Assembly (NCBI GenBank): GCA_029959605.1
Contig: JASCOC010000005.1
Span: 1-64,000, forward strand
Length of the DNA stretch: 64,000 nucleotides
Direction of reading: 5' to 3'
Source: Lysobacteraceae bacterium PS02340
Lineage (GTDB): Bacteria > Pseudomonadota > Gammaproteobacteria > Xanthomonadales > Xanthomonadaceae
Made by a program: the position numbers and the translations under genes. Below are positions 1-64,000 of this stretch, one piece after another (within the stretch, counting starts at the first letter, position 1; the number at the start of each line of letters is the position of its first letter). Under the pieces are notes generated by a model. The model searched no databases. It saw nothing but the letters and a program-made list of their open reading frames with translations, and was not told the DNA's origin.

Positions 1-83
1 AATTCCCCGGCCGGGCGTGCAGACCCCCAGGCGCCCGCCCCCCGGGCGGTTGGTGCGGGGCGGCGCCGCGCGGCGCCGCGCCA

Positions 84-1388
84 TCAGTGACGCAGGTCGT
101 TGTGCTGGCTTTCCTTGGCGAAATACACGCAGCCGGCGCAGATCAGGCTGGTGACCAGCAACAGCATCGACACGGCGAACGTGCCGCCGAACTCGGCCTT
201 CAGCGCGGTGGCGATCATCGGCGTGAAGCCGGCACCGATCAGCGCCGCCCCCTGGTAGCCCAGCGACGCGCCGGTGTAGCGGGTGCGCAGCTTGAACTTC
301 TCGGTCAGGAATGCGACCAGCGGCGCGTACATCGCCGCCTGCGCGATCGTGCCCACGCCGACGGCCAGCATCAGCGCCCACAGCTCGCCGGTGTTGATCA
401 GGTTGAGCATCGGGAAGGCCCAGGCCGCCGACAGCAATGCGCCGCCCATGACCACCGGACGCCGGCCCACCTTGTCGGCCAGCACCGCCATCACCACGAC
501 CAGCACGATCAGCTCGGCCGAACCGACGACCTGGATCAGCAGCACGTCGCTGCGGTCGAAGCCGACGCTGATCGCATGCGACAGACCGAACAGCAGCATC
601 ACCGCCTGGATCACGAACGCGCCCAGACCCGCACCCATCGCGCTGAACAGCGGACCCGGCGCGCGCATCAACTCGACGAACGGCACCTTGGCGACGCCCT
701 GCTCGCTCTTCTTGGCTTCGGCGAACAGCGGGCTTTCCGACACGCTGGTGCGGATGTAATAGCCGATCACGAGCAGGAACACGCTGAGCAGGAACGGCAC
801 GCGCCAGCCCCAGCTCTCGAACTGCTCGGGCGGCAGCTGGGTCATGATCGCCAGCACGCCGGTCGACAGCAGCACGCCGGTCGGCGCACCGATCTGGGCG
901 AAGCTGCCCCAGAACGCCCGGTTCTTCGCGCCGGCATGCTCGACGACCATCAGGGCCGCGCCGCCCCACTCGCCACCGATGGCGATGCCCTGCACCAGCC
1001 GGCACAGCACCAGCAGGATCGGCGCGAGGATGCCGACGCTGTGGTAGGTGGGCAGCAGGCCGATCAGGGTGCTCGAACCGCCCATCAGGATCAGCGTCAA
1101 CAGCAGCATCTTCTTGCGGCCGACCTTGTCGCCGTAGTGGCCGAACACGGCCGCGCCGAGCGGGCGGGCGATATAGCCCACGGCCAGCGTCGCGAACGCC
1201 GCCAGCGTGCCGGCGGTGGCGCTGTTTTCCGGGAAGAACAGCTTGCCGAACACCAGCGCGGCGGCGGTGCCGTAGAGCAGGAAGTCGTAGAACTCGATCG
1301 TCGTGCCGATCCAGCTGGAGATGGCGACCCGGCGGATGGTCTTCGTATCGGAAGCCTGGTGTGCCTGGGGCGCTGCGTCGTGACTCAT
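84..1388 (-). CDS. MFS transporter, metabolite:H+ symporter (MHS) branch
   Basis: Twelve-helix inner-membrane importer of 434 residues, a normal length for the MHS branch (ProP, ShiA, KgtP relatives). The branch hallmark GTTIEFYDFLLYG lies at residues 28-40, the loop 2-3 motif GDKVGRKK at 86-93, and RLVQGIAIGGEWGG at 130-143. I start it at the ATG at 1388, which has AGGAGA six bases upstream; the frame stays open 12 codons further but without a ribosome site. It lies 84 bp downstream of the porin on the same strand, so the two probably form one unit. Divergence from the LysR/acyl-CoA genes suggests it brings that pathway's substrate, perhaps an organic acid, across the inner membrane. The substrate is an inference; the family is clear. 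Confidence 0.9.
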   Translation of the reverse strand: MSHDAAPQAHQASDTKTIRRVAISSWIGTTIEFYDFLLYGTAAALVFGKLFFPENSATAGTLAAFATLAVGYIARPLGAAVFGHYGDKVGRKKMLLLTLILMGGSSTLIGLLPTYHSVGILAPILLVLCRLVQGIAIGGEWGGAALMVVEHAGAKNRAFWGSFAQIGAPTGVLLSTGVLAIMTQLPPEQFESWGWRVPFLLSVFLLVIGYYIRTSVSESPLFAEAKKSEQGVAKVPFVELMRAPGPLFSAMGAGLGAFVIQAVMLLFGLSHAISVGFDRSDVLLIQVVGSAELIVLVVVMAVLADKVGRRPVVMGGALLSAAWAFPMLNLINTGELWALMLAVGVGTIAQAAMYAPLVAFLTEKFKLRTRYTGASLGYQGAALIGAGFTPMIATALKAEFGGTFAVSMLLLVTSLICAGCVYFAKESQHNDLRH

Positions 1389-1472
1389 GCGATGTCTCCT
1401 GGAGCGAAGAATGCCAGCGCGCACGGCGGCGCGGATGTGCCGTCGGTACCGGCAGCGGAAGAGGGGCTCGGA

Positions 1473-2600
1473 TCAGAACGCATGGCGGAAGCCCAGCTGC
1501 AGCGCCTGCGGATTGAAGCCCGGCTCGGTCAGCGGTGTGCCCGCGACCGCGGAGCCGTTGAGCGTGAAGCGGGCCGCGTTGCGGTTGTCGATGTGTGCAA
1601 CGCCGGCGTAGATCACCGTCTGCGGACGCAGGAAGCGCTGATACAGCAGGCCGACCTGGCTGGCGTCGTTGTTCGCGGGCAGACGGTCCGACAGGACGCT
1701 GTAACCCAACGACAAGGTGTCGACCGGCGTCATGCGGTAGAGCACCGACGTCGAGTAGGTGTCGGCCTCGCGGCTGGCGTTGCTGGTGGTGACGTGGTGG
1801 TAGCCACCGAACACCTTGAAGCGGCCGAAGTCGTAACTGCCGCCCGCCAGCGTGTAGTCGGTTTCGACCGTCGCCGTGCCCAGATCCTTGACGTGCTCGT
1901 GGGTCACACCGAGACCGACCGGGCCTTTCTCGTATTCGGCCGCGACATGCCAGCTGTTGGTGCGGTTGCCGTTGAACAGGCGTTCGCCGAGGCCGTAATG
2001 CGCCTGCAGCGTCACCGCGCCGGCGATCTTCGGGGTGAAGTACGACACCAGACGGCTGTAGCGGGGATTGAACGGCGCCAGATTCAACAGACCCGACGAC
2101 TGCGTGGTCGCGTCCATCGCGTCGTACTTGCCCAGCATGATGAACTGCGGCGTGTTCTGACGGCCCACGCGCAACATGCCGTAGTCCTCGCTGACCAGCG
2201 ACACCCAGGCCTGACGGTTGAACACCCGGTGGCGGTCCGCCTTGCGGGCGTGGGTCAGATCCAGCCCCATCTCATAGGTGTACTGGACCGACAGGTCGTC
2301 GGTGATCTCCTTGCCACCGCGCAGGCCGAGCCGGCTGGCGCGCGCGCCGTTCGAATCGACGCGTGTGCGTGTGCCGTTGCCGTAGTCGCCCGTGGTCACG
2401 AAGACGTCGACGGTGCCGTACAGGCCGATCGGCTTGAGCGGCGCTTTCGCGGCGGGCGTCGCAGCGGCGGGCGTCGCAGCGGCGGGGGCCGCCGCAGGCG
2501 CGGGCGCGGGCTCCGGCGGCGTCTGCGGTTGCTGCGCGGCGGCCGATGCACTCAGCACCATGCCGGCGCAGATCGTCACGCTCGCTATCGTCTGTCTCAT
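1473..2600 (-). CDS. outer-membrane porin, general Gram-negative type
   Basis: A 375-residue beta-barrel porin. The start at 2600 is followed by a signal peptide (residues 1 to about 22, ending ASAAAQ) and has GAAGGGG upstream. Residues about 23-55 form an unusual Pro/Ala-rich linker. The barrel begins at IGLYGTVDVFV and the chain ends in LGFRHAF, the terminal Phe typical of BAM-dependent barrels. Tyr/Gly/Asn-rich alternating strands fill the rest. The MHS importer follows on the same strand, so together they could take a solute through both membranes. Substrate choice cannot be read from the sequence. The frame stays open upstream to 2765, but that part is Arg-rich and lacks signal-peptide character. 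Confidence 0.88.
   Translation of the reverse strand: MRQTIASVTICAGMVLSASAAAQQPQTPPEPAPAPAAAPAAATPAAATPAAKAPLKPIGLYGTVDVFVTTGDYGNGTRTRVDSNGARASRLGLRGGKEITDDLSVQYTYEMGLDLTHARKADRHRVFNRQAWVSLVSEDYGMLRVGRQNTPQFIMLGKYDAMDATTQSSGLLNLAPFNPRYSRLVSYFTPKIAGAVTLQAHYGLGERLFNGNRTNSWHVAAEYEKGPVGLGVTHEHVKDLGTATVETDYTLAGGSYDFGRFKVFGGYHHVTTSNASREADTYSTSVLYRMTPVDTLSLGYSVLSDRLPANNDASQVGLLYQRFLRPQTVIYAGVAHIDNRNAARFTLNGSAVAGTPLTEPGFNPQALQLGFRHAF
2451..2486. repeat. 15-bp tandem repeat encoding the porin Ala/Pro linker
   Basis: The unit ggcgggcgtcgcagc occurs at 2451-2465 and 2466-2480, with a third partial copy following. Each unit adds five residues (Ala/Thr/Pro) to the linker between signal peptide and barrel. 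Copy changes would keep the frame. Confidence 0.7.
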
Positions 2601-3308
2601 TCGCACATCCCCTTCAATCTGGTTGTCGTGTTCGGATGGGCATCCATGCGGGCAGTGGTTCCAGCGCGTCCGCCGCGTCGCGAGGCAGGGGGTTCCATCG
2701 CGTTGCGGACAGGCGTGCACGGCTCGCCGTCCGGGCTGCGAGGCCTGGCGGAGGTGTCGGAACAACAGGTGCGGTCGGGGCGTCCTGCACCCGGCCTTTC
2801 GGTCGAACGACGGGGCGTCAGGGCACCGGCATGCGCCGGTGGAACCATCGGGTGGCCGGCGTGGTATCGACGGCGTGGACGTCGTCGGATCGCGTCATGG
2901 CAATCGGAATCCGTCGATCGAGACCCGGCCGCGTACGCGGCATGGCGACTTGCTGGATACGCTGCATTCCACACCTCCCTCGTCGTGGCGCGAGACGGTG
3001 TGGCGCAGGCCATGGCGTCTCGACGTAACGGAGTCTATCGGTGGGTTTTTGGCCGGCGCACGGAGTCCGCGGACAATCCAGCTATGCCATGCGAGACATG
3101 GCGGCCTTGCTCCGATGATTGTTGCAGCACAGCATTTTTCCCGGTTGTTGTGTCGCTGCCGTTCTCGCAGGACACGCGTCGCGTGCACCGCGACACGGAT
3201 GCAGAACGCAAGGTGTCGTCTTGGCGCGACCCGGGTGCGGGCGTACGCTGCACAACCTCGAAACACACGTAGGTCGCATGCCGGCTTGCGTCTCCATCAG
3301 GATCGGCG
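2601..3308. other. 708-bp gene-free divergent region between porin and lysR
   Basis: No convincing protein gene is seen on either strand; the open frames here are Arg/Cys-rich and have no recognisable family. GC falls around 3040-3170, as in a promoter region. The inverted repeat GCCATG/CATGGC (3086-3091 and 3097-3102, loop of five) sits in this low-GC part and is a candidate operator. The region probably holds the leftward promoter of the porin-importer unit and the rightward promoter of the LysR gene. No consensus -35/-10 pair stood out. Confidence 0.5.
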
Positions 3309-4292
3309 ATGCAAGCGGCCAAACCCACCGAGTTCGACATCGGCATCGCGTCCGACCTGCATCGCTGGCGCGCGTTCGTCGCGATCGCCGAGCTGGGCAG
3401 CATCACCCGCGCGGCCCTGTTCCTCGACAGCAACCAGTCGTTGCTCAGCCGCCAGCTCAACGCACTGGAGCGCGACTGCGGCGCACGCCTGTTCACCCGC
3501 ACCGGCCGTGGCGTGCAGTTGTCGGAGCTGGGCGCGCATGTCTTTCCGCGGGTCAAGGCGCTGCTGGCGGATGCGGCGCTGCTCGATGCCGACATTCGCG
3601 GCGAGGCGCTCGCACCGACCGGCCGGGTCACGCTGGGGCTGCTGCCGTCGATCTCGCAGACGATCACCGCACCCTTGTTCGCCGCGCTGCGCGAGCGCTT
3701 CGCCAGCGTCAGCCTGAAGATCCTCGAAGGCTCCGGTGGCCAGGTCGAAGAGTGGCTGGCCGATGCGCGCATCGACATCGCCATCCTCTACCGCTACGGC
3801 ATGTCCGCCCACGAGATGGAGCAGCCGCTCGCGGTCGTCGACAGCTATCTGATCGGGCCACGGCGCGATGCGCTCACGCGCAACAAGACCGTGGCCTTCG
3901 ACCGTCTCGACGGCCTGCCGCTGGTGCTGCCGAGCGCACCGAACGGGCTGCGGCGTGCGCTCGACAGCATCGCCCGGCAGCGCGACATCGCACTGTCGCC
4001 GGCGATCGAGGCGGACTCGTTGCCGTTGCAGAAATCGCTCACCGCGCGCGACGGGCTCTACACCGTGCTGCCGATCCACGCGGTGTGGCACGAACTGGAA
4101 GACGGTTCGCTGCAGGCGGCCCGGATCACCGACCCGCCCGTGCAGCGTACGATCTCGATGGCGATGGCGCGCTCGAAGAATCCGGGCCGCGCAGTCGCCG
4201 CGGTCGCGTCGCAGATCGAGGCCATCGTGCGTGAGATGGCCGAGACCGGCATCTGGCATCGCGAGCGTCCGCAAGCGTCTACCGGCGCATAG
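3309..4292 (+). CDS. LysR-family transcriptional regulator
   Basis: A 327-residue LysR-type regulator. The winged helix-turn-helix spans about residues 18-78, with LGSITRAALFLDSNQSLLSR as the helix-turn-helix and RLFTRTGRGVQLSELG as the wing. The effector-binding domain begins near residue 100 (GRVTLGLLPS) and runs to about 300. The start at 3309 has AGGA upstream and an extra stretch of about 15 residues before the usual domain start. It is transcribed with the catabolic genes that begin 93 bp downstream and divergently from the porin/importer. This is the classical layout of a pathway regulator that senses a substrate or intermediate. Confidence 0.92.
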   Translation: MQAAKPTEFDIGIASDLHRWRAFVAIAELGSITRAALFLDSNQSLLSRQLNALERDCGARLFTRTGRGVQLSELGAHVFPRVKALLADAALLDADIRGEALAPTGRVTLGLLPSISQTITAPLFAALRERFASVSLKILEGSGGQVEEWLADARIDIAILYRYGMSAHEMEQPLAVVDSYLIGPRRDALTRNKTVAFDRLDGLPLVLPSAPNGLRRALDSIARQRDIALSPAIEADSLPLQKSLTARDGLYTVLPIHAVWHELEDGSLQAARITDPPVQRTISMAMARSKNPGRAVAAVASQIEAIVREMAETGIWHRERPQASTGA

Positions 4293-4385
4293 CTGGCTTG
4301 CAGGCCGCGGGCTGGATCGTCGAGCGCGTGCGGGCTAGGGTCGTCGCTCCGCGACGTGTCGATGTCGCCGCTGCCCGGAGTCACG

Positions 4386-4955
4386 ATGCCCCGCATTCCC
4401 CTGCCCGCCCCCGACGACATGTCGACCGCGCAACGCGCGGTATACGACCGCATCGTGTCCGGGCCGCGCGGGAAGATCCAGGGCCCGCTGCGGGCCGCAC
4501 TGCACAATCCCGAGCTCGCCGACCGCTGGCAGGCGCTCGGTGCGCTGCTGCGCTACGACACCTCGCTGACGCCGCGCCAGTCGGAGCTGGCGATCCTGGT
4601 CACCGGACGCGCCTGCAACTCGCCGTTCGAATGGTATGCGCATCGACTGGAGAGCGAACGCATCGGGCTGGAGACGCCGGTGATCGAGTCTCTGCTCGCG
4701 CGTGAAGTTCCGGACGGTCTGATCGAAGAAGAAGCCGTCGTCGTCGCGTTCGCCGCGGAACTCAATGCGCACCGCTCGGTCTCGGACGCGGTGTATGCAC
4801 GCGCGCTCGCATTGCTGGGCACTGTGGCCGTGGTGGAGCTGACCGCACTGGTGGGCTACTACACGATGGTCGCGATGACGCTCAACGCACACGAGATTCC
4901 CCTGCCCGACGGCGTCACGCCCGTGTTCGATCTGCCACAGGCGACGCTGCGATGA
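4386..4955 (+). CDS. carboxymuconolactone decarboxylase family protein
   Basis: A 189-residue all-helical protein of the carboxymuconolactone decarboxylase (CMD/AhpD-like) family. The core follows the family pattern: LTPRQSELAILVTGRACNS then FEWYAHRLESERIGL, with a paired Cys and His region. It lacks the CxxC of AhpD peroxidases, so a decarboxylase or hydrolase-type role is more likely than thiol peroxidase. The ATG at 4386 has CCGGAG five bases upstream; a GTG at 4356 is in frame but less well placed. It overlaps the next gene by four bases (ATGA). Being first in the operon after lysR, it probably acts on a small acid or lactone intermediate. The exact reaction is unknown. Confidence 0.85.
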   Translation: MPRIPLPAPDDMSTAQRAVYDRIVSGPRGKIQGPLRAALHNPELADRWQALGALLRYDTSLTPRQSELAILVTGRACNSPFEWYAHRLESERIGLETPVIESLLAREVPDGLIEEEAVVVAFAAELNAHRSVSDAVYARALALLGTVAVVELTALVGYYTMVAMTLNAHEIPLPDGVTPVFDLPQATLR

Positions 4956-5749
4956 GCACGGGCTGGGACTGCCATGCGCACGTGTTCGGCCCATACGCGG
5001 ATTTTCCGCTGGCCGGAGAGCGCAGCTATACCCCGCCCGAAGCACCGCTCGACGCCTACCTCGCCCTGCTGCAGCGGCTCGATCTCGCACGCGGCGTCCT
5101 GGTGCACGCCAGCGCCTACGGGCCCGACCACGCGCTGCTGCTGCATGCGCTCGAGGCGGCGCCGCACCTGCGCGGCGTGATGGTCGTGCGCGCCGAAGAA
5201 CAGCGCGATCTGTCCGGGTTGCGCGCGCGCGGCGTGCGTGGCCTGCGTTTCAGCCATCGCAGCGGCGCCGGCAACTTTGCCGGCAGCGCCGGTCTGGATG
5301 ATCTGGTCGTGCTGGCACCCGCGATGGCCGACGCCGGCCTGCACGCCGAACTGTGGACCGACACGGCCGTGCTGCCCGCCATCGACGCGACACTGCGCGC
5401 GTTGCCGGTCACCGTGGTGATCGATCATGTGGGCGGCTTCGATGTCGAGGCCGGCATCGATGCGCCCGGCTTCGCCACGCTGCGTGCACTGCTCGATGAC
5501 GGCCATGCCTGGATCAAGCTGTGCGCCTACCGCAACCTGCTGGGCACCGAGATCGCGCGCGGGCAGCCGTTCCACCAGGCGCTGCTCGACACCAATCCCG
5601 CGCAACTGCTTTGGGGCAGCGACTGGCCGCATCTGCGCGTCGATCCGGCGCCCGATGCCGCCGACCTGCTGGCCCGGTTCCGCGACTGGACCCCTGACGC
5701 GCTCTCGCGGCTGATCCTCGTCGACAACCCCGCCGCGCTGTACGACTGA
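4952..5749 (+). CDS. LigI-like amidohydrolase (TIM barrel)
   Basis: A 265-residue metal-dependent hydrolase of the amidohydrolase_2 group, close in size and layout to 2-pyrone-4,6-dicarboxylate lactonase (LigI). The N-terminal metal motif DCHAHVFGP occurs at residues 6-14, a strand-end His in VIDHVGGF near the middle, and the C-terminal GSDWPH carries the catalytic Asp. The start codon overlaps the previous stop (ATGA), so it is translationally coupled. Together with the preceding CMD-family protein it suggests opening of a lactone or decarboxylation of a cyclic acid. No ring-cleavage dioxygenase is present in the window, so the aromatic link is only inferred. Confidence 0.85.
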   Translation: MSTGWDCHAHVFGPYADFPLAGERSYTPPEAPLDAYLALLQRLDLARGVLVHASAYGPDHALLLHALEAAPHLRGVMVVRAEEQRDLSGLRARGVRGLRFSHRSGAGNFAGSAGLDDLVVLAPAMADAGLHAELWTDTAVLPAIDATLRALPVTVVIDHVGGFDVEAGIDAPGFATLRALLDDGHAWIKLCAYRNLLGTEIARGQPFHQALLDTNPAQLLWGSDWPHLRVDPAPDAADLLARFRDWTPDALSRLILVDNPAALYD

Positions 5750-5876
5750 GCGCGCGGCGCGGTGTGACGCCGTGTTGCGCGAATCCGCAAAGCTGCTCTG
5801 CGGACACCCGCATCGTGGCCCATGCGGCGCCTGCCTAGACTCGGACGTCTTCACCGGCAGGGGCTGCAGACGCCAC

Positions 5877-6653
5877 ATGGACGATTACACCCAGCTCCAG
5901 GTCGACATTGCCGACCACGTCGCGACCCTGACCCTCGATGCACCGCCGGTCAACGCGCTGACGCGCACGCTCAACGACGAACTCACGCTGGCGCTGGACC
6001 GCATCTCGGAACGCGACGACGTCCGCGTGGTGCTGCTGACCGCGGCGGGCAAGGTGTTCTGCGCCGGCGCCGACCTCAAGGGACGCGCCGAGGTCATCAA
6101 GGGACCCGGCGATCTGCCCGCGCACGCGCGCCGCACCCGCGAGTGCTTCCATGCGATCCGCGAATGCGCCAAGCCCGTCGTCGTCGCGATCAACGGCGCC
6201 GCGCTGGGTTCGGGTCTGGCGATGGTCGCATCGGCCGACATCCTTGTCGCGTCGGAACGTGCCTCGCTGGGCCTGCCCGAAGTCGACGTGGGCCTGCTCG
6301 GCGGCTGTCGCCATGCGATGCGCCTGTTCGGGCACTCGCGTCTGCGCCGCATGGCCCTGACCGGACATCGCGTCGACGGCGCGGAGCTGTACCGGCTGGG
6401 CATCGTCGAGGCCTGCACCGCGCACGATGCATTGCTGCCGACGGCCCTGGAGATCGCCCGCAGCATCGCCGCCAAGAGTCCGGTGTCGACGCGCATGGGC
6501 AAGCACACGATGAACGTCATCGAGGACATGAGCCTGCGTGACGGGTACCGCTACGAGCAGGACATGACCGCGGCGATCGGGCGCACGGACGATGCACGCG
6601 AGGCGCAGGCCGCGTTCCGCGAGAAGCGTGCGCCGGTGTTCACCGGCCGCTGA
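5877..6653 (+). CDS. enoyl-CoA hydratase/isomerase family (crotonase) protein
   Basis: A 258-residue crotonase-fold enzyme acting on acyl-CoA thioesters. The oxyanion-hole segments are FCAGADLKG (residues 61-69) and NGAALGSGLAM (106-116). The second catalytic Glu of hydratases is present (E135 in LPEVDVGLLGG). The first, normally in GGGCE, is missing because the segment reads ALGSGLAM. That pattern is common in isomerases, dehalogenases or lyases of the fold, so a plain hydratase is not assured. I start at ATG 5877, where family similarity begins. It sits 127 bp after the amidohydrolase and 126 bp before the CoA-transferase, looser spacing than in the rest of the operon. Confidence 0.87.
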   Translation: MDDYTQLQVDIADHVATLTLDAPPVNALTRTLNDELTLALDRISERDDVRVVLLTAAGKVFCAGADLKGRAEVIKGPGDLPAHARRTRECFHAIRECAKPVVVAINGAALGSGLAMVASADILVASERASLGLPEVDVGLLGGCRHAMRLFGHSRLRRMALTGHRVDGAELYRLGIVEACTAHDALLPTALEIARSIAAKSPVSTRMGKHTMNVIEDMSLRDGYRYEQDMTAAIGRTDDAREAQAAFREKRAPVFTGR

Positions 6654-6779
6654 TGCACCCGTGCCGCCGTGGCCGCGATGTGTCGCGGACGGCATGCCAG
6701 CCTTGCGCATCAGGCGCGTAGGCAGCGGCGGCCCACCTTCCTACAGTCCACCGGACACCCGCCGGAGATCGCCCGCCCC

Positions 6780-8006
6780 ATGACGCCCGACCAACGCCCG
6801 CTGTCGCACCTCAAGGTGCTGGATCTGAGCCGCATCCTGGCCGCGCCGTGGACCGGACAGATCCTGGCCGACCTGGGCGCGGACGTGATCAAGGTCGAGC
6901 GCCCCGGCAGTGGCGACGACACGCGCACCTGGGGTCCGCCGTTCCTCAAGGACGCCGCAGGCAATGACACCCGCGAGGCCGGCTATTACCTGGCGGTCAA
7001 TGCCGGCAAGCGCTCGATCACGATCCGCATCGACACGCCCGAAGGCCAGCAGCTGGTGCGCGAGCTCGCACAGAGCGCCGACGTGGTGCTGGAGAACTAC
7101 AAGGTCGGCACACTGAAGCGTTACGGCCTCGACGCCGATGCGCTGCGCGCGATCAATCCGCGGCTGATCTTCTGCTCGGTCACCGGCTTCGGCCAGACCG
7201 GCCCGCGCCGCGACCAGCCCGCCTACGACTTCCTGATCCAGGCGATGGGCGGCCTGATGAGCGTCACCGGTGAGCGCGACGACCGTCCCGGCGGTGGTCC
7301 GCAGAAGGTCGGCATCCCGATCGTCGACCTGATGACCGGCATGTACGCGGCCGTCGCCGTGCTCGCCGCCGTCGCCAAACGCGACCGCAGCGGCGAAGGC
7401 GAGACGATCGACATCAGCATGCTCGATGTGCAGGTCGCGACGCTCGCCAACCAGGCGATGAACCATCTCGTGTCGGGCGACACCCCGCAACGCAATGGCA
7501 ACGCCCATCCCAACATCCAGCCGCAGGACGTCTACGCCTGCAGCGACGGCGACGTGATCCTGGTCGTCGGCAACGACCGCCAGTACGTCAAGCTCTGCGA
7601 TGTGCTCGGCCATCCCGAGTGGGCCGAGGGCGATTACGCCAGCAATGCCGGCCGCGTGCGCAACATCGGCGCGCTGTCGGCACTGCTGCGCGAGGCCTTC
7701 GCGAACTGGACGCGCGCCGATCTAGTGGCTGCGCTCGATGCGGTCGGCGTGCCCTGCGGCGCGATCAACACCGTGCCCGAAGTGCTGGCCGATCCCCAGG
7801 TCGTCGCACGCGGCATGCTGCAGCACGCCGCGCATCCGGCCGGTGTCGAGGTGCCGCTGATCGGCACACCGATGCGCTTCACCGACGCCGCGCTCAGGCC
7901 GCGCACCGCGCCGCCGCTGCTCGGACAGCACAGCGACGAGATCCTCGCCACGCTCGGCTACAGTCCCGAGCGCATCGCGGCGCTGCGCGCCACCGGAGTC
8001 GTCTGA
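6780..8006 (+). CDS. CaiB/BaiF family CoA-transferase
   Basis: A 408-residue family III CoA-transferase, which moves CoA between carboxylic acids and so activates a substrate without ATP. The N-terminus shows LDLSRILAAPWTGQILADLG, followed by the binding segment around VERPGSGDDTRTWGPPF. The catalytic Asp expected in this family is D183 (IVDLMTG). The start at 6780 directly precedes this conserved region. Its stop shares one base with the start of the next gene (TGATG). In this operon it is the obvious activating step that feeds the two crotonases and the dehydrogenase; no acyl-CoA synthetase is present. Confidence 0.92.
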   Translation: MTPDQRPLSHLKVLDLSRILAAPWTGQILADLGADVIKVERPGSGDDTRTWGPPFLKDAAGNDTREAGYYLAVNAGKRSITIRIDTPEGQQLVRELAQSADVVLENYKVGTLKRYGLDADALRAINPRLIFCSVTGFGQTGPRRDQPAYDFLIQAMGGLMSVTGERDDRPGGGPQKVGIPIVDLMTGMYAAVAVLAAVAKRDRSGEGETIDISMLDVQVATLANQAMNHLVSGDTPQRNGNAHPNIQPQDVYACSDGDVILVVGNDRQYVKLCDVLGHPEWAEGDYASNAGRVRNIGALSALLREAFANWTRADLVAALDAVGVPCGAINTVPEVLADPQVVARGMLQHAAHPAGVEVPLIGTPMRFTDAALRPRTAPPLLGQHSDEILATLGYSPERIAALRATGVV

Positions 8007-8611
8007 TGAAACTGCACTGGTCGCCGAAGTCGCCGTTCGTCCGCAAGGTCATGGTCTGCGCGCATGAGTTGGGCTGCGTGGAGGCGATCACGCTCGAGCG
8101 CTCGGTCGCCGCGATGCGGGTGCCGAATGAGCGGCTGATGCAGGACAACCCGCTGTCGAAGATTCCGACGCTCGTACTCGAGCACGGCGGACGCCTGTTC
8201 GACTCGCGCGTGATCTGCGAGTACCTCGACGATCGCTTCGACGGACAGCTGTTTCCGCGGGCGCCGGGCCTGCGATGGGATGCACTGCGCTGGCAGGCCT
8301 TCGGCGATGGCGCGCTCGACCTGCTGGTGCTCTGGCGCAACGAGCGCGAGCGTGATGTGCCGTCCGATCCTCTGTGCGATGCGTTCGCGCTGAAGACGAA
8401 TGCAGTGATCGCGCAGCTGGAACGCGAGGCTCCGGCACTGGCCGGCGCGCCGTTCGCAGTCGGACACATCGCGATCGGCTGCGCGCTCGGCTACCTCGAC
8501 TACCGGTTCGCGGCGCGCGAGTGGCGCGCCTCCGCCCCGGCACTCGCGGACTGGTTCGCCGACGTGTCCGCACGGCCGTCCTTTGCCGCCACGGCGCCTG
8601 CCGATGGCTGA
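8006..8611 (+). CDS. glutathione S-transferase family protein
   Basis: A 201-residue two-domain GST. The N-terminal thioredoxin-like domain opens with SPKSPFVRKVMVCAHELG, where the Ser near residue 6-9 is the usual thiol-stabilising position. NPLSKIPTLVLEHGG holds the cis-Pro and DSRVICEYLDD the glutathione gamma-Glu contact. The helical C-terminal domain follows. It overlaps the upstream CoA-transferase by one base and the downstream dehydrogenase by eight, so it belongs firmly to this operon. A role in isomerising or detoxifying a pathway intermediate is possible; the sequence does not show which. Confidence 0.87.
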   Translation: MKLHWSPKSPFVRKVMVCAHELGCVEAITLERSVAAMRVPNERLMQDNPLSKIPTLVLEHGGRLFDSRVICEYLDDRFDGQLFPRAPGLRWDALRWQAFGDGALDLLVLWRNERERDVPSDPLCDAFALKTNAVIAQLEREAPALAGAPFAVGHIAIGCALGYLDYRFAAREWRASAPALADWFADVSARPSFAATAPADG

Positions 8612-10142
8612 TACGCACGGCAGCGCCCTGCCCCTGGATCGGGCGGTCATCGTCATCGGCGCAGGCACGATGGGCGGCGGCATCGCCGAAGTCGCCGCGA
8701 CCGCCGGTCACCGCGTGCTGCTGCGCGATGCCGATGCGGACTCTCTGGCGCGCGGCATCGCCCGCATCCACGCCGGCCTCGACAAGCGCGTCGCCCGCGG
8801 CAAGCTCGACGCCGCCACGCGCGATGCGATCGTGTCGCGCATCCACGCCGACGACGGCAGCGCCGGGACCGCCGATGTCGGACTGGTGATCGAAGCGATC
8901 GTCGAGAACCTCGACACCAAGGTCGCCGCGCTGACGCCGTACGCGGAGTCGCTGCCCGCCGACGCGATCCTCGCCACCAACACTTCATCGCTGTCGGTGA
9001 CCGCGCTCGCCGCGCGCCTGCCTTGCCCCGAACGCGTGGCTGGCCTGCACTTCTTCAATCCCGCCACCGTGCTGCCGCTGGTGGAAGTCGTCGCCGGCCA
9101 GGCGACGGCACCGGCGGTCGTCGACACACTCGTTGCGACCGCGCGTGCGTGGAAGAAATCGCCGGTGGTGTGCCGCTCGACACCGGGCTTCATCGTCAAC
9201 CGCATCGCGCGTCCGTTCTACGGCGAGACGCTGCGGCTGCTGCAGGAATGCGCAGCGACGCCGGCCACGCTCGATGCAGTAATGCGCGAATCGGGCGGCT
9301 TCCGCATGGGACCGTGCGAACTGATGGATCTCATCGGCCACGACGTCAATTTCGCGGTCACCTGCTCGGTCTACGACGCCTTCTTCCAGGATCCGCGCTA
9401 CCGCCCGTCGCTCGTACAGCAGTCGCTGGTCGATGCCGGCTGGCTGGGGCGCAAGTCCGGGCGCGGCTTCTTCGACTATCGCGAAGACGCCGATGCGCCG
9501 CGGCCCGACGATGCCAAGGGCACGCGGCCGTCGCGGGTACGCATCGAAGGTGACCTGGGCGCGGCGCAGGCGCTGGTCGCGCTGCTCGACGGGCGCGATG
9601 GCATCGCGGTCACGCGCGGTGACGGCCCCGGCCTGCTGCGGGTCGATGGGCTCGCCCTCGCCCTGACCGACGGGCGCACCGCGACCACGCGTTCGCTCGA
9701 AGCGGGCGAGCCCGTGGCGGTCTTCGATCTCGCGCTGGACTACGCCGCCGCCACCCGGATCGCGCTCGCGTTTCCGGCACATGTCGACACACGGGCGCGC
9801 GACGCGGTCGTCGGTCTGTTCGAGGCACTCGGCAAGCGCGTCTCGGTGCTCGACGACGCGCCTGGGCTCGTGGTCGCGCGCACGGTCGCCATGCTCGTCA
9901 ACGAAGCGGCGGACGCTCTGCAGCAGGACCTCGCATCCGCCGACGACATCGACGCCGCGATGACCCGCGGCGTGAACTATCCGCTGGGCCCGCTGGCATG
10001 GGGCCGCAAGGACGGCCTGCCCTATTTCGCAGCCGTCCTCACGCATCTGGCTGCGGCGTATGGCGAGGACCGCTACAAGGTCTCGCCGTGGCTGCGTCGC
10101 GAGGTCCAGGCGCAACACATCGGGACACGCGCGCATGGCTGA
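8604..10142 (+). CDS. 3-hydroxyacyl-CoA dehydrogenase, PaaH-like
   Basis: A 512-residue NAD-dependent 3-hydroxyacyl-CoA dehydrogenase. The Rossmann motif is VIGAGTMGGGIAEV (residues 18-31). The HFFNPA segment and STPGFIVNRI with FYGETLRLLQE mark the catalytic and dimerisation region. A second C-terminal 3HCDH domain (VARTVAMLVNEAADAL, GVNYPLGPLAWG) gives the long form, about 500 residues, typical of PaaH-type enzymes. I use ATG 8604, overlapping the GST gene by eight bases; a TTG at 8583 is in frame but weaker. It would oxidise the hydroxyacyl-CoA made by the hydratase encoded immediately downstream. No thiolase is linked, so the last step must be encoded elsewhere. Confidence 0.92.
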   Translation: MADTHGSALPLDRAVIVIGAGTMGGGIAEVAATAGHRVLLRDADADSLARGIARIHAGLDKRVARGKLDAATRDAIVSRIHADDGSAGTADVGLVIEAIVENLDTKVAALTPYAESLPADAILATNTSSLSVTALAARLPCPERVAGLHFFNPATVLPLVEVVAGQATAPAVVDTLVATARAWKKSPVVCRSTPGFIVNRIARPFYGETLRLLQECAATPATLDAVMRESGGFRMGPCELMDLIGHDVNFAVTCSVYDAFFQDPRYRPSLVQQSLVDAGWLGRKSGRGFFDYREDADAPRPDDAKGTRPSRVRIEGDLGAAQALVALLDGRDGIAVTRGDGPGLLRVDGLALALTDGRTATTRSLEAGEPVAVFDLALDYAAATRIALAFPAHVDTRARDAVVGLFEALGKRVSVLDDAPGLVVARTVAMLVNEAADALQQDLASADDIDAAMTRGVNYPLGPLAWGRKDGLPYFAAVLTHLAAAYGEDRYKVSPWLRREVQAQHIGTRAHG

Positions 10143-10905
10143 GTTCGTCGCCACCGAAATCCGCGATGCGGCCGCGATTGTGCGCATCGAACGCGCGGCG
10201 CGACGCAATGCGCTGAACCTGCAGGTCAAGACCGAGCTGATCGCGGCGCTGCAGGCGGCGTGCGCTGATCCTGCCGTCGTCGCCATCGTGCTGACCGGCA
10301 GCGGCGGCTATTTCGTCGCCGGCACCGACATCGGCGAGATGGCGACGTTGTCGCCGACCGATCACCAGCGTCTCGATACCGACCGGGTCTTCCACGTGGT
10401 GCGGCAGTCGCCAAAGCCGGTGATCGCAGCGGTCGAAGGCTACGCGCTGGGCGGTGGCTGCGAACTCGCGCTGGCCTGCGATCTGATCGTCGCGGCCGAG
10501 GACGCACGTTTCGGCCAGCCCGAGATCCGCGTCGGCATCATGCCGGGCGCGGGCGGCACCCAGCGCCTGCTGCGCGCCGCGGGCCGCTACAAAGCGCTGC
10601 TGTGGACGCTGACCGGCGACCACATCCCGGCGCGCGATGCGTACGCGGCCAACCTGGTCTCACGTCTCGTGCCGCCCGGCGACGCGCTGGAGGAGGCGGT
10701 GCGCATCGCCGCGCAGATCGCGACGATGCCGCCACTGGCGGTGCAGGCGATCCGCGAGGCCATGCGCCTGGGTGCCGATGTGCCGCTGGAAACCGCCCTG
10801 TCACTGGAACGTCGCCTGTTCGAACGCCTGTTCGACAGCGCCGACCAGCGCGAAGGCATGCAGGCCTTCCTCGACAAGCGCGCGCCGCGCTATATCGGGC
10901 GCTGA
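10135..10905 (+). CDS. enoyl-CoA hydratase, PaaF-like
   Basis: A 256-residue crotonase with both catalytic glutamates of a true hydratase: E110 in ALGGGCELAL and E130 in FGQPEIRVGIMPGAGG. The oxyanion-hole segment is VAGTDIGEM. It overlaps the dehydrogenase by eight bases and ends the seven-gene operon. It probably hydrates the enoyl-CoA made from the substrate that the CoA-transferase activates, giving the hydroxyacyl-CoA used by the upstream enzyme. The PaaF/PaaH resemblance is by arrangement and length only; no phenylacetyl-CoA epoxidase genes are present. Confidence 0.92.
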   Translation: MAEFVATEIRDAAAIVRIERAARRNALNLQVKTELIAALQAACADPAVVAIVLTGSGGYFVAGTDIGEMATLSPTDHQRLDTDRVFHVVRQSPKPVIAAVEGYALGGGCELALACDLIVAAEDARFGQPEIRVGIMPGAGGTQRLLRAAGRYKALLWTLTGDHIPARDAYAANLVSRLVPPGDALEEAVRIAAQIATMPPLAVQAIREAMRLGADVPLETALSLERRLFERLFDSADQREGMQAFLDKRAPRYIGR

Positions 10906-11027
10906 CACCTGCCTTTCGTATGCGCGCACCTGCGGTCACCGTGACGTGAAATCGCCGCCGGCGCATTCGAACGATGCATGCCGCCGGTCGTCTTGTTCTG
11001 ACCCCGGCACCGGCCCAGACTGGCGTC

Positions 11028-12743
11028 ATGTCGAGTCCGCCGCCCTCCATGCCGCCTGCTGCGGTTCCGGATCGGGCCGCACTGCGCGCGCACCGCTACG
11101 CGCCCCGCGACTGGGCGCCGCACGAGCGGCCGATGATGCCGGGCTCGCCCTCGACGCCGCTGCATTCCACGCGGCGCCGCATCGCGTTCGGCATCGTCGG
11201 TTTCATCGTCGCGATGACCGGTGGTCTCGGCAATGCGCTGGTCACCGCGAACCTGGTCAACCTGCAGGGCGCGCTGGGCGCGTACGCGTCGGAGATCGCG
11301 TGGCTGCCGGCGGCCTATGTGATGACCAACGTGTCGATGAACATCCTGCTGGTGAAGTTCCGCCAGCAGTTTGGCCTGCGGCTGTTCACCGAGGCGTTCC
11401 TGATCCTCTATGCGCTGATCACGCTGGCGCATCTGTTCGTCAACGATCTGGGCTCGGCGATCGCGGTGCGGGCCGGCCACGGCATCGCCGGCGCGGCGCT
11501 CAACACGCTGGGCCTGTACTACATGCTGCAGGCGTTTCCGCAGAAGCATCGTCTGCGCGGCCTGGTGATCGGCCTGGGCATCGCGCAGCTCGCGCTGCCG
11601 CTGGCGCGGGTGTTCTCGACCGATCTGCTCGAGTTCGGCGAATGGCGCGGTCTTTACATGTTCGAACTCGGCCTGGCGCTGGTCGCACTCGGCGGCGTAC
11701 TGCTGCTGAAACTGCCGCCCGGTGATCGGCACAAGGCCTTCGAGCCGCTGGACTTCGTGACCTTCGGCCTGTTCGCGCCCGGCATCGCGCTGCTGACCGC
11801 GGTGCTCGCGCAGGGCCGTCTCGCGTGGTGGACCGAAACCGCGTGGCTGGGCTGGGCGCTGGCGGGTTCGTTCGTGCTGGTGACGGCGGCGATCGCGATC
11901 GAACACTTCCGCGCGCGGCCGCTGCTCAATACGCGCTGGCTCGCGACCGGCTCGATGCTGCGACTGGCGCTGGCGATCGTGCTGATCCGCATCGTGCTGT
12001 CGGAGCAGGCGACCGGCGCGGTCGGTTTCCTGCAGGCGCTGGGCCTCGGCAACGAGCAGATGCGCACGCTGTTCGTGATCGTGCTGATCGGCAGCGTGGC
12101 CGGGCTCGCGACGAGCGCGTTGACGATCGATCCGACGAAGACCTGGCAACCGGTGCTGATCTCGCTGGCGCTGATGATGACCGGCGCGCTGATGGATGCG
12201 CAGGCCAGCAACGTGACCCGACCCGAACAGATGTACGTGAGCCAGTTCCTGCTCGCGTTCGGCAGCACGTTCTTCCTCGGGCCGATGCTGATCGCCGGCA
12301 TCGGCCCGGTGATCAGCCAGCCGCGCAACCTGATCAGTTTCGTCGTGCTGTTCGGCATGACCCAGAACCTCGGCGGACTGCTCGGCTCGGCGCTGCTGGG
12401 CACGTTCCAGACGATGCGCGAGAAGTTCCATTCCAGCGTGCTGACCGAACACCTGACCCTGCTCGATCCGCTGGTCGCCGCGCGCGTGCAGGCCACGGCG
12501 AACGGCTATGCCGCCACCATCGCGGACCCGACGCAGCGCAACGCGCTGGCGGTGCGCGCGCTCGGCAGTGCAGCCACGCGCGAGGCCAATGTGCTTGCCT
12601 ACAACGACGTCTTCCTGCTGATCGCCTTCATCGCGTTCTGCACGCTGGTGTGGATCATCGCGTCGCGGGTCTGGGCGCGTCTGCGCGCCGCGCCGGCAAC
12701 GCCCGCATCGCCACCCTCTTCCGCCGCCCCGGATTCCGCATGA
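11028..12743 (+). CDS. DHA2-family MFS drug efflux transporter
   Basis: A 571-residue inner-membrane transporter with about 14 hydrophobic helices, the length and topology of the EmrB-like DHA2 family. The N-terminus is cytoplasmic and Pro-rich, with helix 1 near residue 48 (IAFGIVGFIVAMTGG). The start at 11028 has no strong ribosome site; upstream codons are in frame to 10974 but look non-coding. Its stop overlaps the start of the HlyD-type adaptor gene (ATGA), so the two are coupled and should form an EmrAB-like efflux pair using an unlinked TolC-like outer-membrane channel. No adjacent regulator is seen. The substrate is unknown. Confidence 0.88.
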   Translation: MSSPPPSMPPAAVPDRAALRAHRYAPRDWAPHERPMMPGSPSTPLHSTRRRIAFGIVGFIVAMTGGLGNALVTANLVNLQGALGAYASEIAWLPAAYVMTNVSMNILLVKFRQQFGLRLFTEAFLILYALITLAHLFVNDLGSAIAVRAGHGIAGAALNTLGLYYMLQAFPQKHRLRGLVIGLGIAQLALPLARVFSTDLLEFGEWRGLYMFELGLALVALGGVLLLKLPPGDRHKAFEPLDFVTFGLFAPGIALLTAVLAQGRLAWWTETAWLGWALAGSFVLVTAAIAIEHFRARPLLNTRWLATGSMLRLALAIVLIRIVLSEQATGAVGFLQALGLGNEQMRTLFVIVLIGSVAGLATSALTIDPTKTWQPVLISLALMMTGALMDAQASNVTRPEQMYVSQFLLAFGSTFFLGPMLIAGIGPVISQPRNLISFVVLFGMTQNLGGLLGSALLGTFQTMREKFHSSVLTEHLTLLDPLVAARVQATANGYAATIADPTQRNALAVRALGSAATREANVLAYNDVFLLIAFIAFCTLVWIIASRVWARLRAAPATPASPPSSAAPDSA

Positions 12744-13867
12744 GCGCACCCGCCCCGACATCGCCCCCCGAACAGCCGGCCGCACCGTCGCGTCGTCGAC
12801 GCGTGCTGCAGATCGCCGCGTTCGCCGGGGTCGCACTGGCCGGTGTGTTGCTGGTGCTCTACGCCTGGCGCCTGCCGCCGTTCGGCAGCAGCGTGCAGAG
12901 CACCGAGAACGCGATCGTGCGCGGCCGCGTGACGCTGATCGCGCCGCAGGTCTCGGGCTACGTCACCGAGGTCGCGGTGCAGGATTTCGAACCGGTGACG
13001 CGCGGCCAGCTGCTGGTGACCATCGACGACCGCATCTACCGCCAGCGTTTCGAACAGGCCGAAGCCAACCTGCGCGTGCAGCAGGCCGCGCTGGCGAACG
13101 CCACGCAGTCGCGGCGCAGCGCCGAGGCCGGCATCGCCCGCAGCGCCGCCGACATCGCCGCGACGCGCGCGCAGTCGAACGTCGCCGCGATCGACCTGCG
13201 CCGCATCGAACAACTCGCCGCGCAGAAACTCATCTCAGAACACGACCGCGATCTCGCCCGCGCCAGCAATGCACAGGCGCGTGCATCGGCCGCGCAGGCC
13301 CGCGCATCGCTCGACATTTCCGAACAGGACGCGCGCAGCGTCGACGTCAACCGCGACAGTCTGGAAGCCGCCGTCGCCAGCGCCGAAGCTGCGGTGCGGC
13401 TGGCGAAGATCGATCTCGACAACACGCGGATCACTGCGCCCGACGACGGCCTGCTCGGCCAGGTCACCGTGCGCCAGGGCGCGCTGGTCAATGCCGGCAC
13501 GCAGCTGATGGCGGTGGTGCCGGCGGATGTCTGGGTGCTCGCGAACATGAAGGAAACGCAGATGGTCGACATGCGCGTCGGCCAGCCGGCGAGCTTCACC
13601 GTCGACGCGCTCGGCGGTGCGCGGCTGACCGGCCGCGTCGAGCGCATTTCACCCGCGACCGGTTCGGAGTTCAGCGTGCTGCCCGCGGACAATGCGACCG
13701 GCAATTTCGTCAAGATCGCGCAGCGGATTCCGGTGCGCATCGCGGTGGACCGCGACCAGCCGCTGGCGGCGCGGTTGCGGCCGGGCATGTCGGTGGAGGT
13801 CAGTGTGGATACGGGGGCGGCGGTGCGGGAAGACGCTGTCGAGGCGCCGGCGTCTCGCGCGCGCTGA
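12740..13867 (+). CDS. HlyD/EmrA-family periplasmic adaptor protein
   Basis: A 375-residue membrane fusion protein. One transmembrane anchor lies at about residues 22-42, after an Arg-rich cytoplasmic tip. The lipoyl-like barrel half-motif follows (APQVSGYVTEVAVQDFEPV), then a long alpha-helical hairpin rich in Ala/Gln/Arg (about residues 105-220), the second barrel half (ITAPDDGLLGQVTVRQG) and a beta-barrel domain. It bridges the inner-membrane pump encoded just upstream to an outer-membrane channel. It starts inside the stop codon of the transporter gene. A palindromic repeat begins 14 bp after its stop. Confidence 0.92.
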   Translation: MSAPAPTSPPEQPAAPSRRRRVLQIAAFAGVALAGVLLVLYAWRLPPFGSSVQSTENAIVRGRVTLIAPQVSGYVTEVAVQDFEPVTRGQLLVTIDDRIYRQRFEQAEANLRVQQAALANATQSRRSAEAGIARSAADIAATRAQSNVAAIDLRRIEQLAAQKLISEHDRDLARASNAQARASAAQARASLDISEQDARSVDVNRDSLEAAVASAEAAVRLAKIDLDNTRITAPDDGLLGQVTVRQGALVNAGTQLMAVVPADVWVLANMKETQMVDMRVGQPASFTVDALGGARLTGRVERISPATGSEFSVLPADNATGNFVKIAQRIPVRIAVDRDQPLAARLRPGMSVEVSVDTGAAVREDAVEAPASRAR

Positions 13868-13881
13868 GGCTGTCGCTCTTG

Positions 13882-14059
13882 CCCGTCATTCCGGCGGAGG
13901 CCGGAGGCCGGAGGCGCTTTTAAACAGCGCGATGCGCTGGTCATCCAGTGACTTCAGCGCGACTCGCATCATGCCATCGATATAGACTTCGGTTCCAGTA
14001 AGACACTGGATGACCGGACATTCGTCCGTTGGAAGCCGGGCTTTCGCCGGAATGACGGG
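13882..14059. repeat. nested palindromic element (MITE/REP-like), about 178 bp
   Basis: The ends form a perfect 15-bp inverted repeat: cccgtcattccggcg at 13882-13896 and its complement at 14045-14059. Inside is a second perfect 12-bp inverted repeat, ggtcatccagtg at 13939-13950 and its complement at 14004-14015. The centre is AT-richer than its surroundings. The layout suits a non-autonomous mobile element or a large RNA hairpin. It lies between the convergent efflux operon and the zeta-kinase gene, where it could also stop transcription. No transposase is nearby. Confidence 0.8.
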
Positions 14060-14103
14060 GCCAAGGATGACGGGTTGCCAGAGGACGCGGCATCCAAGCC
14101 GCC

Positions 14104-14736
14104 TTAGAAACCCAACGCCGCTTCCAGCACCGGCTTCGCCCACTCCGGCGTCTTCGCCAGCGCGTCCAGATCATCCGCATCCGGCACCACCAGCGCGCCG
14201 TCGATCATCTCCAGCAACAACACCGGATCCGGCACCGCTTTCCCGCGCGCGACGTCGACGCTGTTGTCGTAGACCTGCAGCTGCGCGAGCACCGGCATCA
14301 GCGCGATCAGGTTCTCGCGCGCACGCGTCCAGCGCGCGCGGATGCTGGCTTCGGGAATGTCGTGGCCGCCGACCGCGACGCGCGCCTGCACGCGCGCGAT
14401 GTGCTGCTCGGCCGACGACAGGCCGCAGAACCACATCAGCACGTCGTGGGTGCGCGCGGCCGCGGCGATGCGCGCCGGCACTGTGTTGCCGCCGAGCGTG
14501 GTTTCGAACGCATGGCTGTGGCCGTGCGTCAGCGTGACGTCCAGCCGGCGCATCCCCTCCTGCCAGGCTTCCGCATTCGCTTCAGGCATCGTGCAGCCGG
14601 TCGCAGCGGCCAGTTCGCGGGCGAAGGTGTCGGGGTTGAACCACGCCAGGCCGGCGCGTTCGAGCAGATGGCCGCCGACCGAACTCTTGCCCGCGCCGTT
14701 GACGCCGGCCAGCACGTAGAGGACCGGACGCGCCAC
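14104..14736 (-). CDS. zeta-toxin-like P-loop kinase (putative TA toxin)
   Basis: A 210-residue P-loop protein of the zeta-toxin group. The Walker A motif GVNGAGKSS lies at residues 11-19. FNPDTFAREL and the AFETTLGG segment match the substrate Asp/Arg regions of zeta kinases. Known family members phosphorylate UDP-N-acetylglucosamine and poison wall synthesis, but other targets are known for relatives. Translation probably begins at a GTG (14736), two bases after the stop of the antitoxin-like gene, with which it forms a coupled pair. The C-terminal stretch ends in an acidic, Trp-containing tail. Whether it is toxic is inferred from the pairing. Confidence 0.8.
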   Translation of the reverse strand: MARPVLYVLAGVNGAGKSSVGGHLLERAGLAWFNPDTFARELAAATGCTMPEANAEAWQEGMRRLDVTLTHGHSHAFETTLGGNTVPARIAAAARTHDVLMWFCGLSSAEQHIARVQARVAVGGHDIPEASIRARWTRARENLIALMPVLAQLQVYDNSVDVARGKAVPDPVLLLEMIDGALVVPDADDLDALAKTPEWAKPVLEAALGF

Positions 14737-14738
14737 GC

Positions 14739-15095
14739 TCAGCAGGTCGCGCCGGCCTTGACCTTGCCGCGCAGCCGCGCGGGGCCACGCATCGCATCGC
14801 GCAGCCGCGCGCCGGCGTCGTCGGCCTGCAGCGCGGCCAGGCGCGCGTCGAAACGCGTGCGCAGGGTGTCGAGCGCCGAACGCTGGGTCGCGCCGGCGGC
14901 GTCGAGCGCCTGCAGGATCGCGCCGTATTCCTCGGCCGACAGGATCACCGCCTCGGGCGTGTTGTGGTTGGTCACCACGACCTTGCCGCCGCGGGCAATG
15001 GTCTTCATCACGCCGCGCCAGCCGAGTTTCTTGACGTCTGAGGCCGGCGTGCGCGGCAGTGCATCGAGGGCGTCGAGCTTGAGGGACATCGTCAT
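14739..15095 (-). CDS. Phd/YefM-like antitoxin
   Basis: A 118-residue protein whose N-terminal half looks like a Phd/YefM DNA-binding fold: about residues 15-65 contain WRGVMKTIARGGKVVVTNHN followed by TPEAVILSAEEYGAIL, the usual order of the family. The C-terminal half is helical, Arg/Ala/Asp-rich and could wrap a toxin. The ATG at 15095 has AGGAG eight bases upstream; an earlier ATG at 15119 lacks one. It precedes the zeta-like kinase by two bases, as antitoxin genes usually precede toxins. A near-palindromic AT-rich site just upstream may be its own operator. Confidence 0.72.
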   Translation of the reverse strand: MTMSLKLDALDALPRTPASDVKKLGWRGVMKTIARGGKVVVTNHNTPEAVILSAEEYGAILQALDAAGATQRSALDTLRTRFDARLAALQADDAGARLRDAMRGPARLRGKVKAGATC

Positions 15096-15119
15096 CGCGG
15101 TCGCTCCTGCGGCGGGCAT

Positions 15120-15135
15120 GGGGAAATATACCCCA
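15120..15135 (-). promoter_or_regulatory. possible autoregulated promoter of the TA pair
   Basis: On the minus strand the stretch reads ggggtatatttcccc. It has mirror GGGG/CCCC arms around TATATT, which could serve as a -10 box. It is the only AT-rich block in this neighbourhood. A Phd-type antitoxin would be expected to bind such a site. No convincing -35 element was found. Confidence 0.4.
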
Positions 15136-15182
15136 ATTGGCCTATCTGGCCCTTCACGCGATGCCCGGCGTTCCGGCCAGGC

Positions 15183-15626
15183 TCAGCGACGGGAGAAGCG
15201 CAGCACCAGCCACAGGATGAGCGCGAGCAGGTTCACGCCCAGCGCTGCGGTCGACGGACCGGCCAGCGCGAGCCGGAAGGCCTCCGACGGCACAGACCAG
15301 TCGAGGTTGACCACCACGCTGCGGCCGAAGCGGAACTGCAGCGGCACCGTGGCGCTGGTGTGCCAGGCGTAGCTCAGCCAAGGCGTGGCGATGACCGGAA
15401 TCTGCAGGGCGAGCGCGATCCGCGACAGGCGCTCGCCGAGGGCGTCGCCTTCGAGCAGCAGCACGCCGGCGATCATCGCGAACGTCGACAGCAGCAGGCC
15501 GATCACCAGCATCAGCACCGCGCCACCGCCGGCGCCGCCGGACGCCAGCCGCATCAGCGTGCTGGCGAGGCCGTAGAAACCACCGGCGATCTGCAGGATC
15601 GCGACGAGTCGAAGCAGCACGGACAT
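15183..15626 (-). CDS. hypothetical four-helix membrane protein
   Basis: A 147-residue protein with four likely membrane segments: near residues 4-24 (LLRLVAILQIAGGFYGLAS), 36-58 (VLMLVIGLLLSTFAMIAGVLL), a central one near 70-85 and a C-terminal one near 125-143 (LGVNLLALILWLVLRF). The start at 15626 fits the hydrophobic N-terminus. I do not recognise the family. It stands between the toxin-antitoxin pair and the DUF1176 lipoprotein, all on the minus strand, with gaps of 51-87 bp. No function can be assigned. Confidence 0.7.
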   Translation of the reverse strand: MSVLLRLVAILQIAGGFYGLASTLMRLASGGAGGGAVLMLVIGLLLSTFAMIAGVLLLEGDALGERLSRIALALQIPVIATPWLSYAWHTSATVPLQFRFGRSVVVNLDWSVPSEAFRLALAGPSTAALGVNLLALILWLVLRFSRR

Positions 15627-15677
15627 GGGCGGCGCACCGGACAGGGCGGGCGATTGTGGCGCCCTCGCCCGGCGGGC

Positions 15678-16880
15678 TCAAGGCGCAGCGGCAGGCTCGG
15701 CCACGCGCCACAGCACCGGCCATGCATCGGCGCTCAGACCACCGCACGTCTGCATCTCGGCGTAGTGCGACAACTGGAAGGCCTGGCCATCGAACTGCCA
15801 GGTCGCTTCGAAGCCGCAGTCACCGATGCCGCGTCCCTTCGCGAATTGCGCGAGCGTGCCGGTGGCGGCGTCCAGCCCGGGGCTCACCAGCAGGTCGAAA
15901 TCCTCGCTGGGGTTCACGCTGTCTTCGGAGAGCTTCGGCGCCGGCAGGGTCAGCCGCGTCACGTCGCTGCCGTCGCGCGTCGTGCGGAACACCAGGCTCG
16001 AGCCCTGATAGGCGCCGCTGTAGCAGCTGATGAAGACCAGTGCGTGCGCCGCATCCAGCGGGTACGCCGCGTCCTCGCGTGAGACGTCGAAGTCGCCGCC
16101 GGCCGCGTTGCACTCGTGCGCACGCAATGCCGCGGCCTGCGACGCACGCACGCTGCGGGTCAGACGCGCGGCGTCGGCGTCCGACAACGGCGGCGGTGCC
16201 GACGCGGTTCGCGTCAGGACCGGCAGCGCCGGCGACGCCGGGATGGCCGCAGGATCGCGCTCGCCGCGTCGCGCCCATGCGCCGGGCGTATCGAGGCGCT
16301 GCTGGTGGTCGTCGATGTAGAGCAGCGCCGCGTTGAGCCCCGACAACGACACGCTGCGGTCCTGGTCGTCGCCCAGACGCGCGCCATCGCGGACCAGATC
16401 GATGAAGCGCGCGATCGCCGCGGGATCCTCGATGCGCAGGGCAGCGTTTTCGCCCTCGTCGGGTTGCCAGGGCAATGCCGCAATCGCGGGCGCGGCGACA
16501 CCGTCGAGTCGCAGTGTCGAGGCGTCCACGTCCGCCCACGGTGCACTCAGCAGCAGAGACTGCGCGCCGTTGGCGCCTGCATCGCGGGTCAACGACAGCA
16601 CCAGTCCCGGCGCGCCGTCGGTGACGCCGATCGCGGCACAACGACGGACGTTGTCGCAGGCGACCGTGACGTCGCGGAAGGTCCGGTAGACCGGTACGGC
16701 GGACGTACCGGCGGGTGCCGCCGGCCGTGCGGATGCGTCCGCGGAAGACGCGCCATCGCGATCCGGTACCGCCGCAGGCGCGGTCGTGGATGCCGGCGTT
16801 TCCGCATCGCGTTGCGTGCATGCACCCAGCGATGCCAGCAGCGCCACCAGAAGCACCGACTTGCGAGCAGCGTTCGACAT
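15678..16880 (-). CDS. DUF1176-family lipoprotein
   Basis: A 400-residue secreted lipoprotein. The signal sequence ends in the lipobox LGAC (Cys near residue 21), followed by a Thr/Ala/Pro-rich linker to about residue 60. The remainder resembles DUF1176 proteins: a YRTFRDVTVACDNVRRC segment, an LWRVAEP-type end, and several paired cysteines (VACDNVRRC, FISCYSGAY, IGDCGFEATW, MQTCGG) that suggest periplasmic disulfides. The function of the family is unknown. It lies downstream of hslU but beyond that gene's terminator, so it is probably transcribed separately. Confidence 0.8.
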   Translation of the reverse strand: MSNAARKSVLLVALLASLGACTQRDAETPASTTAPAAVPDRDGASSADASARPAAPAGTSAVPVYRTFRDVTVACDNVRRCAAIGVTDGAPGLVLSLTRDAGANGAQSLLLSAPWADVDASTLRLDGVAAPAIAALPWQPDEGENAALRIEDPAAIARFIDLVRDGARLGDDQDRSVSLSGLNAALLYIDDHQQRLDTPGAWARRGERDPAAIPASPALPVLTRTASAPPPLSDADAARLTRSVRASQAAALRAHECNAAGGDFDVSREDAAYPLDAAHALVFISCYSGAYQGSSLVFRTTRDGSDVTRLTLPAPKLSEDSVNPSEDFDLLVSPGLDAATGTLAQFAKGRGIGDCGFEATWQFDGQAFQLSHYAEMQTCGGLSADAWPVLWRVAEPAAAP

Positions 16881-16890
16881 CGCGACGTTT

Positions 16891-16921
16891 CCAACGAAAG
16901 GGCCCGCAATGATGCGGGCCC
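16891..16921 (-). terminator. Rho-independent terminator of hslVU
   Basis: A perfect 9-bp stem (gggcccgca at 16900-16908 with tgcgggccc at 16913-16921) and a four-base loop. On the minus strand it is followed by TTTCGTT. It lies 29 bp after the hslU stop codon. Confidence 0.85.
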
Positions 16922-16950
16922 GGAGTTCGATCGTGGTGAACGCGGATGCG

Positions 16951-18336
16951 TCAGAGGATGTAGCGGCTCAGATCCTGGTCCTGCACCAGATCACCCAGCT
17001 GCTGGTCGACGTACGCGCGATCGATGAGCACCGTACCGCCCTTGTCGGGCGCCTCGAAGCTCAGCGAATCGAGCAGGCGTTCGAGCACGGTGTGCAGACG
17101 ACGCGCGCCGATGTTCTCCTGGCGCTCGTTGACGTGTGCGGCGATCTCGGCGAGCCGGTCCACCGCGTCCGGCGCAAACGTCAGGCCGACGCCTTCGGTC
17201 TTCAGCAGCTGCACGTACTGCGTGGTCAGCGCGGCCTTGGGCTCGGTGAGGATGCGGACGAAGTCGTCCTTGGTCAGCGCGGTCAGTTCGACGCGGATCG
17301 GGAAGCGGCCCTGCATCTCGGGAATCAGGTCGCTGGGCTTGGCCAGGTGGAACGCGCCCGACGCGATGAAGAGGATGTGGTCGGTCTTCACCGAGCCGTA
17401 CTTGGTGCTGACCGTGCTGCCTTCGACCAGCGGCAACAGATCGCGCTGCACGCCTTCGCGGCTGACGTCTGCACCGCTCGCCCCACCTTCGCTGCGCTTG
17501 GCGACCTTGTCGATCTCGTCGATGAAGACGATGCCGTGTTGCTCGCAGGCCTCGATCGCGGCCTCGCGCACATCGTCCTCGTTGACCAGCTTGCCCGCCT
17601 CTTCCTCAACCAGCTGCGGACGCGCGGCGCGGATCGTCAGCTTGCGCTTGTGGGTCTTGCCGCCGCCGAGATTGGCGAACATCTGCCGCAGCTGCTGGCC
17701 CATTTCCTCCATGCCCGGCGGGGTCATGATGTCCATGCCCTGCCCGGCGCTGAGTTCGAGTTCGATCTCGCGATCGTCCAGATCGCCGGCGCGCAGCTGG
17801 CGGCGCAGCTTCTGCCGCGTGTCCGATTCTTTCGAAGAAGGCTCGGCGCCGATGTCGACGGTCGCGCTCTGCGCGCCGAAGCCGAACGCCGGCTGCGCGG
17901 CTTCGCGTTTCGGCAACAGCGCATCGAGGATGCGGTCCTCGGCGCGGTCCTCGGCCTGCGTGCGCACGCGCACCTTGGCCTGTTCGCGATACAGCTTGAC
18001 CGCCGTGTCGGCGAGGTCGCGGATGATCTGCTCGACGTCCTTGCCGACGTAGCCGACCTCGGTGAAACGCGTCGCTTCGACCTTGACGAACGGCGCGTTG
18101 GCGAGCGTCGCCAGACGGCGCGCGATCTCGGTCTTGCCGACGCCGGTCGGGCCGATCATCAGGATGTTCTTGGGCATGACTTCGTTGCGCAGATCGTCGT
18201 CGAGCTGCGCGCGGCGCCAGCGGTTGCGCAGTGCGATCGCGACCGCACGCTTGGCCGCGTTCTGGCCGACGATGTGACGGTCGAGTTCCTGCACGATCTC
18301 GCGCGGGGTCATGGTCGAGGAATTGGCATTCGTCAT
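16951..18336 (-). CDS. hslU: ATP-dependent protease ATPase subunit HslU
   Basis: The 461-residue AAA+ unfoldase of the cytoplasmic HslUV protease. It opens [20 protein letters not shown]. Walker A is [12 protein letters not shown] and Walker B is [12 protein letters not shown]; the intermediate (I) domain lies between them, and the C-terminal tail ends LSRYIL, which docks into HslV. The start at 18336 has family-typical context; a longer in-frame extension is not conserved. It follows hslV by 91 bp in the same transcript. It is probably heat-inducible through the sigma-32-like promoter ahead of hslV, and a strong hairpin ends the unit. Confidence 0.97.
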
Positions 18337-18427
18337 GGGAATCGGGTGTCCGTAGAAGCGTGGGCGGGTGCGCGCGACCGGCCGGCGCGTGCGACCCGGC
18401 GGATCGCCACGCGCCGCCGCAGAGCGA

Positions 18428-18982
18428 TCACAGCTCTTCGACCACCACGTTGCGGTTGGTGTAGATGCAGATGTCGCCGGCGATGTTGAGCGCCTCGGTG
18501 GCGACCGTGCGGGCATCGAGATCGGTGTGCGCGAGCAGTGCGCGTGCGGCCGACAATGCGTAGGAGCCGCCGGAACCGATCGCGATGATGCCGTCGTCGG
18601 GTTCGATGATGTCGCCGTTGCCGCTGATGATCAGCGAGGTCTCGGCATCGGCGACGGCGAGCAGGGCTTCGAGCTTTCCGTAGCGGCGATCGGTGCGCCA
18701 GTCCTTGACCAGTTCCACCGCGGCGCGGACCAGCTGGCCGCCGTGCTGCTGCAACTTGCCTTCGAACAGTTCGAACAGGGTGAACGCATCGGCGGCGGCG
18801 CCGGCGAATCCGGCGAGCACCTTGCCGCCTTCGCCCAGGCGACGCACCTTGCGCGCGTTGCCTTTCATGATGGTGTGGCCGAGCGTGACCTGGCCGTCGC
18901 CGGCGACGACCACCTTGCCGCCCTTGCGGATGGACACGATCGTCGTGGCGTGGAATACGTTGGGATTCTGGCTGGGGTCCAT
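18428..18982 (-). CDS. hslV: ATP-dependent protease peptidase subunit HslV
   Basis: The 184-residue proteolytic core of HslUV, an N-terminal-nucleophile hydrolase. The nucleophile is the Thr in [12 protein letters not shown] at about residue 13, so this protein has a 12-residue leader that must be removed; Escherichia coli HslV has only Met before its Thr. [22 protein letters not shown] is the conserved stretch that follows. The start at 18982 has GGAGG five bases upstream. A sigma-32-type promoter lies just upstream, matching the known heat-shock control of this operon. Confidence 0.97.
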
Positions 18983-19002
18983 GCGGCCTCCAAGGATCGA
19001 AT

Positions 19003-19035
19003 CCACTGGATGGGGCCGTGCCCGCCGGGATCAAG
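19003..19035 (-). promoter_or_regulatory. sigma-32 (heat-shock) type promoter of hslVU
   Basis: On the minus strand, CTTGAT (19030-19035) and CCCCAT (19010-19015) are separated by 14 bp. The consensus is CTTGAAA-N13/14-CCCCATNT. The predicted start near 19003 leaves a leader of about 20 bases before hslV. The position in the gap between two genes and the known heat-shock control of hslVU support it. Confidence 0.75.
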
Positions 19036-19050
19036 GCATCCGGTGCTGCG

Positions 19051-19449
19051 TCACGGCGTCGCGTCGGCCGCGGGCCCGCGCACGTGGCGATCGAGGCGGC
19101 GCCCGGCGCGCACGCCCAGCACCGTGGCGATACACGACACGACGATCGCCATCGCATTCGCGCTCGCGGCATCGGCGAACGTGAACTGCCCGCAACCGAG
19201 GCGCTGCACCACGAGCACGCTCGACAGCCAGCCCACCGCCCACAACACCAGCGCGGCGCGCATGAACGGCTGCCGCGCGGCGAACGCGCCGCCGGTCGAG
19301 GACAGCAATGCGATCACGCCGGCCTGCACCGCGGTCGACACCGGCGCCACGCCCGACGGCACCGGCGGAAACAGGGACGCGGCCAGCAGGCCGAGCAGCA
19401 TCTGCAGGGAAACCGAGACGGCCAGGCCGATGACGATGCGCAGGTTCAT
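19051..19449 (-). CDS. hypothetical four-helix membrane protein
   Basis: A 132-residue protein with about four transmembrane segments: residues 3-25 (LRIVIGLAVSVSLQMLLGLL), 38-52, 60-80 (MRAALVLWAVGWLSSVLVV) and 97-115 (AIVVSCIATVLGV). A basic tail follows. The family is not recognised. The start at 19449 fits the first helix and has CGGAG upstream. It lies between xerC and hslV on the same strand and is probably co-transcribed with xerC. No function can be assigned. Confidence 0.7.
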   Translation of the reverse strand: MNLRIVIGLAVSVSLQMLLGLLAASLFPPVPSGVAPVSTAVQAGVIALLSSTGGAFAARQPFMRAALVLWAVGWLSSVLVVQRLGCGQFTFADAASANAMAIVVSCIATVLGVRAGRRLDRHVRGPAADATP

Positions 19450-19468
19450 GGACAACTCCGGGTATGCA

Positions 19469-20350
19469 TCAGGACTTGCGGCGCGCGCGCGGATGCGCGG
19501 CGTCGTAGACCTTGGCCAGATGCTGGAAATCGAGATGGGTGTAGATCTGCGTGGTCGCGATGTCGGCGTGGCCCAGCAGTTCCTGCACGCCGCGCAGGTC
19601 GCCGGACGATTCCAGCACATGACTCGCGAACGAATGGCGCAGCAGGTGCGGATGCACGCGCTTGAACAGGCCCTGGCGCTGCGCGAGCAGGCGCAGGCGC
19701 AACTGCACGGCGCGTGCGGAAATCGGTGCGCCGCCGCGACCCGGAAACACTGGCGCCGCCGACGTGCCGCCGCTCTCGGTGCGCCACTCGGTCAACGCGC
19801 GCAGCGCATGACTGCCGACCGGCACGCTGCGCTGGCGGCTGCCCTTGCCGAGCACGGTCACCAGGCCGCCGTCGAAATCCAGATCGCGCCAGCGCAGGCC
19901 GACCAGTTCCGACAGACGCAGGCCCGACGAATAGAACAGTTCCAGCAGCGCGCGATCGCGCAGGCCCAGCGGCGCATCGACCGGCACTTCGACCAGTTGC
20001 GTGGCCTCGTCCACATCGAGCACCTGCGGCAGCTTGCGCGGCGCCTTCGGGCCTCGCACGCCGGACGCGGGATTCGCGCTGATGTGGCCGTGCTTGAGCA
20101 GCCACTGGTAGAAGCTGCGACACGCGGACAGGCGCCGCTGCAGACTCTTGGGTGACAGGCCGCCGCGGTGGCCGGCAGCGACGAAGGCGCGGATGTCCTC
20201 GTCGTGCAGCGTGCGCAGGTCGCCGCGCGATTGCGCGTGCGTCCAGTCGACCAGCGCGGTCAGATCGCGGCGATAGGCGTCGAGCGTGTGCACCGACATC
20301 CGCCGTTCGATCTGCAGATGGTCGAGGAACGCGTCGACGTCGGCGTGCAT
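19469..20350 (-). CDS. xerC: tyrosine recombinase XerC
   Basis: A 293-residue site-specific recombinase that, with XerD, resolves chromosome dimers at dif. The N-terminal SAM-like core-binding domain spans residues 1 to about 90. Catalytic residues are the Arg in SSGLRLSELVGL, the Lys in LGKGSRQRSVP, HLLRHSFASHV (His-x-x-Arg), the later His in LGHADIATTQ and the nucleophile Tyr in QIYTHLDF. It lies ten bases after the DUF484 gene in the dapF-DUF484-xerC order widespread in gammaproteobacteria. This marks it as the chromosomal XerC rather than a phage integrase. Confidence 0.96.
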   Translation of the reverse strand: MHADVDAFLDHLQIERRMSVHTLDAYRRDLTALVDWTHAQSRGDLRTLHDEDIRAFVAAGHRGGLSPKSLQRRLSACRSFYQWLLKHGHISANPASGVRGPKAPRKLPQVLDVDEATQLVEVPVDAPLGLRDRALLELFYSSGLRLSELVGLRWRDLDFDGGLVTVLGKGSRQRSVPVGSHALRALTEWRTESGGTSAAPVFPGRGGAPISARAVQLRLRLLAQRQGLFKRVHPHLLRHSFASHVLESSGDLRGVQELLGHADIATTQIYTHLDFQHLAKVYDAAHPRARRKS

Positions 20351-20360
20351 GCGCGTGCGC

Positions 20361-21038
20361 TCAGGTGGCGGTGTCGAACCGTCGCATCGCGGTGGCGAAC
20401 GCTTCGCCCATCATGCGCAGGAACAGCGTGCCCATGCCGGGATAGAAGCGGTTGGCGTCGCGACTGCCGACCGCGACCAGGCCGATGCCGGCCAGCGGCA
20501 GCAATGCGCTCGAATGCACTTCGTCGACGCGCGGGCCGTACAGCAGCGACTGCTTGTCCGGATGCAGGCGGCCGCACAGCGGCTCCTCGTCCTTCAGGCA
20601 ATCGGTGAAGGGCTGCAGCAGACGGTCATCGCGCGCGACCACCTGCAACCAGTCTTCCTCCAGCCCCGGCACCGGCGCGAACAGCACGATGCGCACCAGA
20701 TCGCCGTTGAAATCTTCCGCCAGCGTCGCGGCGAGCGCGCGCACGGTGGACGCCGGATCGGACTGGCGCATCAGCGCCAGCGTCAGCTGGTGCGTGCGCA
20801 CGGCGAGACGTTCGTTCTCCTGCGAGATCGCGAACAGATCGCGCAGGCGCTTGGACAGTTCGCGGTTCTTGTCGCGCAACACTTCGAGCTGGTAGCTCGC
20901 GAGCGAAGCGGCCGGGCCGTCTTCGCGCGGCACCACCAGGGTCAGCGCCAGATCCGGGAACTGCTGCAGGAAGCTCGGGTGGCGACGCAGCCACGTGGCG
21001 ACTTCGTGTGCGCCGAGTTTCTCGGTCGTCTCGCTCAT
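20361..21038 (-). CDS. DUF484 family protein
   Basis: A 225-residue cytoplasmic protein of the DUF484 family, found between dapF and xerC in many gammaproteobacteria. It has an N-terminal segment (HEVATWLRRHPSFLQQFPDL), a predicted coiled coil (LEVLRDKNRELSKRLRDL to about residue 75) and a C-terminal GAF-like domain (LLPLAGIGLVAVGSRDANRF, MGTLFLRMMGEAF). The biochemical role is unknown. Its start shares one base with the dapF stop (TGATG), so it is translationally coupled to dapF. Confidence 0.92.
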   Translation of the reverse strand: MSETTEKLGAHEVATWLRRHPSFLQQFPDLALTLVVPREDGPAASLASYQLEVLRDKNRELSKRLRDLFAISQENERLAVRTHQLTLALMRQSDPASTVRALAATLAEDFNGDLVRIVLFAPVPGLEEDWLQVVARDDRLLQPFTDCLKDEEPLCGRLHPDKQSLLYGPRVDEVHSSALLPLAGIGLVAVGSRDANRFYPGMGTLFLRMMGEAFATAMRRFDTAT

Positions 21039-21877
21039 CACAATTCCCCTTCGAAAACGAATGCGGCCGGTCCGGCCATCGACAAGGTGACGTCGTCGGC
21101 CGGCCAGTCGATGTGCAGGGTGCCGCCGGGCAACGATACGGCGACGCTGCGCCCGGTGCGACCACGGCGCGCGAGCACCGCTACCGCGGCGCAGGCGCCG
21201 CTGCCGCAGGCCAGCGTCTCGCCGACGCCGCGCTCGAACACGCGCAGGCGGATGCGGTCGTCCGCGATCACCTGGGCGAAGCCGACGTTGACCGATTCGG
21301 GAAACCACGCCGAGGCCTGCAGCGCGCGACCGATGCGCTCGACGTCCGCGGACGCGATGTCGTCGACTTCGATCACCGCATGCGGATTGCCCATCGACGC
21401 CGCGCCGAACGCGAGCGTGCCGATGCCGTCGACCGGCAGCGTGTACAGCGGCTGCGCCGTGTCGACACCGGCCATCGGAATCCGCGCCGGCGCGAACTCC
21501 GGCACGCCCATCGCGATGCGGTAATCCGTGCCTTCGCGCGTGACCGCGTGCAGCCCGGCCGGGCTTTCCAGGACGAACCCGTCACCGCCCACGCCGTCGC
21601 GCACCAGCCACGCGGCCACGCAGCGCGCGCCGTTGCCGCATTGCTGCGAGGCCGAGCCGTCGGCGTTCCAGATGCGGTAACGCGCCAGCACGCCGGCGGC
21701 GCGCGGGGTCTCGATGGTGAGGATCTGGTCGCAGCCGACGCCGGTGTGGCGATCGGCCAGCGCGCGGCACAGCGCGGCATCGGGCGGCGGCACGTCACCG
21801 CGCAGGTCCAGCACGACGAAGTCGTTGCCGGAGCCATGCATCTTGGTGAAGCGCAGCGGGGAGACGGTTCCGGACAT
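21038..21877 (-). CDS. dapF: diaminopimelate epimerase
   Basis: Cytoplasmic cofactor-free racemase that converts LL- to meso-diaminopimelate for lysine and peptidoglycan. At 279 residues it is normal in length. The two catalytic cysteines lie in [11 protein letters not shown] and [10 protein letters not shown], and the N-terminus has [15 protein letters not shown]. The start at 21877 precedes this conserved motif by about ten residues. It overlaps DUF484 by one base and follows the LptM-like lipoprotein gene by 37 bp, the usual gammaproteobacterial order. Confidence 0.97.
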
Positions 21878-21914
21878 CAGCGACGACAGCGGTGCAAACG
21901 GGTGTCGCGCAGGC

Positions 21915-22211
21915 TCACGGCGTTCCGGTGGTCGCCGGCGGCACGTCGCGGATCAGCGGCACCGGCTGCGCGGGCGGCGTACCGGTCGCGTCGTCGGTCG
22001 TGCCGTCGTCCGTGGTGTCTTCGTCGGCGTCGTCTTCCCACGCCGCTTCTTCTTCGGCATCGAGCTGTTCCTGGGTCGGAATCGACGACTTGAAGATGTA
22101 GCGGCCGCGGTCTTCCGGCGGCACCTGGCGCGGCTGCAGGAGGTCGGCCTTGTTGCCGCAGGCGGACAACAACAGCGTGGCGGCGAGGATCGGCATCAGA
22201 CGGGTGTGCAT
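21915..22211 (-). CDS. small LptM/YifL-like lipoprotein
   Basis: A 98-residue outer-membrane lipoprotein. The signal peptide is followed by the lipobox LLSACGNK (Cys near residue 18), then KADLLQP, the short conserved stretch of LptM/YifL proteins that assist LptD maturation. The distal half is acidic and low in complexity ([18 protein letters not shown]), much longer than in Escherichia coli LptM. The start at 22211 is the Met directly before the signal peptide. Position immediately upstream of dapF supports the family call. The function of the acidic tail is unknown. Confidence 0.8.
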
Positions 22212-22365
22212 GCGCGGAAGTGTAGCCCGGCGCGTGGCGCGCGACATCACCGGCGTTGCTGTTCAGATGACAGCACGATGACAGCGCACCAAGGGTCGGC
22301 CCCAGATTGTCCGGGTCTGCCGCCCCACCCAGACTTTGCGGCATCCGCGCCGACAGGACCGCACG

Positions 22366-23466
22366 ATGGGCATTCTCGATGGGCTGGGCAACGCTGCCTC
22401 GCAGGCTGGTGGTTTCTTCAAGGGCGCCGGCGAAGTGCTGTGGGAGACCGGCGAAGGCGTGGTCACCCTCGGCGGCAACGCGCTCAAGGCCAGCTACGAC
22501 CTGAGCCCTGCGGGCCTCGCCGTCGACGGCGTGACGGGGCTGTACGAACAGGCCACCGGCGACACGCTCGACGCGCCGGACTGGCTGCCGTCGGCCGCGC
22601 GCGGCGGCGAGCGCATGGAAGCGGCCGCCGAGGTCGTCTCCACCCTCGCCCGAAACCCGGGCCTGCTGGTCGATGCAGTGGTCGATCCGATCAAGGCCGA
22701 CTGGCAGGCCGGCAACTACGGCGAAGCGATCGGCCGTGGCGCGACCGAGCTGGTGCTGGCCGTGGTCGGCACCAAGGGCGCCGACAAGGCGGCCAAGGGC
22801 GCGAAGGTGGCCGACGCCGCCGATACGGCCGCGGACGCTGCACGCGTCGCCGATCGCGCCGACGGTGCCGCCGATGCGGGCCGCACCACGGCGGCGCGGG
22901 GCGCCGACGAGGCGGATCTGGGCGACATCCTCGCCGACGCCGACACCGGCCGCACGGTCGGCGGCCGTCCGGTGCTGGCGTTCGAATCGATGGACGACTT
23001 CAACCTCGCCGCCAATGCCGCGCGTCCCGACACCGTCTACGAATTCGGCAACTACCGCTGGACCACCGACGACCAGGCGCGCGTGATCCGCGCCGAAGGC
23101 CGCGTCGATCTGGAACCCGTCGGCCGCAACGACGCCGGCCTGCAGCGCGAGATCGGCAACGAAGGCCGCGCCACGGACGTCGGCTTCCACATCATCGCCG
23201 ACCGCCTCGCCGGCCCGACCAACCGTCTGAACGTCGTGCCGGGCAACGGCAAGCCGATCGGCGATGGCCTGCCGAACCTCAACAACGGCGAGTACAAGCG
23301 CTTCGAGAACGAACTGGCGCGACTCGCCGGCGAGGGGCACGAGGTGGATATGCGGGTATCGCCCCAATACAATCCGGGCAACACCAGCAACCGTCCCGAC
23401 ACCTTCGTTGCGGAATATCGCGTGGATGGCGGCGACTGGATCGACCAGACCTTCCCCAACAAGTGA
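22366..23466 (+). CDS. DNA/RNA non-specific endonuclease toxin (Endonuclease_NS_2 type)
   Basis: A 366-residue putative antibacterial toxin. The first 135 or so residues are Gly/Ala-rich with helical segments (GNAASQAGGFFKGAGEVLWE), followed by an Ala/Asp/Arg low-complexity linker (about 140-190). From about residue 200 the chain matches the NS_2 nuclease layout: VYEFGNYRWTTDDQARVIRA, GFHIIADRLAGPTNRLNVVP with candidate catalytic His275, and LNNGEYKRFENEL with the metal-binding Asn. No signal peptide or known secretion marker is seen. The immunity-like gene follows 12 bp later. It diverges from the lptM-dapF block, and no secretion genes or other toxin cassettes are in the window. Confidence 0.82.
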   Translation: MGILDGLGNAASQAGGFFKGAGEVLWETGEGVVTLGGNALKASYDLSPAGLAVDGVTGLYEQATGDTLDAPDWLPSAARGGERMEAAAEVVSTLARNPGLLVDAVVDPIKADWQAGNYGEAIGRGATELVLAVVGTKGADKAAKGAKVADAADTAADAARVADRADGAADAGRTTAARGADEADLGDILADADTGRTVGGRPVLAFESMDDFNLAANAARPDTVYEFGNYRWTTDDQARVIRAEGRVDLEPVGRNDAGLQREIGNEGRATDVGFHIIADRLAGPTNRLNVVPGNGKPIGDGLPNLNNGEYKRFENELARLAGEGHEVDMRVSPQYNPGNTSNRPDTFVAEYRVDGGDWIDQTFPNK

Positions 23467-23478
23467 TGCGACCGCCGA

Positions 23479-23913
23479 ATGGATGATCTCAATGCCGCCT
23501 ATGCCGACACCGTGCGTGCCGTCGCGGCGAGCGTCCGGGATGTGAACGACGGCGAATGGGGCGCGCGCGACTGGCTGCGCCTCGTGGTCGATTTCGAATC
23601 GCTGTCCGAAGACGGCGGCGCGCCGCGCACCAGCAGCATCTCGTTCGCGATCGCGCGCGAAGGCGACGGTCCGCTGGAGAAGGTCGCGTTCCGCCTGTCG
23701 CCCGAAGCCAAGGCCGGCTTCGCGCAGATCGGCCGGATCATGCACGCGCAGAAGGGCCAGGACTGGACCACCAGCACGCTGGTCGTCGAACGCGACGGCC
23801 AGTACGACTTCCAGTTCGCCTACACCCCGCCCTATCGCCTGTCGGGCAACCTCAACGACACGCGCTACCGCGATTACCTCGAGCGCTACAAGGCCGAGAC
23901 CGGCGCGCCGTAA
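23479..23913 (+). CDS. immunity protein, YezG-like
   Basis: A 144-residue acidic cytoplasmic protein. The order of features (SFAIAREGDGPLEK, a helical middle, WTTSTLVVERDGQYDFQFAY and RYRDYLERYKAE) resembles YezG-type immunity proteins, which neutralise NS_2 nuclease toxins such as YeeF of Bacillus. Position 12 bp after the nuclease gene is the main support. It would protect the producer from its own or sibling toxin. The family match is from pattern only and remains unproven. Confidence 0.72.
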   Translation: MDDLNAAYADTVRAVAASVRDVNDGEWGARDWLRLVVDFESLSEDGGAPRTSSISFAIAREGDGPLEKVAFRLSPEAKAGFAQIGRIMHAQKGQDWTTSTLVVERDGQYDFQFAYTPPYRLSGNLNDTRYRDYLERYKAETGAP

Positions 23914-23926
23914 GCGCGCGGAGACC

Positions 23927-23951
23927 GTTCGCGCGCAAGCGCGCTCCTAAC
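23927..23951. repeat. REP-like palindrome between convergent genes
   Basis: The core gcgcgc-aa-gcgcgc (23931-23944) with flanks gttc and ctcctaac resembles the GTAGGAGCGCGC-type hairpins dispersed in Xanthomonadaceae genomes. It lies between the convergent immunity gene and the DUF454 gene, where it may also act as a bidirectional transcription stop. Confidence 0.55.
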
Positions 23952-23953
23952 GA

Positions 23954-24349
23954 TCAGACGCTCGGCGGCTCCGGCCGCAGCCACAGCCAGGTCGCCACCG
24001 CGGCCATGCACGCGATCGGCAATGCGGTCATCCACCAGCGATGCGCCGGAATCCACAACATCAGCGCGAGCAGGATCGCGGCGCACACCGTCATCGTGCC
24101 GGTCGCCATCCATTTCGCGCGGCGACTGACCGCGCCATGCGTCTGCCAGTCGCGGATAGACGGGCCGAAGCGCGGATGCGCCAGCAGCCAGTGGTGCAAT
24201 CGATCCGACCCGCGTGCGGCTGCCCAGGCCGCGATCAGCACGAACACCGTCGTCGGCAGGCCGGGCACGAACACACCCACGATGCCCAGGCCGAGACTGG
24301 CGTAGGCCAGCAGCCACCAGGCCCAGCGGAAGCGCGTGCGTCGTTGCAT
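23954..24349 (-). CDS. DUF454 (YbaN-like) membrane protein
   Basis: A 131-residue inner-membrane protein of the DUF454/YbaN family. It has the family order: an N-terminal helix with LGLGIVGVFVPGLPTTVFVLIA, then AWAAARGSDRLHHWLLAHPRFGP and IRDWQTHGAVSRRAKWMA, then two more helices. The biochemical role of the family is unknown. The start was set at 24349; an ATG at 24358 is equally possible. It is a single gene convergent with the toxin-immunity pair. Confidence 0.9.
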   Translation of the reverse strand: MQRRTRFRWAWWLLAYASLGLGIVGVFVPGLPTTVFVLIAAWAAARGSDRLHHWLLAHPRFGPSIRDWQTHGAVSRRAKWMATGTMTVCAAILLALMLWIPAHRWWMTALPIACMAAVATWLWLRPEPPSV

Positions 24350-24404
24350 GACGCGCATTCTATGCGCGGCGTCCGTGAGCACCGGACGCCGCGCCCGGAA
24401 CGGT

Positions 24405-24995
24405 CTATTCGACGCGGGTCGCGTCGGGCACGCGCGCCGGATCGCCGGCCGACTGCGGGACGCGGCGGATCTTGGAGATGTCGTAGCCGAGGCCGCGGAT
24501 GCGCTCCATGTGCGCCGCGTAGTCCGCATCGGAGATCACCGGCGTGCGCGCCATCAGCCATACGTAGTCGCGCTTGCTGCGGCCGACGATGGTCTGCTGG
24601 TAGTGCTCATCGATGTAGACGATCACGTACTCGGCCTTGATCGGCCACACGAACTGCATGCCCCAGATCGCATTGCCGGTGCCTTCGCGCACGGTGCCGG
24701 TCGGGTGCATGGTCTTGATCTTCTCGTCGAAGCCGCCGTCGCGATACCGGAACGTCGTGTCGACCTTGCCGTCTTCGCGCAGCGTGTAGGTCTCGACGGA
24801 ATCGAAGGCCTCCTTCTCGAGGCGCGTCGGGATCTGCGCGATCACGTACCAGTCACCCATGAAACGGGGGACGTCGACATGTGCGACCGGGGGAATCTGT
24901 TCCTTCACGTTGCCGCCTCCACAGGCCGCGAGCATGCCGGTGGCGATGCCCGCGAAGATCACGCCAGCGGCAAACCGCCGGTTCGAAGTCGCCAT
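24405..24995 (-). CDS. blc: bacterial lipocalin lipoprotein (Blc-like)
   Basis: A 196-residue outer-membrane lipocalin. The signal peptide ends in the lipobox LAACGGG (Cys near residue 25). The first lipocalin motif is DVPRFMGDWYVIAQIP, and KAEYVIVYIDEHYQQTIVGR with MARTPVIS matches the second and third. Such proteins bind fatty acids or lysophospholipids. The start at 24995 has AGGAGGG upstream. It is the last gene of the leftward lipid-modification operon, 37 bp after the CFA-like methyltransferase, so a role in handling modified or damaged lipids is likely. Confidence 0.9.
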   Translation of the reverse strand: MATSNRRFAAGVIFAGIATGMLAACGGGNVKEQIPPVAHVDVPRFMGDWYVIAQIPTRLEKEAFDSVETYTLREDGKVDTTFRYRDGGFDEKIKTMHPTGTVREGTGNAIWGMQFVWPIKAEYVIVYIDEHYQQTIVGRSKRDYVWLMARTPVISDADYAAHMERIRGLGYDISKIRRVPQSAGDPARVPDATRVE

Positions 24996-25032
24996 GAAAC
25001 CCCTCCTGCCGTGAGTACGGCGTCGGTCGCGG

Positions 25033-26115
25033 TCAGCCCGCGCGTGCAAACCGGTAATGCGCGACCAGCCATTGCTGGCCACGCTCGTATCCGAACAGCT
25101 CCGCGCAGGACATCCAGAACATGCGCCAGCGCTGGAACCACAGCTTCGCCCCATCGCGTCCATAGGCCTGCTCCAGCACGCGCATCACCGCGTCGCGGTT
25201 GCGGTCCTGGTTGGCGAGCCAGTGGTTGGAGGTTTTCTCGTAATGCGTGCCATCGAGCAACCAACGCTGTTCGATGCCCAGATCGCCCTGCTGGAAATGC
25301 AGCAGCGTGTCCGCCGCCGGCATCAGACCGCCGGTGAAGAAATGCCGGCCCATCCAGTTGTCCTCGCCGGCCGTCTCGTAGGGATACATCAACGTGCGGT
25401 GCGCGAAGATGTGCACGAACAGCTTGCCCCCCGGCCGCAGCCACGTGCCGATGCGTGTCATCAGAATCTGGTAGTTGCGCATGTGCTCGAACATCTCGAT
25501 CGAGACCACGCGGTCGAAGGCACCGGTGTCGAGTTCGAGCTGGTTCACGTCGCAGGTGATCACCCGCACGTTGTTCAGACCACGCGCCTTGCACTGCGCT
25601 TCGATGTGCAGGCGCTGCGGGCGCGAGTTCGACACGGCGGTGATGCGCGCGCCGGGAAAGTGTTCGGCCATCCACAACGTCAGCGACCCCCAGCCGCAGC
25701 CCAGCTCGAGGATGTCCTGGCCGTCGGCCAGTTCGGCGCGTGCGCCGTACAGCGCCAGCATCGCGTCTTCGGCTTCGTCGAGCGTCTCGTTGCCGGTCGG
25801 GTAGTAGCAGCTGCTGTACTTGAAGCGACGCCCGAGACACAGCGCGAAGAACTCCGGCGGCAGTTCGTAGTGCTGGGTGTTGGCGGCATCGGTGTGGATG
25901 GCGACGGGACTGGTGCGCAGCGACTGCAGCAGCGCGTCGAAGCGCGTCGACTGCGCCTCCATGCTGCCTTCGGTTTCCTCGGCCAGACGCTGCGCGCACA
26001 GCCGGCGGATGCCCAAACGCAGCGCGGCGTCAGGCACCAAACCGCGTTCGGCCATGCCGATCAGGCCGGGCGCGGCGGAGTCGCGTTCGAGTTCGGGGCG
26101 GGCCACGGCATTCAT
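25033..26115 (-). CDS. CFA-synthase-like SAM methyltransferase (second copy)
   Basis: A 360-residue SAM-dependent methyltransferase of the cyclopropane fatty-acyl-phospholipid synthase superfamily. The SAM motif is ILELGCGWGSLTLWMAEHFP; FDRVVSIEMFEHMRNY and YYPTGNETLDEAE match relatives. The C-terminal segment RMFWMSCAELFGYERGQQW has a conserved-looking Cys. It lacks the full N-terminal CFA domain and differs strongly from the larger CFA synthase encoded two genes upstream, so it likely has a different substrate or product. It overlaps the DUF1295 gene by four bases. Confidence 0.87.
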   Translation of the reverse strand: MNAVARPELERDSAAPGLIGMAERGLVPDAALRLGIRRLCAQRLAEETEGSMEAQSTRFDALLQSLRTSPVAIHTDAANTQHYELPPEFFALCLGRRFKYSSCYYPTGNETLDEAEDAMLALYGARAELADGQDILELGCGWGSLTLWMAEHFPGARITAVSNSRPQRLHIEAQCKARGLNNVRVITCDVNQLELDTGAFDRVVSIEMFEHMRNYQILMTRIGTWLRPGGKLFVHIFAHRTLMYPYETAGEDNWMGRHFFTGGLMPAADTLLHFQQGDLGIEQRWLLDGTHYEKTSNHWLANQDRNRDAVMRVLEQAYGRDGAKLWFQRWRMFWMSCAELFGYERGQQWLVAHYRFARAG

Positions 26116-26918
26116 GCGGAGGGTCCTTCGGGTTCGGAGCGGGCGGATTCGGAACGGGGAAACCACGGGAACAGCATCGGCGTGGTGCGCTGGTACTCGC
26201 GGTAGTCGTCACCGCGCGAGCGCAGCGCCTGCTGCTCGGTGTAGGGAATGCCGCTGACGTAGCGCAGGAACAGGTACATCAGCACCGGCCCGACCAGCGC
26301 CAGCCACCACAGCGGCGAGCCCGCGGCCAGCACCACGTAGGTCAGCCAGTGCAGCCATTCGAAGAAGTAGTTCGGATGGCGCGAATACCGCCACAGGCCT
26401 TCGCGGCAGGTCTTGCCGCGATTCGCCGGATCGGCGCGGAAATCGGCCAGTTGCCGGTCGGCGACCGCTTCGCCGCCGACGCTGATCAGCCACACCGCGA
26501 TCGCGGCGAGCAGACCGAGCGAGGACACCGGATTGGTCGCGACCGCGAGGAACGGCAACGCGAACAATGCGACCAGCAGCGCCTGCGCCTGGAAGAACAG
26601 GAAGAATTTGCGCTGGTCGCCGTGCCAATGCTTGCGCAGGTAGGCGTAGCGGCCGTCCTCGTCTTCGCTGCCGACGCGCTTCCACAGATGCGCGGCCAGA
26701 CGCAGGCCCCACAGCCCGCCGAGCACGGCGAGCAGTATCCGCGGCAGCATCGCGCCATCACCGAGGAGTGCGACGACGATCGCCGCGCCGCCGACACCGC
26801 AGGCCCAGACCACGTCGACGATGCCCGCGTTGTCGCGTGCTTTCTGCCAGCGCCAGGCGCCGGTCATCGCGATCGCGGCGAGTGCCCAGACCAGCAGCAG
26901 CGTCCAGAGCGGACTCAT
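26112..26918 (-). CDS. DUF1295 / steroid-reductase-like membrane protein
   Basis: A 268-residue integral membrane protein of the DUF1295 family, related to 3-oxo-5-alpha-steroid 4-dehydrogenases and isoprenylcysteine methyltransferases. There are about six transmembrane helices. The signature GLWRYSRHPNYFFEWLHW lies about two thirds along, and YTEQQALRSRGDDYREYQRT near the end. Members may reduce or methylate lipid substrates. It is embedded between two CFA-like genes with ATGA overlaps on both sides, so coupled expression and a shared lipid substrate are likely. Confidence 0.9.
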   Translation of the reverse strand: MSPLWTLLLVWALAAIAMTGAWRWQKARDNAGIVDVVWACGVGGAAIVVALLGDGAMLPRILLAVLGGLWGLRLAAHLWKRVGSEDEDGRYAYLRKHWHGDQRKFFLFFQAQALLVALFALPFLAVATNPVSSLGLLAAIAVWLISVGGEAVADRQLADFRADPANRGKTCREGLWRYSRHPNYFFEWLHWLTYVVLAAGSPLWWLALVGPVLMYLFLRYVSGIPYTEQQALRSRGDDYREYQRTTPMLFPWFPRSESARSEPEGPSA

Positions 26919-28159
26919 GACGCCACCGCCCGCACGTGGCCCGGCTTGCCGAACAGCAGATGCGACACGCCGATCGAGCGCTCGCGGAACCCGCCTTCGC
27001 AGTAAGCCAGATAGAAGGTCCACATGCGTTCGAAGCGCGTGTCGAAGCCCTGCCTGCGCACCTCGGACAACCGCGACAGGAACCGCTCGCGCCAGATCTG
27101 CAGCGTGCGCGCATACGAGGGACCGAAGTCGTCCTGTTGCAGCAGTTGCAGATTGCTGGCCGCGGTCTTGGCCTGCAGCATCGCCGAGAGCGACGGGATG
27201 AAGCTGCCCGGAAAGATGAAGCGCTTGATGAAGTCCACCGAATCGCGCGCCTGCGCGTAGCGGTGGTCCTCGATGGTGATCGCCTGCACAAGTGCTGCGC
27301 CGTCCGGCTCGAGCAGGCTGCCGAGCTTGCCGAAATAGGTCTCCAGATACTGCGCGCCGATCGCTTCGATCATCTCGATCGACACCAGCTTGTCGTAAGT
27401 GCCGTCGAGATCGCGGTAGTCCTGCAGCAGCAGCGTCACACGGTCCTGCAGACCGGCCTCGGCGATCCGCGCGCTCGCCAGTGCGTGCTGCTCGCGCGAG
27501 ATCGTGGTCGTGGTGACGTGGCAGCCGTACTGCTGCGCGGCATGCAGCGCGAACCCGCCCCAGCCTGTTCCGATCTCGATCACCCGATCGCCGGGCCGCA
27601 ACGCGAGCCGCTCGCAGATGCGATCGAGCTTGCGCGTCGACGCGACCTCCAGCGTGTCGCCGTCGCGCTCGAACAGTGCGGACGAATACATCAGATCCGG
27701 CGAGAGGAACAGCGAGAAGAAATCGTTGCCCAGATCGTAGTGCGCGGCGATGTTGCGACGACTGCCGTCGCGCGTATTCCGGCGCAGCGCGTTCCAGACG
27801 CGCATCGCCAGGCCACCGAGGCGCGCGATGCCGGTCTCCATGCCGTCGAGCAGATCGCGATTGCGCACCAGCAGACGCACCAGGCCGACGAGATCTTCGC
27901 AATCCCAATGGCCTTCCATGTAGGACTCGCCCGCACCGACGCTGCCGTTGGCGGCGACCAGGCGGTAGAACGCCGGATCGTGCACCCGCACCTGCACCGC
28001 ACGCAGCTGCGCGTCGCCGAAGGTCTCGCTGCCCAGCGCATCGTCGAGCCGCAGCGCACCCCCCTGCAGCTGGGCGAACTGGGCGACGAGCCGCGTGCGC
28101 AGCGCACGTTCGAGTGCGCCGAACGCCCGCGGCGTCACATGGGCGGCGATCTGGTTCAT
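26915..28159 (-). CDS. cyclopropane-fatty-acyl-phospholipid synthase
   Basis: A 414-residue enzyme that methylenates double bonds of membrane phospholipid acyl chains using SAM. An N-terminal lipid-binding domain contains GAGESYMEGHWDCEDLVGL. The SAM motif is VIEIGTGWGGFALHAAQ. NIAAHYDLGNDFFSLFL and MYSSALFERDGDTLE are typical. The C-terminal AYCEGGFRERSIGVSHLLF carries the conserved Cys and the bicarbonate-region residues. The length equals full CFA synthases. It shares one base with the DUF1365 stop and four with the DUF1295 start. Confidence 0.93.
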   Translation of the reverse strand: MNQIAAHVTPRAFGALERALRTRLVAQFAQLQGGALRLDDALGSETFGDAQLRAVQVRVHDPAFYRLVAANGSVGAGESYMEGHWDCEDLVGLVRLLVRNRDLLDGMETGIARLGGLAMRVWNALRRNTRDGSRRNIAAHYDLGNDFFSLFLSPDLMYSSALFERDGDTLEVASTRKLDRICERLALRPGDRVIEIGTGWGGFALHAAQQYGCHVTTTTISREQHALASARIAEAGLQDRVTLLLQDYRDLDGTYDKLVSIEMIEAIGAQYLETYFGKLGSLLEPDGAALVQAITIEDHRYAQARDSVDFIKRFIFPGSFIPSLSAMLQAKTAASNLQLLQQDDFGPSYARTLQIWRERFLSRLSEVRRQGFDTRFERMWTFYLAYCEGGFRERSIGVSHLLFGKPGHVRAVAS

Positions 28160-28971
28160 CACAAAGGTTCCTGTTCGGCGCCCGGCAGGCGCGGATGGTC
28201 GTGCACCGGGTTGCGCTTGAGCCACAGACGCAGCGCCTGCCAGTGGATCGCCGCGACGACCTGCACGGTCATCAGTGGATAGCGCCACAGCACGCGCGCC
28301 AGCGAGGCCGCGTCCAAGGGTCGCCGCTGCAGCGTCATGGTGGCGTCGAATTCGCGCACGTCGTCGCGCAACACATCCATGTGGACGTGCAGATCTTCGA
28401 CCGGCGGCGTCAGCCGCCAGCGATACGCGTGATCCATCGCCATGAACGGCGAGACATGGAAGCGCTTGGCGAAATCCCACTGCAGGGCGCGGCCGTGACG
28501 CTCGGCGTCCGCGGCCGGCAGCACGTAGGCGTGGCGTTCCTTCCACGGCGTGTTGGTAATCTCGGCGACGATGCAGTCGAGCGTCGTGCCGTCGGCGCGA
28601 TAGCAGTAATAGAAGCTCACCGGATTGAAGACGAATCCGAAGTAACGCAGATGCGTCAGCAATCGGATCGGACCTTCAGGCCTGCGCCCGAGCGCGGCCT
28701 CGACGCGCATGCGCACGGCTTCGGCGAGCGGCACGTCGGTCGGGCCGAGGTAATCGGCGCGGCGGAAGCGTGCAAGCGCGGGGCGCCGGGTCGACCACAG
28801 CCAGCGACCCTCGAACACGCGATCGAGCTCGTCGAGATCCAGCCACAGCTGCGCGATGCGGTAGGAGAATTCATGCGGCACCGGACGGTACCGGCGATGG
28901 CGCACCACGCCTTCGTACAACGCGCTCTGCAGCGGGGCGACGGGGTCGGCGCGATCGCCGTCGCCGCTCAT
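28159..28971 (-). CDS. DUF1365 domain protein
   Basis: A 270-residue protein of the DUF1365 family, almost always encoded beside an FAD oxidoreductase and a CFA synthase. The opening [20 protein letters not shown] and the central [19 protein letters not shown] are the family hallmarks. [16 protein letters not shown] follows. The family has no established reaction; linkage implies handling of modified fatty acids. One-base overlap with the CFA gene and four-base overlap with the oxidoreductase show a tightly coupled operon. Confidence 0.93.
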
Positions 28972-30269
28972 GCGACCGCGCTCATCGGCATCGACGCGGA
29001 CTGCGCACGGCCGGCAGCCGCCAGCGGCCCCAGACCGAATGCACGCGCGACCTGCGCAGCGCTGCGGATGCCGTCCTCGTGGAAACCCCAGCCCCAGTAC
29101 GCACCGGCATACCAGGTGCGGCGCTGGCCCTGGATCTCCTCGCGCCGGCCCTGTGCGGCCACCATCGCCGCGTCGTAGACCGGATGCGCGTAACGCATGC
29201 GCGCGATCACCTTCGCCGGATCGATCGCATCACTGCGGTTGAGCGTGACCACCAGCGGTTCGGGCGTGTCAAGGCTCTGCAGCTGGTGCATGCAGTAACT
29301 CACCGTGCACGCCGCACCGGGCGTCGCCGGCACATGCGCGTTCCACGCCGCCCAGGCCTTGCGGTCACGCGGCAGCAGACGCGCATCGGTATGCAGCACG
29401 GTCTCGTTGGTCTGGTAGCGGATCGCGCCGAGGATGTCGCGCTCGGCGCCGTCGGCATCGTCGAGCAGCGCCAGCGCCTGGTCGCTGTGGCAGGCCAGCA
29501 CGATCTGGTCGAAGCGCTCGCTGCCCGCGGCGGACGCCACGTGCACACCGGCCGCATCCCGGCGCACCGCATCGACCGGGCAGCCGACGCGTTCGGTCAC
29601 CGACCAGCGCGCGCGCAGGGCATCGATGTAACGCGAGGAGCCGCCGCGCACCACGCGCCATTCCGGACGCCCGGTCAGCTGCAGCATGTGGTGGTTGGCC
29701 ATGAACTGCACCAGATACCGCGCGGGAAACTCGAGGATGCCCGCGCTCGGCGACGACCACAGCGCCGACGCCATGGGCACCAGATGCAGATCGCGGAACG
29801 CGGCGCCGTAGCGGTTGGCCTGCAGGTAGTCGCCGAGCGTCGGCCCGGCATCGTCGCCGTCGAGCAGCGCGGGCGCCTCGCGATAGAAGCGCTTGAGGTC
29901 GCGCAACATGCCCCAGAACCGCGGCGACAGCAGATTGCGACGCTGGCAGAACAGGGTGTCGAGCGAGGTCGCGTTGTACTCGAGGCCGTCGGCTTCGTTG
30001 TGCACCGAGAAGCTCATCGTCGTCGGCTGCGAGGCGACGTCCAGCGATTCGAACAGGCCACTCAGCAGCGGATAGTGCTGCGGATTGAACACGATGAAGC
30101 CGGTGTCGACCGCGTACGCGCGTCCCGCCATCTGCACGGCATGCGTGTGCGTGTGTCCGCCGAGGCGCGTGTCGGCTTCGAACAGCGTCACCGCATGACG
30201 CTGCGACAGCCACCACGCAGTGGCGAGCCCGGCGATGCCCGAACCGACGACGGCGATGCGCTGGCTCAT
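28968..30269 (-). CDS. FAD-dependent oxidoreductase of the DUF1365/CFA locus
   Basis: A 433-residue flavoprotein of the amine-oxidase/NAD(P)-binding superfamily. The dinucleotide-binding motif [20 protein letters not shown] is at residues 5-24, with the acidic end of the second strand at [23 protein letters not shown] is characteristic of the group found with DUF1365 and CFA synthases. In related furan-fatty-acid or branched-chain pathways a flavoprotein dehydrogenates the methylated acyl chain; this is a family-level analogy. It overlaps both neighbours by four bases. Confidence 0.9.
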
Positions 30270-31219
30270 GCGCGTGCCTTCTCGTGCACCCAGGCTGGCA
30301 CCGGCTTGAGATCACGCACCAGCCCGACCCAGGACATCGCCTTGAGGCCGTACCAGGTCAGATCGATTTCCCACCAGCGGAAGCCCTGGCGCACGGTGCC
30401 GGGGAAGAAGTGGTGGTTGTTGTGCCAGCCCTCGCCGAAGGTCAGCAGCGCCAGCCAGATGTTGTTGCGGCTGTCGTCGCCGGTCTCGAAGCGCTGGCTG
30501 CCGAAACGGTGCGACAGCGAATTGATCGTCACCGTCGCGTGGAACAGCACGGTGGTGGAGATGAAGAAGCCCCAGACCAGCATCTGCCCGCCCGTGGTGC
30601 CGAGGCCCGGCGCGACACGTTCGAGCAGCGCGCCGAGGCCGAACAGGCCGACCGCGAGCAACACCGGCACCAGCGTGTCGAACCGGTCGAGCCAGCGCAG
30701 TTCGGGGAACTTCGCCAGATCGGGAATGCGCGACCAGTCTGTGCGGAAGCCTTCGCGGGTCAGGAACCAGCCCATGTGGCTCCACCAGAAGCCGTGCACG
30801 CGCGGCGAATGCGGATCGAGCGGGGTCTCGGTGTGACGGTGATGGTTGCGGTGATGCGCTGCCCACCACAGCGGACCGCGCTGCACGCAGGACGCGCCGA
30901 TCAGCGCGAACACGAACTGCACGACGCGCGAGGTGCGGAAGGTGCGATGCGAGAAGTAGCGGTGATAGAAGCCGGTCAGCGCGAACATCCGGATCGCGTA
31001 CAGCGCGACCGCCACGCTCACTGCGATCGGCGAGATGCCGACCCAGAACACCAGCAGACACGCGAGATGCATCGCGATGAACGGTGTCGCGCGCAGCCAG
31101 TCGATGCGGTCGTCGCCGTCGCGCGTTTCGCTGCCCTGGGCGCCGGTATCGAACCAGCGCCCCAGACTCGCGCGCAATGTGCGGGTACCGGTCGCGCCGC
31201 GGCCGGGATCGCTCGACAT
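30266..31219 (-). CDS. membrane fatty-acid desaturase (delta-9-like)
   Basis: A 317-residue di-iron membrane desaturase of the acyl-CoA/acyl-lipid type. The three His boxes are HRYFSH, HHRNHHRHTE and GWHNNHHFFP. About four transmembrane helices surround them. The start at 31219 has AGGAG six bases upstream. It is the first gene of the seven-gene leftward operon that ends with the lipocalin, and an ECF-type promoter (31252-31278) precedes it. It would create the double bonds that the CFA-like enzymes then modify. Confidence 0.93.
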   Translation of the reverse strand: MSSDPGRGATGTRTLRASLGRWFDTGAQGSETRDGDDRIDWLRATPFIAMHLACLLVFWVGISPIAVSVAVALYAIRMFALTGFYHRYFSHRTFRTSRVVQFVFALIGASCVQRGPLWWAAHHRNHHRHTETPLDPHSPRVHGFWWSHMGWFLTREGFRTDWSRIPDLAKFPELRWLDRFDTLVPVLLAVGLFGLGALLERVAPGLGTTGGQMLVWGFFISTTVLFHATVTINSLSHRFGSQRFETGDDSRNNIWLALLTFGEGWHNNHHFFPGTVRQGFRWWEIDLTWYGLKAMSWVGLVRDLKPVPAWVHEKARA

Positions 31220-31251
31220 GGGGAACTCCTGCGGGTGTGACTGACAGGAAA

Positions 31252-31278
31252 TACGCGCAGGCGTGAAAAACGGATGCA
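31252..31278 (-). promoter_or_regulatory. putative ECF-sigma promoter of the desaturase operon
   Basis: On the minus strand, TGCATCCG (31271-31278) and CGTA (31252-31255) are 15 bp apart. The same two boxes, 16 bp apart, precede the gene upstream of the ECF sigma factor at 33600-33627. The CGTA box is 32 bases from the desaturase start in this copy and 31 in the other. The -35 resembles the CCATCC box known for SigK-type sigma factors. Confidence 0.7.
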
Positions 31279-31308
31279 TGCCGCGCGTCCGCGTTCACGC
31301 GCGCGCAC

Positions 31309-32103
31309 TCAGATGCGCAAGGCGCCGCTCGCGACGACAGGCCCGGTCGGTGCGCCATGCGGCGCGCCACCCGGCGGCTCCAGCGACACCGCCAGCGTGG
31401 CGCCTGCGACCAGTGCCGCATGCAGGTCCGCCGGCACGTCGACGGCGCGCGTGCGGTCGTGCGGCAACAGGCCGAGCGATGCCGGCGCGCCGCCTTCGGG
31501 AATCAGCCACAACTCGGCGACGCGACCCTCGGCATCGACGTCGGCCGGCAACGGCACGACGAGCACCCGACCATGCGCCGCATCCACCGACGCGAGCCAC
31601 GCGGGCGAACCGTCTTCGTGGGCGAGCGTGGTGACCGGCAAGGCTTCAGCCGCAGGTGCAGGTGCAGGTGCAGGTGCGGGCGTCGGCGTGGTCACGACCG
31701 GTCGCTCGCGCGTATCGTCTTCGACCGGCCCGCGGCCGACCAGCACCGCGACGATCGCGACGACCGCCGCCAGCGCCGCGGCGCCGCGCCAGAAACCGGC
31801 ACTGTGCCAGAGCCCCGCGGGCGTCGCGGCCACCGGCGTCCAGCCCAGCGCGCTGCGGATCCGCGGCCACACGTGGGCAGGCACGTCGGCGCCCGGGAAT
31901 TCCGAGAACCACGGTGCAAACCGCTCGTCCCACTCGGCCACCAGTCGCGCGAACCCAGGATCGCGCTCGATGCGTGCCTCGGCCGAGGCGCGCGCGGGCG
32001 CATCGAGCACGCCCAGCACGTATTCGCCGGCGAGCAGGTCCGCGCGCGGCGGCTCGGGACCACCATTGTCGTCGATGTCGAAATCCAGATCGTGCACGTT
32101 CAT
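31309..32103 (-). CDS. anti-sigma factor, RskA-like
   Basis: A 264-residue membrane anti-sigma factor. The cytoplasmic N-terminal domain contains DLLAGEYVLGVLDAPARASAE and an FARLVAEWDERFAPW segment, typical of RskA-type partners of ECF sigma factors. There is no zinc-binding HxxxCxxC motif, so it is not a ZAS/ChrR protein. One transmembrane helix lies near residues 107-127 (AALAAVVAIVAVLVG). A Pro/Ala repeat then leads to the periplasmic RskA-like domain (AELWLIPEGGAPASLGLL). It overlaps the sigma gene by four bases. Confidence 0.88.
   Translation of the reverse strand: MNVHDLDFDIDDNGGPEPPRADLLAGEYVLGVLDAPARASAEARIERDPGFARLVAEWDERFAPWFSEFPGADVPAHVWPRIRSALGWTPVAATPAGLWHSAGFWRGAAALAAVVAIVAVLVGRGPVEDDTRERPVVTTPTPAPAPAPAPAAEALPVTTLAHEDGSPAWLASVDAAHGRVLVVPLPADVDAEGRVAELWLIPEGGAPASLGLLPHDRTRAVDVPADLHAALVAGATLAVSLEPPGGAPHGAPTGPVVASGALRI
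31652..31677. repeat. hexanucleotide repeat (gcaggt)n in the anti-sigma linker
   Basis: Four uninterrupted copies of gcaggt encode the Pro-Ala run just outside the membrane helix of the anti-sigma factor. Copy-number change would lengthen or shorten the linker without a frameshift. Confidence 0.7.
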
Positions 32104-32669
32104 GGCTCCAGGCACGCCCGCAGCTGCAGCAGCCCGCGGCGGATCCAGCTCTTGACCGAACCCAGCGGCGAACCCGCGCGCTGCGCGAGTTCTTCGTAGG
32201 TGGCGCCGTCGAAGAACGCGGCGCGGATCAGGCGACGGCGCCGCGGCTCGAGCGCGTCGAAACAGGTCTCCAGCCGCGAGCGGTCACCGGCGCGCTCGGT
32301 CGATTCCAGCGGCGTGTCGCCGCCATCGGGCATCGCCTCGATCAGTTCGACCGGCGCGAGCTGGTGCTGCGGACGCGCGCGCAGGCGATCGATCGCGGTG
32401 TTGCGCGCGATCGTCGCCAGCCAGGTCGTCGCCGCGGCGCGGGCGGGATCGAACTGCGCGGCCTTGCGCCAGATGCGGACGTAGACATCCTGCAGCGCGT
32501 CTTCGGCCTCGTCGCGGTCGTGCAGCACGCGGATGCAGATGCCGAGAAGCCGCGACGCACTGGCGCGATACAACGATTCGAACGCGCGCTGGTCGCCGTC
32601 GGCCACCCGTCCCAGCCAGACATCCAGTCCGGGTTCGTCCGCAGTGGCGGTCGCAGTGTGCTGTGGCAT
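32100..32669 (-). CDS. ECF RNA polymerase sigma factor (SigK-like)
   Basis: A 189-residue ECF sigma factor with only regions 2 and 4. Region 2 contains FESLYRASASRLLGICIRVL and EAEDALQDVYVRIWRKAAQF. Region 4 contains DGATYEELAQRAGSPLGSVK with the helix-turn-helix and ends IRRGLLQLRACLEP. The start is uncertain: ATG 32669 fits family length, while ATG 32705 is also open; neither has a strong ribosome site. It is coupled to the RskA-like anti-sigma gene. It probably drives the two TGCATCCG/CGTA promoters and hence the lipid operon and itself. Confidence 0.92.
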   Translation of the reverse strand: MPQHTATATADEPGLDVWLGRVADGDQRAFESLYRASASRLLGICIRVLHDRDEAEDALQDVYVRIWRKAAQFDPARAAATTWLATIARNTAIDRLRARPQHQLAPVELIEAMPDGGDTPLESTERAGDRSRLETCFDALEPRRRRLIRAAFFDGATYEELAQRAGSPLGSVKSWIRRGLLQLRACLEP

Positions 32670-32782
32670 CCGGCGCGCGCATCCCGTGTCGTGATGGACC
32701 GACATCCTCACCGCGGCCCGCCGTTCGCGCAAGCGCGGGCGCGCGGCGCGCCGACGACGCGGCGGGCGCAGGACGATGGGCG

Positions 32783-33568
32783 TCAGATGGCGCATCGGCC
32801 GTCCAGCGGGTCGGCGAGCGCGGCGGCGACTTCGGTCGCCGCGACGCTGCGCGTAGGCCGGGCGGGAAACACGATGCGCACCTCGCGCGGTCTGCCGCGG
32901 GCATCGCGCACCGTGCCGGGCCCGGCGAATTCGCGCAGCCGCCTGTCGTCCAGGCCGTAGCGCAGCTCGATCGGCGGCACCGCGAAGCCGAACCAGGTGT
33001 CGACCGACATCCGCAGCGCACGCATGCCGTCGACATCGCCGACCTTGGCCACGCGCACCGGCATGAAAGCGAAACGCTCGGGCAGCAGGAACGACAGCCG
33101 CTGCGGCGCATCGCCCAGCGCGGCCCAGTGGGTGCGGACCGCGGCATCGAACCCGGCGTCGATCACCGCGTCATCGGCGGCCGGCAATGTGGCCGTACGC
33201 GGCGCGCCCTCGCCGCGCTGGACGAAGATCTCGCGCGCTCCGTCACGCGTGCGCACACCTTCCCGGTAGCCGTTGCGGGCATCGTGGAAGGCGAAGTCCG
33301 GTTGCGTGGCGTCGCCGTGCGAACGCACGATCTTGCGCGCGAACGCGGTGCCGTCCGGGCAGCGGTACAGCACCACGCGTCTGTCGGCATCGCCGTCGCG
33401 GTCCTGGTAATGCACTTCGCGGTACAGCAGCCGGCCGTCGTCGCGTGCCAGCGCCCGCGCGTCTTCGCGCTCGGCGGCCGCCAGCGGAAGCGCTGCGCAC
33501 AGACAGGCGATCAGCGCGACGCAGTGCGTGCGCGCGGCGGCAGCGCGCGCGACAGCAGACGAGGACAT
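32783..33568 (-). CDS. secreted protein of unknown function, first gene of the sigma operon
   Basis: A 261-residue protein with a signal peptide (hydrophobic stretch [20 protein letters not shown], cleavage near residue 32). The mature part contains [20 protein letters not shown] and [14 protein letters not shown], and near the end [20 protein letters not shown] do not recognise a named family with certainty. The start at 33568 has GGGAG upstream. An ECF-type promoter lies 31 bp before it and the sigma gene follows about 110 bp after it, so it is probably a member of the sigma regulon with a periplasmic job. Confidence 0.8.
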
Positions 33569-33599
33569 GGACGGCTCCCGTGATGAGATTCACGGGACG

Positions 33600-33627
33600 T
33601 ACGCCGGCAGTGCGTGGTGCGGATGCA
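33600..33627 (-). promoter_or_regulatory. putative ECF-sigma promoter of the secreted protein-sigma-anti-sigma unit
   Basis: On the minus strand, TGCATCCG (33620-33627) and CGTA (33600-33603) are separated by 16 bp, matching the desaturase promoter. It fills the gap between the upstream phosphodiesterase stop (33634) and the gene start. If the sigma factor uses it, the sigma operon is autoregulated. Confidence 0.7.
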
Positions 33628-33633
33628 GTTGGT

Positions 33634-34731
33634 TCAGCGCGCGTCCACGGCCTGCCGTGCGAGCGAGGGATCGTCGGCGAACAGGCCATCGACACCGGCA
33701 TCGAGGAACGCGCGCATCTCGGCGATGGCGCCGGCCTCGTTGCGCGCATTGGCGCCGCCGCTGCGCAAGGCGCGCGGGAGATACGGATTTTCGGGACGGA
33801 ACGTGTAGGGCATGACCTGCAGGCCGGCTGCGTGTGCATCGACGATCAATGTCATGGCCTCGAAACGGCCGCCGCGTCCGACGTCGCCGACCTGCGACTT
33901 GGGCGGCCCGAGCAGCGACGAATAGGCCGCGATCGCGCGCAGCCCGTCCGCGGTGAGCATGTCGCGATAGCGCAGATCGCCCCCGGCGGCGTCGACATCC
34001 GCCGGCTTCGCGCGCGGATCGCCGATCAGTTGCAGCAGACGCAGATCGGGCAGCACCGGCGCGGCGATGTCGCGCAGCGTGCGCAGGCTGGTCGGCTCGA
34101 ACGACTGCACGACCAGCGGCACGCGCGTGGCCACCTCATGCTTCGCGAGCACGTCGATCACCGCCCGCTCCATCGGCAGGCCGAGGCTGCGGAAGTGCGT
34201 CGGATGCTTGATCTCCGGAATCAGGCCGACCGGTCGGCCCGAATCGCGCACCAGATCGTCGAGCAGCACCAGGATCTCGTGCAGCGTGGGCACCGCGAAC
34301 TGGCGGTCGTACCAGACGCCGCGCAGCGCCGGCAGCGGTTCGCGTGCGCGCAGCGTCTTCAGCTCGGCCAGGGTGAAGTCCTCGGTGAACCAGCCGGTGA
34401 CGTCGCTGCCGTCGATGCGCTGCGTGCGCTTGCGATCGGCGAACTGCGGATGCAGCGCGACGTCGGTGGTGCCGCCGATCTCGTTTTCGTGGCGCGCGAC
34501 CAGCACGCCGTCGCGGGTCATCACCAGATCGGGTTCGATGAAGTCCGCGCCGTCTTCCACCGCGCGGCGATATGCCGCGAGCGTGTGTTCGGGCATGCGC
34601 GCGCTCGCGCCGCGATGGGCGATCACGCGCGGGGCTTCGACGGCGGGCGTGGCGGCGGAGCCGACGCGATCAGGCAGGGTCATGGCGGCGGTGGCGATCA
34701 GCAGCGGGAGCAGGCAGCGCAGGGGGGACAT
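33634..34731 (-). CDS. glpQ: periplasmic glycerophosphodiester phosphodiesterase (GlpQ-like)
   Basis: A 365-residue secreted enzyme that hydrolyses glycerophosphodiesters from phospholipid headgroups to glycerol-3-phosphate. The signal peptide is [16 protein letters not shown]. The catalytic start [20 protein letters not shown] carries the general-acid His, with [19 protein letters not shown] next (metal-binding Glu/Asp and the second His). IPEIKHP is the third conserved segment. The length fits the GlpQ type rather than cytoplasmic UgpQ. No glycerol-3-phosphate transporter is linked. It is divergent from queD. Confidence 0.92.
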
Positions 34732-34833
34732 CGGGGCATCGGCCGGTGCGAACAGGGACCGGCGAGCGTGGCAGCCGCGCATGTCAGCATCGCGACGATT
34801 GCCGCGCAGACGGTCACGCCCGAGAATGCGCGC

Positions 34834-35190
34834 ATGGACATCTTCAAGGTTTTCACCCTCGAGGCCGCGCACCGGCTGCCGAACGTGCCGCCGGGCCACA
34901 AGTGCGCGCGCCTGCATGGACACTCGTTCCAGGTCGAGGTGCACGTGTCCGGCGAGCCGGGTCCGGACACCGGCTGGATCATGGACTTCGGCGATCTGAA
35001 GGCCGCCTTCGCCCCGCTCTACGCCCAGCTCGACCACCACTATCTCAACGACATTCCCGGCCTCGACAACCCGACCAGCGAGCGTCTGGCGATCTGGATC
35101 TGGGAACGGCTCAAGCCCGCGCTGCCGGCGCTGAGCGCGATCGTGATCCGCGAAACATGCACCTCGGGCTGCCGCTACACCGGCCCCTGA
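34834..35190 (+). CDS. queD: 6-carboxytetrahydropterin synthase QueD
   Basis: A 118-residue cytoplasmic zinc enzyme of queuosine precursor biosynthesis, converting dihydroneopterin triphosphate to 6-carboxytetrahydropterin. Zinc ligands are the His in EAAHRL and the two in [12 protein letters not shown]. The catalytic Cys is in [10 protein letters not shown] and the His-Asp relay in QLDHHYLND. The C-terminus has the ETCTSGCRY substrate-binding segment. The start at 34834 gives the standard length. A LacI-type operator sequence begins 18 bp after its stop. Confidence 0.95.
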
Positions 35191-35208
35191 GTCGGCCGCC
35201 CTCCGCGC

Positions 35209-35222
35209 TGGAAACGGTTTCA
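35209..35222. promoter_or_regulatory. LacI/GalR-family operator consensus match
   Basis: The 14-mer TGGAAACGGTTTCA fits the LacI-family operator pattern TGNAANCGNTTNCA at every fixed base. It lies between queD and the phasin gene, about 55 bp upstream of the likely phasin -35 box. No LacI-family regulator is in the window, so the binding protein is unknown. Confidence 0.45.
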
Positions 35223-35276
35223 AGTTACTGATCCACATACCAAACTGAATGCCTGACGACCGCTCGTCGGCTGTTT

Positions 35277-35305
35277 GTTGCAATGCAACATGGCTGCGCT
35301 ATGCT
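35277..35305 (+). promoter_or_regulatory. phasin promoter with palindromic -35 region
   Basis: TTGCAA (35278-35283) and TATGCT (35300-35305) are 16 bp apart and suit a sigma-70 promoter. The -35 box lies inside the palindrome GTTGCAATGCAAC (35277-35289). TGC/GCA palindromes over phasin promoters are bound by PhaR repressors in other bacteria; that link is inferred. Confidence 0.5.
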
Positions 35306-35351
35306 GCACCGCACAAACCCGGCAGACCGCCGGCTCACGCAGGTAACCGCC

Positions 35352-35753
35352 ATGTCCTACCAGCTCAACGAGCAGTTCACGGCCGCGTCGCGTCAGTTCG
35401 CCGATGCCGCCGCCCAGTTCAACCGTCTGACCCTCGAGAATGCCGAGACGCTGTTCGGCCTCCACCTGTCGACGCTCAACGACAACGCCCACGCCACGTT
35501 CGCCTTCGTCAACGAAGCGATCGAAGTGCGCGACATGGACGGCCTCAAGGCCCTGTGGCCGAAGGGCGCGCAGGTTGCACGCGAGAACGTCGAGCGTCTC
35601 GTCAGCGCCGGCCAGGAGACCCTGGGCCGCACGGTGAAGACGCACGAAGCCATCGCCGGCCTCGCCAAGTCGCAGATCGAATCGGCCACCGCCGACGTCC
35701 GCGCCGAAGCCGAGAAGGTCGTCAAGGCGACTGCGAAGACCACCAAGCGCTGA
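35352..35753 (+). CDS. phasin family protein
   Basis: A 133-residue, highly helical amphipathic protein of the phasin family, which coats polyhydroxyalkanoate granules or otherwise binds hydrophobic surfaces. It opens YQLNEQFTAASRQFADAAAQ and ends with an Ala/Lys-rich tail (KVVKATAKTTKR) as phasins do. The start at 35352 has AGGTAA upstream. It has its own promoter and a strong terminator, so it is monocistronic. No PHA synthase is nearby; a granule role is therefore inferred from the family only. Confidence 0.88.
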   Translation: MSYQLNEQFTAASRQFADAAAQFNRLTLENAETLFGLHLSTLNDNAHATFAFVNEAIEVRDMDGLKALWPKGAQVARENVERLVSAGQETLGRTVKTHEAIAGLAKSQIESATADVRAEAEKVVKATAKTTKR

Positions 35754-35819
35754 ACCGCGCTGCGGAGCTCCGGCTCCGTGCTCCGAACTCCGGGCGATCC
35801 CTCCCTCGCCCGTAGCCGA

Positions 35820-35850
35820 CCCGGCAGCCCGCACGCTGCCGGGTTTTTTT
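35820..35850 (+). terminator. Rho-independent terminator of the phasin gene
   Basis: An 8-bp perfect stem (cccggcag at 35820-35827 with ctgccggg at 35836-35843) is followed by seven T residues. It ends against the stop codon of the convergent DUF3037 gene. Confidence 0.92.
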
Positions 35851-36250
35851 ATGCGCCGCGCACCGGCCCGGGCGGCAGCACCATGCGCGCCATCAGGCGC
35901 GCGCACAGCCCGTCGGGATCGTCGGTGCGCCCGGTGTGCACCGGCGAGACCTGGATCATCGAACTGCGCCGCGCAGTGAGCCAGTGGAACCGCGCACGCG
36001 CCGGCAGCGCGGCGATCGGCCCGCCGTCGGCATCGCCGCGACAGATGCGCACGATCGCGTCGAGATGCCGCTGCAGGGTGTCGATATCGGCGTGCGGGTC
36101 GAGCGCGTGCAGCCGCACCGGATCCAGTGCGACCGCCGCCACGAGCGTGCGCGCACCCTGGCAGGACACGATGACGCCCGCGTTGATGAACTCCTCGCGT
36201 TCGACCCGGGGCACGACCCGGATCACCGCGTAGTCATAGACCCGCTGCAT
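35849..36250 (-). CDS. DUF3037 protein
   Basis: A 133-residue protein of the DUF3037 family, recognised by the opening [21 protein letters not shown] and VIVSCQGARTLVAAVALD. Family members are regularly encoded with a HipA-like kinase, as here, where the start overlaps the end of the kinase gene by 17 bases. The role is unknown; it may be a partner or target of the kinase. The start at 36250 immediately precedes the conserved region. Its 3' end abuts the phasin terminator. Confidence 0.87.
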   Translation of the reverse strand: MQRVYDYAVIRVVPRVEREEFINAGVIVSCQGARTLVAAVALDPVRLHALDPHADIDTLQRHLDAIVRICRGDADGGPIAALPARARFHWLTARRSSMIQVSPVHTGRTDDPDGLCARLMARMVLPPGPVRGA

Positions 36251-37013
36251 GCGCACGCTGCGCCTCCCCGACGAACGCCGACCGGTGCGCCAGGCGCGTG
36301 CAGAAGAACGCGACGTAGGCCGCGCGATGCGCATCGGCATCCGCGAACCGGTCTTCGCCGGTCAGCCAGCTGTCGGGCACCAGCGCCACGATGCGGCGGA
36401 TGTCGTCTTCGGTGACCCGCGCCGACAGGTCCGCATCGGCGGCATCGAGCGCGGTCGCGAACGGCAGCAGCACGTGATCGGCGATGCGCGCGAAGGGACC
36501 AGTGGCGATGCGCGTCGCGCTGTCCCAGTCGTGGTGGAAATACAGCGCCGCGCCGTGGTCGATCAGCGTCAGCCGGCGGTGCCAGACCAGCAGATTGGTG
36601 TTGCGCGCGGTGCGGTCGACGTTGCAGATGCAGGCATCGAACCAGACGATCCGCGATGCGAGATCGGCATCGGGCGGCTCGACCGCGGGATCGAAGTTGA
36701 TCGCGCCGGGCAGGTAATCCAGCGCGAGATTGCAGCCCGCGCTGGCGCGGATCAGGTGCTGGATTTCCGAATCAGGCTCGGTCGCGGCTAGCTCCGGATC
36801 GAGATCGATGAAGACGATCTCCGGCATCGGCAGGCCCAGCAGGCGCGCGAACTCGCCACCGATCAGTTCGGCGACCAGCGCCTTCGCGCCCTGCCCCGCG
36901 CCGCGGAACTTCATCACGTACATGCCGTCGTCGTCGGCCTCGACGACCGCCGGCAGCGAACCGCCCTCGCGCAGCGGCGTGACGTACCGCGTGGCCTCGA
37001 CGCTGCGGATCAT
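36234..37013 (-). CDS. HipA-family kinase-like protein
   Basis: A 259-residue protein with the HipA/PI3K-like kinase fold in compact form. [19 protein letters not shown] holds the candidate ATP-binding Lys. [20 protein letters not shown] is the catalytic loop (Asp/Asn), and [12 protein letters not shown] is the metal-binding Asp motif. It is much shorter than HipA toxins (about 440 residues) and lacks their N-terminal domain. No HipB-like DNA-binding antitoxin is adjacent. It overlaps ung by four bases and DUF3037 by 17, so all three are co-transcribed. Confidence 0.85.
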
Positions 37014-37708
37014 GCGTCGAGCTCCGATCGCTTCGGCAGCGACCAGTCGATCTGCGCGATGCCGCGCTTGCGCAGGAAACTGTTGGTCTTGGAGAAATGT
37101 CCGCTGCCGAGGAAGCCGCGATAAGCCGACAGCGGCGAAGGATGCGTGGTGCGCAGCACGCAGTGACGGTTGGTGTCGATGACCTTGCCCTTGGCCTGCG
37201 CGTAGCTGCCCCACAGCAGGAACACCAGATCCTCGCGCTCGCGGTTGAGCACGTCGACCACGTGATCGGTGAAGCCTTCCCAGCCCTTGCCCTGGTGCGC
37301 GCCGGCCTTGCCCTCTTCCACCGTCAGCACCGCATTGAGCAGCAGCACGCCGCGCTGCGCCCACGGCATCAGCCAGCCGTGGTCGGGGCGCGGCAGGCCG
37401 AGATCGCGTTCGAGCTCCTTGTACATGTTGTCCAGCGACGGCGGCACGCGCTGGTCCGGGCGCACGGAAAAACACAGCCCGTGCGCCTGCCCAGGGCCGT
37501 GGTACGGGTCCTGGCCGAGGATCACGACCTTCACCGCATCGAACGGCGTCGCATCGAAGGCGGCGAAGATCTCCGGCCCCGGCGGATAGATCCGCGCACC
37601 CGCGGCTTTGCGCTGGCGCAGAAACGCCGACAGCGCCTGCATGTCCTCGCGGCGGAGCCAGTCGCCGACGTGCGCCTTCCATGAGGGTTCGAGTCTGATG
37701 TCGGACAT
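37010..37708 (-). CDS. ung: uracil-DNA glycosylase
   Basis: A 232-residue family 1 UDG that removes uracil from DNA for base-excision repair. The water-activating motif is [20 protein letters not shown] (catalytic Asp in QDPYH). The Leu-loop motif is [17 protein letters not shown] (catalytic His). [18 protein letters not shown] is also conserved. I start at ATG 37708; ten further codons upstream are open but not conserved. It heads a short operon with the HipA-like kinase and DUF3037, an odd partnership. Confidence 0.97.
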
Positions 37709-37754
37709 GCGGTGGGTCGATGCGGCGCGGGGCGCCACAGGGTAACGCGGACGC

Positions 37755-38576
37755 TCAGCCCGGCATCGCGGCGAGCCGCAACTGGAACAATGCCTTGGTC
37801 GCCAGCACGCGTTCCTCTGCCGGCTTGACGACGAGATCGTTGGCGCCGGCGCGGAGCAGCGCGACCTGGTTGTCGTGGTTGCCGTCGCCGGTCATCACCA
37901 GCACCGGCAGGCGCCGCTTGCCGTAACCGAAGTCGCGGCGCACCGCGCGCAGCAGGTCGTGGCCGCTGAGTTCACCCTTGAGGTACACGTCGGTCAGCAG
38001 CAGATCGGCGCCCGGTGCGGCCGGTCCGTCGCGATACGCATCGAGATAGGCCAGCGCATCTTCCGCGCTGAGTACGTGGGTCACGCGCATCTGCTGCGCT
38101 TCGAGCATGCGCCGTGTGGCGAGCGCGACCGTGCGGCTGTCCTCGACGTAGAGCACGTGCGCATCGGGTATCGGCGCCGGCTGCACGTAGCCGCGGATGA
38201 ACTCCGCCAGCGCGCGATGCCCGAGCGCCTTGTCGAAATGATCGGTGACGTCTTCGGTGAAGCGGCGCGCTTCGAGATGCGACTGCGCATCACCCGAGAC
38301 CACGATCACCGGCACGTAGCGCTGGCCGGTGGCTTCGCGCACGCGGCGCGCGAGCTGCAGGCCGTCGCCGTCGGGCAGCGACAGCGCGGTGCTGACCAGG
38401 TCGACCGGCGCCGCCTCCAGCGCGACCGCGGCTTCGGCCAGGCCGGTGCACTCGACCACGTCGACATCGGCCAGCGCCTGCCGCAGGACATCGCCGATCA
38501 GGCGGCGCACGAGCTTCGAGCCGTCGACGACCATCACCCGGGGCGCGTCGCCGGCCAAATGACGGAGGTCCTGCAT
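37755..38576 (-). CDS. tandem receiver-domain response regulator
   Basis: A 273-residue protein made only of two receiver domains; no output domain follows. REC1 (residues about 12-130) is degenerate: the acidic pair is reduced to VVDGS and the phosphate-accepting Asp is replaced ([12 protein letters not shown]), though the Lys in DHFDKALG remains. REC2 (about 140-270) looks functional, with [16 protein letters not shown] and VVKPAE. It may be a signal relay that feeds an unlinked kinase or cyclase. It sits three bases from the ftsX stop, so it could be transcribed with it or separately. Confidence 0.9.
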
Positions 38577-38579
38577 GGC

Positions 38580-39530
38580 TCAGGTGTCGGTGGGCCGCGT
38601 CTGGCGCAGGAAATGCCCGGTGACGATGCCACCGCCACACCAGCCCAGCGCGGTCGCGCCGGCCAGCACCGCGACGACGCCCCTCGGGCCGAAGCCACGC
38701 AACGCGAACGCCGCGCCGTAGCTCGCCGCGAGTTCCGCCAGCGGCGGCTGCAGCGCCAGCCCGGCCAATGCCAGCAGACCGAGCGCGACCGCGCCGGCGG
38801 CCAGCCCGTACCAGGCGCCGAGATACAGGAACGGCCGGCGGATGAAGCCGTCGGTGGCGCCGAGCAGCTGCAGCACGCCGAGTTCGTCGCGGCGCGACTG
38901 GATGTCGAGCCGCACCGTGTTGCCGACGACCAGCAATGCGCCGATGCCGAGCAGCGCCGCCAGCACCCAGACCACGCGGCCACCGAATCGCAGCCAGCCG
39001 TCGAGCCGTTCGCGCCATTGCGCGTCGTGCTGGACGAGTTCCGATTCGGGCAGCGTGCGCAGCGATTGCGCCAGCAGCATCTCGTCGCCACCCGGGGTGA
39101 TGATCAGCACATGCGGCAGCGGGTTCTCGCCGAGCACGTCGATCGCATCGCCGAACTCGCCGCGCTCGCGCAGTTCCGTCAGGCCTTCGTCGGGCGAGCG
39201 ATGTACGACACTGCCGACGTCGCCGCGGCTGCGCAGCTCACCGGCCAGCGCTTCGGCACGCGGGCCGTCGACGTCCTGCTTGAGGAACACGCTGATCTCG
39301 CGCGAGGCGTCGATGCTGCCGCCCAGGCGCCCGACGTTGTCGAGCACCAGCCACAGGCCGAGCGGCAGCGCGAGTGCGACCGCCATCACGCCGATCGTCA
39401 GGGCGGCCGACCACGGCTTCTTGAACAGCCGGCCCAGGCTGGCGAGCACGCTGTAGACGTGGTGGTCGACCCAGGTGCCGACGGGCGATGCGCCTTTGCG
39501 CACAGGTTGGTTGCGGGGCGCCTCAGGCAT
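38580..39530 (-). CDS. ftsX: cell-division protein FtsX
   Basis: A 316-residue inner-membrane partner of FtsE that activates septal peptidoglycan hydrolases. There are four transmembrane helices: one near residues 40-64 (ALTIGVMAVALALPLGLWLVL) and three in the C-terminal half from VVWVLAALLGIGALLVVGN onward. The periplasmic domain between helices 1 and 2 carries the EISVFLKQDVDGPRAEALA segment. It overlaps ftsE by eight bases. The start at 39530 gives a Pro/Arg-rich N-terminal tail typical of gammaproteobacterial FtsX. Confidence 0.95.
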   Translation of the reverse strand: MPEAPRNQPVRKGASPVGTWVDHHVYSVLASLGRLFKKPWSAALTIGVMAVALALPLGLWLVLDNVGRLGGSIDASREISVFLKQDVDGPRAEALAGELRSRGDVGSVVHRSPDEGLTELRERGEFGDAIDVLGENPLPHVLIITPGGDEMLLAQSLRTLPESELVQHDAQWRERLDGWLRFGGRVVWVLAALLGIGALLVVGNTVRLDIQSRRDELGVLQLLGATDGFIRRPFLYLGAWYGLAAGAVALGLLALAGLALQPPLAELAASYGAAFALRGFGPRGVVAVLAGATALGWCGGGIVTGHFLRQTRPTDT

Positions 39531-40212
39531 CGGCGAGGTCCTCCGGCGAAATGTCGTCGGCCAGCGTGCCGTGGTCGAGCACCAGCGTGCGCTTCTTCAT
39601 GCGCTTGACCAGACCGAGGTCGTGACTGGCGATCAGCACGCTGGTGCCGCGCTCGGGCAGCTCGGCGAACAGCGCCATGATTTCGGCCGACAGCGTGGGA
39701 TCGAGGTTGCCGGTGGGTTCGTCGGCGACCAGCAGCATCGGCTCACCGACGATCGCGCGGGCGATGCCGATGCGCTGCTGCTCACCGGCCGAGAGCTGCG
39801 TGGGCAATGCACGCTCGCGCGCGCCCAGCGCCAGGCGCTCCAGCACGCTGCGCACGCGCTTGCCGATTTCCGGCCGGCGCATGCCGCGCAGGATCAGCGG
39901 CAACGCGATGTTGTCGAACACGGTGCGGTCGGGCAGCAGGCGGTGATCCTGGAACACGACGCCGATGTCGCGGCGATGCATTGCCACCTTGCGGCCGCGC
40001 ACCTTGAGCAGATTGCGCTCGCCGAACACCACCGCGCCGCGGCTCGGACGCTCGGCCAGATGGATGAGTTTCAGCAGCGTGCTCTTGCCCGCGCCGGAGT
40101 GGCCGGTGACGAACAGCATCTCGCCGGCCGCCACATCAAAACTCACTTCCGACAGCGCCACATGGCCGCCCGGATACTGCTTGCTGACGTTATCGAATCG
40201 CAGAACGCTCAT
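39523..40212 (-). CDS. ftsE: cell-division ATP-binding protein FtsE
   Basis: A 229-residue ABC-type ATPase that powers FtsX. Walker A is TGHSGAGKSTLLK, the signature is LSAGEQQRIGIARA and Walker B is LLVADEPTGNLDP. FDNVSKQYPGGHVALSEVSF opens the protein as in other FtsE. The start at 40212 fits the family; upstream codons are not conserved. It is the first gene of ftsEX, and the rhlB terminator lies between it and rhlB. Confidence 0.96.
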   Translation of the reverse strand: MSVLRFDNVSKQYPGGHVALSEVSFDVAAGEMLFVTGHSGAGKSTLLKLIHLAERPSRGAVVFGERNLLKVRGRKVAMHRRDIGVVFQDHRLLPDRTVFDNIALPLILRGMRRPEIGKRVRSVLERLALGARERALPTQLSAGEQQRIGIARAIVGEPMLLVADEPTGNLDPTLSAEIMALFAELPERGTSVLIASHDLGLVKRMKKRTLVLDHGTLADDISPEDLADA

Positions 40213-40308
40213 GCGCGGCAGTATCGCAGGGAATGTGGACAACAGCGTCATGAGGCGTGCGCCTTCCCCCGTTCGCGGGAGAAGACTCAAGCGCCGGCCT
40301 CGCACCAG

Positions 40309-40333
40309 AAAAAAGCCCCGCCGAAGCGGGGCT
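40309..40333 (-). terminator. Rho-independent terminator of rhlB
   Basis: Stem agccccgc (40314-40321) with gcggggct (40326-40333) and a cgaa loop. On the minus strand it is followed by a run of T. It lies 26 bp after the rhlB stop codon. Confidence 0.9.
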
Positions 40334-40359
40334 CTCATCACGCAGGCCGAGACCAGCGA

Positions 40360-42126
40360 TCAGCGCTTGTCGTCACCCGAGACCAGACGACGCAGGCCGC
40401 GACCGATGCGGCTCAGCAGCGACGGCGCCTTGTCCGGTTTCGCAGCCGGTGCCGGCCGCTGGGTCGGACGCACTTCGCGCGGCCCCTTGCCACCGTTGCC
40501 CTGCGGCTTCTTCGACGCGTCGACCGCAGCCGTCGCGCCGTTCTGGGGCGATGCGCCCTCGGCGCCTTCGATCTTCTTGCCGGCGCGGCGGCGACGACGC
40601 TTGCGCGGCGGACGCGATTCGTCCGGCATCGCCTGCGCCACCGAACCGGCGGCATCGATCACCGGCTGCGCACCCGCGACGGCCGGCGCGGCCGCGGCGG
40701 TCTCGCCTTCGACGCGCGGCGGACGCGGCTTGCGCGGTCCGCGCTCGCCACGCCCTTCGCCACCGCCCGCCGAACGTGGACCCCGCGAACCGGGCGCACC
40801 ACGACCGCCGGCACCGGCGCCCGCACCACGGCCACCGCCGCGCTTAGCGTCTTCGACGGCGCGCGCCTCGCGCACTTCCTTGAAGATCTCGCTGATGCTT
40901 TCGCCGTCCTCGGCATCGAGTTCGACGCCTTCGCGCGGCGCGCGCGGCAGCGCGGTCAGCAGCTCGGAGGTCACCGGCTCGACCGGAATCTTCTGTTCGA
41001 TGTACGCCTCGATCTCCGGCAGGCTCTGCGCGTAACGCTCGCAGGCGAAGCTGATCGCATCCCCTTCGGCGCCCAGACGCGCGGTGCGGCCGATGCGGTG
41101 GACGTAGTCCTCGGCATCGAACGGCAGATCGTAGTTGAAGACGTGGCTGACGCCGTCGATGTGGAGACCGCGCGCGGCCACGTCGGTCGCCACCAGCAGT
41201 TCGAGCTGGCCGGCCTGGAACTTCTTCAGCAGGCTCTCGCGCTTCTTCTGCGGCACGTCGCCCGACAGCACGCCGACCCGGTAGCCGGCCTTCTCCAGCG
41301 CACGCGCCACGCGCTCGATGAACGCCTTGGTGTTGACGAACACCATCGTGCGCGCGCCTTCACTGCGCGACAGCAGGCCCAGCAGCAGCTGGAGCTTCTC
41401 GTCGTCGGCGGGGAAATACATCACCTGCCGGACCTTGGCGTTGGTGATGAACTCGCTTTCGACGACCAGCTTTTCCGGCTCGTTCATGTGCTCGTACGCG
41501 AGCTCCAGCACGCGATGGCTCAGCGTCGCCGAGAACAGCAGCGTCTGGCGCTCGGTGCGGATCGGCATGCGACGCAGCAGGAAGCGGATGTCCTTGATGA
41601 AGCCGAGGTCGAACATGCGGTCGGCTTCGTCGAGCACGCACATCTCGCAGGCGTGCAGGCTGACCACCTTGTGCTGCTTGACGTAGTCGATCAGGCGGCC
41701 GGGGGTTGCGATGATGACGTCGGCGCCCTCGGTGAGGATCTGGCGCTGCTTGTCGTAGTCGACGCCGCCGTAGACCAGGGCGAACTTCAGGCCGAGGTGG
41801 CTGCCGAACTTCACCGCGTCCTTGTGGATCTGGATGGCGAGTTCGCGCGTCGGCGCGAGGATCAGCGCGCGCGGGTCTTCCGGCTTGCGGTCGGCCAGGG
41901 CCGGCTTCGACAGCAGGCGGTTGATCACCGCGACCAGGAAGGCCAGGGTCTTGCCGGTGCCGGTCTGGGCCTGGCCGGCGACGTCGCGGCCGTTGAGGGC
42001 CAGCGGCAGCGTCAGCGCCTGGATCGGCGTGCAGCGGGTGAACCCGGCCTCTTCCAGCCCGGCGAGCAGCGCCGGATGCAGGTCGAAGGACGAGAAGGTG
42101 ATGTCGGTAAGAGGCTTGTCGCTCAT
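40360..42126 (-). CDS. rhlB: ATP-dependent RNA helicase RhlB
   Basis: A 588-residue DEAD-box helicase. Core motifs are the Q motif CTPIQ, Walker [46 protein letters not shown] and HRIGRTAR. The core ends near residue 385. The last 200 residues are a long basic, Gly/Arg/Pro-rich disordered tail ending in a helix ([13 protein letters not shown]); Escherichia coli RhlB is only 421 residues. The tail should bind RNA or degradosome partners. Divergent location next to trxA and rho is typical of gammaproteobacteria. The start at 42126 fits the conserved core. Confidence 0.94.
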
Positions 42127-42329
42127 GCGTAGGAAGGTGTCCGGGCGTCGCCGACTTGGAGGGCGCCGCGTGCTTGCGTGGGAGGCAGTCGCGACGGCAG
42201 ACTGCCTGGGCGCAGGACGCATGGGTCGTCCCGCAGGAGCGCCACCTTGATTCCGGTCGGCGATCCCCCATTTTACATCCATCCCGGCGCCGCTGCTTCG
42301 AAGCGCGCCCCAGCCCCCCGGAGCCCCCT

Positions 42330-42656
42330 GTGACCGACGCCGTCATCCACGCCAGCGATTCCGATTTCGATGCCACCGTGCTGCAGTCCGACGTGCCGGT
42401 GCTCGTCGACTTCTGGGCGCCCTGGTGCGGCCCCTGCAAGATGATCGCCCCGGCGCTCGACGAACTGGCGGGCGATTACGCCGGCCGCGCCAAGATCGTG
42501 AAGATCGACGTGGACCAGAACCAGGCCACCGCGCTGAAGTACCACGTGCGTTCGATCCCGATGCTGCTGCTGTTCAAGGACGGCCAAGTGCAGGGCACCC
42601 AGATCGGCGCCGTGGGCAAGCCACAGCTCGCCCAGCTGATCGACAAGGCCCTCTGA
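42330..42656 (+). CDS. trxA: thioredoxin 1
   Basis: A 108-residue cytoplasmic thiol-disulfide oxidoreductase. The active site is [11 protein letters not shown] at residues about 29-39, the cis-Pro segment [11 protein letters not shown] near residue 75, and [10 protein letters not shown] is typical. Translation most likely begins at the GTG at 42330, preceded by GGAG; no ATG is available at this position. It is divergent from rhlB with about 200 bp between them and lies upstream of rho, a common gene order. Confidence 0.96.
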
Positions 42657-42869
42657 GGCCCGTTCCGACCCAGCGGCAGGCCGTCCGAAGACGCCCTGCC
42701 GTCTGAACCGACCGCGCGGCCACCGCTTGCCGCCGGTCGGACGCAGTGCTAGGTTTGCCCTGCTCCGGCGTGTGTACCGCGCGCCGCACCCATCTGGCGT
42801 CACTCCCGACTGTCCGTTTTCCTGCCGCCGCCCGTCCCGGGCGCTCGCAACCGAGCGAGGATTTTCCGC

Positions 42870-44669
42870 TTGTCCGACCACACATCCGATCCCGGCACGC
42901 CCGAGGGCGACTCCGCCGTGAAGCGCGTGCGCAAGCCGCGCGTGGCCAAGAAGGCCACCGATACCGCCTCTCCCGATTCCCAGTCCCAATTGCCGTTGGC
43001 GACCCAGGACGCCTCCGCACCCAAGGCACCGTCCGCGAGTGCACCGCCGCCGCAGGCGGCCGCGCCGCAGTCCGAAGCCCCGAGGGCGTCGGGCGAGTCC
43101 GCACAGGGCGATGCCCCGCGCGGCAACCCGAACAACCAGGGCCAGAACGGCCAGCAGAACGGCGGCCAGCATCACGCCCAGCAGGGCGGCGAGCCGCGCC
43201 AGCACGGCGGCGGCCAGCAGCACCAGAACCGCGGCAACAATGGCGGCGGTGGCAACAACAACGAACAGGGCGGCAACAACCGCCGCGACCGGTTCAAGAA
43301 CCGGCGCGATCGTCCGCGTGGGGGCGGCCGCGATGACGGCCTGCCGCAGGACGGTGGCAATGATCACGTCCAGCGCCTGCCGCCCCCGAACATTCCGGAC
43401 GGGTTTCCGCAGTACACGCTGAGCGACCTCAAGCGCATGCCGGCGCACAAGCTGCTCGACATCGCCGACCAGCTGTCGATCGAAGGCGTGGCGCGTGCCC
43501 GCAAGCAGGACGTGATCTTCGGCCTGCTCAAGGTCCTGACCCGCCACGGCGAGGGCGTCGTCGCCGACGGCGTGCTCGAGATCCTGCCCGACGGCTACGG
43601 CTTCCTGCGCGCGGCCGAGGCGAGCTACCTCGCCGGCCCGGACGACGTCTACATCTCGCCCAGCCAGATCCGCCGCTTCAACCTGCGCACCGGTGACCAT
43701 CTGCTCGGTCGCATCCGCTGGCCGAAGGATGGCGAACGCTACTTCGCGCTGTCGGTCGTCGACACGATCAACGGCGAGCCGCCGGAAGCCAGCAAGGGCA
43801 AGGTGCTGTTCGAGAACCTGACCCCGCTGTTCCCGCGCAAGCGCTTCAAGCTCGAGCGCGGCGACGGCTCCAGCGAGGACATCGCCGGCCGCATCCTCGA
43901 TCTGATGGCCCCGCAGGGCAAGGGCCAGCGCGCCCTGATCGTCTCGCCGCCGAAGGCGGGCAAGACGATGATGATGCAGCAGGTCGCCAGCGCCATCACC
44001 TACAACCATCCCGACGTGCACCTGATCGTGCTGCTGATCGACGAACGTCCGGAAGAAGTGACCGAAATGCAGCGCACCGTGCGCGGCGAAGTCATCTCGT
44101 CGACGTTCGACGAGCCGGCCGCACGCCACGTGCAGGTCGCCGAAATGGTGATCGAGCGCGCCAAGCGCCTGGTCGAGCACAAAAAGGACGTCGTCATCCT
44201 GCTCGACTCGATCACCCGCCTCGCCCGCGCCTACAACAACGTCGTGCCGAGCTCGGGCAAGGTCCTGACCGGTGGCGTGGACGCCAACGCGATGCACCGC
44301 CCGAAGCGCTTCTTCGGCGCCGCGCGCAACGTCGAGGAAGGCGGTTCGCTGACCATCATCGCCACCGCGCTCGTCGACACCGGCAGCGCGATGGACAAGG
44401 TGATCTACGAAGAGTTCAAGGGCACCGGCAACTCGGAAGTGCACCTCGATCGCCGCATCACCGAGAAGCGCGTCTACCCGGCGATCAACGTCAACCAGTC
44501 GGGCACACGACGCGAGGACTACCTCATCGAGCCGGACCTGCTGCAGCGCATCTGGATCCTGCGCAAGCTCCTCCATCCGATGGACGAGATCGCCGCGATG
44601 GAATTCCTGCTCGACAAGATGAAGACCACGAAGTCCAACGACGAGTTCTTCTCGTCGATGAAGCGCTGA
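42870..44669 (+). CDS. rho: transcription termination factor Rho with extended N-terminus
   Basis: A 599-residue hexameric RNA helicase. The 419 residues from about position 181 ([20 protein letters not shown]) match the whole Escherichia coli protein: the N-terminal helical domain, the OB-fold RNA site ([19 protein letters not shown]), Walker [13 protein letters not shown] and Walker [16 protein letters not shown]. The first 180 residues are an extra, basic then Gln/Asn/Gly/His-rich region ending in an Arg/Asp-rich segment. The start appears to be TTG with GAGCGAGG nine bases upstream; it fits no better-placed ATG. A 213-bp leader precedes it. Confidence 0.95.
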
Positions 44670-44691
44670 CCGGTTCGCCGGTCCTCGCAAC

Positions 44692-44720
44692 GAAAAAACC
44701 CCGCTCGCGCGGGGTCTTTT
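44692..44720. terminator. bidirectional Rho-independent terminator after rho
   Basis: Stem accccgc (44698-44704) with gcggggt (44709-44715) and a tcgc loop. T-rich tracts flank it on both strands (cttttc on the plus strand, ttttttcg on the minus strand). It serves rho and the convergent secreted protein gene. Confidence 0.88.
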
Positions 44721-44766
44721 CATTTGGCTTGTCGTCGCGTTCGACGCGACGCGGCGTGCGGCAGGC

Positions 44767-45534
44767 TCAGCCCGCGTCGCGGATGACGAATGCCGATTGC
44801 GCAGTGACGATCTGGCCGCCGGCCTGGGCCTGCTCGGCAGCGAGACATTCCGCCGAGCCGGTTTTCGACGCCTGCATGTTCCTCAGCATGTCGCGCGCCT
44901 TGCGCGAGCCCGCGTTCGCCACCTCGAGGGTCACCGGCGTGCTGACACGGGTCGTGATCGCCTGACCATCCACCTGTTCCGGCAACGTGCGCATGTCGGC
45001 GACCCAGTCGCGCGCCATGCGTTCGAAGGGGGCACGCGTGCGCTCGCGGGTGCCTTCCGCGAACTCGACGGCATCCAGGCGCGCGCTGCCGTCGGGCTGC
45101 ACGGTGTAGTGCACCGTCATGTTCGCCCCCAACCCGCGCCGCGCCGCTTCCACCGGATAACGCGGCGGCGCGGGATACGCCGAGCCGTCCGCCAGGCCCG
45201 GACCGTGGCTCCGGTATTCGGCGGCCAACTGCATCTGGTCGCCTGCCGCCGGCACCGCGCAGACGCCGAAGACCACGTAGGTCACACCGCCACGCGGGCG
45301 TCCCTCGATCACCGCCGGTTCGAACGCGAGATCGCGCGCACGGGCTTCGACGAAATCGCGAAGACCTTGGGACAGCTTCGGCGACGCTTCGATGTCGGTC
45401 GGCTGACCGCGTTCGTCGACGACGACCTTGACCATCGTGGGAAACGCCACGACCTCGGCAGCGTCTCGTGCACTCGCCGAAGCCGCGATCGCACCGGCGA
45501 GAAGACTGCCCGTCAGCAGTATCGGATGTCGCAT
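44767..45534 (-). CDS. secreted TonB-C-terminal-like protein (distal copy)
   Basis: A 255-residue protein with a signal peptide (MRHPILLTGSLLAGAIAASASA). Two alpha/beta repeats of TonB-C type can be seen. The first lies near residues 30-90 (VKVVVDERGQPTDIEASPKL, RDLAFEPAVIEGRPRGG). The second, from about 120, has PPRYPVEAARRGLGANMTVH and VQPDGSARLDAVEF. There is no membrane anchor or Pro-rich spacer as in real TonB. The start at 45534 has AAGGAGG upstream. Together with its neighbour it forms a tandem pair of unknown role. Confidence 0.8.
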   Translation of the reverse strand: MRHPILLTGSLLAGAIAASASARDAAEVVAFPTMVKVVVDERGQPTDIEASPKLSQGLRDFVEARARDLAFEPAVIEGRPRGGVTYVVFGVCAVPAAGDQMQLAAEYRSHGPGLADGSAYPAPPRYPVEAARRGLGANMTVHYTVQPDGSARLDAVEFAEGTRERTRAPFERMARDWVADMRTLPEQVDGQAITTRVSTPVTLEVANAGSRKARDMLRNMQASKTGSAECLAAEQAQAGGQIVTAQSAFVIRDAG

Positions 45535-45584
45535 GGAACCTCCTTGTTCACGCCTTGGGCGTCCGGAAAACGGAATCGACGGGC

Positions 45585-46451
45585 TCAGCCCTGGAACGGG
45601 GTCAACAGCTTGAAGCGCGAGGTTTCCGGCGTCATGCCGCCAGCAACCAGGGTATCGGGGCTGAAGCCCGGCGGCGTCGGGGCGGCCCAGACGGGGCGCT
45701 GCTGCTGGCCAGGATGATAGGCACTCCACTGGCCGTACGCGGCCTCCCGGTCGTTGCCCAACCTGAAGTCGACGGGCACGCGCACCACCCAGTAATCGCG
45801 GGTCGTCTCTTCACCCTGCTCGGGCAGCACGAACGTCCAGTGTTTGAGCGCGTTGTCGATCGCGGTCTTCGACAGCGTGTTGCGGATCATCTGCATCTGT
45901 CGCGCATTGCCGAGTGCGGTCAGGTTGACCTGTTCGGCGACGACATCTTCAGGCGTGCCATCGCGACCGACTTTCACCAGCAGGTAAACCGTGCCCTTGC
46001 CGCCGATCTGCGCGATGTTCATCGGATAGCGCGGCGGACGCAGGTCGGCGCGACGCACGCTGGTGCGATCGGAATCCGAGTACTCCTCGCCGAAGTGGGC
46101 GCTGGCGATGCGCACGTGCATATTGCCTTCGCCATCGCCGACCGGCGTCGCGACCAGGCGCACGCTCATCTTTGCGCGTGCGAGCACGGGGACGCCATCG
46201 ACGAGGACCGGTTCGAACCGCAACGCCGGAATCGCGCGCTCGATCAGATCGACGGCATGCGCCGGCAGTTTGTCCGGCTGGTCGAACGCGTGACCAGTGA
46301 CTTTGCCCTCGCGATCGATGTCGACGTGACCCGTCACCAGCATGGAGGCTTCGACTTCCTGGCGCGCCTGACGCGCGCTCTGGGCATCGGCGACGGGCGT
46401 GGCGCCCGCGAGAAACGCGAGGGCGAGCAGCGCGGAGAGCGTGCGGTTCAT
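45585..46451 (-). CDS. secreted TonB-C-terminal-like protein (proximal copy)
   Basis: A 288-residue secreted protein with a signal peptide (NRTLSALLALAFLAGATPVADA). It contains the same two-unit layout as the next gene: first unit TGHVDIDREGKVTGHAFDQ with LRFEPVLVDGVPVLA, and second unit LRPPRYPMNIAQIGGKGTVY followed by KVGRDGTPEDVVAEQVNL. Such repeats are those of TonB C-terminal domains (energy_transducer family). It lies 50 bp upstream of its partner in one leftward unit. A periplasmic binding or envelope-assembly role is possible but unproven. Confidence 0.8.
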   Translation of the reverse strand: MNRTLSALLALAFLAGATPVADAQSARQARQEVEASMLVTGHVDIDREGKVTGHAFDQPDKLPAHAVDLIERAIPALRFEPVLVDGVPVLARAKMSVRLVATPVGDGEGNMHVRIASAHFGEEYSDSDRTSVRRADLRPPRYPMNIAQIGGKGTVYLLVKVGRDGTPEDVVAEQVNLTALGNARQMQMIRNTLSKTAIDNALKHWTFVLPEQGEETTRDYWVVRVPVDFRLGNDREAAYGQWSAYHPGQQQRPVWAAPTPPGFSPDTLVAGGMTPETSRFKLLTPFQG

Positions 46452-46530
46452 GGATGCTTCCTGCAGAGGACCGGGTCTCGACTGTGCCGCCTCCACGTGC
46501 GCGGGACAAGCCCGGGCAAACCCCGGGTCC

Positions 46531-49500
46531 TCAGCGCTGCTCGCGCAGGAACCGCGCCATCGACACGCCGTCGCCGCTCTGGGCGGGGGCGAATTCGGCG
46601 GCGACGTCGATGAAGCCGCGCATCACCGCGACCTCGCGCGGGGTGCGGTTGAGGGTGTCGCGCAGGTCGGGGTCGGCACCGGCACGCAGCAGCCGACGGG
46701 CCAGGCGCAGCTGGCCGTGCAGGCCGGTCAGGTGCAGCGGGCCGAAGCCACGCTGGTCCTGCGAATCGAGCGAGACACCTTCGTCGAGAAGCTGTTCCAT
46801 CGCCGCCAGCACCACGTCCTCGTCGCAGGCGGTACCGGGTTCGGCGCGGGCACCGAGCAGCAGCAGCAACGGGGTGACGCCGCCGGCCGCGGGCGCATCG
46901 ACTTCTGCGCCGGCCAGCAATAGGGTGTCGAACAGCGCGAGCAGACGCGGCCGGTCGCGCGAGGTGAAGCCGTACAGCGCGGCGCAATGCAGAGGCGTCA
47001 GGCCCTGCGCATCGGTGGCGTGGATGTCGGCACCGGCGGTCAGCAGACGCGCGGCGAGATCGGGCAGACCGAGCGCTGCGGCGAGCATCAGCACGCTGAC
47101 TTCGCCCGGCAGGCGCTGGTCGAGCGAGACACCGGAGGTCAGCAGACGATCGACAACCTCGGCGTGCCGCATGCTGACCGCCGCCGACAGCGGCGTCGCG
47201 CCGGACTGCGCGGCGCGCGCGGCATCGGCGTCGCGCGACAGCAGCAGGTCGACGACGTCGCGATGGCCGCCACCGGCGGCGCGCAGCAGCGCGGTGCAGC
47301 CCTGCCCGTCCACGGTGTCGACCGGAAAGCCGAGATCCAGCAGGCGGCGCACGGCCTCGGCATCGCCGGCATTCGCGGCGGCCGGCAGATCGGCCGGTTC
47401 CAGCGCGCGGCGCGGCAGTTTCCAGCCGCGCCAGTCGAGCCAATCGGCGAGATCGCGACGACCCGCGGACAGGGCGACGCCCAGCGGCGTCTGGCCGTCG
47501 GCGGCGCACGCGGCCGGGGAAGCGCCATGCCGCACAAGTACTTTCAACGCCCCTTCGCGGCCGAGCGCGGCGGCGAGATGCAGTGCGGTCATGCCGCGGG
47601 CGTCGCGGGCGTCGAGGTCGACGCCGTGGCCGACCAGACGTTCGATCAGCCGCAGCCAGCCCAGCCGCACTGCCAGCGACAGCGGCGGATCGCCAGCAGG
47701 CGACGGCGCAAAGGGATCGGCGCCACGTGCCAGCAGGTCGAGCGCGAACGTCTCGTACGCGCGCGCAGCCTGGTCGTCGTCGCTGCAGGCGGCGAGATAG
47801 CGCGCGAGCGTGCCGGCGCCGCCCGGCGATGCACCGTGGCGCAGCAGTGCCTGCAGGATCGGCAGATGTTGCGGCGCCGACGCCAGCAGCGCGCACAGCG
47901 GCGGCGCGCCGGTCTCGTCGGCCACTTCGACATCGGCGCCCTGTGCAAGCAGCCATTCGATGCGGTCCAGCGACGGCGGCATCTCGGGATCGAGCAGCAG
48001 GCCGCCGAGATCGCGCGCGCCGAGCAGGCGCAGCAGCGGACCCTGGTCGTCGAAGCGGCCTTCGCGCAGGCTGGCGCGCAACAACAGCACCGGCGTGCGG
48101 TCGCTCGCGACGGCGCCGTCCTCGTCGTCGCCGATGCCGAGATTGGCGGGCAACGGGTAATCGGGATCGAGCAGGCGCACCAGCGTCCAGCGGCCGGTTT
48201 CGGCGGCGCGGTCGACCGGCTTGCGGCCATCGGCATCGGCGACGTCGGCCGGCACGCCGAGTTCGAGCAGGCGCTGCAGCAGCGCAGCCGACGGCAGTTC
48301 CGCGGTGCAGGCCAGCATCACCGCATTGCGGCCGGCGACATCGACCGCGGCGACGTCGGCGTGTGCGGCCAGCAGCGCTTCGAACGCGGACAGTCGACCG
48401 CCGCGCGCGGCTTCGAGCAGCGGCGTGCGGCCGTCGTTGTCGCGACCGCGCACGTCGGCGCCGGCGCCGAGCAGCGCGGCGAGAATGTCGTCGTGCCCCT
48501 GGAAGGCCGCCACATGCAGCGCGCTGCGACGCAGCGCATCGCGCGCGTCCACACGGGCTTTGTGCTTGAGCAGCAACTGCACGCCGGCGGCATCGTCCTC
48601 GTCACCGCCGGCCGCGGCCAGCAATGCGGGCGTGCCGCCGTCGACCTCGGCGCGCGCGCCGCGTTCGAGCAGGAACTTCGCCAGCCGCCAGTTGCCGACC
48701 GCGCAGGCCATGCCGAGCGGAGTCAGGCCGTCGTGGTTGCGCGCTTCGAGTTCCGCCGCGGCATCGCGCAGCAGCGCGGCGACGCCGGGATCGGAACTGC
48801 GCGCGGCCAGATGCAGCGGCGTATTGCCTTCATGATCGGTGATCCGCGGATCGGCGCCATTGGCCAGCAGGGTCATCACCGCGTCGGGGCGGCCATGCCA
48901 GCTGTCGCGCGTCGCGGCCAGCAGCGGCGTCATGCCGGCGTGGGCCGTATTGACGTCGACGCCGCGCGCGATCAGTTCGCGCAGCAGACGCAGATCCGGC
49001 AGTACCGCGGCCAGTACCGGCAGGCTGCGCTGGTCGCGATCGTCGGCCGCCGGCAGCAGGCGCACGTCGGCGCCGGCTTCAATCAGCGCCAGTGCGCGAT
49101 CGACGCGGCCGGCGCGCGCGGCGGCATACAGCGCGACATCGGGCGCCGCGTCGAACGGTTCTTCCGACAACGCGACCGCGGGATCGCCCTGCATCTCGAC
49201 GATCTGGATCGGCAACGCGGCCGGCGGCGCGAGGCGTTGCAGCACGGCATGCAGGCCGAGCGAGGCGAGCACGGCGATGATCGCCAGCCCCGCGCGCGGG
49301 CCGATGCCGCCGGCAGGCAGCCAGGCCGGAACAAGCACGAGGGCGATGATTGCCGCCACGCACAAGGCCGCGCCGACGCCGCGCCAGTTGCCGGTCTCGC
49401 GCTCCGACAGCGCGCGCCAGTGCGCGCGCAGCTCGCCGCCGTCGCGTTCGATCGCGTGCCACAGCGGCCAGGTACGCCAGAAGCCGATGACCGCAAGACC

Positions 49501-49833
49501 GACCGCGACACTCAGCGCGAGCGCCGCGCCGAGTTCACCGCCCTGCCGCAACGCGGACAGCGGCCAGGCGACCAGCGCCGCCGTTGCGAGCGTGGCACCG
49601 CCCCAGGCGCCGGCCAGCGACAGCAGATCGGTCCGCAGCATGGCGCCCGCGGGTACGACGCGCGTGCGCCAGCCACGGATGACCAGCGCGAATGCCGGCT
49701 GTGCGAGCGCGCCGGCGACCGCGGCGAGCGGACCGCCGACGAGCGTCAGCGCAGCGAGCGCGACGCCGGCCAGGAGCACGAGGATCAGGGAACGGGCGAA
49801 CGCGGACGACGGCCGCTGCGCGGACTCAGGCAT
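46531..49833 (-). CDS. 1100-residue membrane-anchored ankyrin-repeat protein
   Basis: The first 205 residues contain about six hydrophobic helices, beginning [20 protein letters not shown]. From about residue 225 ([20 protein letters not shown]) to the end the chain is a near-continuous stack of ankyrin repeats, many with the G-x-TPLHLAA pattern ([37 protein letters not shown]). It ends [19 protein letters not shown]. The repeats probably lie in the cytoplasm and bind proteins. Conserved function is unknown. It overlaps the YcgL-like gene by eight bases, so they form one unit. Confidence 0.9.
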
Positions 49834-50098
49834 CGGTGCCCCAGTCCTCCGTCAGTGGATCGTGGACCAGACGCGGCGGCATCTGCAGATGGAATTTCTG
49901 CGTGCGCAGCTTCTCGCGCACCAGCGCGGCATCTTCGCGCGCGAGCTTGCGCTCGGGCGTCAGCGCCACATCCAGCACGAAGGTCAGTTCGCCCAGTTGC
50001 GCGCGCACCGGTTCGGGCAGAACGTCGAACGCGTCGCGCTCGGCGAGGTACACGTAGGTGTCCGCCTTGCGCTGGCTTTTGTAGACGTAGGCGTGCAT
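49826..50098 (-). CDS. YcgL domain protein
   Basis: A 90-residue protein of the YcgL family, small and cytoplasmic. The opening [20 protein letters not shown] and the end [19 protein letters not shown] are the family signatures. The function is unknown. Its stop overlaps the start of the ankyrin gene by eight bases, implying translational coupling; cydB lies 97 bp upstream. Confidence 0.9.
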
Positions 50099-50195
50099 GG
50101 CCGAAGAACCGCGGAAACACGCTGGATTGTGCGGCATATCCACGGACTTGGGTATCGCAGCGCCCGCGCAGCGCGGAAATCCGACAACACGGGGT

Positions 50196-51215
50196 TCAGT
50201 GATAGCCGGCGTCGGCGGCCACCTTGCCGCGGAACACGCGGTAGGACCACGCGGTGTAGCCCAGGATCAACGGCAGAAGCACGACGAGGCCGGCCAGCAC
50301 GAAGCCCTGCGACGACGGCGGCGACGCAGCCTCCCAGATGCTCAGCGACGGCGGCACGATGTTCGGCCACATGCCCAGCACCAGCCCGAGAAATCCCAGT
50401 CCGAAGAAGCTCAGCGTCAGCAGGAACGGGCGCGCGTCGCGGCCTTCGCGCATCGCTGCGCGCCACAGCCAGATGGCATTGACCAGCGCCATCACCGGCA
50501 CCGGCGACAGCCACCAGAAATTTCCGTCCTCGAACCAGCGCGCCATGATCTGCGAGTCGAGAAACGGCAGCCATGCGCTGACCAGGCCCATGAAGGCCGC
50601 GACCACCAGCACCAGCGGCCGGGTCAGCGTGCGCGCCATCTGCTGCAGGCGGCCCTCGGTCTTGAGGATCAGCCAGCCGCTGCCGAGCAGCGCGTAGCCG
50701 AACACCACCGCGGCGCCGGTCAGCATCGAGAACGGGCTGAACCAGTCCAGCGCGCCGCCGGCGTATTTGCCTTCTTCCAGCGCCATGCCCTCCACCAGCG
50801 CGCCGAGGATCACGCCCTGCGCGAATGCAGCGAGCAACGAGCCGAGCGCGAACGCGACGCCCCAGAAGCGCTTGCCGCGCTGCGCCTTGAAGCGGAATTC
50901 GAACGCGACGCCGCGGAACACCAGCGCGATCAGCATCAACAGCACCGGCAGATACAGCGCCGACAGCACGATCGCGTAGGCGCGCGGAAACGCCGCCAGC
51001 AGACCGGCGCCGCCGAGCACCAGCCAGGTTTCGTTGCCGTCCCAGATCGGCGCGGCGGTGGTCATCATGTGGTCGAGCTGATCGCCGTCTTCGGCGAACG
51101 GCGCCAGCACGCCGAGGCCCAGCACGAAGCCGTCGAGCAGCACGTACATCAGCACGCCGAAGCCGATCACGCCGAACCAGATCACCGGCAACACGGTCTG
51201 CAGGTCGAGATCCAT
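50196..51215 (-). CDS. cydB: cytochrome bd / cyanide-insensitive oxidase subunit II
   Basis: A 339-residue inner-membrane subunit of the bd-type quinol oxidase. Eight or more helices are visible, beginning [44 protein letters not shown] is the conserved family stretch. The short length fits the CIO/CydB type. It overlaps the cydA stop by one base. No CydX-like small ORF is found in the 97 bp after it. Confidence 0.95.
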
Positions 51216-52693
51216 CAGTCGTCTCCCACCGGGCCGTCGGCTGCCGAGATCGGCCGCATCGGCGTGCGTTCGCCGTCGTCGTGATCCGGGCCATCGTCGA
51301 TGGGCTGCGGGCCCTTGCGGATCATCTTGAGGATGTAGCCGCCACCGGCGCCGAACACCACCGCGTAGGCGATGACGAACGCGACCAGCGACACGATCAC
51401 GCTGGTGCGGTCGATGTCGCTGACCGCGTCCGCGGTCCGCAACAGACCCTGGATCGCCCAGGGCTGGCGGCCGATCTCGACGACGAACCAGCCCGCCAGC
51501 ACCGCGATGAAGCCGCTCGGCGCCATCAACCGCCAGGTATTGAGCAGCCACTTCGACTCGAACAGCCAGCGCCGCCGCCACGCCCACAGCGAGACGATGG
51601 TGAGCAGCAGCATCGCCGTGCCGATGCCGACCATGACCCGGAATGCGTAGAACACCGGCGCGACCGGCGGCCGTTCGTCGCGCGGCACCGCGGTCAGCGG
51701 CGCGATCGTGCCGTCCCAGCTGTGGGTCAGGATCACGCTGCCGAGGCGCGGTATCGCGACTTCGAAATCGTTGCGCTCTTCGTCGACGTTCGGCACCGCG
51801 AACAGCACCAGCGGCACGCCCTTTCCAGGCTCGCCTTCGTGCCAGTGCGCTTCCATCGCCGCGAGCTTGACCGGCTGCACCTCGCCGGTCTTCAGGCCAT
51901 GCAGGTCGCCCACGAAGATCTGCAGCGGCACCGTGATCGCCGCGAACGCGACCGAGAGCTTGAGCATCCGCGTCGCCGCGTCGACGTGCTCGCCGCGGCG
52001 CAGATACCACGCCGCCACGCCGCCGATGACGAAGCACGTGGTGATGAACGCCGCCAACGCCATGTGCGCCAGGCGGTACGGAAACGAGGGATTGAAGATG
52101 ATCGCCATCCAGTCGGCCGGATGGAACACGCCGTCGATCAGCTCATAGCCCGCAGGCGTATGCAGCCAGCTGTTGGCCGAGAGGATCCAGAACGTCGAGA
52201 TCAATGTGCCCACCGCCACCAGGCAGGTGGACAGGAAATGCAGCTTCTCCGACACCCGGCCCCAGCCGAACAGCATCACGCCGAGAAAGCTCGCTTCGAG
52301 GAAGAACGCGGTCAGCACCTCGTAGCTCAGCAGCGGCCCGAGGATGTTGCCGGCCGCGATGCTCAGCGCCGACCAGTTGGTGCCGAACTGGAAGCTCATG
52401 ACGATGCCCGACACCACGCCCATGCCGAACGACACCGCGAAGATCCGCATCCAGAAGAAGTACAGCTCGCGCCACACCGGATCGCGCGTGCGCAGCCAGC
52501 GGAACTCCAGGAACGCCAGCCAGCTCGACAGGCCGATCGTGAAGGCCGGAAACAGCACGTGGAAGGAGATCACGAATCCGAACTGGATCCGCGACAGCAG
52601 CAGGGCGTCCAAGGAGGGCTCCGGTGGGGCGGCGCGCAGCGAGTCTGCGGGCGCGCGCGTGAAAGCGGGATGCGGCACGGTGTCGCGCGACAT
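51215..52693 (-). CDS. cydA: cytochrome bd / cyanide-insensitive oxidase subunit I
   Basis: A 492-residue haem-binding subunit that oxidises quinol and reduces oxygen. The N-terminal helix region has SRIQFGFVISFHVLFPAFTI (haem-ligand His), with WMRIFAVSFGMGVVSGIVMS next. The Q-loop is short, as in cyanide-insensitive (CIO) enzymes, and GWFVVEIGRQPWAIQGLLRT is the hallmark quinol-side motif. An unusual N-terminal extension of about 30 Pro/Ala-rich residues precedes the first helix; a later in-frame start is possible. It is divergent from the peptidase gene with a 92-bp gap. Confidence 0.95.
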   Translation of the reverse strand: MSRDTVPHPAFTRAPADSLRAAPPEPSLDALLLSRIQFGFVISFHVLFPAFTIGLSSWLAFLEFRWLRTRDPVWRELYFFWMRIFAVSFGMGVVSGIVMSFQFGTNWSALSIAAGNILGPLLSYEVLTAFFLEASFLGVMLFGWGRVSEKLHFLSTCLVAVGTLISTFWILSANSWLHTPAGYELIDGVFHPADWMAIIFNPSFPYRLAHMALAAFITTCFVIGGVAAWYLRRGEHVDAATRMLKLSVAFAAITVPLQIFVGDLHGLKTGEVQPVKLAAMEAHWHEGEPGKGVPLVLFAVPNVDEERNDFEVAIPRLGSVILTHSWDGTIAPLTAVPRDERPPVAPVFYAFRVMVGIGTAMLLLTIVSLWAWRRRWLFESKWLLNTWRLMAPSGFIAVLAGWFVVEIGRQPWAIQGLLRTADAVSDIDRTSVIVSLVAFVIAYAVVFGAGGGYILKMIRKGPQPIDDGPDHDDGERTPMRPISAADGPVGDD

Positions 52694-52785
52694 CGCGTCG
52701 CAGCCCGACCATGACCTTCGCCAGAGCGGCCCGGGCAGCGGCGCCCGTTACACTTCGGCTTCTTTTCGCTTCGTGGAACCGTCGA

Positions 52786-55155
52786 ATGCGTCGTCTGCCG
52801 TTGAGCTGGGTGCTCGCCTGCGCCCTCGTGTCTCCCGCCGCCCTGGCGCAACCGTCGCAGCCGCTGACGATGGAGCGGATCATGGCCGATCCGGACTGGA
52901 TCGGCGCGCCGGTCGAGGGCGCGTGGTGGCGCTGGGATGGCCAGGCGGCGTACTACACCCGCAAGCGCGAAGGCAGCAGCGTCCGCGAAACCTGGCAGCA
53001 GCCGCTCGCAGGCGGCGCGTCGACCCGCGTCGAAGACGGCGCCCGCGCCGACCTCGATGCGCAGAACCCGATCACCGACGCCACCGGCACGCGCGTGGCG
53101 TTCCTCCGCAATGGCGACCTGTTCGTGCGCGATCTGCGCACCGGCGCGCTGACCCAGGTCACGCGCACCGAAGCGCCGGAAGCACAGCCGCAGTGGTCGA
53201 CGACCGGCGGTCTGGTCTGGCGCGCCGGCAACGACTGGTTCGGCTGGGACGCGCAACGCGGCACCACGCAGCTGGCCAGCCTCAAGGCCGAGGACGATCC
53301 GGCCAAGCCGCCGAAGGACGACGACCTGCGCGACCGTCAGCTGCGCATGATCGAAACGCTCCGCGTCGAGCGCGACCGCCGCGACGGCCTGCGCACGCAG
53401 AACGAGGCCTGGCGCCGCAGCGACGCGACACGCGCGCCCGGCCCGGTGTTCCTCGGCAAGGATGTCACGATCGCCGGCAGCGCGCTGTCGCCGGCGGGCG
53501 ACCGGCTGATCGTCGTCACCACCGCCAAGAGCGGCGATGAAGGGCGCGAGGGCAAGATGCCGCGCTACGTCACCGAATCGGGCTACGAGGAATTCGAGGA
53601 CGTGCGCACGCGCGTCGGCCGCAACGATCCGCTGCCGCACACGCTGTGGCTGGTGGACGTGGCCAGCGGCCAGGCGCGCGAGCTCAAGACCGACACCCTG
53701 CCCGGCATCGGCACCGATCCGCTGGCCGATCTGCGCCGCGCGGCGGGCAAGGACGCACTCAAGGGCAATCGCCCCGTGCGTCTGGAGCTCGACGGCCGCG
53801 GCGGTGGCGGCGGTGCGATCCGCTGGAGCGACGACGGTCGCAGCGTCGCGCTGTCGATCCACTCGGTCGACAACAAGGACCGCTGGCTCGCCACTGTCGA
53901 TCTGGCCGGCGCGACGCTGCAGAATCGCGATCGACTGACCGACGCCGCGTGGATCAACTGGGATTTCAACGAGTTCGGCTGGCTGCCCGACAACCGCACG
54001 CTGTGGTTCCTGTCGGAAACCTCCGGCTACTCGCATCTGTATCTCAACGACGGCGGCCGCTCGCGCGCGTTGACCTCGGGGCAGTGGGAAGTGTCGTCGC
54101 CGGTGATGTCGCGCGACGGCAGCCGCTTCTTCTTCCTGTGCAACCAGCAGTGGCCGGGCCGTTATGAAGTCTGCAGTGCGAGCGGCGGCACGGTCAGCGA
54201 ACTCACGAAGACCGGCGGTATCGAGGACTTCGCGCTGTCGCCCGACGAGACCCGCCTGCTGCTGCGCACCTCCAGCAGCTACACGCCGCCGCAGCTCGCC
54301 GTCGCCGATGTCGCGGGCGGAGAAGTCCGCGTGCTCACCGACACCCGCACGGCCGAGTTCAAGGCGCACGACTGGCTGCAGCCCGAATACGTGCAGATTC
54401 CGTCCAAGCACGGCGCCGGTACGGTGTGGGGCAAGTTCTATGCGCCGGAGACCTACGAGCCGGGCCGCAAGTATCCCGTCGTGCTGTTCGTGCACGGCGC
54501 CGGCTACCTGCAGAACGTCAGCGACCGCTACCCGAACTATTTCCGAGAGCAGATGTTCCACAACCTGCTTGTGCAGCAGGGCTACATCGTGCTGGACCTC
54601 GATTTCCGCGCGTCCGCCGGCTACGGCCGCGACTGGCGCACGGCGATCTACCGGCAGATGGGCCACCCGGAGCTCGAGGATTACCTCGACGGCATCGACT
54701 GGCTGGTCGACAACCACCAGGCCGATCGCGACCGCGTCGGCATCTACGGCGGCAGCTACGGCGGCTTCATGACCTTTATGGCGCTGTTCCGCGAACCCGG
54801 CGTGTTCAAGGCCGGCGCCGCGCTGCGCCCGGTCACCGACTGGTCGCAGTACAACCACGCCTACACCGCCAACATCCTCAATACGCCGGACATCGATCCC
54901 GAGGCGTACCTGAAGTCCTCGCCGATGGAATATGCCGACCGCCTGCAGGACAACCTGCTGATCGCGCACGGCATGATCGACGACAACGTGTTCTACAAGG
55001 ACTCGGTGATGATGGCCCAGCGCCTGATCGAGCTGCGCAAGGACAAGTGGGAACTGGCGAGCTACCCGCTCGAGCGCCACGCCTACCAGCATCCGGCCTC
55101 GTGGTACGACCAGTACCGCCGCATCTACGAATTGTTCGAGCGCACGCTCAAATGA
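52786..55155 (+). CDS. S9 family (DPP-IV-like) serine peptidase
   Basis: A 789-residue secreted prolyl-peptidase. The signal peptide is MRRLPLSWVLACALVSPAALA. An N-terminal beta-propeller runs to about residue 520, with repeats such as ALSPDETRLLL. The C-terminal alpha/beta-hydrolase has the nucleophile in YGGSYGGFM (Ser657), the Asp in GMIDDNV (732/733) and His765 in ERHAYQH. The length fits dipeptidyl peptidase IV of xanthomonads. It should cleave Xaa-Pro dipeptides in the periplasm. Its stop overlaps the start of the next gene (ATGA). Confidence 0.93.
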   Translation: MRRLPLSWVLACALVSPAALAQPSQPLTMERIMADPDWIGAPVEGAWWRWDGQAAYYTRKREGSSVRETWQQPLAGGASTRVEDGARADLDAQNPITDATGTRVAFLRNGDLFVRDLRTGALTQVTRTEAPEAQPQWSTTGGLVWRAGNDWFGWDAQRGTTQLASLKAEDDPAKPPKDDDLRDRQLRMIETLRVERDRRDGLRTQNEAWRRSDATRAPGPVFLGKDVTIAGSALSPAGDRLIVVTTAKSGDEGREGKMPRYVTESGYEEFEDVRTRVGRNDPLPHTLWLVDVASGQARELKTDTLPGIGTDPLADLRRAAGKDALKGNRPVRLELDGRGGGGGAIRWSDDGRSVALSIHSVDNKDRWLATVDLAGATLQNRDRLTDAAWINWDFNEFGWLPDNRTLWFLSETSGYSHLYLNDGGRSRALTSGQWEVSSPVMSRDGSRFFFLCNQQWPGRYEVCSASGGTVSELTKTGGIEDFALSPDETRLLLRTSSSYTPPQLAVADVAGGEVRVLTDTRTAEFKAHDWLQPEYVQIPSKHGAGTVWGKFYAPETYEPGRKYPVVLFVHGAGYLQNVSDRYPNYFREQMFHNLLVQQGYIVLDLDFRASAGYGRDWRTAIYRQMGHPELEDYLDGIDWLVDNHQADRDRVGIYGGSYGGFMTFMALFREPGVFKAGAALRPVTDWSQYNHAYTANILNTPDIDPEAYLKSSPMEYADRLQDNLLIAHGMIDDNVFYKDSVMMAQRLIELRKDKWELASYPLERHAYQHPASWYDQYRRIYELFERTLK

Positions 55156-55628
55156 CCGCGCCCGGCCCGTTGCCGGCGGTCGAGCTGCTGCGGCCGTCGC
55201 CGTGGAAGATGCTCGCGCTGCTGGCGATCTGCGCCGGGTTCGTGTGGATGGCGGTCGTCATCGGCGAGCGCCACCTGCTGATCGCGTGGCTGTGCGGTGG
55301 ATTCTTCGGGCTGTGCGCGCTGGTCGCCCTGGTGTCGCTGCTGCCCGGTGCGAACCATCTGCGGCTCGATGCCGACGGCATCGAACTGCGCTCGCTGTTC
55401 CGGGTCACGCGCTGGGGCTGGCGCGACGTCGTGCGCTTCGGCCCGACACGCGTCGGCCTGCATACGATGGTCGGCATCGATTTCGCAGACCACGTGGATG
55501 CCGCGGCGCGTTTGCGCCGCGTCAATCGCGGACTGACAGGCTTCGATGGCGCCCTGCCCGACACGTTCGGACACAAGGCGTCCGTCCTCGCGGCGAAGCT
55601 CGAAACCTGGCGCCAGGCGCACGCCTGA
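55152..55628 (+). CDS. small two-helix membrane protein with PH-like domain
   Basis: A 158-residue protein. Two adjacent transmembrane helices (about residues 20-37 and 43-66) are followed by a PH-like cytoplasmic domain ([20 protein letters not shown], then [15 protein letters not shown]). This layout resembles STM3941-type proteins. The biochemical role is unknown. It is coupled to the peptidase gene through ATGA and lies 61 bp before hemF. Confidence 0.75.
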
Positions 55629-55689
55629 GCACTGCGCCGCATCGACCGGGATCCATGCCGCCACACCGGCGCCGCCTACAATGCGGGCC

Positions 55690-56601
55690 ATGAATGATTT
55701 CGACACCGTCCGCGATTATCTGACCGGCCTGCAGGACCGGATCTGCCATGCGATCGAAGGCGCCGACGGCCGCGCCCGTTTCGTCGAAGACCTTTGGCAG
55801 CGCGCAGAAGGCGGCGGTGGCCGCACCCGCATCCTGCGCGACGGCGCGGTGTTCGAGCAGGCCGGCATCGGCTTTTCCGATGTCTCCGGCACCGCCCTGC
55901 CGCCATCGGCCAGCGCCAACCGTCCGGAACTCGCCGGCGCCTCGTGGCGCGCCTGCGGCGTGTCGCTGGTGTTCCATCCCCACAATCCGCACCTGCCGAC
56001 CACGCATGCCAACGTGCGCCACTTCCGCGCCGTGCGCGACGGCGAAACCGTGGCCTGGTGGTTCGGCGGCGGCTTCGATCTGACCCCGTTCTATCCGGTC
56101 GACGAGGACGTGCTGCACTGGCACCGCACCGCGCGCGACCTGTGCGAACCCTTCGGCGGACAGGCGCGCTACGACGCCCACAAACAGTGGTGCGACGACT
56201 ACTTCTTCCTCAAGCACCGCAACGAGACGCGCGGTATCGGCGGGTTGTTCTTCGACGATCTGCATGGCGATTTCGACACCGACTTCGCCTACATGCGCGC
56301 AGTCGGCGACGGCTTTCTCGATGCCTATCTGCCGATCGTCGAGCGCCGCAAGCAAGCGCCGTACGGTGAGGCGGAGCGCGAGTTCCAGCTGTACCGCCGC
56401 GGCCGCTACGTCGAATTCAACCTGGTCTACGACCGCGGCACGCTGTTCGGCCTGCAGTCGGGCGGACGCGCCGAATCGATCCTGATGAGCCTGCCGCCGC
56501 GCGTACGCTGGGAATACGGCTTCACCCCGGCGGCCGGCAGCGACGAGTCGCGTCTGGCCGGCTACCTGCACCCGCGCGACTGGCTCGCCGAGCTGGCCTG
56601 A
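55690..56601 (+). CDS. hemF: oxygen-dependent coproporphyrinogen III oxidase
   Basis: A 303-residue cytoplasmic enzyme of haem synthesis, oxidatively decarboxylating coproporphyrinogen III to protoporphyrinogen IX with oxygen. Conserved stretches are [37 protein letters not shown]-type [20 protein letters not shown] and [20 protein letters not shown]. The start at 55690 gives the usual length. It lies near cydAB, which needs haem; no shared promoter is seen. The pseudouridine synthase gene follows 18 bp later. Confidence 0.97.
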
Positions 56602-56619
56602 ACACGCCGGATCGAGCCG

Positions 56620-57300
56620 GTGACCGCAATCGACGACGCCACGCATGCGGTCCTCGTACCGGACCGTCTGCGCGTGCTGCACGTCGACGATCACCTGCTG
56701 GCGTTCGACAAGCCCAGCGGCCTGCTGTCGGTACCCGGCCGCGGGGCGGACAAACACGACTGCCTCGCGAGCCGCGCTCTGGCGCTGTGGCCGGACGCGC
56801 GCGTCGTGCATCGGCTGGACCAGCCGACGTCGGGCGTCATCGTGCTGGCGCGAACTGCGGAGATGCAGCGCGCGCTCGGCGACGCCTTCGCCGAACGCCG
56901 CGTCGACAAGCGCTATGTCGCGATCGTCGACGGCTGGCCCGACGCGGATGCCGGCACGATCGATCTGCCGCTGCAGGCCGACTGGCCGAACCGGCCGCGG
57001 CAACAGGTTGACTGCATCAGCGGCAAGCCCGCAAGGACCCGCTGGCAGGTCCTGTCGCGCACGCAGACTACGGACAGGGCGCCCTGCACCCGGTTGGCGC
57101 TGATGCCCGAGACCGGCCGCACGCACCAGCTGCGTGTGCACCTGCGGGCGATCGGCCATCCAATCCTCGGCGATGCGCTGTATGCCTCGCCCGAAGCGCA
57201 CGCACGCGCGGCGCGGCTGCTGCTGCACGCGGAGTCGCTGAGCTTCGAACATCCGGCGACCGGCGCGTCGCTGTGCATCACATGCGCGGTGCCGTTCTGA
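56620..57300 (+). CDS. rluA: RluA-family pseudouridine synthase
   Basis: A 226-residue enzyme that isomerises uridine to pseudouridine in rRNA/tRNA. The catalytic loop is RVVHRLDQPTSGVIVLAR (Asp in HRLD). DDHLLAFDKPSGLLSVPGRG and PETGRTHQLRVHLRAIGHPI are typical of RluA itself rather than RluC/D, because the N-terminal S4 domain is absent. The start is a GTG at 56620, 18 bp after hemF. The gene symbol is by length and motif; a specific target site cannot be proven. Confidence 0.85.
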   Translation: MTAIDDATHAVLVPDRLRVLHVDDHLLAFDKPSGLLSVPGRGADKHDCLASRALALWPDARVVHRLDQPTSGVIVLARTAEMQRALGDAFAERRVDKRYVAIVDGWPDADAGTIDLPLQADWPNRPRQQVDCISGKPARTRWQVLSRTQTTDRAPCTRLALMPETGRTHQLRVHLRAIGHPILGDALYASPEAHARAARLLLHAESLSFEHPATGASLCITCAVPF

Positions 57301-57353
57301 AACTCAGCACTCCCGCGACACCTGCAACAACCATCGCAGCAAATTCCGGACGT

Positions 57354-57389
57354 AAAAAAGCCCCGCAGGCAGGGGGGGCCTACGGGGCT
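57354..57389 (-). terminator. Rho-independent terminator of the sX13-like RNA
   Basis: Stem agccccg (57359-57365) with cggggct (57383-57389), extended by an inner aggc/gcct pairing and a C-rich loop on the minus strand. A T-run of six follows. Confidence 0.88.
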
Positions 57390-57479
57390 CGGGGAACCGG
57401 GCGCGGGGAGACGCCTGATGGTTCCGGTCGATCACTCCAGGGGAAGGAAGCGATCTAGCGACAGACCTTGCATCTGTCG
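57354..57479 (-). ncRNA. sX13-like small RNA with three C-rich loops
   Basis: In the 320-bp gap between the pseudouridine synthase and polA, a minus-strand RNA can be folded from sequence. Hairpin 1 (57459-57479) has a perfect 7-bp stem. Hairpin 2 (57430-57455) has loop UUCCCCU. Hairpin 3 (57393-57425) has loop UCUCCCCG. The terminator hairpin (57359-57389) has an all-C loop followed by a U-run (57354-57359). Three C-rich loops plus a terminator are the architecture of sX13 of Xanthomonas, about 115 nt. The 5' end near 57477 is inferred from TTATGT at 57484-57489; no clear -35 was found. The rest of the gap shows nothing else. Confidence 0.78.
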
Positions 57480-57620
57480 AGGGACATAAGACCATTCCAT
57501 GGATGGATGGATCGTGAAGATTCCGGTTAATATTCTGTTGGATTCAGGCCGCATTTACTCGCATGCGGCGCAGATAGCGGCGTCGCCACACACGGCACAT
57601 TTCAGCCGGCGAAACGCAGA

Positions 57621-60362
57621 TCAATGCGCCTCGTCCCAGTTGTCGCCGATGCCGCTGTCGACGACCAGCGGCACCCGCAGTTCGCCGGCGCGGGTCATCC
57701 GGGTCACGACCTCGGCCAGCAGCGTGTCGACGAAATCCAGATCCGCTTCGAACACCAGTTCATCGTGCACCTGAAGGATCATTTTCGCGCGGTCCGCGTG
57801 ACCGGCGATCCAGCTGTCGATGGTGATCATCGCGCGCTTGATGATGTCGGCCGCGGTGCCCTGCATCGGCGCGTTGATCGCGGCGCGCTCGGCGCCGGCG
57901 CGCTGCGAGGGATTGCCCTTCTGGATGAAGTCCAGCGTCAGTCGCCGGCCGAACACCGTCTCGACGTAACCGGTCTCGCGTGCCTGCAGCCGGGTGCGGT
58001 CCATGAAGTCGCGCACGCCCGGATACCGCGAGAAGTACAGCGCGATGTAATCCTGCGCCTCGCCGCGGCCGATGCCGAGATTACGCGCCAGACCAAAGGC
58101 ACTCATGCCGTACATCAGGCCGAAGTTGATCGCCTTCGCCGCGCGTCGCTCGTTGCCGGTGACGTCCTCCAGCGGGCGGGCGAAGACTTCGGCCGCCGTC
58201 GCGCGATGGATGTCGACACCGGATTCGAACGCCCGCACCAGACCCGGATCCTCGGACAGGTGCGCCATGATCCGCAGCTCGATCTGCGAGTAGTCGCAGG
58301 CGATCAGCTTGCGGCCCGGCGGCGCGACGAAGGCGCGGCGGATCCGGCGGCCGTCGTCGGTGCGGATCGGGATGTTCTGCAGGTTCGGATCCGACGACGA
58401 CAACCGCCCCGTCGCCGCGCCCGCCTGGTGGTAGCTGGTGTGCACGCGGCCGGTGTCGGCGTTGATCATCTCCGGCAGCTTGTCGGTGTACGTGCTGCGC
58501 AGCTTCGCGAGGCCGCGGTACTCGAGGATCACGCGCGGCAGTTCGTGCTGGTCGGCAATCGCCTCCAGCGCTTCCTCGTTGGTGCTCGGCTGACCCTTCG
58601 GCGTCTTCACCACGGCCGGCAACTTCAGCTCGTCGAACAGCAATGCGCCGAGCTGCTTGGGCGAATCGAGATTGAAGGTGCGGCCGGCGAGTTCGGTCGC
58701 CTTCTGCTGCGCGGCGAGCATGCGCTTGGACAGGTCCGCGCTCTGCCGGCGCAGTTCGTCGGCATCGACGCGTACGCCGTTCGCCTCGATGCGCGCGAGC
58801 ACCGGCACCAGCGGAATCTCGATGTCGGCGTAAACGCGCACCAGGCCCGCATAGGCTTCGATGCGCGGCTTCATGACCCGGTGCAGCCGCAGGGTGATGT
58901 CGGCATCTTCGGCGGCGTACTTCGACGCGTCGTCGATGGCGACCTGCGAGAACGAGATCTGCTTGGCGCCCTTGCCGGCGACATCCTCGAACTTGATCGT
59001 CTCCATGCCGAGATGGCGCTTGGCCAGCGAGTCGAGATCGTGGCGTGCGATGCCGGCGTCGAGCACGAAACTTTCGAGCAGCGTGTCGTCGGCGTAACCG
59101 CGCACGTCGACGCCATGCCGGCGCAGCACATGGATGTCGTATTTGCCGTGCTGGCCGAGCTTGCGCTTCGCCGGGTCTTCGAGGACGCCGCGCAATGTAT
59201 CGAGCACCAACGCGCGATCGAGCTGCGCCGGTGCGCCGGGATAGTCGTGGCCGACGGGGATGTAGGCAGCGCGGCCGGGTTCGATCGCGAAACTCAGGCC
59301 GACCAGGCCCGAGCGCATCGCGTCGAGCGCGTCGGTTTCGGTGTCGAACGCGAATTCGTCGGCGGCCTGCAGCTGCGCGACCCAGGCATCGAGCTGCTCG
59401 CGCGTCGTCACCGTCTCGTACTCGCCCGGCACCGACAGCGCGGGATCGAGCGTCGACGGCGGCGCGGGCATCGTGACCGCCGTGGCGACTGTGGGCGCAG
59501 TGCCCGTATCACCAGCCGTGTCGAGGTCCTTCAACGCCTGACCGAAGCCGTAACGCGCGTACAGCACGCGCAGGGCATCGATCGCACGCGGCCGCAGGAT
59601 CAGCGTCTCCGGACCGCCGTCGAGCGCGACATCGGTCTTGATCGTCGCCAGTGCGCGGCTCAGCGGCAGCTGATGCAGCGCCTCGCGCAGGCTCTCACCG
59701 ATCTTGCCCTTGATGTTGCCCGCGTTCGCGATCACGCCGTCGAGCGATTCGTATTCGGTGAGCCACTTCGCCGCGGTCTTGGGCCCGCACTTCGGCACAC
59801 CGGGAATGTTGTCGATGCTGTCGCCCATCAGCGCGAGCAGATCGACGATCTGGTCGGCGCGGACGCCGAACTTCTCGACCACGGTCGCGTCGCTGTCCAT
59901 GCGGCTGCCGCTCATCGTGTTGACCAGGGTCACGCGCGGGCGCACCAGCTGGGCGAAATCCTTGTCGCCGGTGGAGATCGTCACCTCGATGCCGGCGTCG
60001 GCCGCCTGCAGCGCCAGCGTGCCGATGACATCGTCGGCCTCGACGCCGGGGACGCGCAGGATCGGAAAGCCGAGCGCCTCGACGATCGTGCACATCGGCT
60101 CGACCTGCGCACGCAGTTCGTCGGGCATCGGCGGGCGATTGGCCTTGTACTGGTCGTAGAGGTCGTCGCGGAAGGTCTTCCCGGGCGCGTCGACGACGAA
60201 CGCCGCGAAGTCCGGCGCCTCCTTCAAGGTGGCGCGCAACATGTTGACGATGCCGAACAGCGCGCCGGTGGGTTCACCGTCGGCGTTGCTCAGCGGCGGC
60301 AGCGCGTGGAACGCGCGATACAGGTACGAGGACCCGTCGATCAGGATGAGGCGTTTCGTCAT
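57621..60362 (-). CDS. polA: DNA polymerase I
   Basis: A 913-residue repair and lagging-strand polymerase. The 5' nuclease domain (residues 1 to about 290) begins LILIDGSSYLYRAFHALPPL. The 3'-5' exonuclease domain is active by motif (FAFDTETD with Asp340/Glu342). The polymerase domain has motif A DYSQIELRIMAHLSEDPG, motif B RRAAKAINFGLMYGMSAFGL and motif C VHDELVFEAD (Asp867). The length and domain set are complete. The sX13-like RNA lies 142 bp after its stop on the same strand. Confidence 0.98.
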   Translation of the reverse strand: MTKRLILIDGSSYLYRAFHALPPLSNADGEPTGALFGIVNMLRATLKEAPDFAAFVVDAPGKTFRDDLYDQYKANRPPMPDELRAQVEPMCTIVEALGFPILRVPGVEADDVIGTLALQAADAGIEVTISTGDKDFAQLVRPRVTLVNTMSGSRMDSDATVVEKFGVRADQIVDLLALMGDSIDNIPGVPKCGPKTAAKWLTEYESLDGVIANAGNIKGKIGESLREALHQLPLSRALATIKTDVALDGGPETLILRPRAIDALRVLYARYGFGQALKDLDTAGDTGTAPTVATAVTMPAPPSTLDPALSVPGEYETVTTREQLDAWVAQLQAADEFAFDTETDALDAMRSGLVGLSFAIEPGRAAYIPVGHDYPGAPAQLDRALVLDTLRGVLEDPAKRKLGQHGKYDIHVLRRHGVDVRGYADDTLLESFVLDAGIARHDLDSLAKRHLGMETIKFEDVAGKGAKQISFSQVAIDDASKYAAEDADITLRLHRVMKPRIEAYAGLVRVYADIEIPLVPVLARIEANGVRVDADELRRQSADLSKRMLAAQQKATELAGRTFNLDSPKQLGALLFDELKLPAVVKTPKGQPSTNEEALEAIADQHELPRVILEYRGLAKLRSTYTDKLPEMINADTGRVHTSYHQAGAATGRLSSSDPNLQNIPIRTDDGRRIRRAFVAPPGRKLIACDYSQIELRIMAHLSEDPGLVRAFESGVDIHRATAAEVFARPLEDVTGNERRAAKAINFGLMYGMSAFGLARNLGIGRGEAQDYIALYFSRYPGVRDFMDRTRLQARETGYVETVFGRRLTLDFIQKGNPSQRAGAERAAINAPMQGTAADIIKRAMITIDSWIAGHADRAKMILQVHDELVFEADLDFVDTLLAEVVTRMTRAGELRVPLVVDSGIGDNWDEAH

Positions 60363-60582
60363 CCGGGGATTCTAAGGGGTCCGTCGTTCGGGCCGCGTTC
60401 GAGGCCGAACGCCCCGGAAGCGGCTGCGTGGCGCGCGGGCCGTGCCGGCGCGCACTGACAGAATCCGAACATCGCGTCGCGATAATCCGGCCCATACGGG
60501 GAGTCTGTATGCGCATGTCCTGCCAGGGCTGGTCGAATCACCGGTGTCACGCCATCCGCAGCCCGGACGCGTGGGTCCGCCG

Positions 60583-61365
60583 ATGACGCGTCCGGACGGT
60601 GAGCCGCCCGCGACCGACTGGACCGCAGGCACCGTCTGCCGCAATTGCGGCGCGGCATTGGGTGAGGGCCCCTACTGCAGCCAGTGCGGCCAGAAGGCGG
60701 CGCAGCGCCTGCAACTGGGCGATCTGCGCCGGGAAACCTGGGAGAAGTGGCGGCTGTTCGAACTGTCGGTCGCGCGCACCGCCGGCCGCCTGCTGCTGCG
60801 CCCCGGCACCGTGGCCCGCGAATACGTGGCGGGTGCGCGCGTGCGCCATGTACATCCGCTCAAGCTGCTGCTGGTCTGCGTCGCGGTGTTGTTGCTGGTG
60901 CTCAATGCGAGCGGTTTCCTGCAAGTGGGCGGCGCCCAGTATCGCGATGCGATGGCGATGATGCAGCGCTACGCCAACTGGAGTTTCACCCTGGGCTTCT
61001 TCGCGGTGGTCGCCAGCACGGTGCTGGTATTCGGGCGGCGTCGTTACAACCTGGTCGAGCACATGGTGCTGGCCGCCTATGCATCGGCGGTGATCATCGT
61101 GCTGAATCTGGTGAACCAGCTGCCGCTGCTGGCGATGCGCGACCCCGCGCTGGTGCTGCCGTGGCGCGAGGCCGCCAAGTGGTACATGTACGCGGCCAAG
61201 GCGGTGGTACTGGCCGTCGCCTTCCGGCAGTTCTTCGAGCTCGATCTGCGCCGCGAGTGGTGGCGCCTGGCGCTCGCGCTGGTGGTGTTCGTCGCGATCG
61301 ACTGGCTGCTGCGACGCGCCTACGCCCATCTCATCGTTGCGATCGTCTACGCGCAAACGTCCTGA
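60583..61365 (+). CDS. DUF3667 zinc-ribbon membrane protein
   Basis: A 260-residue protein. An N-terminal zinc ribbon (CRNCGAALGEGPYCSQCGQ, about residues 18-36) leads into ETWEKWRLFELSVARTAGRL, the DUF3667 region. It is followed by four to five transmembrane helices, the first near residues 94-110 (PLKLLLVCVAVLLLVL). The family role is unknown. The start at 60583 fits the zinc ribbon; a longer upstream frame is not conserved. It precedes the metalloprotease gene by 24 bp. Confidence 0.85.
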   Translation: MTRPDGEPPATDWTAGTVCRNCGAALGEGPYCSQCGQKAAQRLQLGDLRRETWEKWRLFELSVARTAGRLLLRPGTVAREYVAGARVRHVHPLKLLLVCVAVLLLVLNASGFLQVGGAQYRDAMAMMQRYANWSFTLGFFAVVASTVLVFGRRRYNLVEHMVLAAYASAVIIVLNLVNQLPLLAMRDPALVLPWREAAKWYMYAAKAVVLAVAFRQFFELDLRREWWRLALALVVFVAIDWLLRRAYAHLIVAIVYAQTS

Positions 61366-61389
61366 ATCCACGCTACCAGAGGAATGGCC

Positions 61390-63054
61390 ATGTCCCGACG
61401 TTTTTTTGCCCGCTCGTTCCGTCCGCTGCCTGCGGTGTTGCCGCTGGCCCTGCTGCTGGCCGCCTGCGGGGATCGGGAGGCGACGCCGCCTGCGTCCGCC
61501 GCGTCCGCCGGGGGCGACACCCCCGGTCGCGCGGAGCTGGTCGAGCAGCTCGCATCGACGCTGCAGGCCTGCTCCTACGACGGCCGTCCCGAACTGCTCG
61601 ATCCGGCGACGCTGACCGGCGACGCGCCGGCCGATTGCCGCTCGATGGTCGAGCAGGTCATGGGCTTCACCGGCCTGCCGCAGAACTTCGTCGTGACCGA
61701 AGGTCCTGTCGCGAATGCGGCGGCGGTGATCCTGTTCGACGAACAGAAGATTCCGCAGCGCGTGATCGCGTTCAACCGCAATTTCCTCGGCGAGGTGCGC
61801 GCGGCGACGAACGACAATCCCTGGGCGCCGGTCAGCATCATGGCGCACGAGATCGGCCACCATCTGTCGGGCCACACGATCACCGGCACCGGCAGCCAGC
61901 CGCCGATCGAGCTGGAAGCCGACAAGTTCAGCGGCTTCGTGCTGCAGCGCATGGGCGCGAGCCTAGCCGATGCGCGCAGCGCGATGGCATCGCTGGGCGC
62001 CGACCACGTGACCGCGACCCATCCCGCGCGCAGCGACCGTCTCGCGGCGATCGGCGATGGCTGGATGGAAGCCTGCAGCCAGGCGGGCCGCGCCGACTGC
62101 CAGGGCGGCACCGGCACGGGCACGCCGCCGCCGCAGACGACGCCGTCTCCGCGCAGTGCGTCCGTGCGACTGCCGACGCCGTCCGCGCAGACCATTCCGT
62201 TCAAGTACGGGCGTTTCGTCGTGGACGAAACCGGACGCCTCGATCCCGGCCTGCTCAAGGGCCTCGATACCGCGCTCTACGATCTCGCGCAGACACAGGG
62301 CATCGAACTGGCGCTACTGGTCGTCGACGACCTGCATGGCATGACCGCGCGGGACTACGCATGGGCGATGCTGCGGCAATTGCGGATCGGCAAGCTGGAT
62401 CTCGGCAATGGCGGCGTGTTCGTCGTCGCGCCCGGCCAGGGCACCTCTGCGGTGGCATTCGCGCCGGGCATCGCCAAGCAGCTGGAGTTCGCCGATCCGG
62501 TGAAACAGTTTGATCGCTGGATCGACGAATCGTGGCAGCGCGACTGCCAGGATGCGGACGGGTGTGGCATCTCCAGCCGGAGCCTGCTCGGCATCGTCGA
62601 GTCGCAGGTGCGTTCGCTGACCAGCAGCGGCGTGCAGTTCCAGATCCGCTTCCAGTCGATCCAGGAGGTGCTGGACTTCTCCGCCGCGCGGTTGGCCGAA
62701 CGTCGCGCAGGCCGCGAGTGGGACGACGAGCGCGACCAGGCGCTGGGATCGCTGACCCGCTTCACGGCCACCGTCACCGATCTGACACCCGAACCCGAGC
62801 AGCTCAAGGTCAACGAGAACGTGGTGCGCGACGGCCGCTGGCGGGCCGTCGTGGTCCGTACCGAGGACGGCAAGGACACCACGCTGTACCTGCAGCCGCA
62901 GACCGAACAGCTGATGCCGGGTGGACGGCTGGAGGTCGGCAAGCGCTACAGCTTCGTCGGCGAGCTGATGTCGACCGGCGCCTTCCACACCGACCAGGGC
63001 GTCCTGCAGGGCAACGTGCAGCTCTGGCTTTTCAGTTACGACCCGCTCGACTGA
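61390..63054 (+). CDS. lipoprotein with metalloprotease-like and TPM domains
   Basis: A 554-residue secreted lipoprotein. The signal ends in the lipobox LLAACGDRE. Residues 90-240 contain MAHEIGHHLSGH (HExxH, His153 and His157) and ELEADKFSGFVLQRMG with the third ligand Glu, a gluzincin/M48-like site. Residues about 265-430 contain a TPM/YgcG-type domain (YDLAQTQGIELALLVVDDL, GNGGVFVVAPGQG). A C-terminal beta domain follows (LKVNENVVRDGRWRAVVV). The start at 61390 has AGAGGA six bases upstream. The fusion suggests an envelope-repair protease, but that is inference. Confidence 0.82.
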   Translation: MSRRFFARSFRPLPAVLPLALLLAACGDREATPPASAASAGGDTPGRAELVEQLASTLQACSYDGRPELLDPATLTGDAPADCRSMVEQVMGFTGLPQNFVVTEGPVANAAAVILFDEQKIPQRVIAFNRNFLGEVRAATNDNPWAPVSIMAHEIGHHLSGHTITGTGSQPPIELEADKFSGFVLQRMGASLADARSAMASLGADHVTATHPARSDRLAAIGDGWMEACSQAGRADCQGGTGTGTPPPQTTPSPRSASVRLPTPSAQTIPFKYGRFVVDETGRLDPGLLKGLDTALYDLAQTQGIELALLVVDDLHGMTARDYAWAMLRQLRIGKLDLGNGGVFVVAPGQGTSAVAFAPGIAKQLEFADPVKQFDRWIDESWQRDCQDADGCGISSRSLLGIVESQVRSLTSSGVQFQIRFQSIQEVLDFSAARLAERRAGREWDDERDQALGSLTRFTATVTDLTPEPEQLKVNENVVRDGRWRAVVVRTEDGKDTTLYLQPQTEQLMPGGRLEVGKRYSFVGELMSTGAFHTDQGVLQGNVQLWLFSYDPLD

Positions 63055-63147
63055 GCACGATGGCCGTTCGCGGATGCCGCGTCCACGTCGGCATCCGCGA
63101 GGCGCGCGCATACTGCGCGTTCAATCTCCGACACAGGGAAATCCGTC

Positions 63148-63444
63148 ATGACACGTCTCCGAATCGCGCTGCTCGCCGCCTCCCTGGCCGGGCTGACCGC
63201 CTGCGCGACGACTGGCGGTTCCGGCCTGCCCGACGGCGTGCCTGCCGATGCCGAGCAGGTGACCCGCACCGAGTCCAACGGCGACCAGATCACCGAGTAC
63301 CGCATCGCCGGCCAGCTGCGCGCGGTGCAGGTCGTGCCCTCGCGCGGTCCGGCGTATTTCCTCTACGACCGCGACGGCGACGGCAGCATCGACGGCGACC
63401 GCGACGACGTACCGCAGACCTATTTCAAGCTGTTCGGCTGGTAA
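63148..63444 (+). CDS. DUF2782 lipoprotein
   Basis: A 98-residue lipoprotein (lipobox LTACATTG, Cys near residue 19). The C-terminal half ITEYRIAGQLRAVQVVPSRG then FLYDRDGDGSIDGDRDDVPQ is the DUF2782 signature. The Asp/Gly run resembles an EF-hand-like calcium loop. Family genes often lie near polA or thrB in gammaproteobacteria, as here. The role is unknown. AGGGAAA precedes the start. Confidence 0.88.
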   Translation: MTRLRIALLAASLAGLTACATTGGSGLPDGVPADAEQVTRTESNGDQITEYRIAGQLRAVQVVPSRGPAYFLYDRDGDGSIDGDRDDVPQTYFKLFGW

Positions 63445-63448
63445 GTCC

Positions 63449-64000
63449 GTGGGCGAGGTGTTGCGCGTCGCGCTGGTCGGCTATGGCCTCGCGGGTCGCG
63501 TGTTCCATGCGCCGCTGATCCAGGCGACGCCCGGACTGGCGCTGCACACCGCGGTGTCCAGCGACGCAGGCAAGGTCCTCGCGGACTTTCCCGATTTGCG
63601 CGTCGTCGCGGATCCGCAGACTGCGTTCGATGATCCTGCAATCGATCTCGTCGTCATCGCTTCGCCCAACGCGACACATGCGCCGCTGGCGATCGCGGCG
63701 CTGCAGGCCGGCAAGCATGTCGTCGTCGACAAACCGTTCGCGATCGATCTGCGCGAAGCGCTGGAGGTCGCCGCGGCAGCACGCGCGAGCAGCCGACTGC
63801 TCGGCGTGTTCCACAACCGTCGCTGGGATGCCGATTTCCTCGCGCTGCGTACGCTGGTCGAGGCCGGCACGCTGGGCGACATTGCCGAAGTCCATTCGCA
63901 TTTCGATCGATTCCGCCCGACCGTGCCCGATCGCTGGCGCGAACGCGCGTGTCCGGGCGCGGGGCTGTGGCTGGATCTCGGCCCGCATCTGGTCGATCAG
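63449..64000 (+). CDS. Gfo/Idh/MocA-family oxidoreductase (3' end cut by window)
   Basis: An incomplete gene; 184 codons are present. The N-terminal Rossmann fold begins RVALVGYGLAGRVFHAPLI (GxGxxG variant), with VVIASPNATHAPLAIAAL and GKHVVVDKPFAIDL, where the EKP-type motif reads DKP. LGVFHNRRWDADFLALR and VHSHFDRFRP resemble YdgJ-like dehydrogenases acting on sugar or inositol derivatives. Start is probably GTG 63449; GTG 63458 is possible. It is four bases after the DUF2782 stop. The substrate is unknown. Confidence 0.88.
   Translation, partial: MGEVLRVALVGYGLAGRVFHAPLIQATPGLALHTAVSSDAGKVLADFPDLRVVADPQTAFDDPAIDLVVIASPNATHAPLAIAALQAGKHVVVDKPFAIDLREALEVAAAARASSRLLGVFHNRRWDADFLALRTLVEAGTLGDIAEVHSHFDRFRPTVPDRWRERACPGAGLWLDLGPHLVDQ

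Follow-up and report, generated by a model that had tools for sequence, protein, structure and literature searches.

An sX13 RNA behind polA

The gene for DNA polymerase I (polA) is followed on its own strand by a small RNA in the window, by which we mean the whole 64-kb stretch of DNA that was analysed. The features of the locus are listed below, starting from polA.

57621..60362, minus strand: polA (913-aa DNA polymerase I), which precedes sX13 on the same strand
57542..57557, minus strand: direct repeat TAAAT/TGAAT with 11-bp spacing, a possible activator site (by eye)
57485..57514, minus strand: putative ECF/sigma-E-like promoter, -35 position CGATCC (57514-57509) and -10 position GGTCTTATG (57493-57485), from conservation; the -35 core is degenerate here
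57354..57481, minus strand: sX13 RNA, predicted full transcript (match to family model R1; Rfam RF02232 spans 57353-57469)
57459..57479, minus strand: 5' hairpin, arms 57479-57472 and 57466-57459, loop GCAAG (folding; 8-9 covarying pairs; 5' arm upstream of the Rfam 5' end at 57469)
57430..57455, minus strand: stem-loop 1, loop CUUCCCCU (folding, covariation)
57393..57425, minus strand: stem-loop 2, loop CUCCCC (folding, covariation)
57353..57390, minus strand: stem-loop 3, the intrinsic terminator, loop CCCCCCU, then a T-run (folding, terminator scan, covariation)
56620..57300: convergent pseudouridine-synthase-like ORF on the other flank of the sX13 gap (named by eye)

A covariance search of the window matched the sX13 family RF02232 at 57353-57469 (minus strand) over its full length (model positions 1-115 of 115) with 62.4 bits and an E value of 3.1e-9, above the gathering cut-off of 50 bits. 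This was the sole Rfam family at gathering score in the window, and the assembly carries a single sX13 copy. An earlier sequence-only reading had proposed an sX13 homologue outside Xanthomonas, to be checked with the Rfam model, and the full-length match confirms it. A family model of our own (R1), built from an alignment of 54 sequences (A2) alone, matched 57354-57481 (minus strand) with 106.2 bits, the window sequence being part of its training set. The distance from the polA stop, which lies at 57621, is 139-151 nt on the same strand (151 nt to the Rfam start), placing the RNA where the sequence-only reading had put it.

Folding of 57353-57480 (minus strand) gave four consecutive hairpins, the last a 13-bp terminator with a T-run, at a minimum free energy of -64.3 kcal/mol compared to -40.9 +/- 3.9 in 200 dinucleotide shuffles (z -5.99, 0/200 as low). 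A terminator scan recovered the same final stem (57390-57358, minus strand). The loops of hairpins 2-4 carry the C-runs UUCCCCU, CUCCCC and CCCCCCU, so that the sX13 hallmark of three stable stems, each with an apical C-run (4C, 4C, 5C), is present, and both the four hairpins and the three C-rich loops had been read correctly from the letters. The RF02232 model spans three hairpins and just half of the first.

The published sX13 (Schmidtke et al. 2013, PMC3771888) measures 115 nt, has three stems and three C-rich loops behind an unstructured 5' region, and is reported as always downstream of polA, exclusive to Xanthomonadaceae and set in flanking sequence termed highly variable. According to the available text of that paper, it acts independently of Hfq, promotes hrp genes and virulence, is constitutive in Xcv, and becomes more abundant in Xanthomonas under high salt, at 37 C or in minimal medium. 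The mRNAs it represses tend toward G-runs near the start, and repression of hfq, XCV3927 and pilH fusions depends on the loops. The same authors likened the polA-linked site to those of Spot 42 and alpha-r7, and raised the question of polA-locus sRNAs in other bacteria.

The window RNA is a genuine, ordinary member of this family, sharing with it the full-length match, three C-rich loops, the terminator, the polA site and a G-run before hfq. The identification is right but mostly in print already, in Rfam ("Xanthomonadaceae sRNA") and in the parts of PMC3771888 available to us. The closest PolA relatives among those listed are from Luteimonas sp. 9C (96%), sp. 4-12 and sp. XNQY3 (both 95%), which makes the host Luteimonas-like, and the virulence role known from Xanthomonas is therefore not carried over to it. 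An effect on virulence genes, part of the sequence-only reading, would for such a host be an analogy with Xanthomonas.

Across the family, RF02232 was found in 142 of 149 genomes at E<=1e-3 (113 above cut-off), and at the level of the order in 70 of 200 genomes, 34 of them outside the family (counted by eye). RNAalifold predicted four helices with 28 consensus pairs from the A2 alignment, in which 96.9% of cells are paired (32-50% in slid versions) and 20 of the 28 pairs show two-sided change, compared to 8.1 +/- 1.7 in shuffles. The stems thus covary in relatives, as the sequence-only reading had proposed to check. All 54 rows share CCC in loop 1 and UCCCC in loop 2, and conservation of the loop 3 C-run is 90% or higher. 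When family RNAs were folded individually, all 69 had four hairpins and three CCC loops; 24.9% of shuffles reach two such loops. The hairpin and promoter counts omit L086, which is probably just a terminator, and L087, which is truncated at a contig end.

Same-strand polA lies upstream in 80 of 92 family match entries, and in 8/10 further family and 21/30 order entries; the order entries without it include three near contig ends (L128, L130, L154). The 12 exceptions among the 92 comprise ten copies lacking polA in a flank of 0.85-1.5 kb, the chance-like L086, and L087, whose polA side is entry L092. Since copies without polA in the flank exist, the published rule of a position always downstream of polA has exceptions. 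These copies occur in pairs in three genomes, G002 (L037/L038), G004 (L041/L042) and G110 (L043/L044), and singly in four, G033 (L067), G100 (L068), G084 (L088) and G056 (L089); polA sits elsewhere in these genomes, most of them fragmented assemblies. Some loci carry tandem sX13-like copies behind polA, 2-4 per locus and some degenerate (L058/L104 in G022, L101 in G067, L103 in G049, L055 in G119, L156 in G488, L250 in G580). At two loci R1 found an RNA adjoining polA where the Rfam match was absent or fragmentary (L106 in G034, 60.4 bits; the contig-cut L092 in G139, 69.2 bits).

Similar RNAs behind polA outside Xanthomonadales

Within the class, RF02232 at E<=1e-3 matched 13 of 274 genomes, three in the family and ten outside it, none of the ten over the cut-off. 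In four of these ten genomes the match follows polA on the same strand at a distance of 101-720 nt; in the other six no polA showed in the flank, and three of the six (L161, L162, L165) are chance-like. Of the 274 genomes, 259 gave a PolA match, and 107 polA loci outside the order were taken, mostly one per family. R1 gave 27 matches at E<0.01 over 100 of these loci, 25 of them downstream of polA on the same strand in 25 loci. These counts retain L269, probably a chance match (no promoter, wrong loops), and L178, which lies 1.3 kb from polA. The remaining seven loci (L196, L224, L243, L246, L263, L271, L273) had no R1 match, so that most polA loci searched outside the order had none at E<0.01. 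The other two matches are antisense (L198, L199) and represent R1/RF02837-like RNAs near polA on the opposite strand.

Because fetching loci by polA biases position, R1 was also run on whole genomes. It matched 14 of 274 class genomes, 11 of them outside the family, and in eight of the 11 the match lies just behind polA on the same strand (G358, G399, G400, G450, G455, G488, G498, G547; compared by hand). In G441 polA is on a different contig from the match, and in G343 and G528 its place was not listed or not found. In a control search, 45 unrelated family loci gave no R1 match at E<0.01, and of seven polA loci rerun in it only L175 matched, weakly and antisense.

An alignment of the 27 class RNAs (MAFFT, RNAalifold) gave only 12 pairs, with one helix spanning parts of two hairpins. 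It missed the four helices because MAFFT misplaced stems, and each RNA was therefore folded alone and compared to shuffles. Four hairpins were found in 22 of 25, and at least two CCC loops in 24 of 25 compared to 16% of shuffles. A convergent engB lies within the fetched stretch in 41 of the 107 polA loci, including 20 of the 25 with an R1 match.

Several described RNAs resemble this set. Anti-hemB (Burkholderia RNA 7, RF02837; background in the available parts of PMC5688073 and PMC3521395) combines a CUCCCUG-looped hairpin with a terminator, and its model is shorter, at 81 nt. In other gammaproteobacteria the model detects RNAs that follow polA, and its matches overlap those of R1 at L189, L277, L278 and L283. 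At gathering score, RF02837 was the only Rfam family in 19 class loci picked by eye, appearing in two, and it was found in 123 of 274 class genomes, 13 above cut-off. Positions were compared among at least 150 RF02837 places in at least 119 genomes, with polA places for at least 147 genomes. Of the 86 genomes with both places listed, at least 45 have the RNA on the polA strand no more than 2 kb past the gene, and no fewer than 5 of the listed places are near polA on the opposite strand. The window genome has no RF02837 match at E<=1e-3.

ErsA of Pseudomonas aeruginosa occupies the gap between polA and engB and depends on sigma-22/AlgU, a sigma-E homologue; it is described with two stem-loops and a U-rich unpaired domain, and its effect on anr needed Hfq (available text of PMC8575079, PMC7565897 and PMC5819304). 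ErsA fits an sX13-like family by place and promoter, a likeness drawn from its description and not from sequence. For the window RNA the polA side is the same, engB has its best match on a different contig of the genome and the -35 is degenerate. The locus of G530 (L227), considered as an ErsA carrier, showed no such RNA when viewed by eye. Spot 42 of E. coli is likewise a regulatory RNA downstream of polA, Hfq-dependent, acting in carbon metabolism and published as without sequence similarity to sX13 (PMC3771888, in part); the window has no Rfam match to it. For the alphaproteobacterial alpha-r7, a location at polA and three stem-loops that are C-rich at the tip have been described (same source). 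Another alphaproteobacterial RNA, ar14, has a sub-threshold match in the window (57355-57466, minus strand; 27 bits against a cut-off of 58.8, E 0.015).

Although sX13 has been reported as restricted to Xanthomonadaceae, these comparisons suggest that it belongs, as a single branch, to a wider and older class-wide family, which has probably gone unrecognised so far. The sequence-only reading, which set the sX13 site beside that of enterobacterial Spot 42 as an sRNA site in both lineages, holds and extends further, as similar RNAs lie behind polA in several other gammaproteobacterial families. Alternatively, the RNAs outside Xanthomonadales are not sX13 homologues, and C-rich terminators and C-loop RNAs directed against ribosome sites arose repeatedly. 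The sparse Rfam matches outside the family, none over the cut-off, are what such convergence would predict, as are the reach of R1 to only 25 of 100 polA loci on the polA strand, the failure of the MAFFT alignment to recover four helices, and the C-rich loops published for alpha-r7. Nevertheless, we regard repeated origin as unlikely, given that the neighbour gene, its strand and the promoter type are the same, and that the elements come in one order (5' hairpin, CUCCCUG loop, UCCCCAAG loop, C-loop terminator). Moreover, among the 9 outside genomes for which the place of polA was listed, position-blind R1 matched just past the gene in 8, and the 45 unrelated loci gave no match.

The 5' hairpin and the promoter motif

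The window RNA differs from the published sX13 in an evident fourth hairpin at the 5' end. The Rfam 5' end, which we equate with the published one because the lengths are equal, sits in the loop of this hairpin, which reaches ~10-12 nt further upstream, so that its helix joins the published "unstructured" nucleotides to bases upstream of the Rfam start. Among 74 distinct ungapped 25-mers from 100 rows, 94.1% of cells are paired (26-46% in slid versions) and 87 are two-sided, compared to 24.2 +/- 3.8 in shuffles. The published unstructured region thus appears, from this covariation, to be the 3' arm of a 5' hairpin. Since sX13 lacking 14 nt at its 5' end still complements the Xcv phenotype (PMC3771888, as far as its available text goes), the hairpin is dispensable for that complementation.

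The inverted repeat at 57459-57479 could instead be a DNA operator at the sX13 promoter, with the RNA starting at 57469 and its first 14 nt unstructured. The published form is in keeping with this, being 115 nt long with an unstructured 5' region cut by RNase T1 in vitro (available text of PMC3771888), as is the almost invariant central GCAA. Arm changes that preserve symmetry look alike in DNA and RNA, and in the other seven pairs the 25 G-U cells compared to 31 other-mismatch cells do not decide between the two. However, at the innermost position 51 of the 74 rows have U-G and 19 have C-G, a combination that preserves pairing in RNA but not symmetry in DNA and so favours an RNA hairpin. The arms also vary with compensation (CGACAGA, GTGACGG, ACGGTGG, GGACGGT and others), unlike a fixed protein site, the promoter -10 sets the start at the foot of the repeat, and the class-level RNAs mostly begin with a hairpin as well. 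An operator is, on this evidence, quite improbable.

A conserved motif of the form GAAC-N16-TC precedes the RNA hairpin. In 81 distinct upstream sequences (from 90, anchored on the Rfam start) the commonest bases are GAAC at -44..-41 (57-66 rows per base) and TGGT at -25..-22 (53-69 rows). The pattern AAC[CT]-N16-19-TC occurs upstream in 69/93 distinct family, 25/29 order and 22/25 class members, compared to shuffle means of 11.4, 4.4 and 2.9 (maxima of 200 shuffles 18, 10 and 9). Many order and class members have near-canonical forms (AACTTT...TCTAA; GGAACTTTT...GTCTTA). The rpoE gene of the window genome is preceded by GGAACTT-N15-GTCCTAA, that is GGAACTTTTCGCGCAGTGACCTGTCCTAA (read by eye); a script with a narrower sigma-E pattern did not pick it up. 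A motif of this kind resembles the E. coli sigma-E consensus. A sigma-70 promoter scan at sX13 found none, and the ECF reading therefore rests on conservation.

The -35 is CGAACC in most relatives compared to CGATCC in the window. The core is GATTC or GATCC in the window and its close kin (L284, L286, L287), and GAACC is retained in three Luteimonas, L285 (as close as L287), L288 and L289. Among Xanthomonas, L292, L294, L296, L302-L305 and L307 have GATCC and lack GTC, and L299, L320, L323 and L327 retain GAAC. Because the core is degenerate in the window, control by sigma-E may no longer hold there. Further upstream, a direct repeat TGAAT-N6-CTGAA with an 11-bp period is conserved in many relatives (by eye), despite the high variability reported for the sequence around sX13; it resembles a response-regulator site, possibly a PhoB/PhoP-like one.

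In the open-licence literature, PMC3771888 was the only paper found on an sRNA downstream of polA, and no report was found of the 5' hairpin, the sX13 promoter motif or a class-wide family. The covarying 5' hairpin, the sigma-E/ECF-like promoter motif and the same-plan RNAs outside Xanthomonadales thus go beyond Rfam and the available text of that paper.

Candidate targets and a proposed mode of action

The hfq gene of the window genome is preceded by CTGGGGAAACACCATG, in which GGGGAA is complementary to UUCCCC of loop 1. In Xanthomonadaceae, GGGG begins at -20..-8 in 21 of 31 hfq starts and is absent there from 10; the 31 are the window genome and 30 loci (L372, L379-L408) drawn from 58 genomes with a match among 60. 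For Xcv, 5.37% of genes are reported to have a G-motif at 8-15 upstream, a narrower stretch than ours (PMC3771888, in part). The idea that the C-loops pair with G-rich ribosome sites comes from Xanthomonas, and the motifs found here are consistent with it.

The C-loops might instead mainly titrate a protein or the ribosome. The display of the same C-run three times would suit that role, and in Xcv regulation was not restored when changed loops were combined with changed target motifs. Also in Xcv, however, regulation was lost when either the loops or the G-motif of the mRNA was changed, and individual loops acted in a target-specific manner (available text of PMC3771888), which leaves titration as the main role very doubtful. 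That the RNA is a mere terminator or 3' UTR of the polA mRNA without function in trans, as its same-strand place 139-151 nt past the polA stop and its terminator might suggest, is scarcely credible given the promoter motif between them, the covarying stems and conserved loops over 54 sequences, the copies without polA in the flank and the phenotype of the sX13 deletion in Xcv (PMC3771888, in part).

We consider it highly probable that the window RNA is an sX13 with its own promoter behind polA, a 5' cap hairpin and C-loops that lower the translation of G-rich targets. Transcription would start at or near 57481-57479 and end at the terminator (57358). The 5' hairpin would cap the transcript, and the three further hairpins would expose loop C-runs for pairing with G-rich ribosome-binding motifs (GGGG/GGGGA) of target mRNAs, including hfq, which would then be translated less. 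The promoter would descend from the sigma-E/ECF type, so that originally the RNA probably served in envelope- or stress-linked control.

On balance, we lean toward a joint reading in which a single ancient gammaproteobacterial sRNA gave rise to sX13, anti-hemB, many unnamed RNAs and probably ErsA. The RNA would have arisen behind polA, often facing engB, with sigma-E as its ancestral driver, a 5' hairpin as a cap and three C-rich loops that read Shine-Dalgarno-like G-runs. The -35 would have decayed, leaving expression constitutive, in several Xanthomonas and in the window genome, and the published 5' end would be a product cut in the hairpin loop or a mis-set start. Taken alone, the window contributes a further sX13. 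More weight lies on the comparison with relatives, which links a Xanthomonas RNA associated with virulence, and reported as family-specific, to a broad group of RNAs at polA with an envelope-stress-type promoter motif.
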